This document shows positions 1 to 64,000 of a stretch of DNA of 64,000 nucleotides, in pieces. Location of the stretch: contig JAIEMP010000020.1 of NCBI GenBank assembly GCA_019752045.1, positions 1 to 64,000 on the forward strand, in the 5' to 3' direction. Below the pieces are notes generated by a model. That model had not been told where the DNA came from. It did not search any database and was given only the letters and a program-made list of their open reading frames with translations. Position 1 is the stretch's first letter. Every line of letters begins with the position of its first letter. This DNA is from Chitinophagaceae bacterium. Lineage in GTDB: Bacteria > Bacteroidota > Bacteroidia > Chitinophagales > Chitinophagaceae. The translations under genes and the position numbers were made by a program.

Positions 1-171
1 TTTGCATGTGTTGCACAAGAAAGAAAGTACAGCATAAACTATAAATATTGTTTGGTTGAATCATAGAAATCGCAAGTATGTAGTGTTTAAAAAATAGTAA
101 ATCTGGTGCAAGAATGAGGCGAGGGCAAATGAGCGTTGGCTTCCTTCGCTGCCGAGTCTTCGCACTTCATA

Positions 172-197
172 GGCGAGTCTGGCAGCGCCGACTCGCC
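172..197. repeat. REP-like hairpin beside the transposase gene
   Basis: A perfect 8-bp inverted repeat, GGCGAGTC and GACTCGCC, is separated by 10 bases. It lies 19 bases beyond the 3' end of the Y1 transposase gene. Related GACTC-containing sequence occurs on the other side of that gene, so this is probably a REP-type element acted on by it. The rest of 1-215 shows no gene. Confidence 0.6.
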
Positions 198-215
198 GTG
201 ATCAAGGAACGAAAG

Positions 216-812
216 CTAAACATTCTTCCTCACTTTTGTTAAATCAATATCCTCCAGTTGCATATAATTTGTAACAGGATAAATGCCTTGTTCACCAGTG
301 CCATAATATTTTGCAGAACTGTGCAGATAATCTTCGGAGGTTGCAGCTAAATTATATTTTCCTGCACATGGATTTTGATGCATATAGTTCAATTTTTGTT
401 CGATGAATGCATTGCCAATGCATTCTTTCCAATCGAAACTATCCTCCCACAGTTCGTACAATTTGCCACGCTTTCTGTCACTATTGTTTACAGATTTTGA
501 AAGTTGCTCTAATAGAACGAGTTCATTTTTTATTTTTAACCGGTTGATGATTTCATAACCGATAAAACGTTTACCATTGCCAATGATTTTGTTGATGTCT
601 TTTCCTGATTCGCTAAAAGCTATGGTTGCATGTACATGATTTGGCATAATAACATAACCAGTTATAACATGACCCTGCTGCTTCAAATAATCAAACCATT
701 TATACACGAGATCGTAGCTGTTTGTAAGTTCAATAAGCGGTAGCCAGTTATAACAGGTAAATGTGATGAAGAAATGACCATTACTGTAAGGTATTTTTCG
801 TTTAACGGGCAT
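216..812 (-). CDS. REP-associated tyrosine transposase (Y1/HUH, IS200-like)
   Basis: This 198-residue protein resembles the RAYT branch of Y1 transposases, single-domain endonucleases that nick single-stranded DNA at REP hairpins. The HUH metal motif is seen as MPNHVHATIAF near residue 57, preceded by the typical GHFFITFTCYNW start. A C-terminal helix with YMHQNPCAGKYNLA carries the likely catalytic tyrosine. The gene is full length with an ATG start, has no second IS200/605 gene, and is flanked by hairpin and tandem repeats. That arrangement fits a domesticated RAYT that spreads or maintains REPs rather than a free insertion sequence. The family call is firm; the role is inferred. Confidence 0.88.
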   Translation of the reverse strand: MPVKRKIPYSNGHFFITFTCYNWLPLIELTNSYDLVYKWFDYLKQQGHVITGYVIMPNHVHATIAFSESGKDINKIIGNGKRFIGYEIINRLKIKNELVLLEQLSKSVNNSDRKRGKLYELWEDSFDWKECIGNAFIEQKLNYMHQNPCAGKYNLAATSEDYLHSSAKYYGTGEQGIYPVTNYMQLEDIDLTKVRKNV

Positions 813-1300
813 GTTGCTAATTTAATCACTAAAAGCCTTTATTGCAAATCAAGGCTATGCTCCGGTATTACGGCGAGTGCCACAGCTTCAACTCACAGCC
901 CCTTCTGACACATCGCCTGAGAACGTTCGGGTTGGAGACTCAGCGTCGAAAAAAAATATCAGCTATGTTTAATAATGAGCAGCGGCGAGTCCTGCAGCCA
1001 ACCCACAAAGCCGTGAGCAGAGACATCGCCTGAGAATATTATTTAAACTGCAATGCTAAATTGAGCAAATTGCAATCACTATCTTCACTTGACAAGGAAA
1101 GAATGGAGACTCGGGAGGGGAATAAGACTCAGCGTCGAAAAAACGTTCGGGTTGGAGACTCAGTGTCGAAAAAATGTTCGGGTTGGAGACTCAGCGTCGA
1201 AAAAAGTTAAATGCAGGTTCACTGCTATTCGTGAAGGAAGAGAAGCGGATACACATGAGTGGATATATAAGATATAAATCCTAAGAATGCTTTTTAAAAA
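813..1300. repeat. Repeat-rich non-coding region beside the RAYT gene
   Basis: No convincing gene is present. Two copies of ACATCGCCTGAGAA occur at 909-922 and 1023-1036, each preceded by a CGGCGAGT-like block. A 31-bp unit starting CGTTCGGGTTGGAGACTCAG occurs once near 924-955. It recurs in tandem at 1144-1174 and 1175-1205, with a partial copy at 1126-1143. The units differ by single bases. The two ORFs listed here are repeat translations. The region looks like an accumulation of REP-type elements. Confidence 0.65.
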
Positions 1301-1327
1301 GAAAGCGGCTTCATTGAAGCCGCTTTC
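1301..1327. terminator. Bidirectional rho-independent terminator
   Basis: A 12-bp perfect inverted repeat, GAAAGCGGCTTC / GAAGCCGCTTTC, has a 3-base loop and T-rich tracts on both sides. It sits just beyond the stop of the PKD protein gene on the minus strand. Confidence 0.85.
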
Positions 1328-1330
1328 TTT

Positions 1331-4300
1331 TTACCGTATCAACGTAACCGATCCTGAAACAGGAATAATTCCACCATCGCTGCAAATAATTTCTGTTGTA
1401 TAACTGTAAAGTCCCGGAGGTGCTTTTTGTCCGTTCATCATTCCATCCCAACCCTGTAACGGTTCATTGGCATTGATATATGTTTTCTCAAACACCAGGT
1501 TGCCCCAACGGTTGTAAATACGGAACGATTTTACGTTTTCAATTCCCGGTCCCATTACATAAAAACGATCATTTAAATTATCGCCGTTTGGTGTAAAGGC
1601 ATTCGGGATAAAAATATTATTGCGGTCGCAGAGCACAATCACTTTTACTTCATCAAAACTGTTACAGCCTGCAATATTGGTTGCTATTAAACGATAGGTG
1701 GTTGTTGCATTTGGTGTTGCAATGGGATTAAAACAGGTGGTGCAGGATAATGTTGCCGGTGGCGACCATAAGAACTGCGTTGCATCAGCCGATACAATTG
1801 GCTGCAGCAAAACAGAACTGCCGGCACGTATCACTGTATCTCTGCCTGCATTAACAGTGGGGTAGGGATATACAATTACTGTAACTGTAGCAGTACTTTG
1901 AAAACAATTTAAACTGTCGTAACCTACAACAGTATACGTTGTGGTTGATGTTGGTGAAGCCACCGGTCGGGCTATTGTTGAATCGTTCAAGGAAGTTCCC
2001 GGCGACCACAAATAATTTTCTGCGCCACTTGCATTAAGCTGTATGGATCTGCCTATACAAATGGTATCACCACCCGAAGCAGTAATTGTAAATGGTTTTT
2101 TAACACGTACAATCATACTGTCTGTATTCACACATCCATACAGCGAAGTACCAGTAACAGTATATTGTATATTATCTGTTGCGGCTGCCTGCGGATTTGT
2201 ACAATTGGTACAGGAAAGATAAGTTGAGGGGCTCCAGCTGTAACTGGAAGCACCGGAAGGATTGAGCGTTGCAAAACTGCCCAGACAAATAGTGGTATCG
2301 TTACCCGCCCGTACAATAGGCAGCGGATGTACAACAATGATTTTGTTTGCTGTGTCTCTGCAACCTGTTCCGTTGGTTGCAATCAGTTGCGCAAAGAGTG
2401 TATCTGCATTGGGCCGGCTAATGGCAGGTGGATCTTTTACATTGAAAATTTGCCCATCAATATTCCATCTCCAGTTCATGGCCGATGTATCCGTATTTAA
2501 CCAGTTACCTCTGAGGATTACATTGGCAGGCATGCAATAACTGCTGTCTCCCAAAATTTCAATTTGTGGCGAAGCAACCACTCTTACCAATGCCGTTTTT
2601 GTTCTGGAATTATTACAGCCGTTTAATGTAGTTACAGTTAATGTTACATTGTATAAACCGGGACTGGTATAAGTATGTGCAGGTGGAGTGATGGAATTGG
2701 AAGTGTTACCATCTCCAAAATCCCATAGATAACTTGTGATTACATCGGTTGCAATGGTAGAGTCTATAAACTGAACAGTGCCTCTGTCGCAGAACAAAGC
2801 TGTATCAACACCAAAGTTGGGTCTTGATCCTAATGCTTTAATGGTATCTATTCCCTGTATAATATTGAAGCATCCACGGTTATCAGCAATGATCACTTTA
2901 GGAACATAAAATCCTGCATCATATATATGTACTCTGTTCGAGTCGGTTGATGCAATAATATTTCCATCACCAAAATCCCATGTATAATTTAATGGTATAT
3001 CTGTTCTTGTTTGCAGGTTCACAGTTAATGGTGCACAGCCAATCAATGGAGCATACGTTAATGTACCGGTATCTCTTCCTATGCGGATGGTTTGATAAGC
3101 TGTATCAAAACAATTGCCGGGCGATTGTACAATTAACCGAACCCTGTACACACCCGGGAATACATAAAAATGTTTTGGATTGATATCGGAACTTGTAAAC
3201 CCGTCACCAAAATCCCAGCTTGCATTTAAAGCAAACGTACTCTGGTTACTGAAGATGGCTTCAAATGGTTCACAGATCGTGGCGGTATCATTTACAGTGA
3301 AAGCTGCATTCGGCGTATCAATACGTATGTTGATGGTCATTGAATCTCTGCAGCCGATAGGTTCTGTTACAACCAGCTTTGCAGGATAGATACCAACAGC
3401 TGTATAAATATGCGTAGGACTTGTAAGTGTTGATGTAAACCCGTCACCAAAATTCCATGCATAGGTTTGTGTGCCCGATCCGCCGGTTGTTTGGTTATTG
3501 AACTGCAGCAATGTGCCCGGGCATGCTGGAGTGTCAACTGTAAACATGGCCCTTGGATTTAATACAGTAACAATATTTGCTCTGGTGATTGAATCAGAAC
3601 AACCCGATGCATCGGTTACAATCAGTTTAATATTGTAGGTGCCTGCTGCGGGATAGGTATAACTGAACGGATTGGTTAAACTGCTGATGACATTGCCATT
3701 GCCCATATCCCAACGCACATTTGTAATGGCATTTACTCCATCTGTTGTTGAAGTATTCGTTAATTCTACATTGTTGCTTAAACAAATCTGTCCCTGTAAA
3801 ATAGTATACGATGCCAACGGACCGTTTACACGAATGGCATTGGTACGTGTAAGTGTATCTCTGCAACCATTAATATCTGCAATGATTAAGCTTACAGTAT
3901 AATTGCCTGATGTGGTATATGTATGTGCAGGCGAGGCGGCAGCAGAACTGTTGCCATCTCCAAAATCCCATTGATACGAAACAATATTGGCGGGATTAAA
4001 ATTAATACCTGTAAACTGTACCTGTTGATTGCGGCAAATAGTTGTAGGTGTTGCTCTAAAGTCGGGTGCTTCATCCACCAACGTAATGGTTTGTGATAAC
4101 TGATGTGTACAGGACCCATTCGTAACCGTTAGTGTTACTGTATACGTTCCTAATGATGCAAACGTATGCGATGGGTTTTGTGCAGTTGATGTATTGCCAT
4201 CTCCAAAATTCCATGTCCAGCCTGTAGGTACTACCGACATATCTGTAAACTGAACCTGTCGTTTATTAACAGCACAGTTCACCCCATACCTGAACCTTGC

Positions 4301-6139
4301 AATAGGAGGCAGCACACGAATATAATTGGTGATGCTTACGGTATCGGGGCACCTGTTATTAAACGCAATTAAACGGATGGTAAATAAACCTGTATCCTGA
4401 TAAGTATGTGTTGGGTTTCTTGCACTGGATGTATTGTTATCGCCAAAATCCCAGCTCCATTGATTGGGATTACCGGTTGATAAATCGGTAAACTGTACCG
4501 GTGCAAACGCACAAACATTTAAAGGAACCGCACTGAAAGCAGCGGTTGGTTTTTTACCCACACGTACACTGTCGTAACGGATAGAATCAATACAACCTTG
4601 TGTTGTAACAATGCGTAAACGTACAGCATAACTGCCGGAATCGTACATGTTGGTTGGATTGCGGAGTGTTGATGTATTACCGTTACCAAAATCCCAGAAC
4701 CAGGAAACAATTGAATCGAGCGATGTTGAATTGGGATAGAACTGAACGTTTAATCGTTCACAACCTTCTGCAGGATCAATGATGGGATTAAGGATGGGTC
4801 TTTGAATTCGCACAAACGCAATCCTTGTACTCGTATCAGAACAACCTGATGCATTGGTAGCAATCAGCCTTACTGTAAAATTTCCTGTTGTTGTATAGGT
4901 ATGTGCCGGACTAACGGCAGTAGAGTTATTACCATCACCAAAATCCCATTGATAAGAAATTGCTCCGGTAGAAAGATTTTGAAAGTTAACGGTATGCGGT
5001 GCCCTGCAGGAAATTGTATCCGGACTGTTAAACGCAGCCGTTGGTCTCGGCCTGATGATAATTGTTTTTGTAATAGAGTCGCTGCATCCGTTGAATGTAT
5101 TCACCAGTTTAATGGTATAGGTACCTGTTGCGGTGTAAGACTTTACCGGGTTTGTAAGGGTTGATGTTGTAGCATCACCAAAATCCCATCTTGAATTGGG
5201 AGGAAGGGGAACAGATAAATTCTGCATACTTATAGGTGCATTGATACATGCACTGTCTGGCGAACCAATAATGGGTTGAAAATTATTGAGCTGTACAATA
5301 TTGGTTTTAATAATGGTATCAATACAACCCTGGCTGCTGGTAGTAATTAACCGAACGGTAAATGGTCCGGCAGTTGCATAGGTATTGGTTGGGTTTTGAA
5401 GGGTGGATGTATTGCCATCGCCAAAATCCCATTGATAAGTAAGGGTGGGAGGTCCTGATGACAGGTTGGTGAATGATATAGTTTCAGGTGGTTTGCAATT
5501 TTGTGGAGTTGAAAAATTAAAATCTGCAACTACACCCTGTGATACATTAATATATGCAGGCTTTACAATTGTTTTTGTACAACCGGCGCTGTTGGTAACA
5601 GTAAGGCTCACAAAAAAAGTTCCTGAAGTAGTATAAGTATAGAATGGATTTTGAAGGGTAGAAGTAGCTCCGTTGCCAAAAGCCCAGCTCCAGCTTGTGA
5701 TGGGTCCAAAACCCGGATCAGACAGATCTGTAAACTGCACACGCAATGGAAAACAGCCTGAAGTTACATTGGCTGTAAATTCCGGTACAGGCGGGGCGCT
5801 GACTGTAATATAGTTTGTACGTGTAAGTGTATTACTGCCGCCGGCATTTGTAACCGTTAATATAACTGAATAGGTCCCCGGTGATGTATAAATGGTTGAT
5901 GGATTTCTGGAAGTAGATGTTACCCCGTTGCCCAGATCCCATTGCCAGGAAGTAGGGTTGCCGGTAGAAAGATCAGAAAAATTTACAATCAAAGGTGAAC
6001 AACCGTTTTGTGGTGTGGCAGAAAAATTGGCTACAGGTGCTTGAGCAAATAAATTTGAAAAAGCAAACAGACTAAAAATAAAAAGAAACCCCGGTTTAGA
6101 GGAGAAACAGCTGAAGGGCAGTCCGGGAAATAGTTTCAT
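1331..6139 (-). CDS. Giant PKD-repeat secreted protein, T9SS type B sorting domain
   Basis: A 1602-residue cell-surface or secreted protein. An N-terminal hydrophobic signal segment ends near FSNLFAQA. About fourteen PKD-type domains follow, recognised by WDFGDGNTST-like cores spaced roughly 85-95 residues apart, plus one degenerate copy (WRWNIDGQ). Three Ig-like modules of the YTVTG type come next. The last 85 or so residues form a gliding-motility-associated C-terminal domain (FIPNAFTPNGDNLNDRF, RWGNLVFE, GLYSYTTEI), the type B signal for T9SS export. An adhesin or gliding-related role is inferred. The gene stands alone between a hairpin terminator and rpsL, which is divergent. The extreme repetition makes it prone to copy-number change. 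Confidence 0.9.
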   Translation of the reverse strand: MKLFPGLPFSCFSSKPGFLFIFSLFAFSNLFAQAPVANFSATPQNGCSPLIVNFSDLSTGNPTSWQWDLGNGVTSTSRNPSTIYTSPGTYSVILTVTNAGGSNTLTRTNYITVSAPPVPEFTANVTSGCFPLRVQFTDLSDPGFGPITSWSWAFGNGATSTLQNPFYTYTTSGTFFVSLTVTNSAGCTKTIVKPAYINVSQGVVADFNFSTPQNCKPPETISFTNLSSGPPTLTYQWDFGDGNTSTLQNPTNTYATAGPFTVRLITTSSQGCIDTIIKTNIVQLNNFQPIIGSPDSACINAPISMQNLSVPLPPNSRWDFGDATTSTLTNPVKSYTATGTYTIKLVNTFNGCSDSITKTIIIRPRPTAAFNSPDTISCRAPHTVNFQNLSTGAISYQWDFGDGNNSTAVSPAHTYTTTGNFTVRLIATNASGCSDTSTRIAFVRIQRPILNPIIDPAEGCERLNVQFYPNSTSLDSIVSWFWDFGNGNTSTLRNPTNMYDSGSYAVRLRIVTTQGCIDSIRYDSVRVGKKPTAAFSAVPLNVCAFAPVQFTDLSTGNPNQWSWDFGDNNTSSARNPTHTYQDTGLFTIRLIAFNNRCPDTVSITNYIRVLPPIARFRYGVNCAVNKRQVQFTDMSVVPTGWTWNFGDGNTSTAQNPSHTFASLGTYTVTLTVTNGSCTHQLSQTITLVDEAPDFRATPTTICRNQQVQFTGINFNPANIVSYQWDFGDGNSSAAASPAHTYTTSGNYTVSLIIADINGCRDTLTRTNAIRVNGPLASYTILQGQICLSNNVELTNTSTTDGVNAITNVRWDMGNGNVISSLTNPFSYTYPAAGTYNIKLIVTDASGCSDSITRANIVTVLNPRAMFTVDTPACPGTLLQFNNQTTGGSGTQTYAWNFGDGFTSTLTSPTHIYTAVGIYPAKLVVTEPIGCRDSMTINIRIDTPNAAFTVNDTATICEPFEAIFSNQSTFALNASWDFGDGFTSSDINPKHFYVFPGVYRVRLIVQSPGNCFDTAYQTIRIGRDTGTLTYAPLIGCAPLTVNLQTRTDIPLNYTWDFGDGNIIASTDSNRVHIYDAGFYVPKVIIADNRGCFNIIQGIDTIKALGSRPNFGVDTALFCDRGTVQFIDSTIATDVITSYLWDFGDGNTSNSITPPAHTYTSPGLYNVTLTVTTLNGCNNSRTKTALVRVVASPQIEILGDSSYCMPANVILRGNWLNTDTSAMNWRWNIDGQIFNVKDPPAISRPNADTLFAQLIATNGTGCRDTANKIIVVHPLPIVRAGNDTTICLGSFATLNPSGASSYSWSPSTYLSCTNCTNPQAAATDNIQYTVTGTSLYGCVNTDSMIVRVKKPFTITASGGDTICIGRSIQLNASGAENYLWSPGTSLNDSTIARPVASPTSTTTYTVVGYDSLNCFQSTATVTVIVYPYPTVNAGRDTVIRAGSSVLLQPIVSADATQFLWSPPATLSCTTCFNPIATPNATTTYRLIATNIAGCNSFDEVKVIVLCDRNNIFIPNAFTPNGDNLNDRFYVMGPGIENVKSFRIYNRWGNLVFEKTYINANEPLQGWDGMMNGQKAPPGLYSYTTEIICSDGGIIPVSGSVTLIR

Positions 6140-6280
6140 AAGCTTGTTTCGGTGGTTTTATCGGGATATTCCGGTAAAGCTAGGGTTATTTTATGAACGG
6201 TTTTATACAGAGTATAGATACTATTCACAAAACGACCGTTGCCTGTGGATTATTTTACCAGCAGAAAATAGGCCAAAGTT

Positions 6281-6311
6281 TTTGTTATTAAAAGTTTACC
6301 TCCTACCTTTG
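6281..6311 (+). promoter_or_regulatory. Promoter of rpsL-rpsG
   Basis: TTTG at 6281-6284 and TACCTTTG at 6304-6311 are separated by exactly 19 bases. This matches the Bacteroidota primary sigma consensus (-33 TTTG, -7 TAnnTTTG). The rpsL start follows 25 bases after the -7 box. Confidence 0.85.
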
Positions 6312-6336
6312 CCGTCCGAAAAATAAAAGGTCACGA

Positions 6337-6717
6337 ATGCCTACAATACAACAATTAGTAAGAAAAGGACGAGAAATTATCAGGGCGAAAAGCAAATCCC
6401 GTGCGTTGGATGCCTGCCCCTTCCGCAGAGGTGTATGTACCCGTGTGTACACTACCACACCTAAAAAGCCAAACTCGGCTCTGCGTAAAGTAGCAAAAGT
6501 GCGTTTAACCAACAAAGTAGAGGTAATTGCTTATATCCCGGGTGAAGGGCATAACCTGCAGGAGCACTCCATTGTGCTGGTGCGTGGCGGTCGTGTAAAA
6601 GATTTGCCGGGTGTTCGTTATCATATTGTTCGTGGTTCTCTGGATACTGCCGGTGTAAAAGACCGCAAGAAGAGCCGTTCGAAGTACGGTACAAAGAAAG
6701 AAAAAGCTAAAAAATAA
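6337..6717 (+). CDS. rpsL: 30S ribosomal protein uS12
   Basis: Ribosomal protein S12 (126 residues, normal length) sits at the decoding centre of the small subunit and controls tRNA selection accuracy. The conserved blocks [28 protein letters not shown] and [27 protein letters not shown] are all present. The PNSA and GVRYH regions are where streptomycin-resistance changes occur in other bacteria. It is first in a two-gene unit with rpsG, 52 bases downstream, under a consensus promoter. There is no Shine-Dalgarno sequence before the ATG, as expected in this phylum. Confidence 0.98.
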
Positions 6718-6769
6718 GCCCCATCCCCTAAACGGGAGTAAAAATTTTAAAAGAATAAATTTCTTATAA

Positions 6770-7237
6770 ATGAGGAAGACGAAACCTAAAAAGATTGCGC
6801 TTGCACCAGATCCCAAGTTCAACGATGTACTGGTGAGCCGCTTTGTAAACAATTTAATGTGGCAGGGTAAAAAAAGTATTGCCTTCAATATTTTTTACGA
6901 TGCTGTTGATAAGGTTGCTAAAACAACCGGTGAAGACGGATACGAAGTGTGGAAACGTGCTATTGCGAATGTAACGCCTGCTGTAGAAGTACGCAGCCGT
7001 CGTATTGGTGGTGCAACCTTCCAGATTCCTGCTGAAGTACGTGCCGACAGAAAAATTTCTTTGAGCATGAAATGGCTCATCCGCTACAGCCGTGAGCGTA
7101 ACGGCCGCAGCATGGCAGATAAATTAGCCAATGAAATTGTAAGTGCAAGTAAGGGTGAAGGTGGTGCTTTTAAAAAGAAAGAAGATACACACCGTATGGC
7201 TGAAGCCAATAAGGCTTTCGCTCACTTCAGAGCTTAA
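6770..7237 (+). CDS. rpsG: 30S ribosomal protein uS7
   Basis: Ribosomal protein S7 (155 residues) nucleates assembly of the 30S head and contacts tRNA at the exit site. It begins [19 protein letters not shown], and the internal blocks [36 protein letters not shown] and [14 protein letters not shown] are characteristic. It follows rpsL and ends at a strong terminator, so the classical str operon stops here. fusA has a separate leader, and no tuf gene follows fusA in this window. Confidence 0.98.
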
Positions 7238-7260
7238 TTTTACAGAAAGATATCATATAC

Positions 7261-7288
7261 ATCCCTCCGCAAAACGGAGGGATTTTTG
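7261..7288 (+). terminator. Terminator after rpsG
   Basis: ATCCCTCCG and CGGAGGGAT form a 9-bp perfect stem around a CAAAA loop, followed by TTTTG. It separates the rpsL-rpsG transcript from fusA. Confidence 0.88.
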
Positions 7289-7630
7289 TTTTGCAGATTT
7301 TTGATTTAATTGATTTTCAGCTCAGGAAAAATTCCTATTTTTGCGCCGCCTAAATGAATAATCAAAGGTGAAGAGTGATGACAGTGAAACAGGATTATTT
7401 GTTGACCGGCGTTCTATGAGAGTATAAATCTTACATATCAAATGCCCCCATCCCATAGCGGGTTGTTGCTTGCGGGCAAAATGCTTTACAGATTTGTGAA
7501 GCCTTGAGATCAACAGCGTGATATAGTACAAGAGTGCGACGCAACAACAGACGCACAACATTCCGAAAGACGATTCCAAAAAATATTCAAACTTTTTTTT
7601 TAAACAGCTAAATATTCAAATCAAATAGTC
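7284..7630 (+). promoter_or_regulatory. fusA promoter and long 5' leader region
   Basis: A -7-like box, TATTTTTG, lies at 7336-7343, with a weak TTTT at -33 spacing (18 bases). If used, the fusA message would have a leader of roughly 280 nt, unusually long here. Within it is a GC-rich segment with CCCCCATCCCATAGCGGG at 7445-7462, similar to the dispersed hairpins seen elsewhere in the window. I see no tRNA-like T-loop and no convincing small ORF. Whether the leader is regulatory is unknown. Confidence 0.45.
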
Positions 7631-9775
7631 ATGGCAGACTTAAAATTTCAAAGAAACTTTGGTATTGCGGCCCATATTGATGCCGGAAAAACCACAACTA
7701 CAGAACGTATCCTCCGTTACACAGGTATGATTCACCGTATTGGTGAGGTGCATGATGGTGCAGCTACCACCGACTGGATGGAGCAGGAAAAAGAAAGAGG
7801 TATTACCATTACCTCTGCTGCTGTAAGCTGTGTGTGGAACTTTCCTACAATAAAAGGTAAAGAAACTGCAGATACTAAAAAATATAACTTCAACATTATT
7901 GATACTCCGGGCCACGTGGATTTTACCGTAGAGGTAGAACGTAGTATGCGTGTACTGGATGGTTTGATTGCTTTGTTCAGTGCGGTTGATGGTGTGGAAC
8001 CACAATCTGAAACTGTATGGCGCCAGGCGAACCGTTACAATGTACCACGTATCGGTTTTGTAAACAAAATGGATCGCAGCGGTGCCGACTTCTTAAACGT
8101 TGTAAAGCAGGTGCGTGAAATGCTCGGATCTAAAGCTGTTCCTCTTCAATTGCCTATTGGTGCTGAAGATGATTTTAAAGGTGTGGTTGATCTGATCAAA
8201 ATGAAAGGGATCATCTGGCATATGGAAACAGAAGGAATGACTTTTGATGAAATTGATATTCCTGCTGATATGCTTGAAGAAGCAAAAGACTGGAGAGCTC
8301 AGCTTGTTGAAGCTGTTGCAGAATATGATGACAAATTGATGGAGAAATTCTTCGACAATCCGGACAGCATTACCGAAGATGAAATTCATGAAGCGGTACG
8401 CAAGGCAACAATTGATCTTTCAATTGTACCAATGATGTGCGGTTCTTCATTTAAGAACAAAGGGGTACAAACAGCACTGGATGCGGTTTGCCGTTACCTG
8501 CCTTCTCCAATGGATATTGAAGCCATTAAAGGAACTGATCCTGATACAGGTGAAGAAATTACCCGTCAGCCGGATGCAAAACAACCATTTGCTGCATTGG
8601 CTTTTAAGATCATGACTGATCCTTTCGTTGGTCGTTTAGCGTTCTTCCGGGTTTACTCCGGTCATCTGGATGCCGGTTCTTATGTATTGAATGTACGCAG
8701 TGGTAAGAAAGAGCGTATCAGCCGTATCATGAAAATGTTTGCAAACAAACAAAACCCAATTGATTTTATAGAAGCGGGTGATATTGGTGCAGCGGTAGGT
8801 TTCAAGGAAATTAAAACCGGTGATACATTGTGTGATGAAAATCATCCAATCACTTTAGAGAATATGTTTATTCCTGAACCCGTAATCTCATTAGCAGTTG
8901 AGCCAAAAGCTCAGGCTGATGTTGATAAAATGGGTTTAGCCATTTCTAAACTGGTAGAAGAAGATCCTACATTACGTGTACGCACAGACGAAGAAACAGG
9001 TCAAACCATTTTAAGTGGTATGGGTGAATTACACTTGGAGATCATTGTTGATCGTATGAAGCGTGAATTTAAAGTTGAAATTAACCAGGGTGCTCCAATG
9101 GTTGCTTATAAAGAAGCCTTTAAGCAAAGTATTGAACACCGTGAAGTATTGAAAAAGCAGTCGGGTGGTCGTGGTAAGTTTGCCGATATCATTTTTGAAA
9201 TCGGACCAGCTGATGAAGAGTGGTTAACAGAAAACCCGGGTAAATCGTACCAGTTTGTAAACGATTTGTTTGGTGGATCAATTCCAAAAGAATTTGTTCC
9301 TGCTATTACAAAAGGTTTTGAGAATGCAATGGGTAATGGTGTATTGGCCAACTATCCAATGGTTAATATGAAAGTTCGTGTATTTGATGGTAGTTACCAT
9401 GATGTGGATAGTGATGCAATGAGTTTTGAATTGTGTGCGAAGAGTGGTTTCCGTGAAGCCGGCCGCAAAGCAAAACCAACTTTGCTTGAGCCAATCATGA
9501 AAGTTGAAGTAGTTACTCCTGATCAGTACATGGGTGATGTTACGGGTGATTTAAACCGTCGCCGTGGTATGCTGGAAGGTATGGATACAAAAGGTAATGC
9601 ACAGGTGATCAGAGCCAAAGTTCCTTTGAGTGAAATGTTTGGTTATGTTACACAGTTACGTTCATTATCAAGTGGCCGTGCAACTTCAACCATGGAGTTC
9701 AGTCACTATGCACCTGCACCGAATAACGTTGCAGAAGAAGTAATCGCAAAGGTGAAAGGAAAGGTGAGTGCGTAA
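7631..9775 (+). CDS. fusA: Elongation factor G
   Basis: EF-G (714 residues), the GTPase that moves tRNAs and mRNA through the ribosome after peptide transfer. G1 is AHIDAGKTT (about residue 14), G2 lies in the RGITITSAA segment, G3 is DTPGHVDF and G4 is NKMD. Domains II to V follow, with [18 protein letters not shown] in domain III and [13 protein letters not shown] in domain V. Length and order are normal for a bacterial translocase. It is transcribed separately from rpsL-rpsG and ends at a strong terminator. Confidence 0.98.
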
Positions 9776-9805
9776 AATTGAAAGAAAAAATAACTAAAAA
9801 AATAA

Positions 9806-9836
9806 AATCCCGGTTAATGAAACCGGGATTTTTTTA
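9806..9836 (+). terminator. Terminator after fusA
   Basis: AATCCCGGTT and AACCGGGATT form a 10-bp perfect stem with loop AATGA, followed by a run of T. The convergent gene on the minus strand ends just beyond it. Confidence 0.9.
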
Positions 9837-9872
9837 TTTTAAGAAAAATGAACAACTAAAATTCAAACATCA

Positions 9873-12872
9873 TCAGAACTTATTAATCATCTGCGTATTT
9901 GTTTTACCTGCAAATATAAATTTCAATACATAGGTTCCGTTTTTTAAACCACTCATATCGAGCTGAAGATTTTGTTCGCCTGCAGCAAGTGTAACCGGCT
10001 TTGCAATCATTCTTCTGCCTGCCATATCATAAATTTCAACCGTTGTTTTTTCGCTTAACGTTGTTGTTACTTTTACATTTAATATACCATGAACAGGATT
10101 TGGATACACTGTATAATAAGAAACCGGAATGGTACTGCGGTTAACCGTTTTAATATCAGTAAAGCTGATATCACCGTTTTGATTCTTTTGAACAAGTCGG
10201 TAAAACGCTACTCCGTTAAATGGTTGCAGATCGGGCAATGCATAGGTTAATACAGTAGTTGAAGCTCCTTTGCCATTTACAGTTCCGATCTTTGTATACA
10301 TTCTTCCTCCGTCAATGGAACGTTCAATATCAAATTGCTGATTGGCGCTTTCATTTTCAGTTGTCCATTTCAGGATTACTTTTTCAGTTTCATTCACCGT
10401 AAAGAAAGAGGTCAGTGATGTTCTGCGCAGTGCCTGATCATTTCTTGAGTACCAGATAGAAGAGGTAACGATTCTTGTTCCATCGGTTTCTGTAATGTCT
10501 AAATAATAATAACGCTGCGATAAATTACTCAATGTGTTATCGGTAAATGTAAACATGCCACTTGTGCTGCTGGCAAGTTCGGTTGCTGCCGTGCCGCTTC
10601 CGGGAACACCGGCCATAATTTTTACAGAAGTAACTGCAGTTGTAGTTACACTGCCTACATTAATTGTTGGTGCTCCTGCCTGTGTAAGAATACTTCCAAT
10701 TGGCTGGTTGTTTATGGTATAAGTAATTCTTGCACCACAATCCTGCGATGCATAGAACCGCATTCTTCTCATGCCATCGAGCAGATCATTCTCACTTAAT
10801 GATGGTGCTAAAACAACTAATCTTGTTTTAGCTGTTCTTCCAAATGTCATGTTATGATTATCATGATCAATGGTTGGACCTACATGATAACCTTTCGACA
10901 GCATGTTTCTGTAGTAGGTTAAATAAGACATGGATGTACCGGGATTTGTATAGCTGGTGTTGGTAGAAAAAGCAGGACCGCTTTCAACAGTAGTACCAAC
11001 CACTGCATCATCTGCTGCCATATCAAAAGCACCATTCAGCAAATCATTATAATCGGTAGAATTAGGGTGAGCTAAATAAGCCAATGCATTATTTCCATGC
11101 CGGTTAATAATATCAAACAAACCACCAGATCCTTTGTATAAACTTTTAGGAACATAAATCTGATATTGTCCGGGGTCCCATCCAATTAAAGAATCAACAC
11201 CATATACAATTACATGACCGCCGCCGCTGATAACGCCCCATTCCATCCCATATAATCCAACAAAAGTAGAAGTAGTTGCTGCTGCTGCCTGCGAACGGCC
11301 CGGTTGCCAATCAGCAATATTCATCCCTGCTGCAGGATGATTATGTTCGCTGATACCAAGAAAATCAAAGCAAAGAGAATTTTTTGCAAATGCATAATCA
11401 TCGGCAGGAATTTTTGTAACATCATCAGCATTACCATCTGAATAGCTGCTGTGTGCATGCAGGTTGCCAAAATAAAAATTTAACGGACCTGCAGGCGGAG
11501 TAACATTTGAATTTCCGCTCAGTTGAACTTTGTTGTCGTTTAAACCGGTACTGCTGAAGTTTATCAGACCACTGTAATTTGTGTTTACAGCAGCAGGCAC
11601 AAAACGAACAGTAACTGTTTGTCCTGCCTGCGCTTCACTTAATGTATAGTTGATAGAGGTTGTAAAAGCAATTCCATCTTTTGATATTTCAAAACCGGTT
11701 GGTGATGTAAGTGTAACAGCATCTGAAATATTTGTTGTTGTATAACTGAATGTTTTATTCGCCGATGCTGAACCTGCTGCTGTAAAACCAAAATCAAGAG
11801 AAGAAGGGTTTACACTAACCGTTGCAGATGGCTGCGGCATTGTTGTAAACGACCAGGTTGCTGATCCTGTAAAACCTGAAAAATTATTTCCGGCAAGATC
11901 CCGGAATGTTCCCGCAGGAACTTCAACATAATAAGCCGTGCTGTAAGCAAGTCCGGAAAATGGAATGGTTGCAGAGGCACCACTGATCGTAATGGTTGCG
12001 GAAGTAACTGAAGTTGTATTCACTGTAACGCCGTCGCTAACTCTTTTTACAGCAATATTTCCTGTTACACCTTTTTGAATATTTTCGTTGAGTGTAAGAA
12101 TTAAATTACCATTGAGCGCAACACCTGTTGCTGTATTTGCCGGATTTAATCCTGCAAGAACAGGAGCTGTAACATCACTTGCTCCTAAACTGAATGAAAC
12201 ATCATCAATAGCCAATCCATCATCAGCACCACTGGCATCAGCATCACTCCACCTTAACCAAAAGAGGGCATTGTTGGCAATACTTAAGCCGGTGATGGTT
12301 ACAGATTTTACAGTTCTGTTTGCAGTTGCATTACCGTCTTTAGCACCGGTTGTACTTGTACTGGGTGATAAAAAATCTAAACTGTTATTGTCGGTCCATG
12401 TACCTATAGAAAGTGATGTAGCATTGAGGCTGTATTGAAAATCCAGTTGATCTGTTCTGCCTGCAGTTCCGCATCTCCATTGTTCTCCTGTATACGAAAT
12501 GGTTATTGAAGTAATGGTTTGACCTGTGCTGTTGCGTATCTGTACACCAAGAGTTGAAGTTAATGAACCAGAAAGCAGTGAGCCGAATGCTCGTTCTGTA
12601 TTTGTTCCTGTACCGTAGCTGTATGTATTACCTGTTGTTGATGTTCCTGCATCAGTTGCGTAGGTTGTATTTGCGTTGGTTCCTGTTTCAAGCAATCTCC
12701 ATCCTGTTGGTAAAGTAGATGAGGTACCCGATGTTGCTCTGAGTGTATTAAAGTTTTGAGTGTAGGTTGTTGTTGTTGAAGAAATGACTACCTGAGCCTG
12801 TGCAGTGACTGAATAAAAGAGTAAAAACAGCAAAAGAAATTTGTCTGTTAAGAATGCGTTGATTTGTTTCAT
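9873..12872 (-). CDS. T9SS-exported protein with PHP-like metallohydrolase domain
   Basis: I start the protein at MKQINAFLTDKFLLLF (999 residues), because the 12 extra residues in the ORF track precede a typical signal peptide ending TAQAQ. In order it has: an N-terminal beta-sandwich region rich in Ser/Thr, an SbsA-type Ig-like domain (LNPANTATGV), an Ig-like domain ending near LSGNSN, a PHP-like domain with NLHAHSSYSDG, GISEHNHP, YLAHPNSTDY and IDHDNHN, a fibronectin-like region, and a type A T9SS tail (YTVYPNPVHGILNVKV to the end). The histidine-rich motifs suggest a metal-dependent phosphoesterase or related hydrolase acting outside the cell. The substrate is unknown. Confidence 0.82.
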   Translation of the reverse strand: MKQINAFLTDKFLLLFLLFYSVTAQAQVVISSTTTTYTQNFNTLRATSGTSSTLPTGWRLLETGTNANTTYATDAGTSTTGNTYSYGTGTNTERAFGSLLSGSLTSTLGVQIRNSTGQTITSITISYTGEQWRCGTAGRTDQLDFQYSLNATSLSIGTWTDNNSLDFLSPSTSTTGAKDGNATANRTVKSVTITGLSIANNALFWLRWSDADASGADDGLAIDDVSFSLGASDVTAPVLAGLNPANTATGVALNGNLILTLNENIQKGVTGNIAVKRVSDGVTVNTTSVTSATITISGASATIPFSGLAYSTAYYVEVPAGTFRDLAGNNFSGFTGSATWSFTTMPQPSATVSVNPSSLDFGFTAAGSASANKTFSYTTTNISDAVTLTSPTGFEISKDGIAFTTSINYTLSEAQAGQTVTVRFVPAAVNTNYSGLINFSSTGLNDNKVQLSGNSNVTPPAGPLNFYFGNLHAHSSYSDGNADDVTKIPADDYAFAKNSLCFDFLGISEHNHPAAGMNIADWQPGRSQAAAATTSTFVGLYGMEWGVISGGGHVIVYGVDSLIGWDPGQYQIYVPKSLYKGSGGLFDIINRHGNNALAYLAHPNSTDYNDLLNGAFDMAADDAVVGTTVESGPAFSTNTSYTNPGTSMSYLTYYRNMLSKGYHVGPTIDHDNHNMTFGRTAKTRLVVLAPSLSENDLLDGMRRMRFYASQDCGARITYTINNQPIGSILTQAGAPTINVGSVTTTAVTSVKIMAGVPGSGTAATELASSTSGMFTFTDNTLSNLSQRYYYLDITETDGTRIVTSSIWYSRNDQALRRTSLTSFFTVNETEKVILKWTTENESANQQFDIERSIDGGRMYTKIGTVNGKGASTTVLTYALPDLQPFNGVAFYRLVQKNQNGDISFTDIKTVNRSTIPVSYYTVYPNPVHGILNVKVTTTLSEKTTVEIYDMAGRRMIAKPVTLAAGEQNLQLDMSGLKNGTYVLKFIFAGKTNTQMINKF

Positions 12873-13173
12873 GAACAGTTTTTTGGTTGATGAAAGAAAC
12901 CAAATCATTCGTTGCTGGGGAATTTTGTTTATGCACAGGATGTGAATTAGTGTTGCTTCTTGATTTCAGAAACATTCTGAATGATGGAAGGTATTTCTGA
13001 AGAATCCCTCCTTAAAGTTTGGTTACGTAGTTCGTATAAAAAATGAAATATTTCTATCCGTTCATTCGGTACTATCGAATCCGAAAGAACAGTACAACAT
13101 CCGCTTTTTTGTTTAATAAGGAATGGGTGTTTGGCTAAACGCTTTTCATATAAAAACTCAGAGAGTCATAAAA
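12873..13173. other. Intergenic region without a recognisable gene
   Basis: About 300 bases separate the start of the T9SS PHP-like protein gene from the helicase terminator. It should hold the promoter of the minus-strand PHP-like gene, but I cannot place a consensus promoter with confidence. No repeat or RNA gene was recognised. Confidence 0.4.
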
Positions 13174-13202
13174 ATAAACCCCGGTACATTACCGGGGTTT
13201 AT
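13174..13202. terminator. Terminator after the DEAD-box helicase gene
   Basis: A 13-bp perfect stem, ATAAACCCCGGTA / TACCGGGGTTTAT, has a CAT loop and T-rich sequence in both reading directions. It ends the minus-strand helicase transcript. Confidence 0.88.
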
Positions 13203-13207
13203 TTTTT

Positions 13208-14929
13208 TTATCTGCTGTTTGCATCATTCATTCGTATGCTTCTGCCTTTGAATTTTTTACCATCAATGGCGCTGATCATTTGTTTGGCAGATTTGCTGTC
13301 TACTTCAACCCAACTGTTGAGATCACGCATATCAATCTTGCCCAACACATCCTTCCGTAATTCACTCATGTCTAAAATGAATTGCAGAAAACTTGCTTTG
13401 TAAAAACCATCTTTTGTACCGAGGTTTACAAAGAGCTTGGTATAACTGCCGCTTCCGCCACCGGAGTTGAAATCACGGCCCTGTGTATCACGGTAAGGTT
13501 TACGGCCTTCTGTACTGCGACCCGGAACAATGCGTTCACGTTCTCTTTCACGACCAGTACCACGACCATCTTTTTTAAACTTGTCGAATTCACGGCCACG
13601 CTCACGAATGTTGAGGTCTTCTGCGTTTTCGTAGTATTTCAGGAAACGGTCAAACTCCATAGAAGCAACACGTTTCAGAATTTCTTCTTTGCTGATGTCT
13701 GCAAACTTTTCCTGCAACATCGGCACATACGTTTCGTACTCTTCGTTGCTTACATCCATGTTTATGAGCTTATCCATAAACGAGAAAAACTGTTTACGGC
13801 ACACATCTTTTCCCGTTGGAATTTCCAGTTTATTAAATCGGGATTGCACAATACGCTCAATTTGACGAACCTTCCCGATCTCACGGCTATGTACAATACT
13901 CATACAAATACCTGTTTTACCTGCACGACCTGTACGACCACTACGGTGTGTGTACACTTCAATATCGTCGGGTAATTCGTAATTGATGACATGCGTAATA
14001 TCTTTTACATCAATACCACGTGCAGCCACATCGGTTGCAATCAGCAATTGCAATGTTCTGTCACGGAACTGACCCATCACCGCATCTCTTTGTTGTTGCG
14101 TAAGATCGCCATGCAACGCATCAATATCATACCCTTCACGGGTTAACTTCTCCGAAATGTTTTGTGCATCAATTTTTGTACGTGTAAAAATGATTCCATA
14201 AATACCGGGGTTGAAATCAATCAAACGTTTCAATGCTTCGTAACGGTGTTGTGATGACACCACAAAATACTGATGATCGATATTTACGTTGGCTGTATTC
14301 ATTTTACCAACCGTTACTTCCACAGGTTCTTTCATGTACTTACGGCTCACCTTGCGAATCTCCGGTGGCATCGTTGCACTGAATAACCAGGTACTTTCTT
14401 TCTTAGGTGTGTTCTGCAAAATGAATTCAATATCATCCTGAAAACCCATGTTCAGCATTTCATCTGCTTCATCAAGCACCACATACTTAATTTCACCAAG
14501 GTTGATAGCCTTGCGTTCAATTAAATCAATCAAACGACCGGGAGTGGCAACTACGATCTGGATACCACGTTTGATATCACGGATCTGCATGCCAATAGAA
14601 GTGCCGCCGTAAACAGCAACAACCTGCATTCCCTTCATGTGTTTTTTGAAAATTTCTATCTCTTTAACGATCTGCAGACAAAGTTCACGAGTAGGGCATA
14701 CAATTAATGCCTGTGGATATTTTTTGCTTTCGTCTAATAATTGCAGCAATGGTAAACCAAAGGCTGCTGTTTTGCCGGTACCCGTTTGGGCAAGGCCAAT
14801 CAAATCCGTTGTTCCGCTGAGCAGAACCGGGATTGCTTTTTCCTGAATAGGAGTGGGAGTTGTAAAACCGAGTTCACTAATCGCTTTCATCAATCTTTCA
14901 TCCAGTCCAAGCGCTTCAAATGTGTTCAT
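13208..14929 (-). CDS. DEAD-box ATP-dependent RNA helicase with DbpA-like RNA-binding tail
   Basis: A 573-residue DEAD-box helicase. Visible motifs are Q-motif TPTPIQEKAIP, Walker A AQTGTGKTAA, PTRELCLQ, TPGRLID, DEADEML, SATMPPEI, IATDVAARGIDV and HRSGRTGRAGKTG. A basic, glycine-rich linker (residues about 450-490) leads to a C-terminal RRM-like domain (YTKLFVNLGTKDGFY) of the DbpA/CsdA type. It probably unwinds structured rRNA or mRNA in ribosome assembly or cold adaptation. It stands alone with its own promoter and terminator. The exact orthologue (csdA or dbpA) cannot be settled by eye, so no symbol is given. Confidence 0.93.
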   Translation of the reverse strand: MNTFEALGLDERLMKAISELGFTTPTPIQEKAIPVLLSGTTDLIGLAQTGTGKTAAFGLPLLQLLDESKKYPQALIVCPTRELCLQIVKEIEIFKKHMKGMQVVAVYGGTSIGMQIRDIKRGIQIVVATPGRLIDLIERKAINLGEIKYVVLDEADEMLNMGFQDDIEFILQNTPKKESTWLFSATMPPEIRKVSRKYMKEPVEVTVGKMNTANVNIDHQYFVVSSQHRYEALKRLIDFNPGIYGIIFTRTKIDAQNISEKLTREGYDIDALHGDLTQQQRDAVMGQFRDRTLQLLIATDVAARGIDVKDITHVINYELPDDIEVYTHRSGRTGRAGKTGICMSIVHSREIGKVRQIERIVQSRFNKLEIPTGKDVCRKQFFSFMDKLINMDVSNEEYETYVPMLQEKFADISKEEILKRVASMEFDRFLKYYENAEDLNIRERGREFDKFKKDGRGTGRERERERIVPGRSTEGRKPYRDTQGRDFNSGGGSGSYTKLFVNLGTKDGFYKASFLQFILDMSELRKDVLGKIDMRDLNSWVEVDSKSAKQMISAIDGKKFKGRSIRMNDANSR

Positions 14930-14953
14930 TCTTTTTTTCTGTTAAATAAGCGG

Positions 14954-14984
14954 CAAAGGTAAGGTTTTACTCCCCCTTAAGCAA
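14954..14984 (-). promoter_or_regulatory. Promoter of the DEAD-box helicase gene
   Basis: On the minus strand TTG (14984-14982) and TACCTTTG (14961-14954) are 20 bases apart, matching the phylum consensus. The leader to the ATG at 14929 would be about 20 nt. Confidence 0.75.
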
Positions 14985-14985
14985 T

Positions 14986-15012
14986 AAAAAAAGGCCCTGT
15001 AAGAGCCTTTTC
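14986..15012 (-). terminator. Terminator after the 15031-16581 gene
   Basis: AAAAGGC and GCCTTTTTT arms form a short stem followed, on the minus strand, by a T run. It lies just beyond the stop of the secreted protein gene. Confidence 0.7.
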
Positions 15013-15030
15013 TTATAGAGAATGCGCTGA

Positions 15031-16581
15031 TTAATTCACTTTTTCAAGACGTAATTCCAGTTTCTTCTCTTTTTTAAAATATTCCATCACTAATACCGAA
15101 CCTAATTTAGCAGGTAATACCTGTACATTACTGGCTTTGGTAACAAGGTTGATTTTATCGGTTGTAAACTCGTTGTTGTAATAGGTAATGGTGTTAAATG
15201 TAAAATCTTCAATGCCTTTTGTTTTTTTGTAGCTGGTATAACCCACCACAAAATTCGATTTTTCTTTATCACTTTGCAGGTAACTGAAATCGAAACCGCC
15301 ATATGCATATTTCATGGTAATAGCCAGCATATGTGGTGTAAGGAATGAACCGTTCGGAATGGAAGAAAAATTTTCGTGTTTTTTGTAAATAGTTGCATTG
15401 CTGATACCAAACGATTCGCTGAACTCTACCATAACAATATCGGTAGTAGCCATTTTTGCTGGGATAGCTGTTGTGCCGGCAATAACTGCAAGGGCCATAC
15501 CCGAGCCTTCGTCTACTTTTTTGAATCCCTCGGCTACACCATAGTATTTACCGTTTGATGCTTTAACGATTTCATGGAAGTACAGGTAACCGATATCTTC
15601 TACTTTACCTTTTGCATCGGTTTTCAAATACTTACTGAAATCTTTTTCCCAGCTGTTGGTTTTTGTACCGGTCACTTTGCCTTTTTCATCCAGCGTCCAC
15701 ACAGCAATACCCAACGGTTTTGCTTTTACAACGTACGCATCGGGTTTGTAATAAGAACCAATAATTGTAACGGGGCCATCGTTTTCGCTTTCGACAATAC
15801 TTACCGGTAAAAATTTATGCTCTTTGTTCTCTGTTGAAATTTCGAATTTCTTTTTGCCGGTATTGATGTCAAGAGCAAGCAACCACGATTCAGTTTCTTT
15901 AAAAGCGCTTTTTGTTTTAAAAATTTCTACAAAAGCGGTGTTGCCAACATGCCCGAGGTATTGTGCATAGGCATAACTCACATCATCAGCAGGAGTATAG
16001 TTCCATTGTTTTCGCTGGCCTGTTGCATAAAAATTGATCTCGTAGGAATAAGTTTGATTAAACATATTTCCGTTCAGCAGCGGTACTACAGAAATAAACC
16101 CTTTATTCGGTATGTCGAATAGGTTTTTATTTTCGCCATCATCGCCACCGCTTCTGTAATAGTTGATCAGGTTATTGGTACGTTTATCCAGTGTTTTGGT
16201 GTAAACCTGTGTTTGCTTGCCATCAAAGCCATATACTTTGTAGCTAAACGTTTTTTCTTTACTGTCGTAAAATGCAAACATCAGTCCCTGTCCGTTGTAA
16301 GCAGCTTCATACAGCTGGATTGTTTTTACATCAATAAATTTTACTTCTTTTACACTGTTCAGATTTTCGTCCAGTATCTGCAGTGTGTATTCATTTGTTT
16401 TCTTATCAACTTTATCGCTTTGGTAAAAAAGGTAATAACCTTTTACCTGATTGCCTTCTACAATTTCGCCGGAGTTGCGCAGGGTTACGGAGTATACATT
16501 ATCAATGCTGAGTTTGCCTTGTGCCGTACAAAACTGTGTTAGTAATACAAAGCTTAGCAGCAACAGGAGGTTTGATTTCAT
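15031..16581 (-). CDS. Secreted protein of unknown function, possibly DUF6770-like
   Basis: A 516-residue protein with a clear signal peptide (MKSNLLLLLSFVLLTQFCTAQ). The mature part is rich in beta-strand-like, alternating hydrophobic and charged segments (YSVTLRNSGEIVEGNQVKGY, YTLQILDENLNSVKEVKF), suggesting a beta-propeller or repeated beta sheet. No catalytic motif, lipobox or T9SS tail is visible, so it is probably periplasmic. I recall similar proteins under the name DUF6770, but that is memory only. It lies 11 bases downstream of the M48 protease gene, so the two are probably co-transcribed and functionally linked. Confidence 0.7.
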   Translation of the reverse strand: MKSNLLLLLSFVLLTQFCTAQGKLSIDNVYSVTLRNSGEIVEGNQVKGYYLFYQSDKVDKKTNEYTLQILDENLNSVKEVKFIDVKTIQLYEAAYNGQGLMFAFYDSKEKTFSYKVYGFDGKQTQVYTKTLDKRTNNLINYYRSGGDDGENKNLFDIPNKGFISVVPLLNGNMFNQTYSYEINFYATGQRKQWNYTPADDVSYAYAQYLGHVGNTAFVEIFKTKSAFKETESWLLALDINTGKKKFEISTENKEHKFLPVSIVESENDGPVTIIGSYYKPDAYVVKAKPLGIAVWTLDEKGKVTGTKTNSWEKDFSKYLKTDAKGKVEDIGYLYFHEIVKASNGKYYGVAEGFKKVDEGSGMALAVIAGTTAIPAKMATTDIVMVEFSESFGISNATIYKKHENFSSIPNGSFLTPHMLAITMKYAYGGFDFSYLQSDKEKSNFVVGYTSYKKTKGIEDFTFNTITYYNNEFTTDKINLVTKASNVQVLPAKLGSVLVMEYFKKEKKLELRLEKVN

Positions 16582-16592
16582 GTTCGGTTTAT

Positions 16593-18044
16593 TTAAAATG
16601 AATATTTACGTTGGTTAAAATATTGAATGTAGTGAGTGGTCCATTTACTTTTTTCTTCCGTTTTCCGGTAATTCGATTTACTGTGAATTAGTGCATACAG
16701 GAACTCTTCGTTTGTTTTTCCTTTTTCTTCATAAGGTAAAAGGAAATAATAGCTGATAGCTCCAAAATCGCTGAGTCTTGCCTGTTGAATAAATCGGAGC
16801 AGACTGTTGTATTGTTCGCCAAAGCTGTTGTTTGGTAAATCGCAAATACGGTTCAGGGTATGGTTTTGCTGGGCCGTAAAAATTTCATGCAGGCATTTGC
16901 CAGTAACGGTTATCAGGTAAAGATTGTCCGGTTGCTCCTGCAGCAGCAGTAAACTGTAATAAAGTGCTTCTGAAATACTTCCCGAATTGTAACAGTATTC
17001 AATTATTTCAAAGCGGTATAGTTGTTTCAGCCGGTTAAATACAGCTTCGCTTATTACAAATTGCAGACGGTTGCCGGATTCTGTTTGTGCAATCTTTGGT
17101 TGTATCAGCTGTATGCGTTTTTTACAATCGGGATGTGTTTTTAAGGAGTCAGTTTCGTTGGTTGTTTTAGTATCAGCAGCGGCTTGCGAAAAGAAGGAAC
17201 TCGTCTTTTCAATCCACTTTTTCTGAAACGGGTAGGCTGTAAAGTTGAATTGTGTTTCCAGTTGCAAAGCAGTGCCGGAAAGTTCTTCATCAATACTATC
17301 GAGCAGTTCGAGTGTGGTAATAATCTGCGTTATATCAAAACGGGTATTCTTCAACAGTTCCAATGCACCTGCATCGGCCGATGTTTCATCTTCCCGGCTG
17401 TGTCTGCGACCTCTGAGTACAATATTTTTTGCCAGCAGTTCTGCCTGCTGCCGTTTTTGATATTCCGATTTCTGTATTCGTTTTAACTCCTGTTGGTATT
17501 CTTTTGAATTGATGGTTGTAACATACTGTGCAATGCGTTTATTGCTGTGGTCGAGTTGCAGGTGTGTAAGTTCATGACAAAGTGCAAAAGCCAGTTGTGC
17601 TTCGTTTTTTAAACGATACAGTAACCCGATATTTACAACGATGGTTCCTTCGCCAAAGCAATATGCATTGGGCCAGGAACTTCTTGATACCAGGATGTGC
17701 GGATTAAAACTGCGCAGCCGGGGATTACCTTTCAGAATTTCTTCAACAATGGAATGGATATAATCTGTAACATCAGCATCTGTTATTATTTCTTCATCGG
17801 TAAACAGCTCTTTGATGCTGGTAAAACGGCGGCTGTACAAAGCACGAAAATCTTTTTTGTTTTCGCCATCAAGTGCAATTGAGTCGGCAATGAATTTTTG
17901 TTGAATGCTTTTTAGAACTGCAGACTGTTGAAGCGAGTCGTTCTCAAAAGGTTTGTAAACAACAGACTGTTGAGCACCACACAGGAAAGTAAGCAACACA
18001 GCAAAACAAAATAGTAAAGCAGTTTTTAACACGGGTTGTGGCAT
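16593..18044 (-). CDS. Periplasmic M48-family metallopeptidase
   Basis: A 483-residue zinc protease with signal peptide MPQPVLKTALLFCFAVLLTFLCGAQ. The zinc site is LCHELTHLQLDH (HExxH) near residue 158. The third ligand and following aspartate are in SREDETSADAGAL, as in the M48 (Ste24/BepA/YfgC) clan. The long C-terminal part (residues 300-483) is helical and tetratricopeptide-like in character. The likely role is envelope protein quality control. It is first in a unit with the downstream secreted protein of unknown function and has its own promoter. Confidence 0.87.
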   Translation of the reverse strand: MPQPVLKTALLFCFAVLLTFLCGAQQSVVYKPFENDSLQQSAVLKSIQQKFIADSIALDGENKKDFRALYSRRFTSIKELFTDEEIITDADVTDYIHSIVEEILKGNPRLRSFNPHILVSRSSWPNAYCFGEGTIVVNIGLLYRLKNEAQLAFALCHELTHLQLDHSNKRIAQYVTTINSKEYQQELKRIQKSEYQKRQQAELLAKNIVLRGRRHSREDETSADAGALELLKNTRFDITQIITTLELLDSIDEELSGTALQLETQFNFTAYPFQKKWIEKTSSFFSQAAADTKTTNETDSLKTHPDCKKRIQLIQPKIAQTESGNRLQFVISEAVFNRLKQLYRFEIIEYCYNSGSISEALYYSLLLLQEQPDNLYLITVTGKCLHEIFTAQQNHTLNRICDLPNNSFGEQYNSLLRFIQQARLSDFGAISYYFLLPYEEKGKTNEEFLYALIHSKSNYRKTEEKSKWTTHYIQYFNQRKYSF

Positions 18045-18069
18045 ATGGTTCAGTGAGTAGTTGGCTGCT

Positions 18070-18098
18070 CAAAAATAACTGAAAACAGCATACCACAA
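18070..18098 (-). promoter_or_regulatory. Promoter of the M48 protease unit
   Basis: On the minus strand TTG (18098-18096) and TATTTTTG (18077-18070) are 18 bases apart. The start codon lies 26 bases beyond the -7 box. Confidence 0.6.
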
Positions 18099-18201
18099 GC
18101 ACTCTGCAGTTCTCAGCAGAAGAAAGGTTTGTATCTGTGCTTTAACAGGTACAACCGTGCAACCTGCCGTTGAAAGAACCCGAAAAAAGAGGTGAACTGT
18201 T

Positions 18202-18209
18202 TATCTTTG
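18202..18209 (+). promoter_or_regulatory. -7 box of the TrmH-type methyltransferase gene
   Basis: TATCTTTG ends only 4 bases before the ATG at 18214. If transcription starts at the usual distance, the message would be leaderless. No good -33 TTTG is visible at 19-20 bases. Confidence 0.5.
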
Positions 18210-18213
18210 CGCC

Positions 18214-18753
18214 ATGCGAAAACTGGGCATGGATGAACTGAACCGTAAATCGGTGGATGAGTTTAAAGAAGCGGATAAAAATAAGGTGATTGTGGTGCTG
18301 GAAAATATCCGCAGCATGCAGAATGTAGGCAGTGTGTTCCGTACTGCCGATGCGTTTTTGGTGGAAGCGGTTTATCTCATTGGTTATACGCCGCAACCTC
18401 CACACAGGGATATTCATAAAACAGCATTGGGCGCAACAGAAACCGTTATCTGGAAGTATTTCTCCAAAACAACAGATGCACTTACAGAATTGAAAACAGC
18501 AGGTTATAAGATATTCGGTATTGAACAAACACAAGGAAGTATATTGTTGCAGGATTTTAAACAGGGAGCTGATGAAAAGATTGCTCTCATTTTTGGAAAT
18601 GAAGCAGAAGGAGTGGAGCAGGAAACCTTGCATCAATGCGATGGTTGTATTGAAATACCTCAGTTTGGGATGAAACATTCACTGAATATTTCTGTTGCAG
18701 CGGGAGTGGTGTTGTGGGAGATTACAAGTAAAAGGCTACAGAAAAAAGATTAA
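18214..18753 (+). CDS. TrmH/SpoU-family RNA methyltransferase
   Basis: A 178-residue SPOUT-class methyltransferase that would transfer a methyl group from S-adenosylmethionine to a 2'-hydroxyl of tRNA or rRNA. The three SpoU motifs are visible: NIRSMQNVGSVFRTADAF (motif 1), ALIFGNEAEGV (motif 2) and IPQFGMKHSLNISVAAGVVLWE (motif 3), together forming the knotted cofactor site. There is no N-terminal substrate-binding extension, so the protein is a minimal catalytic unit like TrmH or TrmL. The precise RNA target cannot be told. The VapBC-like genes follow 8 bases later. Confidence 0.92.
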   Translation: MRKLGMDELNRKSVDEFKEADKNKVIVVLENIRSMQNVGSVFRTADAFLVEAVYLIGYTPQPPHRDIHKTALGATETVIWKYFSKTTDALTELKTAGYKIFGIEQTQGSILLQDFKQGADEKIALIFGNEAEGVEQETLHQCDGCIEIPQFGMKHSLNISVAAGVVLWEITSKRLQKKD

Positions 18754-18761
18754 TTTTAAAC

Positions 18762-18974
18762 ATGGAAACAATTGTAATAAATATCCGCAATAAAGAAAAG
18801 GGTAAGTTACTGCGTTCTCTTCTTAAAGATTTGCCGTTTGTGGAAGTAAAAGAAACCCGTAAAAAGAAGTCAAAAGTAAGTAACGGCAGTTTCTTTTTAT
18901 CAAAAGGGATCTGGAAAGATGCATCTATTTCTTTAGCTGAAATACGTAAACAGGCATGGCAAAAGAAGGATTAG
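18762..18974 (+). CDS. Putative antitoxin of a VapBC-like pair
   Basis: A 70-residue protein, METIVINIRNKEKGK at the start and ISLAEIRKQAWQKKD at the end. The region FFLSKGIWKDASISLAEIRKQAW resembles the toxin-binding C-terminal tail of small Bacteroidota antitoxins whose partner is a PIN-domain toxin. The N-terminal half, with its basic KKKSK stretch, could bind DNA. It overlaps the PIN gene by 19 bases, the usual antitoxin-first arrangement that couples translation. No classical AbrB or ribbon-helix-helix motif is obvious, so the call leans on context. Confidence 0.75.
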   Translation: METIVINIRNKEKGKLLRSLLKDLPFVEVKETRKKKSKVSNGSFFLSKGIWKDASISLAEIRKQAWQKKD

Positions 18975-19345
18975 TTCTGTGTGACTCTAATATAATGATT
19001 GATGTTTACCGGGGGCAGGAAGCAATCATAAAACAAGTAGCCGCATTGGGTAAAGATCGTTTTGTAATTTCAGCAGTATCCGCTGCGGAAGTGTTGTTTG
19101 GAGCACGCAATAAATCGGAACTTCAAAAAATAAAAAAGGATATTGCTAATATACAGGTACTTGAAGTAAACGAAGAAATATCTTCTTTGTTTGTTCAGCT
19201 TGTTTCAGATTATACGTTGTCTCATAAGCTTGCTATTCCTGATGCAATTATCGCTGCAACTGCTCTTACATACAAGTTGCCTTTGTTTACACATAATCAA
19301 AAAGACTTTCGATTTATTACAGGAATAAAATTTTATAAACCATAG
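18956..19345 (+). CDS. PIN-domain toxin, VapC-like ribonuclease
   Basis: A 129-residue PIN domain. The acidic residues that bind Mg2+ are visible as D10 (LVLCDSNIMID), E45 (SAAEVLFGA), D96 (AIPDAIIAATAL) and D117 (NQKDFRFI), so the nuclease site looks intact. VapC toxins cleave specific tRNAs or rRNA and are held inactive by their antitoxin. The start codon lies inside the antitoxin gene. The next gene in the same direction is a broken ubiA fragment, 7 bases away, so this is a site of past rearrangement. Confidence 0.88.
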   Translation: MAKEGLVLCDSNIMIDVYRGQEAIIKQVAALGKDRFVISAVSAAEVLFGARNKSELQKIKKDIANIQVLEVNEEISSLFVQLVSDYTLSHKLAIPDAIIAATALTYKLPLFTHNQKDFRFITGIKFYKP

Positions 19346-19352
19346 TTCATAA

Positions 19353-19460
19353 ATGTCTGTAGTAAAAAATTATCTCTCCTTAATTAAGTTTTCGCACACC
19401 ATTTTTGCGTTGCCTTTTGCGTTGATTAGATGCCCCCAACCCCTGAAGGGGAGCATGTAA
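19353..19460 (+). pseudogene. 5' fragment of a second, diverged ubiA gene
   Basis: An ATG begins 25 codons (MSVVKNYLSLIKFSHTIF and onwards) that match the start of the intact ubiA at 19480 with one amino-acid difference. At least ten codons differ only by synonymous changes. Homology stops after codon 25, where the sequence runs into a CCCCTGAAGGGG hairpin (19432-19454) and a stop at 19460. This is a remnant, not a gene. The synonymous pattern shows the two copies diverged while both were under selection. Confidence 0.85.
19432..19454. repeat. Dispersed CCCC-TGAA-GGGG hairpin at the ubiA fragment breakpoint
   Basis: The core CCCCTGAAGGGG is preceded by GCCCCCAA. The same core occurs at 21652-21665 in a larger MITE-like element. 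It lies exactly where the ubiA fragment loses homology. Confidence 0.6.
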
Positions 19461-19479
19461 ACCCTCCTAAATTTGTAAC

Positions 19480-20385
19480 ATGTCATCAGTAAAGAATTAT
19501 CTATCTCTAATAAAGTTTTCACATACCATTTTTGCATTGCCGTTTGCGTTGATTGGATTTTGCATCGGTTTTTATTCCTTACCACACTCCGTTGTTCCAG
19601 GATGGCATACGATTGTAATTCCCGATTGGCAGTATTCTGAGTTGTTGAAAAAATTCATACTTGTACTCCTTTGTATGATCTTTGCCCGCAGTGCCGCAAT
19701 GGCATTCAATCGTTATCTCGATCGGAGTTTTGATGCAAAAAATCCACGCACTGCAATACGTGAAATACCTGCCGGAATTATTTCAGCCAACAGCGCCTTG
19801 TTGTTTACCATCATCAGCAGTGTGTTGTTTGTTGGTACAACTTATTTTATCAATACCATTTGTTTTGCTTTATCACCCGTTGCATTACTTGTAGTGTTGG
19901 GATACAGTTATACCAAACGTTTTACTCCGCTTTGTCATTTGGTACTTGGTCTTGGTTTATCACTTGCACCCATCGGAGCATATTTAGCTGTAACAGGTGC
20001 TTTTGAAGTATTACCGATATTGTTTTCACTCACTGTTTTATTTTGGGTGAGTGGTTTCGATATTATTTATTCCTTGCAGGATGAAGAATTTGATAAACAG
20101 TACGAATTGAAATCAATCCCTGCGTGGCTGGGTAAAGCAAAAGCATTGCGTGTTTCAGAACTCCTGCATGTATTGGCAGCCATCTGTGTAATTGCTGCGG
20201 GTGTTTATGGAAACTTTGGTTGGTTGTATTGGATTGGTGTTGCAGTGTTTACAGGAATGCTCATTTATCAACACTCCATTGTTAAACCGGATGATTTACG
20301 CAAAGTGAATATTGCGTTCATGACAGCGAACGGCATAGCCAGTGTTGTGTTTGCGGTATTTGTGATTGCGGATATTATTTTATAA
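19480..20385 (+). CDS. ubiA: UbiA-family prenyltransferase
   Basis: A 301-residue integral membrane prenyltransferase with about eight to nine hydrophobic segments. The two Mg-diphosphate motifs are visible: NRYLDRSFDAKNPRT near residue 75 and LQDEEFDKQYELKS near residue 200. Together with the start FSHTIFALPFALIGF they resemble the 4-hydroxybenzoate polyprenyltransferase branch. Organisms of this phylum make menaquinone and often carry such UbiA homologues, so the aromatic acceptor is uncertain. A broken copy of its own 5' end lies directly upstream. ruvX follows after an inverted-repeat element. Confidence 0.88.
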   Translation: MSSVKNYLSLIKFSHTIFALPFALIGFCIGFYSLPHSVVPGWHTIVIPDWQYSELLKKFILVLLCMIFARSAAMAFNRYLDRSFDAKNPRTAIREIPAGIISANSALLFTIISSVLFVGTTYFINTICFALSPVALLVVLGYSYTKRFTPLCHLVLGLGLSLAPIGAYLAVTGAFEVLPILFSLTVLFWVSGFDIIYSLQDEEFDKQYELKSIPAWLGKAKALRVSELLHVLAAICVIAAGVYGNFGWLYWIGVAVFTGMLIYQHSIVKPDDLRKVNIAFMTANGIASVVFAVFVIADIIL

Positions 20386-20401
20386 CGAATTAAACTTAGA
20401 A

Positions 20402-20480
20402 CGTCACCTCGACGCAGGAGAGGTCTCCAACATTTCAAACAGTTTGATTTTATTGAGATGTCTCCTTCGTCGACATGACG
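20402..20480. repeat. Imperfect 26-bp inverted repeat between ubiA and ruvX
   Basis: Arms 20402-20427 (CGTCACCTCGACGCAGGAGA...) and 20455-20480 (ending TCGTCGACATGACG) are reverse complements with five mismatches, around a 27-base loop. Sequence of this type (gagatNTCTCCTTCGtcgaaatgac) is a familiar dispersed repeat in this phylum. It fills nearly all of the gap. Confidence 0.7.
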
Positions 20481-20488
20481 GCCCAAAG

Positions 20489-20899
20489 ATGGCTCGAATA
20501 ATGTGTATTGATTATGGCGGTAAACGAACCGGCATTGCGGTAACCGATCCTTTGCAGATCATTGCAACAGGGCTAACAACTATTGCTACCAAAGATTTTA
20601 TTCCTTTCTTAAAAACCTATTTCCAACAGGAACAGGTTGAAAAGATCATCATCGGTATGCCAACCAATTGGGATGATTCTGATACACATGCCACTCCGTT
20701 AGTGAAACGTGCCATTGATCAACTGAAAAAAAACTTTCCGTCGATTCCTGTTGAAACTGTGGATGAACGTTATACTTCCAAGATGGCTAAAGATGCCATG
20801 TTGGAAATGGGATTAAAGAAACATCAGCGCAGGGATAAAAAACTCGTGGATGAAATTGCTGCAACCATTATGCTGCAGGAATATATGGCGAGGATGTAG
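20489..20899 (+). CDS. ruvX: RuvX/YqgF-family RNase H-fold nuclease
   Basis: A 136-residue RNase H-fold protein related to RuvC resolvases, implicated in processing the 5' end of pre-16S rRNA. The start is taken at MARIMCIDYGGKRTG, because the ORF-track N-terminus is translated from the inverted repeat upstream. Visible family blocks are CIDYGGKRTGIAVTD (catalytic Asp), KIIIGMPTNWDDSD, VETVDERYTSKMA and KKLVDEIAATIMLQEYM. Length is normal. Its neighbour def is also a housekeeping gene, with its own -7 box. Confidence 0.92.
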   Translation: MARIMCIDYGGKRTGIAVTDPLQIIATGLTTIATKDFIPFLKTYFQQEQVEKIIIGMPTNWDDSDTHATPLVKRAIDQLKKNFPSIPVETVDERYTSKMAKDAMLEMGLKKHQRRDKKLVDEIAATIMLQEYMARM

Positions 20900-20983
20900 A
20901 ATTGCTGATGTCTGATGGATGATATAGGATTTATACCCGTTTTTTGATCAGCTAACAATTAGTCAGGCTTCATGAGGAGTGCT

Positions 20984-20991
20984 TATATTTG
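20984..20991 (+). promoter_or_regulatory. -7 box upstream of def
   Basis: TATATTTG fits the TAnnTTTG consensus exactly. The ATG follows 65 bases later. No clear -33 TTTG is seen at the expected spacing. Confidence 0.5.
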
Positions 20992-21056
20992 CAACTGAAT
21001 TTTTTATAGTGGCAGGTTTACCTATCATAAATCCGCCATCCTAAATCAGATATTCC

Positions 21057-21635
21057 ATGATTCTTCCCATAGTTGCATACGGCTTTGATGTATTAAGAAA
21101 GGTGAGTAAAGACATCACACCGGATTATCCCAACCTCTCTAAGTTAATTGATGATATGTGGGAGACCATGTACTCTTCAAATGGAGTGGGACTTGCCGCA
21201 CCTCAGATTAACCGTGACATCCGTTTATTTGTAATGGACAGTACACAGATGTTTGCCAATATGGATGAAGAAGAGACGCTGTTATATCCGGATGCTCCCG
21301 GAATTAAGCAGGTGTTCATCAATGCACATGTGGAAGAACTGTTGGGTGATGACTGGGTGTTTAATGAAGGTTGTTTGAGTATCCCTAAGATTCGTGAAGA
21401 TATTTATCGTGCCGAAGAAGTAACGATTCGTTACATGGATGAACACTTTAAAGAGCATGTGAAAACCTTTGATGGCTTAACAGCACGGGTAATCCTGCAT
21501 GAATACGATCATATAGATGGCAAACTGTTTATTGATTATCTGAAACCATTGAAGCGTAAAATGCTCAAAGGGAAATTAGATGATATCTCTAAAGGGAAAG
21601 TGAACGTAGATTATAAAATGATATTTCCGAAATAA
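21057..21635 (+). CDS. def: Peptide deformylase
   Basis: This metalloenzyme (192 residues) removes the formyl group from the N-terminus of nascent proteins. All three signature motifs are present: GVGLAAPQI (residues about 43-51), EGCLSIP (about 107-113, with the metal-binding Cys) and HEYDHIDG (about 149-156, HExxH). An extra loop around DEEETLLYPDAPGIKQ is typical of Bacteroidota deformylases. fmt is not adjacent. The stop is followed within 7 bases by the outer end of a MITE-like element. Confidence 0.96.
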   Translation: MILPIVAYGFDVLRKVSKDITPDYPNLSKLIDDMWETMYSSNGVGLAAPQINRDIRLFVMDSTQMFANMDEEETLLYPDAPGIKQVFINAHVEELLGDDWVFNEGCLSIPKIREDIYRAEEVTIRYMDEHFKEHVKTFDGLTARVILHEYDHIDGKLFIDYLKPLKRKMLKGKLDDISKGKVNVDYKMIFPK

Positions 21636-21641
21636 GACAAA

Positions 21642-21899
21642 GCCCCCTCCGCCCCCTGAAGGGGGGACTGCATTGCACAGCCCTTGCTTTTCCTACTTCT
21701 CAAAAAATGTAGGGAGTAGGCTCGTGGTAAATTAGTTAATGTGGACATTCAACTTTTTTAAGACGCATCATTAAATCTTTTGGTAGCATAGAAATCAAAC
21801 GCAATTCAAATTTTAAAATTGATTTTAAACATCTCAAGTTTTTTGAAAAGCAAGGGCTGTGAGTTGATGGCTTCCCTTTTGGGGAAGTCGGATGGGGCC
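21642..21899. mobile_element. MITE-like element with inverted termini
   Basis: The left end is GCCCCCTCCGCCCCCTGAAG...; the right end, read in reverse, begins GGCCCCATCCGACTTCCCC. Inside these lies a perfect 17-bp inverted pair, CACAGCCCTTGCTTTTC at 21676-21692 and GAAAAGCAAGGGCTGTG at 21845-21861. Each end also forms its own small hairpin (CCCCC-TGAA-GGGGG; CTTCCC-TTTT-GGGGAAG). The centre is AT-rich and non-coding. It exactly fills the gap between the convergent def and rluD genes. Total length is about 258 bp. Confidence 0.75.
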
Positions 21900-21900
21900 T

Positions 21901-22977
21901 TTAATCATCCCCCGTTAAATTCTTTGCCTTCGTATACACCCGCCATTTTTCAATTACTTTCTGCATATCATCTGCAATTGCACTTTCAAACAAAATCTTT
22001 TTTTGCGTAACGGGATGAGCAAAGCCCAATGTTTCAGCATGCAATGCATGTCGTGGACAAATGGCGAAACAATTATCTACAAATTGTTTGTACTTGGTAT
22101 AAACGGTTCCTTTTACAATCCGGTCGCCGCCGTAGGTATCATCATTAAATAATGGATGTCCTGTGTGCTGCATGTGTACACGGATCTGATGTGTACGCCC
22201 TGTCTCCAATCTGCATTCAACCAAAGTAGTATATCCAAAACGTTCCAATACTTTATAATGAGTGGTAGCTTCTTTTCCATGCTCACCATCAGGATATACA
22301 TCCATGATTTTACGAAAACGTTGATGACGACCTACATGACCGGTGATAGTTCCGCTTTCTTCTTTCAGATCGCCCCAAACCAAGGCAATGTATTTGCGTT
22401 CAACCGTGTGATTAAAAAACTGTTTGGCTAAATGCACGCTGGCCTGTTCTGTTTTTGCAAGTACAACCAGTCCACTTGTGTTTTTATCAATCCGGTGTAC
22501 CATGCCAAAGCGTGGCAGTTCATTCTCAGTTAATTCAGGTTGCTGTTGTTTGAGATACCACACTACACCATTCACCAATGTGCCGCTGTAATTACCACTA
22601 CCTGGGTGCATCACCATTCCTGCCACTTTATTTACAACCATCACATCATCATCTTCATATACAATGTTGAGCGGAAGTTCTTCAGGCTTAACTTCAGTAT
22701 CCTCCGGAGAAGTATCAGAAAATGTAATGATCTCATCACCCGGCTTTACTTTGTAATTGGCTTTCACAATGCCGTTGTTCACCAATACGAAACCGTTTTC
22801 AATACCACGTTGTACTTTATTACGGGTAGCACCTTCAATTTTTGTCATCAGAAATTTATCTATCCGCAACGGTTCCTGTCCTTTGGTTACCACAAAACGT
22901 TTCCGCTCGTATAACTCTTCAGAGCCATCGCCGTTTTCAAGTTCGCTATCCTGTGCCAGTAATTCTTCTTCGTTCAT
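21901..22977 (-). CDS. rluD: RluD-type 23S rRNA pseudouridine synthase
   Basis: A 358-residue RluA/RluD-family enzyme that isomerises uridines in 23S rRNA. The ATG of MNEEELLAQDSEL is preferred over the TTG three codons upstream, because the -7 box overlaps that TTG. An S4 RNA-binding domain (RIDKFLMTKIEGATRNKVQRGIENGFVLVN) is followed by the catalytic domain with MHPGSG, HRIDKNTSGLVVLAK (catalytic Asp) and LETGRTHQIRVHM. It is divergent from lipB with only 59 bases between the starts. The symbol reflects the overall layout; RluA/C relatives are not fully excluded. Confidence 0.9.
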   Translation of the reverse strand: MNEEELLAQDSELENGDGSEELYERKRFVVTKGQEPLRIDKFLMTKIEGATRNKVQRGIENGFVLVNNGIVKANYKVKPGDEIITFSDTSPEDTEVKPEELPLNIVYEDDDVMVVNKVAGMVMHPGSGNYSGTLVNGVVWYLKQQQPELTENELPRFGMVHRIDKNTSGLVVLAKTEQASVHLAKQFFNHTVERKYIALVWGDLKEESGTITGHVGRHQRFRKIMDVYPDGEHGKEATTHYKVLERFGYTTLVECRLETGRTHQIRVHMQHTGHPLFNDDTYGGDRIVKGTVYTKYKQFVDNCFAICPRHALHAETLGFAHPVTQKKILFESAIADDMQKVIEKWRVYTKAKNLTGDD

Positions 22978-22983
22978 TGTCTG

Positions 22984-22991
22984 CAAAAATA
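22984..22991 (-). promoter_or_regulatory. -7 box of rluD
   Basis: On the minus strand TATTTTTG ends 6 bases before the ATG at 22977, predicting an almost leaderless message. Confidence 0.55.
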
Positions 22992-23022
22992 AGCCCTGCA
23001 GGATTATGAATTGAAATGATTG

Positions 23023-23030
23023 TAGTTTTG
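23023..23030 (+). promoter_or_regulatory. -7 box of lipB
   Basis: TAGTTTTG ends 6 bases before the ATG at 23037. The ORF-track start at 23016 would lie upstream of the transcript, so 23037 is the better start. Confidence 0.55.
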
Positions 23031-23036
23031 CAGCTC

Positions 23037-23780
23037 ATGAAACAAGAGGTGTTATTTCAAGACTTAGGACAAATGCCCTATCAACAGGCATGGGATTACC
23101 AGGAGTCTTTGTTGCAGCAGAACCTTGAAATAAAAAAGAAGCTTCGGGTTTTAGCCGATAGTCGGGAGCCGATAGTAGATAGTAGTGTGCAGGTTGATCA
23201 GCACTTTCCACAAACCACTCACCACTTGCTTCTTGTAGAACATCCTCCTGTTTACACTTTAGGTAAAAGCGGAGATGTAAAAAATATTCTTATCAACGAA
23301 GAAGAACGTTATGCAAAAGGCATTGAATATTTTGCTACAAATCGTGGCGGAGATATTACGTTTCATGGTCCGCAGCAAATTGTTGGTTATCCCATTCTCG
23401 ATCTGGAGAAATTTGAAACTGATATAGGCAAGTATCTGCGCAAACTGGAAGAAGTGATCATTTTAACCATGGCGATGTATGGATTAAAAGGTGAACGAAG
23501 CAAAGGAGAAACAGGCGTGTGGATCGATCCGGATATCAAAGGCAAAGAGCGAAAGATTTGTGCATTGGGTGTACGTTGCAGCCGCTGGGTAACCATGCAT
23601 GGGTTTGCATTTAATGTAAATACTGATCTCAACTATTTTAATTACATCATACCCTGTGGTATTGAAAACAAACAGGTCACCTCTTTACAAAAAGAATTGG
23701 GGCATTCACTCAATTTTGAAGAAGTAAAAGAAAACGTAAAAAAGAATTTTGAAATCGTGTTTGATGTTCAGTTAACGTAG
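23037..23780 (+). CDS. lipB: Lipoyl(octanoyl) transferase
   Basis: LipB (247 residues) moves octanoate from acyl carrier protein to lipoyl domains of 2-oxoacid dehydrogenases and the glycine cleavage H protein. Visible blocks are LLLVEHPPVYTLGKSGD, NRGGDITFHGPQQIVGYPILDL, the lysine motif KICALGVRCSRW and the catalytic cysteine in IIPCGIENKQV. The stretch LADSREPIVDSSVQVDQ (about residues 39-55) comes from a short repeat, with AGCCGATAGT at 23153 and 23167, and may be a repeat-derived loop. lipA is not adjacent. Confidence 0.94.
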   Translation: MKQEVLFQDLGQMPYQQAWDYQESLLQQNLEIKKKLRVLADSREPIVDSSVQVDQHFPQTTHHLLLVEHPPVYTLGKSGDVKNILINEEERYAKGIEYFATNRGGDITFHGPQQIVGYPILDLEKFETDIGKYLRKLEEVIILTMAMYGLKGERSKGETGVWIDPDIKGKERKICALGVRCSRWVTMHGFAFNVNTDLNYFNYIIPCGIENKQVTSLQKELGHSLNFEEVKENVKKNFEIVFDVQLT

Positions 23781-23783
23781 ATG

Positions 23784-24584
23784 CTAAAGTGGCTTGGCAA
23801 AATAGATGAGCATATCTGCGTTGCCAAACACCAGTTCTTTGCCATCGGCTTTATAGATCAGTAAATTCCAGGTGTAACTGCCTGCTTTAATTTCCACACT
23901 CTTATCTTTTACAATAATGGTGCAGGGCAATGTTTGTGATTTTTCTCTTGTATAGCAGGTAATCTCAGCAATAGCTGTTTGATCGTTAATGGCAGAAATC
24001 GATTTGATATTTTTGATGAACACCGTATTTGAATCCAGTGCACCGGGTTTTCCTTTACGGCGATAAATATTCCAGCCGCCGATAATATCGGCAATTTTAA
24101 ATGAAACAGGTGTTACGTAAGCAGGTTCAGTTACTTCATTTTTGCCAAGCGTTTCACGCCAGAAGACTTCTCTTTTTTCCAGTACATGAATAAAACCTTC
24201 ATCGTTATACAAAACTATTTCGTTGGGCTTAACGGAAAGGATGGTGTAAATATCTGCAGCTGCAATCAGCACATTTCCCGGTTCTTCAATCATAGCATAT
24301 CCACGCATGATGTTTTTTGTACCGTCTCTGGTTTCTAATTTATCTGGCGGAGTGAAGTGAAGAAAGATGGTATCGCCAATGCTGAGTTCTTTTTTATTTT
24401 CAAGCATGCGTTTTACTTCCTGCCACTTTCCCATGAACTGCTCAAGTTCAAATTGCGGCTGTCCTTGTTTGTTGGTTGTCTTATTTGATGAATTATTTCC
24501 TTTTCTGGAAACCTGTTGAGCAAAGTTGTTTTGCAACAGCAGGAGAGAGACAATGATCAGTAAGGTGATTTTTTTCAAATTCAT
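23784..24584 (-). CDS. Secreted protein of unknown function
   Basis: A 266-residue protein with signal peptide MNLKKITLLIIVSLLLLQNNFAQQ. A short polar linker (NNSSNKTTNKQG) leads into a beta-rich body. Two segments, FMGKWQEVKRML and IIGGWNIYRRKG, sit about 115 residues apart. They look like the opening strands of two lipocalin-like barrels, suggesting an internal duplication. No catalytic motif, lipobox or T9SS tail is present. The gene converges on lipB with 3 bases between the stop codons. Function is unknown; the lipocalin idea is a weak inference. Confidence 0.6.
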   Translation of the reverse strand: MNLKKITLLIIVSLLLLQNNFAQQVSRKGNNSSNKTTNKQGQPQFELEQFMGKWQEVKRMLENKKELSIGDTIFLHFTPPDKLETRDGTKNIMRGYAMIEEPGNVLIAAADIYTILSVKPNEIVLYNDEGFIHVLEKREVFWRETLGKNEVTEPAYVTPVSFKIADIIGGWNIYRRKGKPGALDSNTVFIKNIKSISAINDQTAIAEITCYTREKSQTLPCTIIVKDKSVEIKAGSYTWNLLIYKADGKELVFGNADMLIYFAKPL

Positions 24585-24665
24585 GGTCGGGTAAATTTGG
24601 ATTACGCTGCAAACTCTCTTACAAAGTACAAAAACAAACCCAGAAACACATCTGTTTTCTAAACT

Positions 24666-25373
24666 TTAGTTATCTCTGGTTATGAGGAACTTATTTTTCT
24701 CTTTCAGTTTGCCTTCTTCCATCAATTCAAAAAAGTACCAGCCCGATTTCATAAAATTTACTTTGTCCAGCGTTAAATAGGATTCCTTTACCTCCGGAAT
24801 AAGAAACAGAATGCTGCCATCTTCTTTCGTAAAACGGATGGAATATTTTTTACTTCCTGCATCGGGCAGTTTAATCACAGCATTTCCATCATCGCCAGTA
24901 AAAATATATGTTGAAGGTACCCATACCGGTTTCGGCGGAGGAGGAGCCGGTTTTTCTTCGGGCACTTTTACTTTTGGTTTGTCAACAGTTTTTACAGTTA
25001 CTATTACTGGTTCAATTATTTGTGCTTTTGTTGTGTCTATGAACAACCGTTTCGATACGGTAAAGAAATAATTAGATCCTTCGAGTAAAATAAATATGCG
25101 GTAAAAGCCGCTGTCGTTTTTGGCCGTTTTATCTGTAAACGTATAACTCTTTACGTTTGGGTTGGGTAGTGAATGAATGGTACTGAAATTTCTTGTACTG
25201 TCTTTTGAACGTTGAATATTGATCTGTGATGCATTTTTAAATACACTGATCCAGCTGATGGTAATCTCACCGTTTTTTTTCTTTGCAGAAAATTTCGGGA
25301 GTGTATCATTTTGTGCAAGAAGAGAACTGCTGCAAAAAAGTAAAACGATGAGCAGGAATTGTTGTTTGTTCAT
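24666..25373 (-). CDS. Secreted protein with fibronectin-like domain and proline linker
   Basis: A 235-residue protein with signal peptide MNKQQFLLIVLLFCSSSLLAQ. Residues about 28-110 look like a fibronectin III-type fold (ITISWISVFKNASQINIQRS, YTFTDKTAKNDSGFYRIF). A linker PKVKVPEEKPAPPPPKPVWVPS follows. The last 75 residues form a second beta domain ending KNKFLITRDN. Neither a membrane anchor nor a type IX tail is visible. It has its own -7 box, so it is probably transcribed separately from the upstream PLP-enzyme gene. No known function is recognised. Confidence 0.6.
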   Translation of the reverse strand: MNKQQFLLIVLLFCSSSLLAQNDTLPKFSAKKKNGEITISWISVFKNASQINIQRSKDSTRNFSTIHSLPNPNVKSYTFTDKTAKNDSGFYRIFILLEGSNYFFTVSKRLFIDTTKAQIIEPVIVTVKTVDKPKVKVPEEKPAPPPPKPVWVPSTYIFTGDDGNAVIKLPDAGSKKYSIRFTKEDGSILFLIPEVKESYLTLDKVNFMKSGWYFFELMEEGKLKEKNKFLITRDN

Positions 25374-25411
25374 GGATGTTGTATGTCCGGTTGTTGGTGG
25401 TTTATCCTGCG

Positions 25412-25419
25412 CAAATATA
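25412..25419 (-). promoter_or_regulatory. -7 box upstream of the 24666-25373 gene
   Basis: TATATTTG on the minus strand, 38 bases before the start codon. A GTTT lies 17 bases further upstream, an imperfect -33 match. Confidence 0.45.
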
Positions 25420-25426
25420 ATGCCGT

Positions 25427-26332
25427 TCAGAATATTAAACTTCCCGGCGGTAAACTCATGTTTCCCTGTAACCCCCCGGTATGCAGTACCAGCACCTTGC
25501 TCTCTGCTGGAAAAAAGCGCCTGTTAAACAAATCAATCACGGCCTGTATTAATTTGCCTGAATAAACTATGTCTGTTGCAACAGATGTATGGGAATAAAA
25601 TAAATTCATGAATTGTAATTGTGAGATATTGTATTTTCCATATCCATCACCTGCATAATTAAAAAGAATCATTTGTTTAGATGTGGCTACGGGAGATAAA
25701 TGCTGTTGAAGAAAACCTTCCTGCTCTTCAGCTTTTATTTTTAATACCGGGATGCCGATAATTGTTTGATGTGATTTTGCAGAACTAACAATCCCTTTAA
25801 ATGTGGTACCCGTTCCTATACAACATAAAATATGTGTGAACGAATCAACAGATTCAATAGCAGGCAGAATTTCTGTACAACCTTTTAAGCCATCTTCATT
25901 ATCACCACCTTCCGGTACAAATAAAAAGTTTGCTGCATTTTTTCTGATGGTAGTTACTGTTTCACTGTTTCTGTTGTACTGATTTCGTACTACAGGTATC
26001 AGTTGCATTTGTTGCTGTTCACAAAAAGATAATGTGCTGTTCAGCGGTTGAATCAGTTCTCCACGAATGATACCGGCCGATTGTAAACCTTCGGCTTTAC
26101 AGGCAAAAGCTGTTGCAGCCAGGTGGTTGGAATATGCGCCACCCATTGTAAGAATTCCCTGCAGGCCCTGCTGTTTCGCCTTTTCAATATTGTACCGCAG
26201 TTTAAACAATTTGTTCCCGGATATCACCGGGTGCAGCAGATCTAAACGGGCAATTGAAAAACTAAACGGTTTTTCATCTGCCCCGGGCCATTCCACTTCT
26301 GTACTTTTTATGAAGATTGAATTCATTTGCAT
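25427..26332 (-). CDS. PLP-dependent enzyme, ACC deaminase/D-cysteine desulfhydrase family
   Basis: A 301-residue fold-type II pyridoxal-phosphate enzyme. The cofactor lysine should be in GNKLFKLRYNI (residues about 38-48). TMGGAYSNHLAATAFACK supplies the substrate carboxylate site, and CCIGTGTTFKGIV is the phosphate-binding glycine loop. These match the family that holds 1-aminocyclopropane-1-carboxylate deaminase and D-cysteine desulfhydrase. The two activities cannot be told apart by eye, and many free-living Bacteroidota members are of uncertain substrate. Divergent from the nucleotidyltransferase gene. Confidence 0.85.
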   Translation of the reverse strand: MQMNSIFIKSTEVEWPGADEKPFSFSIARLDLLHPVISGNKLFKLRYNIEKAKQQGLQGILTMGGAYSNHLAATAFACKAEGLQSAGIIRGELIQPLNSTLSFCEQQQMQLIPVVRNQYNRNSETVTTIRKNAANFLFVPEGGDNEDGLKGCTEILPAIESVDSFTHILCCIGTGTTFKGIVSSAKSHQTIIGIPVLKIKAEEQEGFLQQHLSPVATSKQMILFNYAGDGYGKYNISQLQFMNLFYSHTSVATDIVYSGKLIQAVIDLFNRRFFPAESKVLVLHTGGLQGNMSLPPGSLIF

Positions 26333-26354
26333 ATCATCGGGAACGATTGTTTCC

Positions 26355-26362
26355 TATCTTCG
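26355..26362 (+). promoter_or_regulatory. -7-like box of the nucleotidyltransferase gene
   Basis: TATCTTCG, a one-base variant of TAnnTTTG, lies 24 bases before the preferred ATG at 26387. The same TTCG variant recurs before hutH and blaI. Confidence 0.4.
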
Positions 26363-26386
26363 CCGTCTTCAAAAATAAATGATTCG

Positions 26387-27286
26387 ATGCAACCTACTTT
26401 ATTGATATTAGCCGCAGGAATGGCCAGCCGTTATGGAAGTATGAAACAGATTGAAGGATTTGGTCCTGCAGGCGAAACCATTATGGATTATTCTATTTAT
26501 GATGCCATCAGGGCGGGGTTTGGTAAAGTAGTTTTCATCATACGCAAAGATTTTGCAGATCAGTTTAAAGCCATCTTTGAACCCCGGCTCAAAGGCCGTA
26601 TTGAAATTGATTATGTGTACCAGGAGTTGTCTTCATTTGTTGATGGGTTTGATATTCCTGCTTCAAGAGTAAAGCCCTGGGGTACTGCACATGCTGTGCT
26701 GTGTGCGAAAGATGTTATTAAAGAACCATTTGCTGTAATTAATGCTGATGATTTTTACGGAAGAGATGCGTTTGAAAAAGCAGCCGCTTTTTTAACAACA
26801 GATTGCAATCCGGAGCAACATGCCATTATCGGTTACAATCTTGCAAAAACACTCAGTGCAAACGGAACAGTTAGTCGTGGTGTGTGTGAGGTAAATGCAG
26901 AAGGTGATCTGGCATCTATCACCGAACGCACAAAAATTTATGCAGAAGACAACCGTATTGTGTATGAAGATGCAGCAGGCAAACACGAAGTGCCTTATGA
27001 TTCAAGTGTAAGTATGAATTTCTGGTGTTTTGATGATTCTGTTTTTTATCTCACCAAACAATTATTCAAAACATTTTTAAAAGAACACGGGAACGAAGAG
27101 AAATCAGAGTTTTTTATTCCACTGGTTGCAGATTCTTATATTAAAGAAGAGTTGGGCATCATTAAAGTAATTCCTACTTCATCTCAATGGTTTGGTGTTA
27201 CGTACAAAGAAGATGCACCCGGTGTGCAGGAAAGCGTAAACAATCTGATTGCCTCAGGTGAATATCCTGCAGGATTGTGGAGTTAA
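26387..27286 (+). CDS. Sugar-phosphate nucleotidyltransferase-like protein
   Basis: A 299-residue NTP-transferase fold protein. The start MQPTLLILAAGMASRYGSMKQ is chosen because the G-x-x-S-R-Y-G-x-x-K loop normally begins about ten residues from the N-terminus and the -7 box lies upstream. Other visible parts are PAGETIMDYSIYDA, GTAHAVLCAKDV, the Mg-binding INADDFYG and the substrate segment VSMNFWCFD. It should make a nucleotide-activated sugar or handle a sugar phosphate, but the substrate is not evident. Its stop overlaps the stop of the convergent subtilase by a few bases. Confidence 0.82.
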   Translation: MQPTLLILAAGMASRYGSMKQIEGFGPAGETIMDYSIYDAIRAGFGKVVFIIRKDFADQFKAIFEPRLKGRIEIDYVYQELSSFVDGFDIPASRVKPWGTAHAVLCAKDVIKEPFAVINADDFYGRDAFEKAAAFLTTDCNPEQHAIIGYNLAKTLSANGTVSRGVCEVNAEGDLASITERTKIYAEDNRIVYEDAAGKHEVPYDSSVSMNFWCFDDSVFYLTKQLFKTFLKEHGNEEKSEFFIPLVADSYIKEELGIIKVIPTSSQWFGVTYKEDAPGVQESVNNLIASGEYPAGLWS

Positions 27287-29943
27287 AGTATGAGCAGACT
27301 TCCTGTTTGAATCAGCTTATTGTCTTTTGCCAATCTGTAATAATAGATTCCTTTTGCCATGCCGTTTAAACTGATTTGTTGCGGCGAATCTTTTATGAGC
27401 TGTTGTAACACAACTCTGCCATAATTATCAATCAACTGAAAAATCAGTGCATCAGATTGTTCGGCTAAAACAGTAACAGAACCATTTCTCATTACCGGAT
27501 TGGGATAAATAACCGCCGGTTTACTCCCAATAAAATAAAGTTGGGCAGGGGCTGAGTAGATCAATGAACCGTCTGATAATTCAATCACTGCTCTGTAAAT
27601 ATTTACACCCGGTCTAACTTTTATATCCACAGCCTGGTATTGTAATCCGTTGATGGTTGTTTGTTTTTCAAGCAAAACAAAACCTGCAGCTGATTGCTTT
27701 TCGAAACTGATAGATTTTATTCTGTAAGTAGTGCCTATTTCAAGCTGCAGTAATCCGTTGTTTGATAAATTGAGATTTGCAAGTAAATTTTTTACATAAC
27801 ATCCTGTTCCCTGCAATTCATAATTAAACGTATAAGAACTTACAGCTGCTTTAGAATTGAGCATGGGACTGATGGAATAATGTTTTGGCGGACTTGCATT
27901 TTTTGAAATCACAGCAAACGTATCAGTAGTGATGAAGAACGGCTCCATGTATTGATTACCCAACCGGTTGATCTGATAAGCAGTTGCGGATGAAACTCTG
28001 TTCCAGCTGATGAGGAAAGAATCAGCACAATTAAAACCAACCTGTGTGTTGATTCGTTTTGAAATGGTAAATGTATCCGTTGTATAAACTTCACTGTTGA
28101 TCTTCATGCGCAGCAATGCTTTGCTGTAAACATCCGGCACGCTCATTTTATAATAGCCTTTAGAGACATCAACCGTTGCAGCAATCTGTTGCCAGCTGTT
28201 CCCATTATCTGTACTCATTTCTAAAATACCTGCAGCAGAATTATAACCTGATTCAAACCGAAGCACAGTTGTTTCACCGGAAGTTAAATGATCTGCAGCA
28301 ACAGGAAAATACCATTTGAATGTGTTGCTGCTGTCAGTTTGATATGCAATAGAAAAATTTTGCGTGCCTGAGGCTATAGCAAATCCATTCACCTGCAACA
28401 CATAATTGCCGGGCTCCGGCAAATCAACAGTGATTTGTTCCACAACATTTATACTGTCTCTTTTACGTACAGGTAATTCCTGTAAAGCATTGATATTGGG
28501 TGTTGGGTTCAGTACCCATGGTTTGTACGTTGTATTGGTAGCTGTATGTGTAACTGTAAGATCAAGATCATTCACTAATGCAACAGATGCGTTAACGGCA
28601 GCTTGAGGATCTGTCCATGCAAGTGTTACTTTTAATTGTTTAATGCCGGGAGGTACCGTTATATTCATTTGCTGCGAAGTATTGTTGACAACTGCTCCTG
28701 TAAAATAGTTGCCTTTGAGTATTGTTTGCACCGCTTTGTATGCATTCATATTTCCATAACCCGATTTGAAATCTATTCCTTTTGCATCCACATCATCTGC
28801 ACTGTTAAGCAACACTGCTTTAATCAATGAGGCTGGTGCAGTTGTACCACTATTTGAAACACGAAATGTTTGATGCAGTACTGCCGCTACACCCGATACC
28901 AATGCTGCAGCACCTGAACTGCCATCTTCACCAAACGCTACCAGTTCAGGTTTTACTCTTCCATCGAAAGCTGGTCCTTTTGAACTGGGTGCTAACACAA
29001 TCCCAAACGAATCTGTATGACCAACGGTGATGATGTTTTTTGCCTGTTTAAAATTTCCTGTAAGATTAGCGTAGCCCGGTATGCCGGCATACCTGCCTGT
29101 TGTAGAACTAAGTGTACCTGAATTGCCGGCAGAAAAAATATGAATCAACGATTTGTTGTTTACAACCGAAGCATCATAGCCTGCAGCTTCGGCTCCATAA
29201 TAATTTTCAATAACAGTACCGTATGAATGATTTTGTACAAGTATACCGGAAGATTGATAATAGGTATCGGGTTCAGGTAATAAGTTTTGAAAACTTGCCG
29301 GGCTCAACAAACTTCTCCAGGCTGCTCCTTTTGTGTTGTACCAGCTGTTTCCTCCACCGCCACACATTGTTGCCATTATAGAGGCATGTGCCGATGAAGT
29401 GGTTGAAGCAAAAGCTGAAGGAAGAATTCTTCCTTTGAAATCAATATCTGTTGTATCAAAGCGCTGTTCTTTAATGGAGATGTGTACAGTGTTTCCATTC
29501 AATACAGGAAAATCATTCTGAATACTAGAAATTTTATTGGCAGCATAATCTACAAATCCAAACAGGAGCTCTTCGGTTGCTTTTTTTCTTGAATCAATAA
29601 ATTTTATTACAGTATGCGATGCCAGTTTTTCCATCTCTGTCCATGTGCACGAAATAACCGCAAGATTCGCCGGTTCGTACTCACTGATGAGCTTAATCAA
29701 CGGGTTTGATTGAATGAGTGTTTTAAATTGTTTAAGATTAGTTGTAGCTACCGTATACATTTGAACGGTGGAAGACTTTTGATTTTGCAACTGAATGCGC
29801 AAATACGGTGAAAGTTTATCCACATTTTTCTCCGACGTTTTTTGTGTATATGAAATTTTACATAATAGAATAAATAAGACCAACAGACGAATTGTAATTG
29901 ATATTTTTTTATGTTTCCGTTGTACGGTTGAATAAAATTTCAT
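27283..29943 (-). CDS. S8 subtilase-like serine protease with T9SS type A tail
   Basis: An 886-residue secreted protease. After an N-terminal membrane/signal segment (IRLLVLFILLCKISYTQ) and a propeptide-like region comes the subtilase domain. The likely catalytic His is in SSAHASIMATMCGGGG, the oxyanion Asn in FSAGNSG and the Ser in GEDGSSGAAALVSGVAA. These differ from the usual HGTxVAG and GTSxAxP, and the Asp motif (FDTTDIDF) is only tentative, so activity should not be taken for granted. A jelly-roll P-domain-like region and other beta domains lead to the sorting tail VIYPNPVMRNGSVTVL. Convergent with the nucleotidyltransferase gene. Confidence 0.85.
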   Translation of the reverse strand: MKFYSTVQRKHKKISITIRLLVLFILLCKISYTQKTSEKNVDKLSPYLRIQLQNQKSSTVQMYTVATTNLKQFKTLIQSNPLIKLISEYEPANLAVISCTWTEMEKLASHTVIKFIDSRKKATEELLFGFVDYAANKISSIQNDFPVLNGNTVHISIKEQRFDTTDIDFKGRILPSAFASTTSSAHASIMATMCGGGGNSWYNTKGAAWRSLLSPASFQNLLPEPDTYYQSSGILVQNHSYGTVIENYYGAEAAGYDASVVNNKSLIHIFSAGNSGTLSSTTGRYAGIPGYANLTGNFKQAKNIITVGHTDSFGIVLAPSSKGPAFDGRVKPELVAFGEDGSSGAAALVSGVAAVLHQTFRVSNSGTTAPASLIKAVLLNSADDVDAKGIDFKSGYGNMNAYKAVQTILKGNYFTGAVVNNTSQQMNITVPPGIKQLKVTLAWTDPQAAVNASVALVNDLDLTVTHTATNTTYKPWVLNPTPNINALQELPVRKRDSINVVEQITVDLPEPGNYVLQVNGFAIASGTQNFSIAYQTDSSNTFKWYFPVAADHLTSGETTVLRFESGYNSAAGILEMSTDNGNSWQQIAATVDVSKGYYKMSVPDVYSKALLRMKINSEVYTTDTFTISKRINTQVGFNCADSFLISWNRVSSATAYQINRLGNQYMEPFFITTDTFAVISKNASPPKHYSISPMLNSKAAVSSYTFNYELQGTGCYVKNLLANLNLSNNGLLQLEIGTTYRIKSISFEKQSAAGFVLLEKQTTINGLQYQAVDIKVRPGVNIYRAVIELSDGSLIYSAPAQLYFIGSKPAVIYPNPVMRNGSVTVLAEQSDALIFQLIDNYGRVVLQQLIKDSPQQISLNGMAKGIYYYRLAKDNKLIQTGSLLIL

Positions 29944-30135
29944 TGTATAGAGGTCTGTTTAAAAAAAATTAAACTGCAGCATTGTGCAATCTGCGTGTAT
30001 TCGTTCTTGGTAGTTTTACTTTTTTACAACACAAATGATTCTTTTGCAACAAAGCTGCAATGTTTCTTTTTTTTACAACAAATAAAAGTAAATAAATTCA
30101 ACTGTTAATTCTTTTTAAACTTAAACACGTAAAAC

Positions 30136-30942
30136 ATGAGAAAAGTTATTTTGGTTTTTGCTGCAACTGCATTTGCAGCATTGTTTATTGTTGCTTGTAA
30201 GAAAAGTACAAACGAAGCTGCCAGCCAGGAAATTCCACAGGAAGTGCTGAATCAGATTGCAGCACAGGGTTTTTCTGCACAAGGTGTTACAAGAGCTGAT
30301 GGTGGTTATCTGGTAGAAGGTGATATCTTATTAACCGAAGAAAACCTGAAGCACACAGCTACATCCAATGAACTGGTGTATGCAAATGAAGAGCATTACC
30401 GTACAACCTATACTGTTACTGGTTTGCCAAGAACAATTACAGTAAGCCTTAACACTACACAGGCAAATTTTATTTCTGCAACTGATGAAGCAATCCGCCG
30501 TTACAATGCGTTGAATCTGCGTGTTCGCTTTCAGCGTGTAACAGGAACATCTGCCAACATTAATATTGTTACTTACTATCAGGTAAGTAATACATTGGGT
30601 TCGGCAGGTTTTCCAACAAGCTCTGGAAATCCATACAATCAAATCCGGATGAATACTTATTGGTATACACCAAGTATTGCAGTAAATGCACTGGCAACAA
30701 CCATTGCACATGAAGTTGGTCATTGCATCGGTTTCCGTCATACAGATTATATGGACCGTTCATACAGCTGTGGTGGTTCTGCAGTAAATGAAGGTACAGC
30801 AGGTGTGGGAGCAATTCATATTCCGGGTACACCAACAGGCCCCAGCGCCGGTTCATGGATGCTTGCCTGCGGAAGCACTTCATCTTCATTCAACCGTCCG
30901 TTTACAAGTGCTGATCAAACAGCATTGAATTATGTGTATTAA
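30136..30942 (+). CDS. M57-type (HEIGH) metallopeptidase lipoprotein, copy 1
   Basis: A 268-residue lipoprotein; lipobox LFIVAC gives a lipidated Cys21. The zinc motif is TTIAHEVGHCIGFRHTDYM near residue 195, the HExGHxxGxxH signature of the dual-action HEIGH (M57) peptidases. A conserved cysteine pair (SYSCGG and WMLACGS) may form a disulfide. The mature region IPQEVLNQIAAQGFSAQGV resembles the M57 propeptide. It probably acts in the outer envelope. The next gene is a close paralogue in tandem; the two are separated by a terminator hairpin. Confidence 0.88.
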   Translation: MRKVILVFAATAFAALFIVACKKSTNEAASQEIPQEVLNQIAAQGFSAQGVTRADGGYLVEGDILLTEENLKHTATSNELVYANEEHYRTTYTVTGLPRTITVSLNTTQANFISATDEAIRRYNALNLRVRFQRVTGTSANINIVTYYQVSNTLGSAGFPTSSGNPYNQIRMNTYWYTPSIAVNALATTIAHEVGHCIGFRHTDYMDRSYSCGGSAVNEGTAGVGAIHIPGTPTGPSAGSWMLACGSTSSSFNRPFTSADQTALNYVY

Positions 30943-30957
30943 TAATTAATCATCTTT

Positions 30958-30990
30958 ACAAAGCACCCTGCCTTAAACAGGGTGCTTTGT
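30958..30990 (+). terminator. Terminator between the two M57 genes
   Basis: A 13-bp perfect stem, ACAAAGCACCCTG / CAGGGTGCTTTGT, with a 7-base loop, then ATTTAT. The following T tract is weak, but the stem is strong. Confidence 0.75.
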
Positions 30991-31100
30991 ATTTATAGCA
31001 GGAATTTCCTGTAAGCGATACTGCTGTTTCTTTTTGCCTGTTGCATTCTCCAGAATATTGAGTAACTTATACTCTTATTTTAAACCTAAATATTAAAGAC

Positions 31101-31886
31101 ATGAGAAAACTACTTTCTGTATTTGCAGTTGCTGCCTTTGCAACGTTGTTTATTGTTGCATGTTCTAAATCAACAAAAGAATCTGTTGCTCCAATTCCGC
31201 AGGATGTACTGAATCAAATTTCTGCACTTGGTTTTTCTCCAAACAATGTTGTGGCAGAAGATGGAGGTTATATCGTTGAAGGAGATATATTTCTCAGTCC
31301 AAAGGACTTAACAACCTTAAAAACAACCAATCGTTTAAATGTTGCAAATGAAGAACAATATCATACAACAAACCTCGTAGCAGCTCCAAGAAGTATTACA
31401 ATCAGCGTATCTGGAAATGTTCCATCTGCGTTCCTAACTGCGGTTGATGCTGCTATTGCACGTTACAATAATGAAAACTTAACCATTAGTTTTTCACGGG
31501 TTGCAAGTGGTGGTGCAATCAATATTCGTATTGTCAATACCCGCCAGTATATCGCTTCTGCAGGTTTTCCAACAAGTTCCGGAGATCCGTTTAACGAAAT
31601 TAAATATGCTAAAACGTATTCTACATACGGAGTAGATTTTATGACAACCGTTCTTGCACATGAAATTGGTCATTGCATTGGTTTCCGTCATACAGATTAT
31701 ATGAACCGTTCTTACAGTTGCGGCGGAACAGGTGGAAATGAAGGTGCAAGCACAGTTGGCGCTATATATATCCCGGGTACAGCATCAGGTCCCGATCCAA
31801 ACTCATGGATGCTGGCTTGCTTAAGTGCAACAACTAATCGTCCGTTTAATAACAATGATAAAGTTGCATTAAACTATCTCTACTAA
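31101..31886 (+). CDS. M57-type (HEIGH) metallopeptidase lipoprotein, copy 2
   Basis: A 261-residue paralogue of the preceding gene. It has the same lipobox (LFIVAC, Cys21), the motif TVLAHEIGHCIGFRHTDYM, the cysteine motifs SYSCGG and WMLACLS, and the end of type NNDKVALNYLY. The sequences around the active site are nearly identical while the central region (residues 60-150) differs. This fits tandem duplication with divergence of the substrate-facing part. The signal peptides are almost the same. It ends at a bidirectional terminator shared with pgi. Confidence 0.88.
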   Translation: MRKLLSVFAVAAFATLFIVACSKSTKESVAPIPQDVLNQISALGFSPNNVVAEDGGYIVEGDIFLSPKDLTTLKTTNRLNVANEEQYHTTNLVAAPRSITISVSGNVPSAFLTAVDAAIARYNNENLTISFSRVASGGAINIRIVNTRQYIASAGFPTSSGDPFNEIKYAKTYSTYGVDFMTTVLAHEIGHCIGFRHTDYMNRSYSCGGTGGNEGASTVGAIYIPGTASGPDPNSWMLACLSATTNRPFNNNDKVALNYLY

Positions 31887-31902
31887 AAATAATTATCAAA
31901 GT

Positions 31903-31934
31903 AAAAGCCCTTCCGCATTAGCGGAAGGGCTTTT
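31903..31934. terminator. Bidirectional terminator between M57 copy 2 and pgi
   Basis: A 14-bp perfect stem, AAAAGCCCTTCCGC / GCGGAAGGGCTTTT, with loop ATTA, lies between two convergent genes. Confidence 0.92.
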
Positions 31935-31935
31935 C

Positions 31936-33564
31936 TTATTTTCGGAAGTTCTTGTATAAATTGATGAGTGAATTGGTAGAAGCATCATGTGTTGAAACGT
32001 GATCATCCGTAATTAACTCAGGTAAAATTTTATTCGCTAACTGCTTACCCAATTCAACGCCCCATTGATCAAAACTGTACACATTCCAGATAACACCCTG
32101 TACAAAAATCTTATGTTCATACAAGGCAACCAATTCGCCCAAAGTAAACGCAGTGATTTTCTTTACCAAAATTGAATTGGTTGGACGATTACCTTCAAAC
32201 ACTTTATAAGGAATCAATTCTTCTTTTACGCCTTCTGCAATCACTTCTTCTTTTGATTTGCCATTCATGAGTGCTTCTGTTTGTGCAAAGAAATTACTCA
32301 TGAGTTTTGGATGATGATCGCTCAGCGGATTATGGCTTATGGCGGGTGCAATAAAATCGGCAGGAATTAAATGTGTGCCCTGATGAATTAATTGATAGAA
32401 TGAATGTTGACCATTGGTACCCGGCTCTCCCCAGATGATGGGGCCTGTACTGTAATCTACTTTATTGCCATTGCGATCAACATACTTTCCATTGCTCTCC
32501 ATATTGCCTTGCTGAAAATAAGCTGCAAAGCGATGCAGGTATTGATCGTAGGGGAGAATGGCTTCACTCTTTGCATCAAAGAAGTTCACATACCAAGTGC
32601 CCAACAATGCCATGATCACCGGGATATTCTTTTCAAAATTTTCGGTACGGAAATGTTCATCGGCTGCATGTGCACCTTTCAGCAATTCTTTAAAGTTGTT
32701 ATAGCCGATTGTTAGTGCAATGGATAAACCAATTGCACTCCACAAACTATAACGACCGCCTACCCAATCCCAAAATTCAAACATATTGGCTTTATCAATC
32801 CCAAACTTCACCACATCTTTTTCATTAGTTGATAAAGCAGCAAAATGTTTGGCCACATTTGCTTCATCTTTTGCATATTCCAGAAACCAGTTTCTTGCAC
32901 TGTGTGCATTGGTCATTGTTTCCTGTGTAGTAAATGTTTTTGATGCAATAAGAAATAACGTTTCATCGGGTGTAACTTTTTTCAATGTTTCAGCAATATG
33001 TGTTCCATCAACATTACTTACAAAATAGGTTTCAATACCATCCACCCAATACGGTTTCAATGCTTCGGTGATCATCACCGGACCAAGATCACTTCCGCCA
33101 ATACCAATATTGACGATGTATTTTATTTTCTTTCCTGTATAACCTTTCCATTCACCGCTATGAATATTTGAACAGAAATTTTTCATCTGTTCCAATACAC
33201 GATTAATGTCGGGCATTACATTTCTGCCATCAACCAACACTTCTTTCTCAGAAAAATTGCGGAGTGCTGTATGCAGCACGGCTCTTTTTTCTGTTTGATT
33301 GATCACATCGCCTCCAAACATTTTTTCAATGGCTTCTTTCAGCTTGCATTCAGTTGCTAATTGTAACAGCAACTGCATGGTTTCTTCGGTGATGATATTT
33401 TTTGAATAGTCAAACACTATCTCATCGACACATGTACTGAATTTTTTAAACCTTTCTGCATCTGCTTTAAACAGATCACGCATATGCACCTGTTTCATTT
33501 GTGCAGCATGTGAGGTAAGTTGTTGCCAGGCGTTGGTTGTTGTTGGGTTGATCGAAGAGAGCAT
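31936..33564 (-). CDS. pgi: Glucose-6-phosphate isomerase
   Basis: Pgi (542 residues from [16 protein letters not shown]) interconverts glucose-6-phosphate and fructose-6-phosphate in glycolysis and gluconeogenesis. Signatures are [20 protein letters not shown] and [17 protein letters not shown], with [19 protein letters not shown] later on. The ORF-track N-terminus ([10 protein letters not shown]...) is translated from a palindromic repeat at 33601-33674, and 542 residues is the normal family length, so the later start is used. It stands alone, with ribF upstream in the same direction. Confidence 0.97.
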
Positions 33565-33601
33565 AGTGAGTTTTTTATTTAACTTAAAAGTTGTTTTTTG
33601 A

Positions 33602-33674
33602 CGCAGAGAATAAACAAAAGAGTTTTCGCAGAGGGCTCTCTCTGCGAATGTCTCGGCGTTCTCTTTTCTCTGCG
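33602..33674. repeat. Nested inverted repeat upstream of pgi
   Basis: Outer arms CGCAGAG (33602-33608) and CTCTGCG (33668-33674) enclose a perfect inner pair, TTCGCAGAG (33625-33633) and CTCTGCGAA (33640-33648). It is a compact stem-loop made of CTCTGCG units, a repeat type often seen in this phylum. Confidence 0.65.
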
Positions 33675-33720
33675 GCAAAAGAAGCCATAATTGAATTATA
33701 AAAATAAAAATAAACGGCCT

Positions 33721-34662
33721 CTATTTTAATTGATCAGCCAGTTTGCTGATAGAAATTTCTTTGTCTTTATGTAACTGTTCAATTAGTTTATCGAGTCCCT
33801 CAAATTTCACTTCGTTTCGTAAATGAAAGCGTACATATACTTTTAAATGACGGTTGTAAATATCTTCATCAAAATCAAATAAATGTACTTCCACCGTTCT
33901 GCCAGTACCATCAACAGTAGGGCGGTTGCCGATATTCATCATTCCCTTCATCATCTTCGTTTCACCTTCAACCTGAGCTTCTACTGCATATACTCCATTG
34001 GCAGGTACTAATTTGTCTGCATCCTGTATTTGCAGGTTGGCAGTAGGGTAGCCGAGTTTACGGCCCAGTTTATTTCCTTCAATCACATTTCCTTTAAAGA
34101 AATATGGATAGCCCAGTAATTGATTGGCAGTTTCTATTTCACCATTTGAAATGGCCTGTCGTATTTTGGTAGAGCTGATGGCTGCTTCATTCATCAACTG
34201 CTGCGGAATTTCTTTTACTGCATAGTTAAAGCGTTCGCCCATTTGCTCCAGCAATCGGTAATCACCTTCACGGTTGTTACCAAACTTATGATCATAACCA
34301 ATAATAATGAGTGCAGGATGAAAACGATTGACCAAAAAACTGCTGATATATTCTTCAGCCGTTTGCTCAGAAAATTCTTTGTTGAACGGAACCACCACCA
34401 GATTATCTAATCCCTGCTTTTTCAGCAATTCAATCCGCTCATCTAATGTGGTGAGTTCAGCAATTGAGCGATCGGGCTGTACAATTTTACGTGGATGCGG
34501 ATAAAAGCTGATGAGCACTGATTCACCGCCTCTTTCTTTTGCCTCGGCACATAATTGACGGATGATTTGCCGGTGACCAAGATGAACACCATCAAACGTA
34601 CCGATTGTAACAACGGCGTTCGTAAAAACGGGCAACTGCTGCAGACTTCTGTAAACCTTCAT
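33721..34662 (-). CDS. ribF: Bifunctional riboflavin kinase / FAD synthetase
   Basis: RibF (313 residues from MKVYRSLQQLPVF) phosphorylates riboflavin to FMN and adenylates FMN to FAD. The N-terminal FAD synthetase domain shows VTIGTFDGVHLGHRQII and IIIGYDHKFGNNREGDY. The C-terminal kinase domain has GYPYFFKGNVIEGNKLGRKLGYPTANL and GMMNIGNRPTVDG. MKVYR is chosen over the longer ORF start because the preceding residues are hydrophobic filler and a -7 box (TACTTTTG, minus strand 34682-34675) lies just upstream. Divergent from purM. Confidence 0.95.
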   Translation of the reverse strand: MKVYRSLQQLPVFTNAVVTIGTFDGVHLGHRQIIRQLCAEAKERGGESVLISFYPHPRKIVQPDRSIAELTTLDERIELLKKQGLDNLVVVPFNKEFSEQTAEEYISSFLVNRFHPALIIIGYDHKFGNNREGDYRLLEQMGERFNYAVKEIPQQLMNEAAISSTKIRQAISNGEIETANQLLGYPYFFKGNVIEGNKLGRKLGYPTANLQIQDADKLVPANGVYAVEAQVEGETKMMKGMMNIGNRPTVDGTGRTVEVHLFDFDEDIYNRHLKVYVRFHLRNEVKFEGLDKLIEQLHKDKEISISKLADQLK

Positions 34663-34674
34663 AATTTGGAGGCA

Positions 34675-34713
34675 CAAAAGTAACACATTTGAAGTGTGGA
34701 AGTGTTAGTTTTG
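34675..34713. promoter_or_regulatory. Divergent -7 boxes of ribF and purM
   Basis: TACTTTTG on the minus strand (34682-34675) faces ribF; TAGTTTTG on the plus strand (34706-34713) faces purM. Both fit TAnnTTTG. The -33 elements are poor. Confidence 0.5.
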
Positions 34714-34733
34714 CGGCTCTCAAACAAAGCAGC

Positions 34734-35942
34734 ATGTCTTTATATAACCAACGGGGCGTATCGGCACAAAAAGAAGAAGTACATAAGGCGGTAGAACATT
34801 TGGATCAGGGTTTATACCCGCATGCGTTTTGCAAACTCTATCCCGATTATTTGGTAGGCGATGCTGATTGGGTAAATGTAACCCATGCTGATGGTGCCGG
34901 TACAAAAAGTATTCTGGCATATCTCTATTGGAAAGAAACCGGTGATGCATCTGTCTGGAAAGGCATTGCACAAGATGCCATTGTGATGAATCTGGATGAT
35001 TTGCTTTGTGTAGGTATTTACGATAATATTTTATTCTCATCCACAGTTGATCGCAACAAAACACGTATCCCGGGTGAAGTGCTGGAGCAAATCATCAATG
35101 GTTCGGCAGAGTTATTTGCTCAATTGAAACAATACGGAGTGAACATTCATTACCTCGGTGGAGAAACGGCTGATGTAGGTGATGTGGTGCGTACCATTGC
35201 TGTGAACGGAACCATGACAGCCCGTTGGCCAAAAAACAAAGTGATCAGCAACGATAAAATTAAAGCAGGCGATGTGATTGTTGGGCTTGCAGGATTTGGA
35301 CAGGCGAATTATGAAACATCGTACAACAGTGGTTTGGGCAGTAATGGTTTAACCAGTGCACGACATGATGTGTTGGAAAAATATTATGCGAAACAATTTC
35401 CTGAAACCTTTGAAGCAATGTTGAATGATGAGGTGGTGTACATTGGCAAGCATCGGTTGACGGATGAGTTAGATGCTGAGCGCAGTCGAAGCATTGGTAA
35501 AGGAGTACTGAGCAATGTCGAAGGACGACTTACAATTGCTGATTTGTTGTTATCACCAACAAGAACCTTTGCTCCAGTGCTCAAAGAAATTCTGCAAAAT
35601 CATTTTGATGCGGTTCATGGATTGATTCATTGCAGCGGTGGTGGACAAACGAAATGTTTAAAATATTTGCCGGGGCCGATGAAGATTGTAAAAGACAATC
35701 TGTTTACGCCTCCCATCATCTTCGATTTAATTCAGCAAGCTTCCGGTGCAGATGCACGTGAAATGTACCAGGTGTTTAACATGGGTACAAGGCTGGAGAT
35801 TTATACCAATGAAAGAGATGCTGATACATTGATCAACATCTCTAAGTCATTTGGTGTAAATGCCCAAATCATTGGAAGGGTAGAACCGAGTGAGAAGAAA
35901 GAGTTGCTGATAAAGTTGGGAGATGAAGAGTTGATAATTTGA
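34734..35942 (+). CDS. purM: Phosphoribosylformylglycinamidine cyclo-ligase (AIR synthetase)
   Basis: PurM-type enzyme (402 residues from MSLYNQRGVSAQKEEV) for step five of purine synthesis. Visible are THADGAGTKSILAYLYWKE, DAIVMNLDDLLCVG, LGGETADVGDVV and the late glycine-rich IHCSGGGQTKC. This long form with VFNMGTRLEIY is the one usual in Bacteroidota. Between HRLTDELD and LTIADLLLSPTRT lies the stretch AERSRSIGKGVLSNVEG. It is encoded by two CTGAGCnnnnTCGAAG repeats (35476 and 35508) and looks like a repeat-derived in-frame insertion. Confidence 0.93.
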   Translation: MSLYNQRGVSAQKEEVHKAVEHLDQGLYPHAFCKLYPDYLVGDADWVNVTHADGAGTKSILAYLYWKETGDASVWKGIAQDAIVMNLDDLLCVGIYDNILFSSTVDRNKTRIPGEVLEQIINGSAELFAQLKQYGVNIHYLGGETADVGDVVRTIAVNGTMTARWPKNKVISNDKIKAGDVIVGLAGFGQANYETSYNSGLGSNGLTSARHDVLEKYYAKQFPETFEAMLNDEVVYIGKHRLTDELDAERSRSIGKGVLSNVEGRLTIADLLLSPTRTFAPVLKEILQNHFDAVHGLIHCSGGGQTKCLKYLPGPMKIVKDNLFTPPIIFDLIQQASGADAREMYQVFNMGTRLEIYTNERDADTLINISKSFGVNAQIIGRVEPSEKKELLIKLGDEELII

Positions 35943-35943
35943 T

Positions 35944-38661
35944 TTAATAAAGATTAAATGCAAGAGGTGGCAACCTTTTTTTTAATTCTGACTTTTTCGA
36001 CTTCGCTAAAATTTCATCAACGATAATTGTTGTACCGGGTTTCGATTTTGCCAAGAGGTCAATTACCTCTTTTGTAAAATTATTCCCTTTTATGCCAGCT
36101 ACTAAGCCTGGATTTGTTTCAAAGCCATTCCCCGTAAAATAAACTGTATAATTAGTTATCTCCCAGTCTTCATCAATTGATAATTGTTTTGATTGGGTAA
36201 TTTTAGCTGCTTCAATTCTGCCACCACTTGACTCTGCAATAGTAACAGCAGGATCTGGCATTGAAATAACCTTAAAGCGGACTTCTTCGGTTTTCTTTTC
36301 ATCTGTTTTATAGTAGTACCCGATCTTAATCACAACATCACCTTTCTTTAAATTTTTCAGGATATATCGGTTATCCTTCTTTTCAAGTTTACCCTGAGAA
36401 ACATCAATTTCTAAATAAGTATCAGGAACATCGCTGATTGCAATTTTTAAAGGATTTTCGATATCTGCATAAAGGATATTGATATTTTCAGCGGCAATGG
36501 CAACTGTTGGAACAAGAACTTTTGTAGTCACCTCCATAACACCATTCTTTCCCTTATCGCCGTAGCGGTTTCTGCCGGATGTTCCATCGTTTAAGTCAAA
36601 CTTCCAGTTATTCATACTTTTATTATTAGCAAGGAAGGAATGCATTTCTTCCTTTGACACTTCTTTCCCATCCAGAATAAATAATCCGTATTTGTCTGTT
36701 AACTTAGCCATGCCGGTATTACTGTCTCCGGCCTCTTTTTTGCTTTTTTCATACCGTGCCCACGCATCTTTATCAAAGTATTGAATAGATGTTTTTACTA
36801 ATTTGGTAACGGCTTTTCCATTTTGTTTTGCAGGTTCCCAAAAAGGGCTGTTTTTCATTAATTCAACACTAAGTTTTGCCAATTCACTTTCAGTGTTCGA
36901 CAATACTCGAATTTTTGAAATTGATCCTTCTTCATTTACGATGAACTCAACAAGACAACTGTTGTTTTTACTTTTAGGATCGTTCTCAAGTATTTCGCTG
37001 TATTTAGAAAGATATTCTCGAACAAAAATTGTCCAGTTGCCTTTAAACTTTGCATCAACTTCTGTTTTTGTGAATACAATATTTTTTTTATCCGGAATAG
37101 TATCGGAGATAGTTGGATTGATAGATGGAGAATTATTATTCACTATCTTTTTTTGTGAAACATAATTCACAATCCCTTTCAACACTGCCTCCGCAATTTT
37201 CTTCTGACTTTTTTCATTGGTAAGTAACGATAGATCTTTTGAATTAGAAACAAATCCACATTCAAGTAATACAGCAGGGCATGGGGCAGCATCAATTACC
37301 CAGATGCCGGAATTTCGCTGCTTAATGCCGGGTTCACGTATGGGCATAAAATTCTTCATCTCACTGATAATTGCAGAGCCTAATTCTTTACTCTCCTGCA
37401 GATACTGATTCCCATCTCTTGTAACATATAATTCAAATCCGTTCATTGGGTTTTCTGACAACGTTCCATCTTTCCTGAGTTGTGGAACATAATTCGCATG
37501 AATGGATACAAACAGGTCGGCATTGTTTGCTTCAGCAATACGAACCCGCTCTTTCTGTTCGATGAAGTTTTCATCAGACCGTGTAAAAATCAGTATCAGG
37601 TTTGGATCAGTATTCAATTGCCTGATCTTGTTTGAGATTGCAAGAGCAATTTCATCTTCTGTTATTCCGTTTAAACCAATTGATCCGTGACGTTTGCCAT
37701 CAATCAATCCATGACCGGCATCAATCACAACTGTTAATGGTTTTTCTAATTTTGGAATAACTGCAGCAGCATCTTTCTCTTTCATTTTTAATGCAAATGC
37801 AGTAAATAAAAAGGTTAGCAACGGCAGTAACAATAAGCGGCTGATGTAGCCCGCTTTCGGGTGTTGAAGTTTGGAAAGCATAAGGAGTCTTCGTTTTATA
37901 GGTGAATAAAAAAATGGATTGGTGAGTGATAAGGTATGGCCGGGAAATGCAGCAGTAAGGATCATTGCTGCCAATGCAGAAGCGTCGCTGTCTTTTACAG
38001 ATTTGCTGTCGGCAATAAATTCATGGATCATAGTCAATTCTTTTCTGATGATCCAGAAAAACGGATTGATCCAAAACACAATCAACACAAGCTGGAGGAA
38101 TAATTTATCAATACTGTGTTTTTCTTTTACATGAATCAGTTCATGTTTAAAAATTTGCTGCCCCTGTGCTGATTCAAAATCAATTTCTCTGTTCCAGAAA
38201 ATATAATGCAGAAATGAAAAGGGAGTGCCCTTTGCATCGGTATCAACAAATGTGAGGTCTTTCATTTTCCAATGTACATAGGCGGCAATTAATTTTTTAA
38301 TACGCAACAGCATTACTACAAGCGTTACAAAAAGACCAAAGGATACAAGTACATATAAAAGCAAACTTATTTGCTCTGTTGTAATAGGTGTTGCGGAAGG
38401 GGTTACAGTTTGCTCTGGAAACCAGACTTCATTGGTTGTAACAGTTTGCAGAAGTGTATATGCCGGTATGTTTTCAGGTTGCGGATCAGTAACAAAACTG
38501 ATTTTGATAAAGGGTAACAACAATGAGATGCCAACAGCCGCCAGTAAATAAAACCGGTTCCAGCTATGGAATAATTTATTGCGTAGTGCAAGCCAGTAAT
38601 AGCCGGTTAGTATACCGGAACAGATCATTACTTTAAGCAGGTATTCAGCAAAAGCAGTCAT
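35944..38661 (-). CDS. M56 (BlaR1-like) membrane protein fused to an amidase and TonB-C-like domain
   Basis: A 905-residue multidomain protein. Residues 1-290 hold BlaR1/MecR1-type membrane segments and the zinc protease motif FKHELIHVKEKH (HExxH, 173-177), with a downstream MIHEFIAD. Residues about 308-502 are an Amidase_3 domain with the expected zinc and catalytic residues (AGHG H317, TEDE E335, SIHAN H388, LLECG E467), which cleaves N-acetylmuramoyl-L-alanine bonds. Residues about 533-628 look like a TonB C-terminal domain. The rest contains RNRYGDKGKNGVMEVTTK, a plug-like segment. It is downstream of the BlaI-type repressor with a 2-base gap, suggesting that it senses cell-wall state and inactivates the repressor. 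Confidence 0.85.
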   Translation of the reverse strand: MTAFAEYLLKVMICSGILTGYYWLALRNKLFHSWNRFYLLAAVGISLLLPFIKISFVTDPQPENIPAYTLLQTVTTNEVWFPEQTVTPSATPITTEQISLLLYVLVSFGLFVTLVVMLLRIKKLIAAYVHWKMKDLTFVDTDAKGTPFSFLHYIFWNREIDFESAQGQQIFKHELIHVKEKHSIDKLFLQLVLIVFWINPFFWIIRKELTMIHEFIADSKSVKDSDASALAAMILTAAFPGHTLSLTNPFFYSPIKRRLLMLSKLQHPKAGYISRLLLLPLLTFLFTAFALKMKEKDAAAVIPKLEKPLTVVIDAGHGLIDGKRHGSIGLNGITEDEIALAISNKIRQLNTDPNLILIFTRSDENFIEQKERVRIAEANNADLFVSIHANYVPQLRKDGTLSENPMNGFELYVTRDGNQYLQESKELGSAIISEMKNFMPIREPGIKQRNSGIWVIDAAPCPAVLLECGFVSNSKDLSLLTNEKSQKKIAEAVLKGIVNYVSQKKIVNNNSPSINPTISDTIPDKKNIVFTKTEVDAKFKGNWTIFVREYLSKYSEILENDPKSKNNSCLVEFIVNEEGSISKIRVLSNTESELAKLSVELMKNSPFWEPAKQNGKAVTKLVKTSIQYFDKDAWARYEKSKKEAGDSNTGMAKLTDKYGLFILDGKEVSKEEMHSFLANNKSMNNWKFDLNDGTSGRNRYGDKGKNGVMEVTTKVLVPTVAIAAENINILYADIENPLKIAISDVPDTYLEIDVSQGKLEKKDNRYILKNLKKGDVVIKIGYYYKTDEKKTEEVRFKVISMPDPAVTIAESSGGRIEAAKITQSKQLSIDEDWEITNYTVYFTGNGFETNPGLVAGIKGNNFTKEVIDLLAKSKPGTTIIVDEILAKSKKSELKKRLPPLAFNLY

Positions 38662-38663
38662 GG

Positions 38664-39035
38664 TTATTTCTTTTTGAGTGTTTGCAATAGCAACTCCAGT
38701 TCTTCAATGCTCAGGTTGTTTTCTTTTACCATAAATGAAACAGCATCAGAAAACGATCCTTCAAAATATCCTTTCACCAGTGTTTTCATACTGGCTTTTG
38801 AATAAATATCTTTCGTTACAGCAGGGTAGTATTGATGCATGCGGCCAATTACATCTGCCTTTACATATTTTTTGTCGATTAAGATTTTAAGCATTGTAGC
38901 CACAGTATTTTGATGTGGCTTGGGATTGGGCATTGCATCAACGATCTCCCTAAGAAATGCTTTGTTGAGTTTCCAGATAATCTGCATCACCTGTTCCTCA
39001 GCTTTTGTAAGCGGCTTTAGTTTTTCGGCATTCAT
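38664..39035 (-). CDS. BlaI/MecI-family transcriptional repressor
   Basis: A 123-residue winged-helix repressor. LTKAEEQVMQIIWKLNKAFLREIVDAM and PHQNTVATMLKILIDKKYVKAD form the DNA-binding domain (recognition helix NTVATMLKIL). The C-terminal helices (LVKGYFEGSFSDAVSFMVKENNLSIEELELLLQTL) mediate dimerisation, and this region holds the usual cleavage site. In the BlaR1-BlaI system the membrane protease inactivates BlaI to induce genes. The adjacent M56 gene fits this pairing. Two palindromes overlying the promoter suggest self-repression. Confidence 0.92.
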   Translation of the reverse strand: MNAEKLKPLTKAEEQVMQIIWKLNKAFLREIVDAMPNPKPHQNTVATMLKILIDKKYVKADVIGRMHQYYPAVTKDIYSKASMKTLVKGYFEGSFSDAVSFMVKENNLSIEELELLLQTLKKK

Positions 39036-39039
39036 AAAC

Positions 39040-39084
39040 CGAATTTATAACTAAAAAATTAGTTTAACAACTAAAATTTTAGTT
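39040..39084 (-). promoter_or_regulatory. Promoter and double operator of the BlaI-M56 unit
   Basis: Two palindromes of the form AACTAA-N4-TTAGTT lie at 39049-39064 and 39069-39084, centres exactly 20 bp apart (two helical turns). The second is a perfect 16-bp palindrome. On the minus strand TTG (39070-39068) and TAAATTCG (39047-39040) are 20 bases apart and form a promoter. The first palindrome therefore fills the spacer and the second covers the -33 element. The -7 box ends 4 bases before the start codon. Confidence 0.8.
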
Positions 39085-39147
39085 AAAGAGATTTTTAAAG
39101 AAAATACAGCAATATTAATTTTGGATTTTACCGATTGAATCGATTTC

Positions 39148-39567
39148 TTAGTCTGTTAGGAATGTTACCTTCACTTGGCGGATTGATTTAACGTTCTTTC
39201 CGTTTATAGTTGCCGGAATCCATTTAGGACCATTTAAAATGGAGTTGGAAGTGATGCCAGCAAGAACAGAACCTTCAAGTGTCAGGACTCTGACAGCGGA
39301 AACTTCTCCGCTTGTATCAACAATAAACTTCAATGTGCATAGGCCTCTGCTGTTTTTATCATTTGTCAGATTTTCAATATTCTTATTTATCAAAGACATC
39401 AGGTGTTTACTCCATTTTTTCTCCCCTCCCGGAAACTGCGCTTCCACATCCACTTTTTCATAAACTGAATCAATTTGAACAGTAGAAGGCAATTTAGTGC
39501 TGTCAGCATTTTGTGCAGATAGTTTGCAGCAAAATAAAATCAGAACAGCAGTGATCATTGATTGCAT
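39148..39567 (-). CDS. Small secreted TonB-C-like protein, copy 1
   Basis: A 139-residue secreted protein with signal peptide MQSMITAVLILFCCKLSAQ. The mature part resembles the C-terminal domain of TonB-type energy transducers: VDVEAQFPGGEKKWSKHLMSLI, CTLKFIVDTSGEVSAVRVL and GPKWIPATINGKNVKSIRQVKVTF. There is no membrane helix or proline-rich linker, so it cannot act as a full TonB. Small proteins like this often accompany M56 sensors in Bacteroidota. It is followed by a close paralogue, and both read toward the BlaI-M56 unit. Function is unknown. Confidence 0.78.
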   Translation of the reverse strand: MQSMITAVLILFCCKLSAQNADSTKLPSTVQIDSVYEKVDVEAQFPGGEKKWSKHLMSLINKNIENLTNDKNSRGLCTLKFIVDTSGEVSAVRVLTLEGSVLAGITSNSILNGPKWIPATINGKNVKSIRQVKVTFLTD

Positions 39568-39612
39568 AAAGTAAGTAGGTTATTTATTTTAAACGAAAAG
39601 TAATTGTTGAGT

Positions 39613-40029
39613 TTAGGGTATCCGGAATGTAATTTTTTGCAAACGCCAGGCTTTAACCGTTTTTCCAAATTGATAGGCAGGTACCCATTTTGGACAATTT
39701 TTTATTGCACGTATAAAAATTTTTGATAATAACGAACCTTTTAACGAAAGCGCTTCTACAGCAGTAGTAGATCCATCTTTATCCACAATAAATCGAATTT
39801 CACACGTGCCATTACTCTTTTTATCTCTCAGAAGCTTGTTCATTTCTTTTTCAATTTCACCCTGTATATACTTGTTCCACATTTGCTCTCCACCGGGAAA
39901 ATAAGCTTCTATCTCTACTTTTTGAAATACAGAATCAGCTGGGGGAATGTTGTTTTTGAATGTATCAACTTGTTGTGCAGAAAGAGCGCAGGAAACAAAC
40001 AAGGGGAGTAGAATCAATAAGTTTTTCAT
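39613..40029 (-). CDS. Small secreted TonB-C-like protein, copy 2
   Basis: A 138-residue paralogue of the neighbouring gene (VEIEAYFPGGEQMWNKYIQG, CEIRFIVDKDGSTTAVEAL, CPKWVPAYQFGKTVKAWRLQKITF) with signal peptide MKNLLILLPLFVSCALSAQ. The two share layout and spacing but differ at about half of positions, an older tandem duplication. The FPGGE motif is also typical of the TonB-like tails attached to M56 proteins, so these may be detached versions of that domain. It is divergent from ftsE. Confidence 0.78.
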   Translation of the reverse strand: MKNLLILLPLFVSCALSAQQVDTFKNNIPPADSVFQKVEIEAYFPGGEQMWNKYIQGEIEKEMNKLLRDKKSNGTCEIRFIVDKDGSTTAVEALSLKGSLLSKIFIRAIKNCPKWVPAYQFGKTVKAWRLQKITFRIP

Positions 40030-40067
40030 AAAATCAAAACTGTGTGTTTATAAGTTTGCGAATTGTC

Positions 40068-40075
40068 TATTTTTG
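40068..40075 (+). promoter_or_regulatory. -7 box of ftsE
   Basis: TATTTTTG lies 21 bases before the preferred ATG at 40097. This supports that start over the longer ORF-track start. Confidence 0.5.
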
Positions 40076-40096
40076 CCGGAACACAAACTTAACAGA

Positions 40097-40783
40097 ATGC
40101 TCCCGATCGTAGAAATAAAAAACGTCAATATTTATCAGAGTGGCAACCTTATTCTTAACAATGTTAATCTTACAGTAAACCAGGGTGAGTTTGTGTATCT
40201 CGTTGGTAAAACCGGTACGGGCAAATCATCCTTATTAAAAACATTGTATGGCGAAATTCCACTAACAGAAGGTGATGCAACTGTGGCTGGATTTAATTTG
40301 CGGCAAATGGATTGGAAGAATGTGCCCTTTCTCCGCCGGAGTCTGGGCGTGGTGTTTCAGGATTTTCAATTGTTAACAGACCGGAATGTACACGAGAATT
40401 TAAAGTTTGTGTTGAAGGCAACAGGTTGGAAAGACGAAAACCTGATGGAAGAAAAAATTAATGATGTTCTGGATAAAGTTGGTTTAAAATCGAAAGGGTT
40501 TAAAATGCCTTTTGAAATGAGTGGTGGTGAGCAGCAACGGGTTGATGTAGCAAGAGCTTTACTCAATTCGCCTAAATTAATTCTGGCCGATGAACCTACC
40601 GGCAACCTCGATCCAGAAACCAGCGATGAGATTATGAATTTACTTTTTCAGGTAGCAAGAGATTATAACACCGCAGTGATCATGGCTACGCATGATTTTA
40701 TGGTGATTAAAAAATATCCTGCGAGAATGGTTAAAACTGAAGCAGGTAAAGTGTGGGATAATGCTACAGTAGAACATGCATAA
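40097..40783 (+). CDS. ftsE: Cell division ABC-type ATPase FtsE
   Basis: A 228-residue ABC ATPase from [14 protein letters not shown]. Walker A is GKTGTGKSS, the Q-loop VFQDFQLL, the signature [15 protein letters not shown], Walker [13 protein letters not shown] and the switch His is in MATHDF. With FtsX it couples ATP hydrolysis to activation of cell-wall hydrolases at the septum. A lone 228-residue ATPase with [11 protein letters not shown] is FtsE-like, although LolD-type ATPases are close relatives. ftsX is not adjacent here. Its 3' end overlaps the convergent glycosyltransferase gene by 20 bases. Confidence 0.85.
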
Positions 40784-41882
40784 GCTGTTTTGCATGCTCC
40801 AGATTATTGAAATGTTTTTGCAATAAACCTTCTCTCAGTTCAATATCATTTTCGGTAAAGGGTTTATGAAACAAACGGAAAGCCTGGTATTTAAATTCAG
40901 TTGGGTTAGAGGCTAATTGACATGCCTGCTCAAGTCCCGTTCCCTTCAGCATTTCTTCATTGGCTAATACGTGCCTGCCGTTAAATACTGCGTTCAGCAG
41001 TTTTAATTTAATACCGGAGTTGGTAAACGATGGCAGAATGTGCACCTGTGCTTTTTGAATAAGATCATTGAGTTCGGATTCTTCCGGATTTTCCACTACA
41101 CAAATATGCTGTTTCGAACGGGCCTGCTGTTTCAGTTTTGCAGAAGGATTTTTACCTGCAATTACAAACGGAATTTCTAATTCATGAAACACCTTTTCCA
41201 ACAGCCACATTGCTGCTTTTTCATTTTCTGCCACCGACAGGTTACCGTGGTATAAAACAAATGTACCTGTACCGGGTTTGCCGGTAACTATTGTGTTGGG
41301 AATAAATGCAGGAAAGTGAATGGTCTGGTGCGCTTTAAATTGTTTCTTGTATTTTTTTGCATCATCTGCTGAAATGGAGAGAATGATGTAATCTTTTAAT
41401 TTTTCTTCGTAGCGATGCAGAAGTCTGCTTTCATGATGCATGTAGGCTTTGCGTACAATGGAAGTTTCCCATTGCCCCAGCTGTTTGTAATATTCATGCT
41501 CTACATTATGCAGACGCACAGCAACATTGTTCTTTTTTACAGCACCGCTTGTAAGACCATAAGTGCAATGCACACCTTCAAACAAAACGGGGTAGGGATC
41601 TGCATTTAACCGTTCCCATAAAACGTCGTCGTTGCGTGATGCAACAATGTAAGGCAACTGAAGTGAAAATCCTTTGTGTCCTTCTTTGCGCTCATAATAA
41701 TGTACCTCTGCACAGTATTGTTCAAGTACTGGTTGTATACCACGGCCGTATTCAAAGCAATGCAGGTGAACAGCAACGCCCAATTGATGTAAAGCTTTTA
41801 TTTTACAGAACACATCCATTACTCCGCCATAGTCTGCAGGATAGGGAACATCAAACGAAACGATATGTAAATGTTTAGCCAA
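40764..41882 (-). CDS. Glycosyltransferase, group 1-like
   Basis: A 372-residue GT-B fold protein. The N-terminal half begins KHLHIVSFDVPYPADYGGVMDVF, and the C-terminal half has FVLYHGNLSVAENEKAAMWLLE, HICVVENPEESELNDLIQKAQVHILPSFTNSGIKLKLLNAVFNGRHVL, the usual nucleotide-sugar site layout. The start is a TTG that overlaps the upstream glycosyltransferase gene by 8 bases. The family-typical N-terminus begins just there and no in-frame ATG is nearby. The two genes are likely translationally coupled. The sugar and acceptor are unknown. Confidence 0.85.
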   Translation of the reverse strand: MAKHLHIVSFDVPYPADYGGVMDVFCKIKALHQLGVAVHLHCFEYGRGIQPVLEQYCAEVHYYERKEGHKGFSLQLPYIVASRNDDVLWERLNADPYPVLFEGVHCTYGLTSGAVKKNNVAVRLHNVEHEYYKQLGQWETSIVRKAYMHHESRLLHRYEEKLKDYIILSISADDAKKYKKQFKAHQTIHFPAFIPNTIVTGKPGTGTFVLYHGNLSVAENEKAAMWLLEKVFHELEIPFVIAGKNPSAKLKQQARSKQHICVVENPEESELNDLIQKAQVHILPSFTNSGIKLKLLNAVFNGRHVLANEEMLKGTGLEQACQLASNPTEFKYQAFRLFHKPFTENDIELREGLLQKHFNNLEHAKQLMHVLL

Positions 41883-43035
41883 GTAATTGTTTGTAAAATG
41901 AAATGAGTATTTTTTCTTCTTCCTGCCAGTTTAATATTTCACGGGCTTTGAGGCAGTTTGACTGTAATCTTTTATACAAAACAGTATCATGCAGCAAAAG
42001 GTTCAGGCCATCTGCAATTGACTGTTCAGTTGTATCAGGAATCAGAAACGCAATATCAAACTGCTGATTAATTTCTTTGTAAGCAGGATAGCTCACACAT
42101 ATCTGCGGAATGCCCGCCTGAATATAATCAAAGAAACGATTGGCAAGCGAAAGGTAATTGCTCAGTCCGTTATTTTCAAAAAGAGTAATACCTGCATAAG
42201 CTGAACTGGTTACTTCCTTTAATTCCTGCGGGTGCAACTTACCTTTTAATAAAACAGTTTCCTGTAAATGATTTTTTTCGATGAGTGATTTTGTTTGCTC
42301 TAAAAAATTTCCATCGCCATAAATATGCAAAGGCATCTTCAGTTTTTTCATAGCGGGGATCAGTGTTTCAAAACTTCTTCCTTCGTTTACAGCTCCCTGA
42401 TAGAGAAAGAAGGTTGAAGGTTTAAGGTCCGCCTTCGCTAAAGCTTCGGTGGATAAATTTAAGGTTGAAGGTTGTTCACTGCCTTCCCTATGCCCTAAAC
42501 CCTTCAGCTTTTCCCTTTTTACAGGAACATTTCTTACTACAGCGTAATTCACTCCATACATTTTCTGAAATTCTTCTGCAATAGGTTTGCACACCGTATA
42601 ACCATGTTTAAATTTGGGTACTGCAAACCGTTCTATCCGTTTCCATAATTTGTAACGGGATGGTCTTGTTACTACTTCCTTCATCTCACAAAATAATTCA
42701 TGTGCATCATACACCCGTTTTGTGCCTTTGAGTTTTGAAGCAATCAAACAAGGAAGAATGGTGTCAAGATCAATGGCACAAATACAATCTGCTTTCTGAA
42801 ATAATAACCAGAAAAATAAACGAAGATTGTATTCTGCATAAAACAAAGGTCCTTTTGTAAAAAAGCATGCAAGTCTTTTTTGTTTGAAGGGATGCTGTTC
42901 CAACGGATCTGAGTGTGAAAGCTTTCGACCAACCAATACCACATGATACCCCTGCTGTGCCAGTGAAGAACAGATGCGGCTCATACGCTGATCGTAGCTT
43001 AAATCATTTGTAACAGTGCAGATGATCTTCTTCAA
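41875..43035 (-). CDS. Glycosyltransferase, group 4-like
   Basis: A 386-residue GT-B protein starting at a TTG (KKIICTVTNDLSYDQRM). It has the donor-site region FFLYQGAVNEGRSFETLIPAM, VLLKGKLHPQELKEVTSSAYAGITLFENNGLSNY and a C-terminal helix. In the middle, residues about 174-204 (GLGHREGSEQPSTLNL, STEALAKADLKPST) do not look like normal GT sequence. They are encoded between two perfect 13-bp repeats AAGGTTGAAGGTT (42410 and 42461), 51 bp apart, that is 17 codons. It is first in a two-gene unit with the next glycosyltransferase. Confidence 0.85.
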   Translation of the reverse strand: MKKIICTVTNDLSYDQRMSRICSSLAQQGYHVVLVGRKLSHSDPLEQHPFKQKRLACFFTKGPLFYAEYNLRLFFWLLFQKADCICAIDLDTILPCLIASKLKGTKRVYDAHELFCEMKEVVTRPSRYKLWKRIERFAVPKFKHGYTVCKPIAEEFQKMYGVNYAVVRNVPVKREKLKGLGHREGSEQPSTLNLSTEALAKADLKPSTFFLYQGAVNEGRSFETLIPAMKKLKMPLHIYGDGNFLEQTKSLIEKNHLQETVLLKGKLHPQELKEVTSSAYAGITLFENNGLSNYLSLANRFFDYIQAGIPQICVSYPAYKEINQQFDIAFLIPDTTEQSIADGLNLLLHDTVLYKRLQSNCLKAREILNWQEEEKILISFYKQLLG

Positions 43036-43083
43036 TGAAAGAATTGGTTTTATGTAAATTACTGAAAAGGCAGTTGCTACAAT

Positions 43084-43638
43084 TTACCCGGTTTTTTTGC
43101 CCAACCAAATCCCAAGTGTAAATTCTCCCATTAATCCAAAATTATTTGTTACAGGCGTACCTAAATAACCAACACCAAGGTTAAGATCCAGACTGAATCT
43201 GTTTTTATAGTTTCTTTGCATTCCCCACACTACTCCGGCATTGATTTGTCTTGTTGATTCAATCAAATAAATTGGATCGTTTTCTGTAAAAGAAGAGAAT
43301 CCGTAAATGCCAAGAACAGCAATATAATTTGCTGAGTTTCGATCGGTGTTTTTTCCTTTTTCAGTTCTTTTTTTGAAATTATAGTAATACCTTCCAGATG
43401 CTGAAATGAAAGATCGCACAAATACAGCGTATTGTTGATTTGGTACTACATAATTTCTCTGAAAGGTGCCTGTTATGCCGGTTCTGAATTTAGCGGTGAA
43501 GTGATTGGAGAGAGAAGTTTCAAATGCTATTCCGGGATCAAGAAAAGTAACGGATAATACATTTTTTGTCAATTTTTCATTCTGAGCATTTACTTGTAAT
43601 GTCAGGAACACGAGCAATAAAATGGAGGTATATTTCAT
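43084..43638 (-). CDS. Outer-membrane beta-barrel-like protein of unknown function
   Basis: A 184-residue protein with signal peptide MKYTSILLLVFLTLQVNAQ. It shows alternating aromatic and polar strands (FRTGITGTFQRNYVV, YAVFVRSFISASGRYYYNF, NYIAVLGIYGF, FSLDLNLGVGYLG, FGLMGEFTLGIWLG). The pattern suggests an eight-stranded small barrel, although a C-terminal aromatic residue is lacking. No other domain is visible. It lies beyond the glycosyltransferase pair on the same strand, about 50 bases upstream of their start, so co-transcription is possible. Function is unknown. Confidence 0.6.
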   Translation of the reverse strand: MKYTSILLLVFLTLQVNAQNEKLTKNVLSVTFLDPGIAFETSLSNHFTAKFRTGITGTFQRNYVVPNQQYAVFVRSFISASGRYYYNFKKRTEKGKNTDRNSANYIAVLGIYGFSSFTENDPIYLIESTRQINAGVVWGMQRNYKNRFSLDLNLGVGYLGTPVTNNFGLMGEFTLGIWLGKKTG

Positions 43639-43747
43639 AACAAGTTTTTTACGAATATAGGAGTGTAAATGATATTGATTCGTTTTTGAATGTATTTAAT
43701 AATTCTTGAATTTTCATTACAAATGCGATTAGCATTTAAAAACTCTA

Positions 43748-44212
43748 ATGGAGCAACTCATTCATACATTCTACACTGCATTTGCAAAAGCCGATTGGCA
43801 AACCATGGCCAATTGTTATCATGAACAGATTGAATTTAATGACCCGGTTTTTGTTGGGTTGAAAGGCAAGGAGGCTGCTGCTATGTGGCGGATGCTTATC
43901 GAACGCAGCAAAGGGCAGCTGAAAATCAACTTTAGCAATGTAGAAGCAAATGAGCAAACGGGCAAGGCCGATTGGGTAGCAGAATACTTGTTTTCTGCAA
44001 CAGGACGGAATGTGGTGAACCGGATCCATGCTCAGTTTGAGTTCAGGGATGGAAAAATCAGCAGACATACTGATCATTTTGATTTGCATAAATGGGCTTC
44101 TCAGGCCATGGGATGGAAAGGCAGGCTGCTGGGAGGCACCTCATTTTTCAGGAAAAAAGTACAGAAAACAGCTGCAGAGGCCCTCAACCACTTCCTTTCT
44201 AAGAATATTTAA
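43748..44212 (+). CDS. NTF2/SnoaL-like small protein
   Basis: A 154-residue protein with the cone-shaped NTF2-like fold pattern: a first helix (LIHTFYTAFAKADWQTMANCYH), EIEFND- and PVFVGLKGKEA-type strands, ADWVAEYLFSATGRNVVNRIHAQFEFRDGKI and a final basic tail. Members bind small ligands or act as isomerases or hydrolases, but no catalytic pair can be named here. It stands alone in front of rpsO with no obvious operon link. The substrate is unknown. Confidence 0.75.
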   Translation: MEQLIHTFYTAFAKADWQTMANCYHEQIEFNDPVFVGLKGKEAAAMWRMLIERSKGQLKINFSNVEANEQTGKADWVAEYLFSATGRNVVNRIHAQFEFRDGKISRHTDHFDLHKWASQAMGWKGRLLGGTSFFRKKVQKTAAEALNHFLSKNI

Positions 44213-44246
44213 TGCTGCAAATTCAAAACTTTTCACAGTTTTCCCC

Positions 44247-44254
44247 TACCTTTG
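44247..44254 (+). promoter_or_regulatory. -7 box of rpsO
   Basis: TACCTTTG is an exact TAnnTTTG match, 50 bases before the rpsO ATG. The -33 side is not clear. Confidence 0.6.
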
Positions 44255-44304
44255 CCGCCACTTTTATAGATGTAAAAACAAAGATGTAATTAAAAAAAAT
44301 TGAG

Positions 44305-44577
44305 ATGTCAGCAATTACAAAAGAAAAAAAAGCAAACATTTTCGCAAATTTCGGTGGTAATGAAAAAAACACCGGATCTATTGAAGGTCAAGTAGCCCTT
44401 CTGACTGAGCGCATCATCCACATTTCTGAACACCAGAAAATCAACAAAAAAGATTTTTCTACAAGTCGTGGTTTAATGCAATTGGTTGGTAAACGTAAAC
44501 GTTTACTGAGCTATCTCAGCAAAACTAATCTGCAAGGCTACCGTGCATTAATTGAGAAACTCGGTCTCCGTAAATAA
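44305..44577 (+). CDS. rpsO: 30S ribosomal protein uS15
   Basis: S15 (90 residues, normal length) binds helices 20-22 of 16S rRNA early in assembly. [47 protein letters not shown] and the C-terminal [12 protein letters not shown] are the expected blocks. rpsO is followed by pnp, a conserved gene order, here with a terminator-like hairpin between them. Confidence 0.98.
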
Positions 44578-44601
44578 CCTGCGGATATGTAATAAATCCT
44601 T

Positions 44602-44638
44602 ATTCCCAACACGTTTTTGATGCGGTTGGGAATTTTGT
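44602..44638 (+). terminator. Hairpin terminator between rpsO and pnp
   Basis: ATTCCCAAC (44602-44610) and GTTGGGAAT (44625-44633) form a 9-bp stem with a 14-base loop, followed by TTTGTTTTT. It may be a full or partial terminator before pnp. Confidence 0.75.
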
Positions 44639-44740
44639 TTTTCTTACAGTTTCTCCCTTCATTCATTTATTCACAGAATTGCTTGTACGGTAATCTCCCT
44701 CTCTGTATATACCTGCATGCCAATTCAAAAACAACATTGT

Positions 44741-46924
44741 ATGTTAACACAACCAATCAGCAAATCATTCGATCTGGGCGATGGCCGTATTGTTACCATT
44801 GAAACCGGTAAAATAGCCCGCCAGGCAGATGGAGCTGTAACGATTCGCCAAGGCAATTGTATTATTCTCGCTACCGTTGTAGCCAATAAAGAACCAAGAG
44901 AAGGTCAGGATTTTTTCCCGTTGTCTGTAGACTATCAGGAAAAATTTGCTTCTGCAGGTCGTGTACCCGGTTCATTTTTTAAGCGTGAAGCAAGATTAAA
45001 CGATTATGAAGTACTCACCAGTCGTTTGGTTGATCGTGCTTTACGTCCTTTGTTTCCCGAAGATTATTTGTGTGATGTGCAGGTATTGATCAGTCTTGTA
45101 TCATCCGATGCAGAAGTGATGCCAGATGCATTGGCTTGTTTGGCTGCATCAGCTGCATTAGCTGTTTCAGATATTCCCATCAAAGAAATTATTTCAGAAG
45201 TGCGTATTGCAACAGTTGATGGTGAAATGGTGGTAAACCCAACCCGTTCACAATTAGCGAGAGCAAGTTCTGAATTCCTGATTGCTGCTACTGAAAAAAA
45301 CCTGATGATGGTTGAAGGTGAAGCAAAAGAATGCAGTGAAGAAGATCTGGTGAAAGCATTGGGTGTTGCTCATGATGCGATCCGCATTCAGATCAAAGCA
45401 CAGGAAGAGTTACGTGCAGCAGTTGGTGTTACAACCAAAAGAGATTACAAAAAACCGGAGCAGAACGAAGCAATCAACGAGAAAGTAATTGCGTTTGCAA
45501 AGGATAAAGTATATGCTATATCAAAATCGGCCAGTGCTAAAAACGTTCGCACCGATGCTTATGCTAAACTCAGAGAAGAGCTGATGACCAGCCTTGGTGA
45601 AGAAGTAACAGATGGCGAAAAGAAATTAGCTAAGAAGTATTACGAAGATCTTAAATGGGAAGTGGTTCGTAATATGATGCTGGAAGATCGTGTTCGTTTG
45701 GATGGACGTAAGTTGGATGAAGTACGTCCTTTAGCAATGGAAATTGAACCATTGCCAACACCGCATGGTTCTGCATTGTTTACACGTGGTGAAACACAAT
45801 CTTTAACAACGGTAACATTAGGTACCAAGCTTGATGAGTTGTTGATTGAAAGTGCAGCCAACAGCAGTTATTCAAAATTCTTTCTGCATTATAATTTTCC
45901 TCCATTCTCAACAGGTGAAGTAAAAATGATGCGTGGTGCCGGTCGTCGTGAAATTGGTCATGGTAACCTTGCGATGCGTTCATTAAAACAAATGATGCCG
46001 GGAAGTGAGTATCCATATACCGTTCGTGTAGTGAGTGATATTCTTGAATCAAACGGTTCATCTTCTATGGCAACTGTTTGCGCAGGTTCATTGGCGTTAA
46101 TGGATGCAGGTGTTCCAGTTCAGAAACACGTTAGTGGTGTTGCAATGGGATTAATTACACGTGGAGATGGTAAGTATGCAATTCTTACAGATATCCTTGG
46201 TGATGAAGATCATTTAGGTGATATGGATTTTAAAGTAACCGGAACCCGTGAAGGTATTTGTGGTGTGCAGATGGATATTAAAGTTGATGGTTTGAGCATG
46301 GATGTAATGCGTGAAGCATTGAACCAGGCAAAAGCCGGTCGTTTACATATTCTGGATGCCATGTATGAGTGTGTTGCTGAAACACGTTCTGAAGTGAAAC
46401 CACATGCGCCACGTATGGAGAAGATCATCATTGATAAAGAATTCATTGGTGCAATCATTGGCCCGGGTGGTAAAGTGATTCAGGAAATTCAGCGTGAAAC
46501 AGGAACGGTAATCACCATTGAAGAAGTGGGTAATTATGGTGAAGTAAGCATTTTCTCTCCTGCAAAAGAAGGTGTTGAAAAAGCGGTGGCATGGGTAAAA
46601 GGTTTAGTAGCTGTTCCTGAAGTTGGTGGTGTGTATGAAGCAACGGTGAAAGGCATTAAAGAATTTGGTGCCTTTGTAGAATTCTTACCAAAGAAGGAAG
46701 GGTTGTTACACATCAGCGAAATCAGCTGGAAGCGATTAGACAGCATGGAAGGTGTACTCAACGTTGGCGATGTAGTAAAAGTAAAACTCATTGGTTTAGA
46801 TCCAAGAACCGGTAAGTTTAAACTCAGCCGCAAAGTGTTGATGCCAAAACCTGATGCAGCTCCAAGACCACAGGTTCAGCAAAAGCAACAGGACGATCAG
46901 GAGAATGGTGAAGAGAGACTCTGA
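44741..46924 (+). CDS. pnp: Polyribonucleotide nucleotidyltransferase (PNPase)
   Basis: PNPase (727 residues), the phosphate-dependent 3'-5' exoribonuclease of the RNA degradation machinery. Two RNase PH domains (SFDLGDGRIVTIETGKIARQ near the start, MMRGAGRREIGHGNLAMRSL around residue 390) flank a helical domain. KH (DKEFIGAIIGPGGKVIQEI) and S1 (GVYEATVKGIKEFGAFVEFLPKKEGLLHISE) domains follow. The ATG at 44741 gives the usual short lead to FDLGDGR, so it is preferred over the upstream in-frame ATG at 44717. It follows rpsO. Confidence 0.97.
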   Translation: MLTQPISKSFDLGDGRIVTIETGKIARQADGAVTIRQGNCIILATVVANKEPREGQDFFPLSVDYQEKFASAGRVPGSFFKREARLNDYEVLTSRLVDRALRPLFPEDYLCDVQVLISLVSSDAEVMPDALACLAASAALAVSDIPIKEIISEVRIATVDGEMVVNPTRSQLARASSEFLIAATEKNLMMVEGEAKECSEEDLVKALGVAHDAIRIQIKAQEELRAAVGVTTKRDYKKPEQNEAINEKVIAFAKDKVYAISKSASAKNVRTDAYAKLREELMTSLGEEVTDGEKKLAKKYYEDLKWEVVRNMMLEDRVRLDGRKLDEVRPLAMEIEPLPTPHGSALFTRGETQSLTTVTLGTKLDELLIESAANSSYSKFFLHYNFPPFSTGEVKMMRGAGRREIGHGNLAMRSLKQMMPGSEYPYTVRVVSDILESNGSSSMATVCAGSLALMDAGVPVQKHVSGVAMGLITRGDGKYAILTDILGDEDHLGDMDFKVTGTREGICGVQMDIKVDGLSMDVMREALNQAKAGRLHILDAMYECVAETRSEVKPHAPRMEKIIIDKEFIGAIIGPGGKVIQEIQRETGTVITIEEVGNYGEVSIFSPAKEGVEKAVAWVKGLVAVPEVGGVYEATVKGIKEFGAFVEFLPKKEGLLHISEISWKRLDSMEGVLNVGDVVKVKLIGLDPRTGKFKLSRKVLMPKPDAAPRPQVQQKQQDDQENGEERL

Positions 46925-46951
46925 TAATTCGTTGAAATAAAAGAACTTTAC

Positions 46952-46978
46952 GGTCCCGCCAACGGCGGGACCTTTTTT
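46952..46978 (+). terminator. Terminator after pnp
   Basis: GGTCCCGCC / GGCGGGACC, a 9-bp perfect stem with loop AAC, followed by TTTTTTA. prmA starts 6 bases later. Confidence 0.9.
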
Positions 46979-46983
46979 ATTAT

Positions 46984-47802
46984 ATGAACAATTACATAGA
47001 GATCAAACTCAGCACAACAAAAGAAGAAGAACAGGAACTGCTCATTGCTTTAATGAGTGAAGAAGGTTATGATGGATTTGAAGAAACAGGCAAAGGTCTA
47101 CATGCATTTATTCCGGAAGAATTATTTGATGAAACAAAACTGAAGCAATTATTAGAACCGTTTGCAATTGCTTATCAACAGGAACTGATTGCTCCCAAAA
47201 ACTGGAATGCTGAGTGGGAGAGTAATTACGAACCGGTTATTGTGGATGATTTTGTAGCAGTTCGTGCACATTTTCATCCATCCATAACAAATGTGCAACA
47301 TGAAATAATCATTACACCAAAAATGAGTTTTGGAACAGGGCATCATGCAACTACGTGGCAGGTGATGAAACTGATGCAGGGAATTGATTTCAATAATCAA
47401 ACAGTATTTGACTACGGATGTGGAACAGGTGTGCTCGCTATCCTTGCAGAAAAACTTGGTGCTGCTGAAGTACTGGCGGTTGACTATGATGATTGGTGCA
47501 TTGAGAATTCAATAGAGAATGTACAGAAAAATCAATGTAAAGTAATTACAGTAGAAAAAGCAGATGCTCCTCCATCAAATAAAACATTTCATATTATTCT
47601 TGCAAATATTAACCGGCATATACTACTGGCAAATATGGAAGCCTTGTCGGCATCACTCCTGAACAACGGTTATTTACTGATCAGCGGGTTTTATGCAAAC
47701 GAAAATCATTTATTAACGGAAGCTGCTGAAACGCATGGCTTGCAACTGATGCAGGCATCTGAGCGTCATAACTGGAGTTCTTTGATCTTCCAAAAGCTGT
47801 AG
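46984..47802 (+). CDS. prmA: Ribosomal protein L11 methyltransferase-like protein
   Basis: A 272-residue class I SAM-dependent methyltransferase that trimethylates lysines and the N-terminus of ribosomal protein L11. The SAM loop is VFDYGCGTGVLAILAEKLGA (residues about 140-160), followed by the acidic VDYDDWC and the NxxxN-type loop LANINRHILL. MSFGTGHHATTW is a PrmA hallmark, as is the N-terminal substrate-recognition region. It starts 6 bases after the pnp terminator and runs into plsY with 4 bases between them, so the pair is an operon. Confidence 0.93.
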   Translation: MNNYIEIKLSTTKEEEQELLIALMSEEGYDGFEETGKGLHAFIPEELFDETKLKQLLEPFAIAYQQELIAPKNWNAEWESNYEPVIVDDFVAVRAHFHPSITNVQHEIIITPKMSFGTGHHATTWQVMKLMQGIDFNNQTVFDYGCGTGVLAILAEKLGAAEVLAVDYDDWCIENSIENVQKNQCKVITVEKADAPPSNKTFHIILANINRHILLANMEALSASLLNNGYLLISGFYANENHLLTEAAETHGLQLMQASERHNWSSLIFQKL

Positions 47803-47806
47803 CAGC

Positions 47807-48445
47807 ATGAATGCTTTACTACTCATTTTATCTGCTTATTTAATTGGTTCCATCCCAACAGCTTACTGGATCGGTAAACTGTTTTTCGGGATTGATATCC
47901 GTGAGCATGGCAGTAAAAATATGGGCGCATCTAACAGCTTTCGGGTGTTGGGTGCTGTTTGGGGAATTGTTGTATTGATGATTGATCTTGCAAAAGGAAT
48001 CGGAGCTGTTCAGTTGGCACAATTTATACAGCCAACTGCCTGGCTGGGCAATGAGCTTTCGTTCTGGCAATTGTTATTAGGTTTAATTGCAGTTACCGGC
48101 CATGTGTTTCCGGTGTTTGCAGGTTTCAGAGGTGGTAAAGGAGTTGCAACATTGTTTGGAGTAGTGATCGCTATTCAGCCATGGACCGCACTTATCAGTG
48201 TTGCTGCATTTTTAGTAGTAGTTATTTTAACAAAATATATTTCTCTTGGATCTGTTATTGCCGTTTTGGTATTTATGGGATGCGTATTGTTTGCATTAAA
48301 AGAAACAAACATATACATGCGTACTTTTTCCATCATTGCTGCGGTTCTGGTAGTTTTTATGCACCGCTCCAATTTTAAACGACTGTTTACAGGAAAAGAA
48401 ACTAAATTCAGGTGGAAGAATAAAAAGGGGAACAAAGAATCTTAA
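47807..48445 (+). CDS. plsY: Glycerol-3-phosphate acyltransferase PlsY
   Basis: PlsY (212 residues), an integral membrane enzyme that makes lysophosphatidic acid from acyl-phosphate and glycerol-3-phosphate. The three conserved loops are visible: IGSIPTAYWIGKLFF, GSKNMGASNSFRVLG and GHVFPVFAGFRGGKGVAT. Five or so membrane segments and a basic C-terminal tail complete it. It follows prmA by 4 bases. Confidence 0.95.
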   Translation: MNALLLILSAYLIGSIPTAYWIGKLFFGIDIREHGSKNMGASNSFRVLGAVWGIVVLMIDLAKGIGAVQLAQFIQPTAWLGNELSFWQLLLGLIAVTGHVFPVFAGFRGGKGVATLFGVVIAIQPWTALISVAAFLVVVILTKYISLGSVIAVLVFMGCVLFALKETNIYMRTFSIIAAVLVVFMHRSNFKRLFTGKETKFRWKNKKGNKES

Positions 48446-48512
48446 CGTTATTTGTAATAAGCAGAAATTAAGTTGGTACGCTAATTGAAATAAGTATAAA
48501 AAATAAAAGAAG

Positions 48513-49325
48513 ATGAAAAAGATTTTAGGCTCATTTATCCTCGTTGTGTTTTTACTGGCAGGTTGTGCCAAGAATCAGGTAACCGGACGCAAACAATTGA
48601 TTTTACTTCCTGAAAAAGAATTGCAGTCCATGGCCGGGCAACAATACAAACAATTTTTGGCCGAAAGTAAAATTGTTGCAGTAAATGTAAATAAAGATGC
48701 AGAGATGGTACGTCGTGTTGGTACTAGAATCGCCTATGCAATCACAAAATATTATGAAGATCAGGGAAAAAAAGAAATCCTTGATGGTTACACCTGGGAG
48801 TTTAATCTGGTTGATAATAAAGACGTAAACGCATGGTGTATGCCGGGCGGTAAAGTAGTGGTTTATACCGGATTGTTACTGGTTACTCAAAACGAAGCAG
48901 CATTGGCAGTAGTAATGGGGCACGAAATTGCACACGCCATTACCTTACACGGTAATGAGCGTATGAGCCAGGGTGTTATGCAGCAACTGGGTGGGGTAGC
49001 GCTATCGGTAGCAGTAGCCAACAAACCGGCCGAAACGCAAAACCTGTTTCTTACAGCTTACGGTATCGGTTCAACGGTGGGGGGCACTTTGCCTTTTTCA
49101 CGCAAACAGGAGCTTGAAGCAGATCAGTTTGGATTGCGTTTTGCCGCAATGGCTGGTTATAATCCGCAAGAGGCGATTCCTTTCTGGCAAAGAATGGCTA
49201 AGGCGGGAGGCGGCCAGAAACCACCCGAAATTTTGAGCACCCACCCATCGGATGAGACCCGTATTAAAAAAATGGAACAGTATGTAAATGAGGCCATGCC
49301 TTACTACAAACCTGTACGCAAATAA
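48513..49325 (+). CDS. M48-family metallopeptidase lipoprotein
   Basis: A 270-residue zinc protease with a lipobox (LLAGC, Cys18), so probably anchored in the envelope. The zinc motif is VVMGHEIAHAITLHGNERMS (HExxH near residue 140) and the third ligand is in RKQELEADQFGLRF. The start ILLPEKELQSMAGQQYKQ and late STHPSDETRIKKM are typical of the YcaL/LoiP-like M48B branch, which degrades misfolded outer-membrane proteins. It is a second M48 enzyme in this window, unrelated in position to the one at 16593. Confidence 0.92.
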   Translation: MKKILGSFILVVFLLAGCAKNQVTGRKQLILLPEKELQSMAGQQYKQFLAESKIVAVNVNKDAEMVRRVGTRIAYAITKYYEDQGKKEILDGYTWEFNLVDNKDVNAWCMPGGKVVVYTGLLLVTQNEAALAVVMGHEIAHAITLHGNERMSQGVMQQLGGVALSVAVANKPAETQNLFLTAYGIGSTVGGTLPFSRKQELEADQFGLRFAAMAGYNPQEAIPFWQRMAKAGGGQKPPEILSTHPSDETRIKKMEQYVNEAMPYYKPVRK

Positions 49326-49348
49326 CTTTTAACCAACTTGTTATGTCA

Positions 49349-49379
49349 AAGGCCCTTGAACAAATCAGGGGTCTTTTTG
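49349..49379 (+). terminator. Probable terminator after the M48 lipoprotein gene
   Basis: Arms AAGGCCCTTGA and TCAGGGGTCTTT pair with two imperfect positions, followed by a short T run. Confidence 0.55.
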
Positions 49380-49434
49380 TTTGATGATTTTAAAAATATT
49401 TGCCCAAACTGCTAGCTTTCAGGCAAAAAAAATC

Positions 49435-49442
49435 TACCTTTG
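49435..49442 (+). promoter_or_regulatory. -7 box of the 49480 gene
   Basis: TACCTTTG fits the consensus, 37 bases before the preferred start at 49480. It places the ORF-track start (TTG, 49381) upstream of the transcript. Confidence 0.55.
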
Positions 49443-49479
49443 CCATCCAACTCTAGTTCTCATCAAAATTTTCATTGGC

Positions 49480-49926
49480 ATGTCTATTTCTCTGTTGGAA
49501 AAACTCCAATTGAACGAAGAAAAGAACTTACTTATTCAGGGATTACCTTCTTCTATTGAAAAGCAATTTGTAAAGTTATCGTTTGCTAAAAACGTAACCC
49601 CATTGCTTCGTAGTAAGAAGATTGATTTTGCTCTGGTATTTGCGGTTAATCAAAACCAATTAAACGGAATCTTAAAGGAAGTGTTACCAGCATTAGGGCC
49701 AAATGCCAAATTCTGGGTAGCCTATCCTAAAACAGCTTCTAAAATTGTGAGTGATTTAAACCGTGATGGAAGCTGGCAGTTTATTTGCCAGTGCGGATTT
49801 GAAACTTCAGAAGAAGTGGTGTTGGATCATGTTTGGACAGCAATGCGCTTTGAAAGAGCCATGGCTTTATCTCCAAAACCAACCAGAATTAGCAGAACTT
49901 CAAGGCTAACTGCCGCTGAAGCGTAA
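49480..49926 (+). CDS. Conserved-looking cytosolic protein of unknown function
   Basis: A 148-residue protein beginning MSISLLEKLQLNEEKNLL, chosen because of the promoter-like box upstream. It has no signal peptide or membrane segment. IDFALVFAVNQNQLNGILKEVLPALGPNAKFWVAYPK looks like a beta-alpha unit, and the C-terminus (PTRISRTSRLTAAEA) is basic. The layout faintly resembles the DUF3052-type proteins, but I cannot confirm that. It lies between the M48 and CYTH genes and is not clearly linked to either. Confidence 0.6.
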   Translation: MSISLLEKLQLNEEKNLLIQGLPSSIEKQFVKLSFAKNVTPLLRSKKIDFALVFAVNQNQLNGILKEVLPALGPNAKFWVAYPKTASKIVSDLNRDGSWQFICQCGFETSEEVVLDHVWTAMRFERAMALSPKPTRISRTSRLTAAEA

Positions 49927-49950
49927 GATTGTTCCATGTAACTTACTATT

Positions 49951-49976
49951 AGCCGTCTGCAAAGGCGGCTTTTTAT
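49951..49976 (+). terminator. Terminator before the CYTH gene
   Basis: AGCCGTCT and AGGCGGCT pair around GCAA with one wobble, followed by TTTTATTTT. Confidence 0.65.
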
Positions 49977-49981
49977 TTTCT

Positions 49982-50503
49982 ATGAGCCATCATAATATTG
50001 AAATCAAAGCCCGTTGTGCCGATGCTGCTTTTATCCGTGCGTTCTTAGTTGAACAACACGCCGATTTTAAAGGAACCGATCTGCAAACCGATACATATTT
50101 TAACGTGCCTAATGGCCGTCTGAAATTGAGACAGGGCGCTATTGAGAACTCACTCATCTTTTATAAGCGTGAAAATATCGCAGGTCCCAAGCTCAGCGAA
50201 GTTCAATTATTTCCTGTTGAGCAAAACAGTGATCTGTTAAAACAGGCATTAACCAATGCAAATGGTATTAAAGTAGTGGTGAAGAAGAAACGGGATATCT
50301 GGTTTATTGAGAATGTTAAATTTCATATTGATGAAGTTGAAGGGCTTGGAAGTTTTGTTGAAATTGAAGCCATTGATAAAGACGGCTCTCTTGGTATGGA
50401 AAAAATAAGAGAACAATGTGCGTATTATCTGCAGCAGTTCCGGTTATCTGAAAAAGATCTTTTAACGCATTCTTACAGCGATCTGTTAATGAATGCATCT
50501 TAG
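49982..50503 (+). CDS. CYTH-domain protein
   Basis: A 173-residue CYTH-fold protein starting MSHHNIEIKARC, where EIKAR is the entry EXEXK-type strand. Further strand motifs are DTYFNVPNGRLKLRQG, SLIFYKRENI, VVVKKKRDIWFIENVKFHIDEVEGLGSFVEIEA. The fold is a tunnel that binds triphosphates with divalent metals; families include class IV adenylate cyclases and inorganic triphosphatases. The substrate cannot be told from motifs alone. The PAP2 phosphatase gene follows after 12 bases, so the two may form an operon. Confidence 0.85.
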   Translation: MSHHNIEIKARCADAAFIRAFLVEQHADFKGTDLQTDTYFNVPNGRLKLRQGAIENSLIFYKRENIAGPKLSEVQLFPVEQNSDLLKQALTNANGIKVVVKKKRDIWFIENVKFHIDEVEGLGSFVEIEAIDKDGSLGMEKIREQCAYYLQQFRLSEKDLLTHSYSDLLMNAS

Positions 50504-50515
50504 TTTTGCAGTTGT

Positions 50516-51130
50516 ATGAACTGGAAATATAATCATCCCTTACGTAATGTGTTTGTATATGCTGTCTTTGTATTACTGACAGCAGGAATTGTTGTATTGC
50601 TATGTTGGGGGAAAGAAGCCGTCTTTCTGAAACTCAATCACCAGCATTCCGATCTGTCTGATGTTGTATTGAAATATTTCACTTTTCTGGGCGAAGGGTT
50701 ATTAATGGCAATTCTGGGAGTTGTTCTTTTTTTGATAGGTAAACGTAAACTGGGAATTTTAATGCTGATCAGTTTTGTATTAAGCGGTTTACTTGCACAA
50801 GGTATTAAAAGAGTAAAGAAAGATCCAAGGCCGGGTTTGTATTTTCAAAAGAAAGAAATGGTGCATAATATTGATGGTGAGTTACTGAAAGGAAGAAACA
50901 GTTTTCCCAGCGGCCATACCACTACTGCTTTTGCGATGTTCAGTTTACTTTCCTTTGCCACAAGAAATAAAGCGGTACAGTTTTTATATTTTGCTGCAGC
51001 CTGTACTGTTGGTTATTCCCGCATTTATCTTGGACAGCATTTTACCGAAGATGTACTGGCAGGAGCAGCATTAGGTGTGCTTACTTCTCTTGTATTGTTG
51101 TGGGTATTCAGGAATAAAGATTGGGATTAA
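50516..51130 (+). CDS. PAP2-superfamily membrane phosphatase
   Basis: A 204-residue membrane protein with about five transmembrane segments and the three PAP2 motifs: KRVKKDPRPG, SFPSGHTTTAF and SRIYLGQHFTEDVLAGA. It should dephosphorylate a lipid phosphate such as phosphatidic acid, or undecaprenyl diphosphate when recycling the cell-wall carrier lipid. The choice between these is open. The start follows the CYTH gene by 12 bases. It ends immediately before the stop of the convergent dnaG gene. Confidence 0.9.
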   Translation: MNWKYNHPLRNVFVYAVFVLLTAGIVVLLCWGKEAVFLKLNHQHSDLSDVVLKYFTFLGEGLLMAILGVVLFLIGKRKLGILMLISFVLSGLLAQGIKRVKKDPRPGLYFQKKEMVHNIDGELLKGRNSFPSGHTTTAFAMFSLLSFATRNKAVQFLYFAAACTVGYSRIYLGQHFTEDVLAGAALGVLTSLVLLWVFRNKDWD

Positions 51131-53068
51131 TTATCTGAAAATGACAGTGCCCATTTCTTTGGTTAACTCCATTTCCAGTTGTTTTAAATGCTGATGTGTT
51201 TTAATGATTGTGATCTGCTCATCAGATGAATGAGGTTTCTCCATGTCATGCTGATTTTCATCAATCATCCTTTTTATTTTGCGCAGCTTCAGATAGGTGA
51301 TTACTGACGATGTTTCCTGTTTAAACAACTCTTCTCTGGTGGCAAATGGCTTTTCATAAATCTTGATCCAGTTGGGACTGAGCTCTTCGCCCAAATCAGC
51401 AAGAGAAACAACTGTTTTGCTGATGTGCTGATCTTCGTGAAAGAGAAAGTTTTTTGTGGTGGGTTCCAATCCATCGGCCAGCCATTGTTTATACTGATCA
51501 ACTATTTGCAACAGATCTGTATGCTCAATCATTTCCCACTCTTCCGCTTCAGCTAAAATATATTGTGCTGCAGTTTGTGTTTCGTCCCACTGCATCAAAC
51601 CAAAATCAAGTAAACAGCGGATGAGTGCACGTTCATGTACCTCATCTGTATTCAGTAATTGAGTGGCAGCATCTTCCTCACTTTCTGCAGGGAATTGATC
51701 CTGCATCAATTCTTCTTCTCTTGGTAATTTTTGCTCAAGCTTTGTTACACGTTCACGAATAAATTTGTTGACCAAAGAATGCAAACCGGCTTCATCAATT
51801 TTCAGCAGCTCCGCACTTTTATGAATATAATCCTGCTGACGGGTAAAGTCTTCCACCTTGTTCATCCGGCTGATGCTTTCTGCAATGGTATTTACAGCTG
51901 CCGCCTTTTTAGTTGAATCAGTTCCGGCATCTCTCAGCATCACCTCCAACTGAAAGAGGATGACATCTTTTTTATTCTGCTTAATAAAATCAACAAAAGC
52001 AGATGCACCAACTTTGTTTACATAACTGTCAGGGTCTTCATTATCAGGAATCAATACCAGGTGTACATTCAATCCTTCTTCCAGCGCAAGATCTAAACCA
52101 CGCATGGCTGCTTTTACACCAGCTGCATCACCATCATACAAAATGGTGAGATTATTACTGTACTTTTTTATCAGGCGTAACTGATCAGGTGTTAATGAAG
52201 TACCTCCACTGGCAACTACATTTTCAATCCCTGCCTGGTGCAATGCAACAACATCGGTATAACCTTCAACCAACAAGCATTCATCATTCTTATCAATCGC
52301 TTGTCGTGCAAAATAAGTTCCGTATAAGATCTTGCTCTTTATGTAAACTTCGTTCTCCGGAGTATTGATGTACTTAGGTGCGTTTTCTTTTTTACCAATA
52401 ATCCTTGCACCAAAACCAATTACCTTACCCGTGGGGTTGTGGATGGGAAAAATAATCCGCTCCCTGTAATTATCTACCAGCTCTCCGTTACGTTCAACAA
52501 CAATTCCTGTTTTGGTTAACAATTCAGGATTGAATTGTTTTTTGATGGCTTCACCTGCAAATGCATCCCGTTGTTGAGGTGAGTAACCCAGTTGAAATTT
52601 TTGAATGATCTCTTCTCTGAATCCTCTTTCTTTTAAATACGTTAACGCAACGGCTTTGCCTTCTTCTGTTTCAAATAACTGTTGTTTAAAAAACTCCTGG
52701 GCAAAACTGTTGATGATTAAAATGCTGTCAGCAGTCTGCCGCTGTTGCACTACTTCAGGTGAAGAGTACGTTTCTTCCACTGTTACATTATACTTGGCGG
52801 CTAAAAATTTCAGTGCATCAACATAACTGTACTTTTCATGCTCCATCAAAAAGCTCACCGCATTACCACTTCTTCCACAACCAAAGCATTTGTAAATTTC
52901 TTTGGTGGAAGAAACCGTGAAGGAGGGCGTTTTTTCATTGTGAAACGGGCAAAGTCCTAAGTAGCTGTTGCCACGTTTCTTTAGTTTTACAAAGCCGCCA
53001 ACGATTTCAATGATATCAATGCGACTTAAAATTTGCTGTATGGTAGACTGTGAAATCAAGGCGGGCAA
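51131..53068 (-). CDS. dnaG: DNA primase
   Basis: DnaG (645 residues), the RNA polymerase that primes DNA replication. A CHC2 zinc finger (CPFHNEKTPSFTVSSTKEIYKCFGCGRSGN) is followed by the RNA polymerase core, with the TOPRIM motif LLVEGYTDVVAL and the acidic ILYDGDAAG. A C-terminal DnaB-binding region follows. The start is TTG; a second TTG at 53059 gives MISQSTIQQIL, closer to the usual N-terminus and perhaps the true start. No ATG lies in a suitable place. Confidence 0.96.
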   Translation of the reverse strand: MPALISQSTIQQILSRIDIIEIVGGFVKLKKRGNSYLGLCPFHNEKTPSFTVSSTKEIYKCFGCGRSGNAVSFLMEHEKYSYVDALKFLAAKYNVTVEETYSSPEVVQQRQTADSILIINSFAQEFFKQQLFETEEGKAVALTYLKERGFREEIIQKFQLGYSPQQRDAFAGEAIKKQFNPELLTKTGIVVERNGELVDNYRERIIFPIHNPTGKVIGFGARIIGKKENAPKYINTPENEVYIKSKILYGTYFARQAIDKNDECLLVEGYTDVVALHQAGIENVVASGGTSLTPDQLRLIKKYSNNLTILYDGDAAGVKAAMRGLDLALEEGLNVHLVLIPDNEDPDSYVNKVGASAFVDFIKQNKKDVILFQLEVMLRDAGTDSTKKAAAVNTIAESISRMNKVEDFTRQQDYIHKSAELLKIDEAGLHSLVNKFIRERVTKLEQKLPREEELMQDQFPAESEEDAATQLLNTDEVHERALIRCLLDFGLMQWDETQTAAQYILAEAEEWEMIEHTDLLQIVDQYKQWLADGLEPTTKNFLFHEDQHISKTVVSLADLGEELSPNWIKIYEKPFATREELFKQETSSVITYLKLRKIKRMIDENQHDMEKPHSSDEQITIIKTHQHLKQLEMELTKEMGTVIFR

Positions 53069-53197
53069 ATTACGAAATTGGGGCCAATTGAAAGGAAGTT
53101 AATACGAAAGGGAGAGTTGTTAAAATTTTTCAATGTCATTCAACCGACAAAGAAAGGATTCGATATAAGGTAGTTTTAGTATTGACAATATTACATC

Positions 53198-53617
53198 ATG
53201 AAACATATTTTATTTTTTTTCCTGTTGGTTCTAACCATTTTTAATTCCTGTAAAAAAAGTCCTGAGACCACTTTAAACGAATTGATTATAGATAGTACTG
53301 CTAAAGTAAAGTTTGAAGGCCCGTTTATGAGTGAACAGTGGGGAACGGTTTCCGGTCTAGCAAAAATTTATCTCAAAAACGGAAAATATATTCTTGCCTT
53401 AGAAAATTTCAGTACCAGTAACGGGCCCGATTTGAAAGTGTATTTATCAAAGGACAAAACTCCCTCTGCATTTATCAAACTCAGCAATCTCAAATCAACC
53501 AATGGTAATCAGTTGTACGACATACCTGATAATATGCTTGATTTTAGTCAATATAAATATGCCCTGATCCATTGTGAGCGCTTTAATCATTTATTTGGAA
53601 GTGCATTATTGCAGTAG
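53198..53617 (+). CDS. DM13-domain lipoprotein
   Basis: A 139-residue lipoprotein; the signal MKHILFFFLLVLTIFNSC ends in a lipobox-like NSC. The mature part matches the DM13 fold: GTVSGLAKIYLKNGKYILALENFSTSNGPDLKVYLSKDK and YALIHCERFNHLFGSALL. In other proteins DM13 binds a redox cofactor or mediates electron transfer, with a conserved cysteine; the one in IHCERF may be that residue. It stands alone upstream of prfB. Its partner is unknown. Confidence 0.85.
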   Translation: MKHILFFFLLVLTIFNSCKKSPETTLNELIIDSTAKVKFEGPFMSEQWGTVSGLAKIYLKNGKYILALENFSTSNGPDLKVYLSKDKTPSAFIKLSNLKSTNGNQLYDIPDNMLDFSQYKYALIHCERFNHLFGSALLQ

Positions 53618-53662
53618 TTTTTAGCTGTGCAGAATAAGAAACGAAAGAATCAACTTTCTCCT

Positions 53663-53670
53663 TACATTTG
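53663..53670 (+). promoter_or_regulatory. -7 box of prfB
   Basis: TACATTTG fits the consensus and lies 8 bases before the true prfB start at 53679. Confidence 0.55.
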
Positions 53671-53678
53671 CACCCGTT

Positions 53679-54774
53679 ATGACACTCGAAAAATTAAACG
53701 ATATAAGGGAACGCATTCTTGTCCTGAGGAGGTTTCTTTGACGTCGAGAACCGACAATATAAAATAAGCGAAGACAAGCAACTCACACTAAGTCCCGGAT
53801 TCTGGGACGATAATAAGCGTGCAACTGAAATTTTAAAAGAAATCAAGAACAACGAGTATTGGGTAAAACTTTACGAAGATACCAATAGCGCTGTTGAAGA
53901 TTTTGCTGTGCTGTTTGAGTTCTGGAAGGCAGGCGATGCAACAGAAGAAGAAACCAAAGAAGCATACGAAAAATCAGTTGCTGGTATTGAAGACGCTGAA
54001 TTTAAAAGCACCCTCAACCAACCAGAAGACGAATTGCCCGCTGTTTTACAAATTAACTCCGGTGCCGGTGGTACTGAAAGCCAGGATTGGGCCGAAATGC
54101 TCTCCCGGATGTATCGCATGTACGGCGAAAAGCAAGGCTGGAAAGTAACCGAGATGGATTGGCAGGATGGCGATGGTGCCGGTATTAAAACCTGTACCTA
54201 TCAATTCGATGGTCCGTTTGCGTATGGTTTTCTGAAAGCCGAAAGCGGCGTTCACCGTTTGGTACGTATTTCACCATTTGACAGTAATGCAAGAAGACAT
54301 ACGTCTTTTGTAAGCGTATATGTGTATCCGTTAGTAGATGACACCATTACCATTGAAATTAATCCGGCCGATGTGAAGATGGAAACATCCAGAAGTGGTG
54401 GAGCCGGCGGACAAAACGTAAACAAAGTTGAAACCAAAGTACAGTTAACACATATTCCTACAGGAATTGTAGTGGTTTGTCAGCAAGACAGAAGTCAGCT
54501 TGGTAACCGTGAACTTGCCATGCAAATGCTAAAAAGCCGTTTGTATGAAATGGAATTGCAAAAGCGGAATGAGTTGAAGGATGCTACGAATGCAAAGAAG
54601 AAAAAGATCGAGTGGGGCAGCCAGATACGCAGTTATGTATTTCATCCATACAAAATGATTAAAGATCACCGTACAGATTTTGAAGTAGGTAACATCGGCC
54701 CTGTAATGGATGGTGAGCTGGATGGATTTATTAAAGCTTATTTAATGAGTGAGAAAGAAGCAGAAGCTAAATAA
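53679..54774 (+). CDS. prfB: Peptide chain release factor 2, with programmed +1 frameshift
   Basis: RF2 releases finished proteins at UGA and UAA. The ORF track shows only codons from 53908, because the gene is split between two frames. It starts at ATG 53679 ([20 protein letters not shown]), reaches CTT-TGA at 53736-53741 and shifts +1 to read GAC (53740 onward) to the end, 364 residues in all. An AGGAGG (53727-53732) sits 3 bases before the CTT, as in the classic frameshift site. GGQ ([13 protein letters not shown]) and the SPF stop-codon-reading motif (VRISPFDSN) are present. Low RF2 lets TGA be read late and favours the shift, an autoregulatory loop. Confidence 0.95.
53727..53742 (+). promoter_or_regulatory. 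Programmed +1 frameshift signal in prfB
   Basis: AGGAGG-TTT-CTTTGAC: an internal Shine-Dalgarno-like AGGAGG, the slippery CTT, and the in-frame TGA followed by C. It matches the classic RF2 site apart from one base in the SD-like motif. Confidence 0.93.
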
Positions 54775-54805
54775 TTGTTTAATCAAACAATAAGATGAAG
54801 GATCT

Positions 54806-55354
54806 ATGCAAAAGAGTTTCTTACTGTTACTGATGATGTATTTTTTTGCAGCCTGCAACAGCGGTGAAACAGCCGAAGAGAAACCATTTACGTTTGAAAC
54901 AGAACCAGCTGCTAAAACAGAACAGTCAGCAACGGCCAAGGATAGCAATACAGCAAGAACAGCAGCACAGCCATTTGAACTTACAGCAGAAGAAGAGCTG
55001 GACGATGCCGCTTTTGTAAAGAGTGCGAAACCTTCTACCTGGAGCGAGGCGGGTATTACTGATCCTCTTGCATTTAAAAATTTTTTGAAGAAACTGCAGT
55101 ACTGGTCTGCCAATGATATGAAAGACAGTATAGCAACTGTACTTGCTTATCCTATCGTGCATCCATATATAGTCAACAAGCAGGATTTCATTGAAAAGTA
55201 TGGTACCTACTTTAACAGCAAAGTGAAAACTGCACTTGCAAATCAAAAACTGAATAGTTTATTCCGAAGTTATCAGGGTGTAATGCTGACTGGTGGCGCA
55301 TTGTGGTTTAAACAAAAAGAGGCAGGTTTTAAAATAACATTCATCAACAATTAA
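54806..55354 (+). CDS. Lipoprotein of unknown function
   Basis: A 182-residue lipoprotein; MQKSFLLLLMMYFFAAC carries the lipobox with Cys17. A low-complexity Ala/Thr/Glu stretch (residues about 25-65) leads to a helical domain, with WSEAGITDPLAFKNFLKKLQYWSANDMKDSIATVL and FKQKEAGFKITFINN at the end. No known motif is seen. It starts 31 bases after prfB and ends 11 bases before pruA, so co-transcription is plausible. Confidence 0.7.
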   Translation: MQKSFLLLLMMYFFAACNSGETAEEKPFTFETEPAAKTEQSATAKDSNTARTAAQPFELTAEEELDDAAFVKSAKPSTWSEAGITDPLAFKNFLKKLQYWSANDMKDSIATVLAYPIVHPYIVNKQDFIEKYGTYFNSKVKTALANQKLNSLFRSYQGVMLTGGALWFKQKEAGFKITFINN

Positions 55355-55365
55355 ACAACATTTTT

Positions 55366-56997
55366 ATGAACCTTGGTTATTTCAATTACCCCATGCCGGT
55401 GAATGAACCGGTGTTGAATTATTCAGCAGGAAGTGCAGAAAAGAATCGGTTGAAAGAGGTGTTGGCTGAATTAAAAAGTTCAGAGATTGATGTGCCCATG
55501 TACATTGGCAGCAAAGAAGTACGTACAAATAATAAAATTGCCATGCGCCCTCCGCATGAACATAAACATGTATTGGGTTACTTTCATGCAGGTGAAGAGA
55601 AGCATGTGCAACAGGCAATTGATGCAGCCCTTGCTGCAAAAGAAAGCTGGGCAAATATGAGTTGGGAAAGCCGTGCAAATATTTTTCTCCGTGCTGCCGA
55701 TTTGATTGCAACCAAGTATCGTCCGTACATGAATGGTACAACCATGCTGGGGCAGAGTAAGAATGTGTATCAGGCAGAAATTGATGCTGCATGTGAAATC
55801 ATCGACTTTCTCCGTTTCAATGTTCATTTCTTAAGTGATATTTATCGTCAACAGCCCATCAGCGGTGCAGGTATGCATAACCGTATGGAATACCGTCCGC
55901 TCGAAGGTTTTGTACTGGCAGTAACACCGTTCAACTTTACTGCCATTGCCGGTAACCTGCCAACAAGTGCAGCCATGTGCGGTAACGTAGTGGTATGGAA
56001 ACCTGCCAACACAGAAGTGTACAGTGCACAAATGATCATGCGAGTATTAAAAGAAGCAGGCTTGCCCGATGGCGTGATTAATTTAATTTATGTGGATGGG
56101 CCAACGGTTGGTAAGGTTTGTTTTAATCATAAAGAATTTGCAGGTGTGCATTTCACCGGTTCAACAGGTGTATTCAACAACATGTGGGAAACCATTGGTA
56201 AAAACATGGGGATGTACCGTACCTATCCACGTATTGTTGGTGAAACAGGCGGTAAAGATTTTGTGTTGGCACATAAAAGTGCAGATCCGGATGTGGTGGT
56301 AACAGCGTTGTTGCGTGGTGCGTTTGAATACCAGGGACAAAAATGTTCGGCTGCATCAAGGGCTTATATTCCCAGCAACATGGCAGAGGAAGTGAAGAAG
56401 AAATTAATTGCCGGTGTAAAGAGTTTCAAAATGGGAACAGTTGAAAATTTCACCAACTTTATTAATGCGGTGATTGATGAAAAAAGTTTTGATAACATCA
56501 AACGATACATTGATCATGCAAAGAAAGATGAGAAAGCTGAAATCTGGGTGGGAGGTAAGTGCGATAAAAAAGAAGGATACTTTGTACAGCCAACAGTGAT
56601 TGAAGCAAAGAGTCCCAAATATGTAACCATGTGCGAAGAAATATTCGGACCGGTACTAACGGTGTACGTGTATCCGGCAAATGGTTTTGAGCGTGCGCTG
56701 GAACTTGTTGATACCACATCTCCTTATGCATTAACAGGTGCAGTTATTTCACAGGATCGTGATGCGGTAGAATTAGCAACTGCAAGACTTCGTAACTGTG
56801 CAGGTAATTTTTATATCAACGATAAACCAACCGGTGCAGTAGTTGGGCAACAACCTTTTGGTGGTGCAAGAGCAAGCGGTACCAATGATAAAGCAGGAAG
56901 TATTTTAAATTTATACCGTTGGTTAAGTGCACGAACAATTAAAGAAACATTTAACCCGCCAACAGATTATCGTTATCCGTTTTTGAGCGAAGAATAA
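55366..56997 (+). CDS. pruA: L-glutamate gamma-semialdehyde dehydrogenase (delta-1-pyrroline-5-carboxylate dehydrogenase)
   Basis: A 543-residue aldehyde dehydrogenase, the length of the dedicated P5C dehydrogenase family, oxidising glutamate semialdehyde with NAD+ in proline catabolism. Visible are FVLAVTPFNFTAIAGNLPTSAAM, the NAD-binding FTGSTGVFNNM, the glutamate segment IVGETGGKDF and the catalytic Cys in EYQGQKCSAASRAYIP. The N-terminal MPVNEPVLNY and C-terminal QQPFGGARASGTNDKAG complete it. The proline dehydrogenase partner is not seen nearby. Confidence 0.93.
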   Translation: MNLGYFNYPMPVNEPVLNYSAGSAEKNRLKEVLAELKSSEIDVPMYIGSKEVRTNNKIAMRPPHEHKHVLGYFHAGEEKHVQQAIDAALAAKESWANMSWESRANIFLRAADLIATKYRPYMNGTTMLGQSKNVYQAEIDAACEIIDFLRFNVHFLSDIYRQQPISGAGMHNRMEYRPLEGFVLAVTPFNFTAIAGNLPTSAAMCGNVVVWKPANTEVYSAQMIMRVLKEAGLPDGVINLIYVDGPTVGKVCFNHKEFAGVHFTGSTGVFNNMWETIGKNMGMYRTYPRIVGETGGKDFVLAHKSADPDVVVTALLRGAFEYQGQKCSAASRAYIPSNMAEEVKKKLIAGVKSFKMGTVENFTNFINAVIDEKSFDNIKRYIDHAKKDEKAEIWVGGKCDKKEGYFVQPTVIEAKSPKYVTMCEEIFGPVLTVYVYPANGFERALELVDTTSPYALTGAVISQDRDAVELATARLRNCAGNFYINDKPTGAVVGQQPFGGARASGTNDKAGSILNLYRWLSARTIKETFNPPTDYRYPFLSEE

Positions 56998-57020
56998 ATT
57001 CGTATTGTCATTTAAATTGT

Positions 57021-57048
57021 AAAGCCGCAATCCTGCGGCTTTTTATTT
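57021..57048 (+). terminator. Terminator after pruA
   Basis: AAAGCCGCA / TGCGGCTTT with loop ATCC, followed by TTATTTTT. Confidence 0.88.
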
Positions 57049-57180
57049 TTTATCTGTTTATAATCAATCTGATAGATACGATTTAATGATGAACTTATGC
57101 GGCTTTTTTTTGTTTTGGCATGATTTTTTTAGAGGGTAGAAATTCGGCAGAAGTTTTTATTCATTTAAAAAAGTAAAACG

Positions 57181-57747
57181 ATGAAAGTATTATTATTATC
57201 AGCAGCATTAGTCGTATCCGGTATTGGTTATGCACAGCATAATGTTCATTACGGGTTAAAGGCAGGAGTAAACGTTTCAAATGTACCGGCATCTGCAGGA
57301 AATGGATATAGCAGTAAGGTGGGCTTCAATGGAGGAGGTACCATGCACATTCATTTAAGTAAATCATGGGCTTTGCAACCTGAAGTGATGTACTCTGCAC
57401 AGGGAGGTAAAAGCGGCAATCAGACTTTGCAGCTCGATTACATCAATGTACCTCTGCAGTTGCAGTATATGTTTGATAAAGGCTTTCGTTTACAAACAGG
57501 ACCGCAGGCAGGTTTTCTTACTGCAGCGAATGTTAAAAGCGGCAATGTAAAATCGAGTGTGCGTAACAATTTTAAGCCTGTTGACTTAGCATGGACCTTT
57601 GGTGCAAGTTTTGTTGCGCCCAATGGTTTAGGCATTGATGCACGTTACAATCTTGGTCTTACACGCATCAACGAAGCGGGACCGGTTGATTTGCGAAACA
57701 ATGTTTTCCAGGCCGGTTTGTTTTATCAGTTTAAACACAAGTATTAA
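57181..57747 (+). CDS. Outer-membrane beta-barrel protein, porin-like
   Basis: A 188-residue protein with signal peptide MKVLLLSAALVVSGIGYAQ. It shows the PorT/OmpA-like barrel pattern (VHYGLKAGVNVSNVP, SKSWALQPEVMYSAQGGK, LQLDYINVPLQLQYMF, FRLQTGPQAGFLTA, GIDARYNLGLTRI) and ends with NVFQAGLFYQFKHKY, the terminal aromatic strand typical of outer-membrane barrels. Small proteins of this type are abundant in the phylum and mostly lack assigned roles. It stands alone with a hairpin terminator. Confidence 0.82.
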   Translation: MKVLLLSAALVVSGIGYAQHNVHYGLKAGVNVSNVPASAGNGYSSKVGFNGGGTMHIHLSKSWALQPEVMYSAQGGKSGNQTLQLDYINVPLQLQYMFDKGFRLQTGPQAGFLTAANVKSGNVKSSVRNNFKPVDLAWTFGASFVAPNGLGIDARYNLGLTRINEAGPVDLRNNVFQAGLFYQFKHKY

Positions 57748-57768
57748 TTGTATTTCGTTCAATAACAT

Positions 57769-57796
57769 AAAGCCGGCTGCAACTGCAGCCGGCTTT
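57769..57796 (+). terminator. Hairpin after the beta-barrel gene
   Basis: A 13-bp perfect stem, AAAGCCGGCTGCA / TGCAGCCGGCTTT, with a very short loop. No clear T tract follows, so termination is likely but not certain. Confidence 0.65.
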
Positions 57797-57833
57797 GCTG
57801 TAAAATAAATTTCTGTTTCAACTCTACAAAAGA

Positions 57834-57841
57834 TAAATTCG
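57834..57841 (+). promoter_or_regulatory. -7-like box upstream of pyrR
   Basis: TAAATTCG, the TTCG variant of the consensus, 19 bases before the GTG start of pyrR. A TTTC lies 20 bases further upstream. Confidence 0.4.
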
Positions 57842-57860
57842 TTTTCTAAAGCAATCTGGA

Positions 57861-58370
57861 GTGAAGACCATTTTAACAAACGAGCAATTACAATTAACCA
57901 TACAGCGCCTCAGCCATCAGCTGATCGAAAATCATTTTCCGTTTACAGATACTGTTTTAGTTGGGTTGCAGCCGAGGGGTATTTTTCTTGCAGATAAAAT
58001 TGTTTCAGCCATTGAAACATTATATCCCGCCATCAAATTAAACTATGGCAAACTGGATATTACGTTTTACAGAGATGATGCACATAAACAACTGCATGTG
58101 GCCAATCAAACCACTATTCAGTTCAGCATTGAAAATAAAAAAGTCATTCTTATTGATGATGTGTTATACACCGGCCGCACTATCCGTGCGGCAATGGATG
58201 CACTGATTGACTTTGGTCGCCCGGCTAAAGTAGAACTCTGCGTATTGGTTGATAGAAGGTTCAACCGCCAACTCCCCATACAGCCCGACTACACAGGCAA
58301 AGCCATTGACTCCATCTTATCACAAAAAGTAACGGTTGATTGGGAAAAACCGGAAGTGATATTATTATAA
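57861..58370 (+). CDS. pyrR: PyrR-type uracil phosphoribosyltransferase / regulator
   Basis: A 169-residue type I phosphoribosyltransferase starting at GTG (MKTILTNEQLQLTIQRL). The PRPP loop is KVILIDDVLYTGRTIRAAMDAL, and VGLQPRGIFLA and ITFYRDD are also typical of PyrR. In Gram-positive bacteria PyrR binds pyr mRNA and regulates attenuation and also makes UMP. In this phylum the enzymatic role is likely, the RNA role not shown. pyrB lies downstream in the same direction but is separated by the inserted four-helix-bundle cassette. Confidence 0.9.
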   Translation: MKTILTNEQLQLTIQRLSHQLIENHFPFTDTVLVGLQPRGIFLADKIVSAIETLYPAIKLNYGKLDITFYRDDAHKQLHVANQTTIQFSIENKKVILIDDVLYTGRTIRAAMDALIDFGRPAKVELCVLVDRRFNRQLPIQPDYTGKAIDSILSQKVTVDWEKPEVILL

Positions 58371-58460
58371 AATTGAATAGAAAAATCCAAAATCCAAATA
58401 CCAGAATCCAAAAAAGGCAGTTTTCATAATAATAATTTATCAAAATAGAAACATCTTCTT

Positions 58461-58814
58461 ATGTCAGCTCAACTTGAGGAAAGGACTTATCATTTTGCAA
58501 ATGATGTGAGGAATTTTTGCAGAAAGTTAACTTGGGACGTCATCAACCAGGAAGACATAAAACAGGTAGTACGTTCAAGCGGATCAGTAGAGGCGAATTA
58601 CATAGAAGCGAATGAAAACCTTGGTCAGGCAGATTTGCGAATGCGGATAAGGATTTCAAGAAAGGAAGCGAAAGAATCCATCCGTTGGCTGAGGTTATTA
58701 CATATCGAAACTAAAAAGGCAGAGCTTGAGTCGGAAAGGTCAAGGTTAATAGATGAAGCCGATCAACTTCGGAAAATATTCTCTGCAATTCTTTTAAAAT
58801 TGGGTGATAAGTGA
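58461..58814 (+). CDS. Four-helix-bundle protein (23S rRNA intervening-sequence/S23 family-like)
   Basis: A 117-residue, mainly helical protein (MSAQLEERTYHFANDVRNFC, VRSSGSVEANYIEANENLGQADLRMRIRISRKEAKESIRWLRLLH). It matches the four-helix-bundle family first met inside 23S rRNA intervening sequences and now seen in many bacterial genomes as orphan genes. Proteins of the fold form pentamer-like rings in related Avd accessory proteins of diversity-generating retroelements. No reverse transcriptase is nearby. It sits inside inverted CCAAAATCC-type repeats between pyrR and pyrB. Confidence 0.85.
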   Translation: MSAQLEERTYHFANDVRNFCRKLTWDVINQEDIKQVVRSSGSVEANYIEANENLGQADLRMRIRISRKEAKESIRWLRLLHIETKKAELESERSRLIDEADQLRKIFSAILLKLGDK

Positions 58815-58860
58815 CTTCGTTCAATTGCAAGGGGTTGCTGATTTTTTGCCTTTTGAGTAT

Positions 58861-58969
58861 TGGGTTTTGGATTTTCTATTTTGGGTTCTGTCTTTTGGAT
58901 ATTGGGTTTTGGATTTTCTATTTTGGGTTCTGTCTTTTGGATATTGGGTTTTGGATTTTCTATTTTGGG
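58861..58969 (+). repeat. 42-bp tandem repeat, 2.7 copies
   Basis: Unit TGGGTTTTGGATTTTCTATT... at 58861-58902 and 58903-58944, and a partial third at 58945-58969. The unit length is a multiple of three, so it stays open in several frames and produces the spurious WVLDFLFWVLSFG ORFs. Confidence 0.9.
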
Positions 58970-58994
58970 TTTTGCCTTCCGAACCTTAGCTTTG
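58964..58994 (+). promoter_or_regulatory. pyrB promoter, partly inside the repeat
   Basis: TTTG (58964-58967), within the last 42-bp unit, and TAGCTTTG (58987-58994) are exactly 19 bases apart. The pyrB ATG follows 7 bases after the -7 box, so the message would be nearly leaderless. Confidence 0.75.
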
Positions 58995-59001
58995 CTTTTT
59001 A

Positions 59002-59934
59002 ATGCAACTATCCACTCGTCATCTGCTCGGCATTAAAGATCTTACGGCTCAGGATATTCAGTTAATCCTCGATACAGCCACTCAATTCAAAGAAGTTTTA
59101 CAACGACCCATTAAAAAAGTTCCATCACTTCGTGATGTAACCATTGTAAATCTGTTTTACGAAAACTCTACCCGCACAAGGATCTCCTTCGAACTGGCGG
59201 AAAAAAGATTGAGTGCTGATACCATTAATTTTACTGCATCCGGTTCATCAGCAGCAAAAGGAGAAACATTGTTAGATACAGTGAATAATATCCTGAGCAT
59301 GAAAGTGGATATGGTAGTGATGCGGCACAGTGCCAGCGGTGCACCACATTTTTTGGCCAAACATATTCCGGCTGCTATAGTAAATGCAGGCGATGGAATT
59401 AATGAACATCCCACACAAGCCTTACTCGATGCATTTTCTATACGGGAGAAATTAGGAACATTGGAAGGAAAAAAAATTGCCATCCTTGGTGATATCATGC
59501 ATAGCCGTGTTGCGCTCAGCAATATTTATTTATTAAAGAAGATGGGAGCTGAAGTAACCGTTGCCGGTCCGCCCACATTGATACCAAAATATCTGCAACA
59601 GGCATTTAATGTAAACGTATCGTATAACATTGAAGAAACATTAAAGTGGTGTGATGTGGCCAATGTGTTGCGTATTCAGCTGGAGCGGCAAAGTCAGCCA
59701 TTGTTCTCTTCTCTGCGGGAGTATAATCTTGCATACGGAATCAGCCGAAAGTTATTGGATTCATTAAATAAAGAAATTGTGATTATGCATCCCGGCCCAA
59801 TCAACCGGGGGGTGGAAATAGACAGTGATGTGGCCGATAGCAAACAATCCATTATTCTGCAACAGGTAGAAAATGGAGTAGCTGTAAGAATGGCCGCACT
59901 GTATCTGCTTGCAGGAAAACGTACAGAAAACTGA
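59002..59934 (+). CDS. pyrB: Aspartate carbamoyltransferase catalytic subunit
   Basis: PyrB (310 residues) condenses carbamoyl phosphate and aspartate in pyrimidine synthesis. Carbamoyl-phosphate motifs are FYENSTRTRISFELAEKRL, with the later VMRHSASGAPHFLAK and INAGDGINEHPTQALLDAF-like region (VNAGDGINEHPTQALLDAFSI). The C-terminal aspartate site includes VLRIQLERQ and MHPGPINRGVEID. Length is normal for the catalytic chain. pyrI is not adjacent. Its likely promoter lies at the end of the upstream repeat cassette. Confidence 0.97.
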   Translation: MQLSTRHLLGIKDLTAQDIQLILDTATQFKEVLQRPIKKVPSLRDVTIVNLFYENSTRTRISFELAEKRLSADTINFTASGSSAAKGETLLDTVNNILSMKVDMVVMRHSASGAPHFLAKHIPAAIVNAGDGINEHPTQALLDAFSIREKLGTLEGKKIAILGDIMHSRVALSNIYLLKKMGAEVTVAGPPTLIPKYLQQAFNVNVSYNIEETLKWCDVANVLRIQLERQSQPLFSSLREYNLAYGISRKLLDSLNKEIVIMHPGPINRGVEIDSDVADSKQSIILQQVENGVAVRMAALYLLAGKRTEN

Positions 59935-60157
59935 TAGAACCTGCTATTAACCAATGAAATTAATGGGTAGCTGCAGAACAAAAATGATCGTTCAGTTTAT
60001 CTGTTTTTCACATGGTTATTCTCTCATGGTTTATTAAGTGTTGCAGATCCTGTTCTACGTTCAACTTATACTTTCCCGTATAAACCTTCGCATACCCGTT
60101 CAAACGGCAAACCTGCCCTTTCAGTGTCTATCGTTTTAAACGGCATTTGAGTGCAGC

Positions 60158-60165
60158 TACATTTG
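60158..60165 (+). promoter_or_regulatory. -7 box upstream of the DUF4382 gene
   Basis: TACATTTG with TTTT 20 bases upstream. It would start the transcript near 60172, favouring the ATG at 60251/60257 over the ORF-track start. Confidence 0.5.
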
Positions 60166-60256
60166 ATTTGAGATGGATCAGTTCATGAACAGGCTCTCAC
60201 AAAGAGTTTTATTCAGGACAGTACATCATAAATCCTTTTACTTAAAAACAATGCAC

Positions 60257-61054
60257 ATGAAAACAATGATTAAAGTACTGGCAGCAGTAACCTTGCTTAT
60301 GATTTTTTTACTGCTCAGTTGCAATAAAGAAAAATCTGTAAATACCGGCCGGCAAAAAATCAGCATTTATTTAACTGATAACCCGATTGATTTTAAAGCC
60401 GTGAATATTGATATACAGCGTATAGAAGTTAAGGTTGAAATAGACAGTGCAGGGATTGAACGTGAATTTTGGCATGAACTGCAGATACGCCCCGGCGTTT
60501 ACAATATTCTAAACTTCCGCAACGGAGTTGATACGTTGATAGCGCAGGGCTATATACCCGGAGGTGAGATAAAGAAACTACGTATAACGCTGGGTACCCG
60601 CAACTCAGTTGTAATTGATACTACTACTTATCCGCTGTTGTTAAAAGAACCTTTTGTGATTATTGACTTAGATGACGATCTGGAAGAAATTAATCCGGCT
60701 GAGTTTAAACTGATGTTAGACTTTGATGCCTGTGGTTCTATTATAAGAATCAATAACAACCAATTTGAATTAAGACCACGTATCCGCACATTTTCTGATG
60801 ATGATGACGGGCGAATTGAAGGTACCATCATGCCTAAAGAAGCCAGAGCTATCGTATCTGTAAAATCGGGTACACAAACCCTGCTTGCAATACCGGATGA
60901 AGATGACGGTGAGTTTAAAATTCGTGGAATAAAAACCGGGGTGGTTGATCTGTTTGTAGATGCAACGGCTAATGGTTACAGAGATACCACCATCCGGAAT
61001 ATTATTGTGGGCGACCGGGATGTAAAGCTGGGGACAATTGTGCTGAAGAAGTAA
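60257..61054 (+). CDS. DUF4382-type lipoprotein
   Basis: A 265-residue lipoprotein from MKTMIKVLAAVTLLMIFLLLSC, with lipidated Cys at position 22. The mature part begins RQKISIYLTDNPIDFKAVNIDIQRIEV and continues HELQIRPGVYNILNFRNGVDTLIAQGYIPGGEIKKLRITLG, the pattern of the DUF4382 family. A Asp/Glu-rich stretch (IDLDDDLEEINPAEF, FSDDDDGRIEG) may bind metal. A carboxypeptidase-regulatory-like beta domain (IEGTIMPKEARAIVSV) forms the C-terminus. No function is established. An alternative ATG 6 bases upstream cannot be excluded. Confidence 0.78.
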   Translation: MKTMIKVLAAVTLLMIFLLLSCNKEKSVNTGRQKISIYLTDNPIDFKAVNIDIQRIEVKVEIDSAGIEREFWHELQIRPGVYNILNFRNGVDTLIAQGYIPGGEIKKLRITLGTRNSVVIDTTTYPLLLKEPFVIIDLDDDLEEINPAEFKLMLDFDACGSIIRINNNQFELRPRIRTFSDDDDGRIEGTIMPKEARAIVSVKSGTQTLLAIPDEDDGEFKIRGIKTGVVDLFVDATANGYRDTTIRNIIVGDRDVKLGTIVLKK

Positions 61055-61085
61055 CAACGGTGCTGTTCATTCTATGTAAAACCAC

Positions 61086-61120
61086 AACCGGTTTCTCTTC
61101 GGGGAGAAGCCGGTTTTTAT
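61086..61120 (+). terminator. Terminator after the DUF4382 gene
   Basis: AACCGGTTTCTC / GAGAAGCCGGTT form a 12-bp stem with one wobble and loop TTCGGG, followed by TTTATT. Confidence 0.85.
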
Positions 61121-61129
61121 TGCTTCTTC

Positions 61130-61410
61130 TTTAGCCAAACTTTTATTTTCCGGAACTCACCGATAAAATCTGATGGTTGAACGATGAGCGCTATTATACT
61201 GTAAAAACCCGCCCTACATTTACATTACAGAGAGCAACAGAAAAGAATTTAAATCCAATATCTGTAAAAGAACCCAATCCAAATCCTAAAAAAGAACCAG
61301 ATCCAAATCCAAGTCCTTGAAAAACCAATGAGTTACCGGACCCCTGAAACATCAACATCAGGAAACCCTACAACCACAATAAGTCCCGCCAAAAGCGGGG
61401 CTATTTTTTT
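61130..61410 (+). ncRNA. Candidate small RNA gene, array copy 1
   Basis: The unit carries an upstream block ACCGATAAAAT-N7-TTGAACGATGAGC, then exactly 25 bases to a -7 box (TACATTTA, 61215-61222). The predicted transcript (about 61229-61409, roughly 180 nt) begins AGAGAGCAACAG. It has two GAACCMRATCCAAATCC boxes (at 61270 and 61294) with a 24-nt period, then CCTGA/TCAGG and a terminator (AGTCCCGC / GCGGGGCT plus T run, 61382-61410). It has no ORF conserved between copies. RNA status is inferred from promoter and terminator signals. Confidence 0.65.
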
Positions 61411-61443
61411 ATGATCATCATCCGGGATCATTTAGATTTTACT

Positions 61444-61748
61444 TTTTAGCTAAACTCCTGTTTTCAGGATCTCACCGATAAAATAAGTATGTTGAACGAT
61501 GAGCTCTTAACAGCAACAACAACCTGCTTTATATTTACATTACAGAGAGCAACAGAAAAAAGTAAATCCAATACCTGTAAAAAGAACCCAATCCAAATCC
61601 TGTAAAAGAACCAGATCCAGATCCTAAAAAAGAACCCAATCCAAATTCATGACCTTGAAAAACCTATGAGTTACCGGACCCCTGAAACAACAACATCAGG
61701 AAACCCAACAACCACTATAAGTCCCGCCAAAAGCGGGGCTGTTTTTTT
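61444..61748 (+). ncRNA. Candidate small RNA gene, array copy 2
   Basis: Same design as copy 1: ACCGATAAAAT-N7-TTGAACGATGAGC (61474-61504), 25 bases, -7 box TATATTTA (61530-61537). The transcript of about 205 nt has three GAACC boxes at 61584, 61608 and 61632, each 24 nt apart. The tail TGAGTTACCGGACCCCTGAA matches copy 1 almost exactly, and it ends in the same GTCCCGC/GCGGGGC terminator (61720-61748). This is the longest of the three copies. Sequence between copies 1 and 2 and after copy 2 is not conserved. Confidence 0.65.
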
Positions 61749-61887
61749 ATAGCTATTGCAGGTTGCAGTTTTATACAGCAAAGCTTTCGAAGTATAGAAG
61801 GATGATGTCGGGAACAGCCGATTCATTTATTTGATGAACCCTTTTGCCTGATGCAATAGCCGCAGAAGCGGATTTCTTCAACCCAAT

Positions 61888-62138
61888 TTTTATCTGAACT
61901 TTTATTTGAATGTATTCATCGATAAAATAGGCTCTTTGAACGATGAGCAGTTTTTAAATATATAAACCCAAAATATATTTGCATCCGGAGAACAACAGAA
62001 AATTATTCGAATCCGTATCCTGAAAGAACCAGATCCACATCCAATATCCGGAAAAACTAAAAAGCAACGTGCCCGGAATGTTTAATTCAGGAAACCCTAA
62101 AACCACAACAAGCCCCGCCAAAAGCGGGGTTTATTTTT
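61888..62138 (+). ncRNA. Candidate small RNA gene, array copy 3
   Basis: The most diverged copy: ATCGATAAAAT-N7-TTGAACGATGAGC (61918-61948), again 25 bases, then TATATTTG (61974-61981), an exact consensus -7 box, with TTTT 19 bases upstream. The transcript of about 150 nt has a single GAACC box at 62026. It ends with AGCCCCGC/GCGGGGTT and a T run (62111-62138). This terminator also borders the stop of the convergent gene on the minus strand, so it may serve both. Spacing is conserved exactly although the body has drifted. Confidence 0.6.
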
Positions 62139-63136
62139 TAGGGTAAACGCAATACAGCAATCCGGCCACGACTTCCTGCGAGGTAAACAGCCTTCCCTTT
62201 TTTTGCCTTACGCACCACATGAAAACCTGTTGTTGAAATGTTGCTCCAGTTCATGCCGCCATCTTCACTTACATCCACACCGGTAATACCACAGGTAATT
62301 AATTTTGATTTAGACATATATTCAACACAACTTCTGTAACCAAAGGGTGGAGTAGTGGGTGCAACAAAAGTTTTACCTCCATCTTTTGAAAGCACACAAT
62401 TTTTTTCAGTTGAAGTGGCATTGCTGAAATCGCCGCCAACAATCACAAATGTTTTTTTATCCCATACAGCAATGGAGTTAGCACCGGTACTTTCTTTTCC
62501 CTGCAGAATGGGTAAATCAATTTTCTGATCACGGATAAATAACCTCGACCGAGTGCCACCTGTTATAAAACAAGCTTCATCTTTTGCCAGCTTCCTTACA
62601 TTGGTGCCGCTGCTGGCAAACATCGCTTCGCCTTTTTCGGCGGTGGGATAATAAGCATCCGGTAAACCACGCCAATGTTCACCAGCATCAAATGTTCGTG
62701 CAATAAAAATTTTACCATCAATGGGATCGCCAATCACAATACCGCTCATTTCATTCCAGAATTCCATGGCATCTAAAAACATTCCCGGTCGTTTATCTTC
62801 ATAAACTTTCTTCCATGTTTTTCCTGCATCTGTTGTTTTTAAAATTACAGCAGGTGTATCAATCCCCATGATGATGGCTGTCTTTGCATCAAAGGCTTCA
62901 ATATCTCTGAAATCTGTTTTTTGATATCCCGGTACATTCATCCAGGAAAATGTTTTTCCTCCATTGGTTGAAAGCGCAACCGTTCCATTACTTCCGCTTG
63001 CCCAAACTATATTGTCATTCACTACACTCAACCCACGGATTGAAACGGTTTTATTACTATCGAGTATTTGAATGGATTGTGCTGATAGTTGTAAACTGTA
63101 CACTGCAAGCAAAACACAAAAAAGAAATTGTTTCAT
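62138..63136 (-). CDS. Secreted YCF48/BNR-type beta-propeller protein
   Basis: A 332-residue protein from MKQFLFCVLLAVYSLQLSAQ; the ORF-track start three codons upstream is a TTG. Repeated strand units are visible: GTVALSTNGGKTFSWMNV, AVILKTTDAGKTWKKVYEDK, IFIARTFDAGEHWRGL, CVLSKDGGKTFVAPT and VDVSEDGGMNWSNIS. These resemble the S-x-D-x-G-x-T-W Asp-box of sialidase-like propellers, as in YCF48-type photosystem II assembly and stability factors. No catalytic residues can be named. It converges on the small RNA array. Confidence 0.8.
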   Translation of the reverse strand: MKQFLFCVLLAVYSLQLSAQSIQILDSNKTVSIRGLSVVNDNIVWASGSNGTVALSTNGGKTFSWMNVPGYQKTDFRDIEAFDAKTAIIMGIDTPAVILKTTDAGKTWKKVYEDKRPGMFLDAMEFWNEMSGIVIGDPIDGKIFIARTFDAGEHWRGLPDAYYPTAEKGEAMFASSGTNVRKLAKDEACFITGGTRSRLFIRDQKIDLPILQGKESTGANSIAVWDKKTFVIVGGDFSNATSTEKNCVLSKDGGKTFVAPTTPPFGYRSCVEYMSKSKLITCGITGVDVSEDGGMNWSNISTTGFHVVRKAKKGKAVYLAGSRGRIAVLRLP

Positions 63137-63157
63137 ATTTTTCAAATGTAAGGATTA

Positions 63158-63350
63158 GGCCTCATCCTCCACCTCCTTCTCCAAAAGAGAAGGAGCGGTT
63201 CTTCAGTGCTATTTTTGACTTATTATTCTTCCACATCATCTGTATATCTCTGCTTAGCAAAAATTGAACTTGTTTATATTGTTCATACGGTTTGAATTGC
63301 GTGGGCTGTGCAGTGGTGGCTTCCCCAACAGGGGGAAGTCGGAAGGGGGC
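63158..63350. mobile_element. Second MITE-like hairpin pair
   Basis: A left hairpin (CCTTCTCC-AAAA-GAGAAGG, 63158-63196) and a right hairpin (TTCCCC-AACA-GGGGGAA) with GTCGGAAGGGGGC end at 63350. The right end resembles the right end of the 21642-21899 element, including GGGCTGTG (63303-63310) before it. The centre is AT-rich and has no gene. It fills the gap between the YCF48-like gene and hutH. Confidence 0.55.
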
Positions 63351-63368
63351 TTTTTCTTCTTTATTTCC

Positions 63369-63376
63369 TACTTTCG
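63369..63376 (+). promoter_or_regulatory. -7-like box of hutH
   Basis: TACTTTCG, the TTCG variant, 17 bases before the hutH ATG. Confidence 0.4.
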
Positions 63377-63393
63377 TCCCGATTGCAAAACAT

Positions 63394-64000
63394 ATGACCG
63401 AATACAACTATCTCCCCCTCGACGAACAGCAACTCACTTTCGATGAAGTGAAGAATTATCTGCAGTTCAAACAATTTGTATCCATTACGTTTCGTGCACA
63501 TCACAAAATTGAAAAATGCCGGCAATACCTCGATAAAAAAGTAGCAGAAAGTGATACGCCCTTCTACGGCATCAACACCGGTTTTGGTTTTTTGCAAAAC
63601 GTGATCATTGCCGATGATCAGTTGGAGCAACTGCAGAATAATCTGTTGATGAGTCATGCATGTGGTATGGGCGATGAAGTACCTGAAGAAATTGTAAAGC
63701 TCATGCTCGCCTTAAAAATAAAATCGCTCAGCTATGGTTACAGTGCAGTGCAGGTAGATACCGTGAAGCGTTTAATGGACATGCACAACAACAATGTGCT
63801 GCCTGTTATTTATCAGCAGGGATCATTGGGCGCAAGTGGCGATCTGGCTCCATTGAGTCATTTGAGTTTGCCATTGATCGGAATGGGAGAAGTAAGTTAT
63901 GAAGGTGCAAGGCACAAGGCACAAGATGTACTCAAGAAATTAAACTGGCAACCCATTCATTTAAAAAGTAAAGAAGGATTAGCACTCATCAACGGTACAC
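63394..64000 (+). CDS. hutH: Histidine ammonia-lyase, 5' part (runs off the window)
   Basis: The ORF track omits this gene because it is still open at the window end. It starts MTEYNYLPLDEQQLTFDEV and gives 202 residues before the edge. The histidine ammonia-lyase family is shown by FYGINTGFGFLQNV, SLSYGYSAVQVDTV, the MIO-forming ASG in GSLGASGDLAPLSHLSLPLIG and EGLALINGT at the edge. It converts histidine to urocanate, the first step of histidine degradation. Tyrosine or phenylalanine ammonia-lyase relatives cannot be fully excluded from the fragment. A short GGCACAA repeat lies in GARHKAQD. Confidence 0.9.
   Translation, partial: MTEYNYLPLDEQQLTFDEVKNYLQFKQFVSITFRAHHKIEKCRQYLDKKVAESDTPFYGINTGFGFLQNVIIADDQLEQLQNNLLMSHACGMGDEVPEEIVKLMLALKIKSLSYGYSAVQVDTVKRLMDMHNNNVLPVIYQQGSLGASGDLAPLSHLSLPLIGMGEVSYEGARHKAQDVLKKLNWQPIHLKSKEGLALINGT

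What the first reader, a model, noticed from the sequence alone, without database searches (positions are those of the whole stretch)
58376..58994. Inverted-repeat cassette with a four-helix-bundle gene inserted between pyrR and pyrB
The gene is flanked by arms that are reverse complements of each other over about 38-42 bases. The left arm starts 6 bases after pyrR. The right arm is a 42-bp tandem repeat whose last unit supplies the -33 TTTG of a perfect TTTG-N19-TAGCTTTG promoter for pyrB. So the insertion appears to have split a pyr operon and given pyrB a new promoter. The four-helix-bundle family is known from mobile rRNA intervening sequences, but the means of its movement is unclear. A TIR-flanked cassette would suggest one.
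Basis: partly seen in the sequence, partly recalled or inferred. Interest (0 to 1): 0.75.

Follow-up and report, generated by a model that had tools for sequence, protein, structure and literature searches.

The report
Helix-bundle gene between inverted 7-bp arrays
A small gene wedged between two pyrimidine-synthesis genes belongs to a widespread, apparently mobile kind of bacterial DNA element, in which a helix-bundle protein gene sits between two mirror-image stacks of a 7-letter word and related proteins use related words; this links several "function unknown" repeats in the literature.

Summary
A 117-aa S23/IVP four-helix-bundle (FHB) gene sits between inverted arms in the pyrR-pyrB gap. 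The arms are arrays of a degenerate 7-bp word (AAAATCC).

It is one case of a general unit. Of 106 FHB genes from Bacteroidota, 78% have matching inverted flanks, against 4% for ordinary genes. 76% have 7- or 8-bp arrays on both sides, against 0.9%. All 12 FHB genes checked on cyanobacterial, alphaproteobacterial and gemmatimonad plasmids have such arms; one is a classical 23S rRNA intervening sequence. Word and period follow FHB phylogeny, and related FHBs at different sites carry related words, so the arms travel with the gene.

In the genus, pyrR-pyrB is empty in four species and filled by two FHB types with different words in seven; sdhA-sdhB, the purE site and hemE-hemJ are also polymorphic. 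Gene-less inverted pairs and solo arrays with the words of resident FHBs are dispersed in the genome, much like REP/RAYT.

Best reading: a selfish or mobile element whose pentameric FHB protein recognises its own arms. Recognition and the chemistry of movement are inferred; no catalytic domain was found. The claim of a new pyrB promoter is only partly right.

The parts
57861..58370 (+). pyrR, left neighbour (not part of the element)
   Evidence: NF003549, 180 bits
58376..58415 (+). left arm: about five degenerate AAAATCC heptads (58382-58413 core)
   Evidence: TRF period 7; inverted match to right arm
58461..58814 (+). FHB gene, 117 aa, S23/IVP family (TIGR02436 53.3 bits; PF05635 just under cut-off)
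   Evidence: AlphaFold model pLDDT 91, best PDB match 2rld TM 0.80
58844..58978 (+). right arm: about 18 heptads of the complementary word, arranged as 42-bp (6 x 7) tandem units
   Evidence: TRF period 42, 95% match; also scored at period 21
58964..58967 (+). -33 TTTG of the pyrB promoter, inside the last repeat unit
   Evidence: TTTG-N19-TAGCTTTG
58987..58994 (+). -7 TAGCTTTG of the pyrB promoter; a TANNTTTG box is at the same place in the four empty sites, so it is probably older than the insert
59002..59934 (+). pyrB, right neighbour (not part of the element)
   Evidence: NF002032, 402 bits
63902..63925 (+). solo heptad array, word ACAAGGC: the word of the other FHB type that sits at pyrR-pyrB in sister species

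Best explanation
The thing is one copy of a widespread selfish or mobile element. SHOWN by comparison: the unit is an FHB (S23/IVP/Avd-fold) gene plus two inverted arrays of a short word (7 bp, in some clades 8 or 9), and the arms belong to the gene. The word and its period follow FHB phylogeny, the upstream arm usually carries the purine-rich AG-core strand, and related FHBs at unrelated sites have related words. The unit is present or absent at the same gene junctions in related species, and gene-less inverted pairs and solo arrays with the words of resident FHBs are scattered in the genome. INFERRED: the FHB protein, a pentamer in its solved relatives, recognises the repeated core of its own arms (as single strand or hairpin, one core per protomer, in the manner of TRAP). 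This recognition lets the element, and gene-less pairs in trans, be copied or moved by host enzymes, since the protein has no recognisable nuclease or transposase domain. The hairpin shape and the restored -33 TTG may make insertion between co-transcribed genes tolerable. 23S rRNA IVSs would be the same element landed in an rRNA helix (one case examined).
For: Arms are general: inverted flank score >=24 in 78% of 106 FHB loci against 4% cross-locus and 4.2% of 665 ordinary genes; all 12 FHBs on plasmids of three other phyla score >=29; 16 of 21 relatives of the IVS protein reach 24. Periodicity at lags 7, 14, 21 and 28 in flanks only. Arms belong to the protein: the period label needs 11 changes on the FHB tree against 19.4 shuffled (0/500), with one starred clade in which all assigned members are 8 bp; arm similarity between different-site pairs rises from .165 to .430 with FHB identity, pairs >=45% mean .216 against a permutation maximum of .203. 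Polarity: upstream arm purine-rich in 89/105, GAG 138:5. Mobility: empty and filled sites at pyrR-pyrB and at sdhA-sdhB, purE and hemE-hemJ. G000 and its sister G012 carry different FHB types and words between flanks that are 97-98% identical next to the insert. Dispersed derivatives: 45 solo arrays in 864 kb, 22 matching a resident word better than foreign sets do at P<0.1 (4.5 expected); gene-less inverted pairs at hemE-hemJ. The gene is kept functional: dN/dS 0.03-0.13 within FHB types. IVS link: L198 lies inside LSU rRNA and its stem is CAGAGGA CGGATGA CAGAGGA CGGAGGA CAG. Pentamer and RNA-protein precedent: 2gsc and 2rld (five chains each), DGR Avd in the 8ub7 RNP.
Against: No transposition was observed and no target-site duplication could be defined; insertions replace the intergenic spacer rather than leave clean duplications. 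The FHB has no catalytic domain, so movement needs an unidentified host or helper enzyme. Binding of FHB to the word is untested. The strong purifying selection could also mean a host function. About 13% of loci showed no recognisable array (121 of 139 did). Words evolve fast, so protein-word correlation fades below about 50% identity. Replacement at a site could occur by ordinary recombination between cassettes. A second gene family (GxxExxY) also has inverted arms, so such arms are not unique to FHB genes.
Confidence: 0.65

Rival explanations
1. Autoregulatory RNA-binding gene: the FHB pentamer binds the AG-core repeats in its own 5' and 3' UTR (TRAP/Csr-like) to control the mRNA or the operon; the cassette spreads only by ordinary horizontal transfer and recombination.
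For: Strand polarity and AG-triplet core on the transcript side, purifying selection, insertion between genes of operons, Avd fold seen in an RNP.
Against: Does not by itself explain gene-less inverted pairs and many solo arrays with resident words far from any FHB, nor the occupation of the same junctions by different FHB types. Some plasmid copies lie antisense to the flanking genes.
Confidence: 0.2
2. Landing-site model: heptad arrays and hairpins are made by the host (replication slippage, the known long simple sequence repeats) and FHB genes merely insert into or survive inside them.
For: Heptad arrays are common without FHB (45 in 864 kb), and heptanucleotides are reported as the most abundant long simple repeats in many bacteria (PMC4679880 citing Mrazek).
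Against: Word and period follow FHB phylogeny at different sites, and most empty sites lack arrays. A host process would not give each FHB in one genome its own word.
Confidence: 0.1
3. Addiction or defence module in which the repeat RNA and the FHB protein form a toxin-antitoxin-like pair (as in type III TA, where a tandem-repeat RNA restrains the protein).
For: Cognate protein-repeat pairing and scattered multicopy distribution.
Against: No RNase or other toxin domain; the fold matches S23 and Avd proteins. Many array-only copies exist. Arms are inverted on both sides, not one upstream array.
Confidence: 0.05

Closest known systems
23S rRNA intervening sequences (IVS) with S23/IVP ORF (Coxiella, Leptospira; PMC4990558)
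   Same: Same protein family, complementary ends that form a stem, long suspected to be mobile or selfish; the one IVS examined here (Azospirillum plasmid AZO_p2) has heptad arms.
   Different: The window copy and nearly all others lie between protein genes, not in rRNA. The repeated-word make-up of the arms and its tie to FHB lineage were not found described.
RAYT/REP (REPIN) systems (known from memory)
   Same: Single gene flanked by inverted short repeats of its own type, with many gene-less copies of that repeat in the genome.
   Different: RAYTs are Y1 transposases and their repeats are palindromes. The 8 Y1 genes of this genome show no 7-bp arrays. The FHB has no transposase domain.
Cyanobacterial STRR hairpins (PMC2670836), Nostoc trnL P6b stems on 7-nt motifs (PMC4476775, PMC3488679), TAACTGA repeats (PMC4679880), GGGAATC repeats of Xanthomonas (PMC4692102)
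   Same: 7-bp words, often as inverted pairs or hairpins, intergenic or in an intron loop; origin or function unknown. Class II trnL motif NNTGAGT fits the word GATGAGT here.
   Different: No link to an FHB gene was found in these papers; the link is proposed here, not tested for those loci.
Eukaryotic foldback transposons (from memory)
   Same: Terminal inverted repeats built of tandem short units.
   Different: Different hosts and proteins; resemblance of anatomy only.
DGR accessory protein Avd
   Same: Similar fold; works in an RNA-protein complex (8ub7).
   Different: No reverse transcriptase or template repeat was seen beside the FHB loci read here (not searched systematically).

Membership tests
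S23/IVP four-helix-bundle family (TIGR02436) | profile match over the curated cut-off and the fold | tested here: met
   TIGR02436 53.3 bits vs cut-off 24; model matches 2rld at TM 0.80. PF05635 32.7 vs 33.8, just under.
23S rRNA IVS | located inside a 23S rRNA gene | tested here: not met
   The window copy lies between pyrR and pyrB; of the loci checked with Rfam only L198 lies in LSU rRNA.
23S rRNA IVS | complementary ends able to form a stem around an S23-type ORF | tested here: met
   RNA fold pairs the arms, overall z -2.0 against shuffles.
23S rRNA IVS | excision or processing of the transcript by RNase III | not testable with these tools
   needs RNA work
RAYT/REP system | Y1 (HUH) transposase encoded | tested here: not met
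   Only TIGR02436/PF05635 matched.
RAYT/REP system | gene flanked by inverted copies of its own repeat, with dispersed gene-less copies | tested here: met
   (works like it; not a member).
Classical IS/transposon | transposase domain | tested here: not met
   No transposase domain.
Classical IS/transposon | target-site duplication | tested here: inconclusive
   Spacers are replaced and diverged at the junctions compared, so none could be defined.
Diversity-generating retroelement | reverse transcriptase and template/variable repeats nearby | not tested
   Not searched for; none of the ORFs in 57861-59934 is one.

The most novel reading that the evidence does not exclude
A distinct, cross-phylum class of mobile element without a transposase, in which a pentameric helix-bundle protein reads one core of a 7-9 nt tandem word per subunit. 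Protein and word co-evolve, and the same system is the source of cyanobacterial STRRs, trnL P6b heptads, Xanthomonas GGGAATC repeats and 23S rRNA intervening sequences.
Probability: 0.45. Interest if true: 0.93.

Novelty: new variant of a known kind. Interest (0 to 1): 0.82.

Why it matters
S23/IVP proteins have been known since the 1990s as passengers of 23S rRNA, with no function. Heptanucleotide arrays (STRRs, trnL P6b repeats, GGGAATC and TAACTGA repeats) have been described separately with no known origin. The data here tie gene and array together as one unit with lineage-specific words, which makes both questions testable with a simple binding assay. It also warns that FHB genes in cas or biosynthetic operons (PMC3936711 listed them as CRISPR-associated) may be insertions, not pathway members. 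If cognate recognition holds, a very large number of natural protein-word pairs would be available for learning a recognition code.

Tried and rejected
RAYT (Y1) genes as the source of the arms: rejected, 0 of 8 have 7-bp arrays. Heptads as a general feature of gene flanks: rejected. One fixed word for all FHBs: rejected, words differ within one genome. A strict 7-bp period: rejected, an 8-bp clade and some 9- and 15-bp arrays exist. Exactly five heptads per arm, to match a pentamer: not established (median 37 nt, quartiles 31-52). The AAATCCAAATCC repeats at 61251-61646 were first thought related; they look like near-copies of another small unit. Target-site duplications could not be defined because spacers are replaced. 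Phage records gave one weak match.

Full report
What is in the window. Between pyrR (57861-58370) and pyrB (59002-59934) lies a 117-aa ORF of the S23/IVP four-helix-bundle family (TIGR02436 53.3 bits, cut-off 24). It is flanked by arms that are imperfect reverse complements. Both arms are arrays of one 7-bp word: about five degenerate AAAATCC units on the left, and about 18 units on the right arranged as 42-bp (6 x 7) tandem copies. An AlphaFold model (pLDDT 91) matches the S23 protein 2rld (TM 0.80), XCC0516 (2gsc) and the Avd subunits of a diversity-generating retroelement RNP (8ub7). 2rld and 2gsc each hold five chains, and 2gsc is described as an assembly of five four-helix bundles (title cited in PMC3936711).

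It is not a single case. The same genome has 16 FHB genes, and by eye each lies between inverted arrays of its own word, for example GATGAGT, AGTTTGT, TAGCCAT and GGGCAAT (14 of 16 reach the numerical threshold of 24). Across Bacteroidota, 74 of 99 genomes carry the family. In 106 FHB loci the left flank and the reverse complement of the right flank match at score >=24 in 78%, against 4% for flanks swapped between loci. In 665 ordinary genes of the window's genome this is 4.2%, and 7-bp arrays on both sides occur in 0.9%, against 76.4% (7 or 8 bp) for FHB genes. Self-similarity of the flanks peaks at lags 7, 14, 21 and 28; distant controls and the genes themselves show no such peak. Most of these loci were the best-scoring family members, so they are not a random draw.

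Beyond the phylum. All 12 FHB genes read from plasmids of cyanobacteria, Azospirillum and Gemmatirosa have such arms, including copies between cas6 and cas4, between cmr2 and cmr3, and between two ribonucleotide reductase genes. The Azospirillum copy is a classical 23S intervening sequence: Rfam places LSU rRNA on both sides and its stem reads CAGAGGA CGGATGA CAGAGGA CGGAGGA CAG. Of 21 relatives of that protein in named genomes, 16 reach the threshold, many with an AGTC core, at 7, 8, 9 or 15 (7+8) bp spacing. One rRNA case is a small sample.

The arms belong to the protein. Period class (7 or 8 bp) needs 11 changes on the FHB tree against 19.4 for shuffled labels (0 of 500 as low), with one well-supported clade of ten in which every assigned member is 8 bp. 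The tree has few columns and many open forks, and some members of that clade share a genomic site. To remove shared sites, pairs with a common neighbour gene were set apart: among the rest, strand-specific 4-mer similarity of the arms rises from .165 (FHB identity under 40%) to .249 (55-60%).341 (60-70%) and .430 (over 70%). The 986 pairs at 45% or more average .216, where 1000 permutations average .178 and never exceed .203. The unit has polarity: the upstream arm is purine-rich on the coding strand in 89 of 105 loci, with GAG 138:5 and AGG 150:13 against their complements. Permuting the order of heptads weakens the pairing of the arms (mean z 0.80, 98 loci), so arms match beyond sharing a word.

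It comes and goes. In the window's genus pyrR-pyrB is empty (30-33 bp) in four species and holds an FHB in seven: two with the window's type (89% identical, AAAATCC word) and five with another type (55-60%, ACAAGGC word); in three more species pyrB was not within 1.5 kb. The closest species by PyrR, G012, has the other type, although the last 100 bp of pyrR and the first 120 bp of pyrB are 98% and 97% identical between the two; the cassettes differ but their immediate surroundings do not. At sdhA-sdhB, six species are empty (23-25 bp) while the window's species and G012 share a 99% identical FHB and G008 has a different one. The purE site and hemE-hemJ are polymorphic as well. At hemE-hemJ three species carry an inverted pair of arrays with no gene. 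In 864 kb of the window's genome there are 46 arrays at lag 7 (a few of them FHB arms), against 0-3 per stretch at lags 5, 8, 10, 11 and 13; 22 of 45 solo arrays match the word of a resident FHB better than sets of foreign FHBs do at P<0.1 (4.5 expected). The gene is under purifying selection (dN/dS 0.03-0.13 within types; saturated or larger between types).

The promoter. Empty sites already have GTTG-N20-TATCTTTG before pyrB. Filled sites keep a TANNTTTG box in six of seven, with a TTG at 19-20 bp upstream (TTTG or CTTG) in inserted sequence; G009 shows no match to the pattern. So the insert replaces part of an existing promoter rather than creating one. Transcription was not measured.

How it most likely works. 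The strongest inference is cognate recognition of the repeated core by the pentameric FHB, on the model of TRAP (from general knowledge), followed by copying or moving with host enzymes; gene-less pairs would be served in trans. The co-inheritance, the polarity, the site polymorphism and the dispersed derivatives are shown by comparison; binding, hairpin use and the chemistry of movement are not. Autoregulation of the transcript is the main rival and could coexist.

Relation to the literature. Searches of the open PMC library found no paper that ties FHB genes to heptad arms. They did find separate descriptions of what look like parts of it: IVS as a suspected selfish element (PMC4990558), STRR hairpins of 7-bp repeats (PMC2670836), trnL P6b stems on TDNGATT or NNTGAGT (PMC4476775; PMC3488679), TAACTGA repeats (PMC4679880), and GGGAATC repeats, often as inverted pairs, in a Xanthomonas campestris strain (PMC4692102); XCC0516 is an FHB of that species (that it is the same strain is from my own knowledge of the locus-tag prefix). 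Subscription papers and preprints are not in that library, so prior description cannot be excluded.

Verdict. Filed as a new variant of a known kind (the S23/IVS element) because protein family and stem-forming ends are known; the cognate word arms, the intergenic lifestyle and the dispersed derivatives appear new.

Noticed in passing
L282-L311 (GxxExxY genes in relatives of the window's genome): GxxExxY genes (PF13366, PDDEXK_3 nuclease) also have inverted arms (18 of 30 at score >=24, 7% cross-locus), often with an ACAGAG/ACAGAT/ACAAAG core at roughly 8-10 bp spacing, not 7: a second, analogous armed gene family, here with a nuclease fold.
   Followed up: partly
window 63902-63925: Solo ACAAGGC array, the word of the FHB type found at pyrR-pyrB in sister species.
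   Followed up: partly
window 61240-62140: Three near-copies of a small unit with AATCCAAATCCTGTAAAAGAACC-like repeats, each followed by a CCCGCCAAAAGCGGGG terminator-like hairpin; no long ORF.
   Followed up: no
window 2715-5421: CCAAAATCC recurs nine times, mostly about 240-255 bp apart, perhaps a long repeated coding sequence.
   Followed up: no
L172 (G000 C1 42048-43185): A pheS-like gene lies between two solo arrays of inverted TTTGTAG heptads 1 kb apart, possibly chance.
   Followed up: partly
L193, L194, L197: FHB cassettes sit inside CRISPR operons (cas6-cas4, cmr2-cmr3); PMC3936711 counted such genes as cas-associated, but the arms suggest insertions.
   Followed up: partly
L217 versus L219-L224 (purE site): In the window's genome the terminator- and promoter-like region seen before purE at empty sites is missing, and the right arm lies next to the purE start codon.
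   Followed up: no
L207 (G001 sdhA-sdhB): A left-arm relic is followed by about 650 bp of unrelated sequence between sdhA and sdhB, with no FHB.
   Followed up: no
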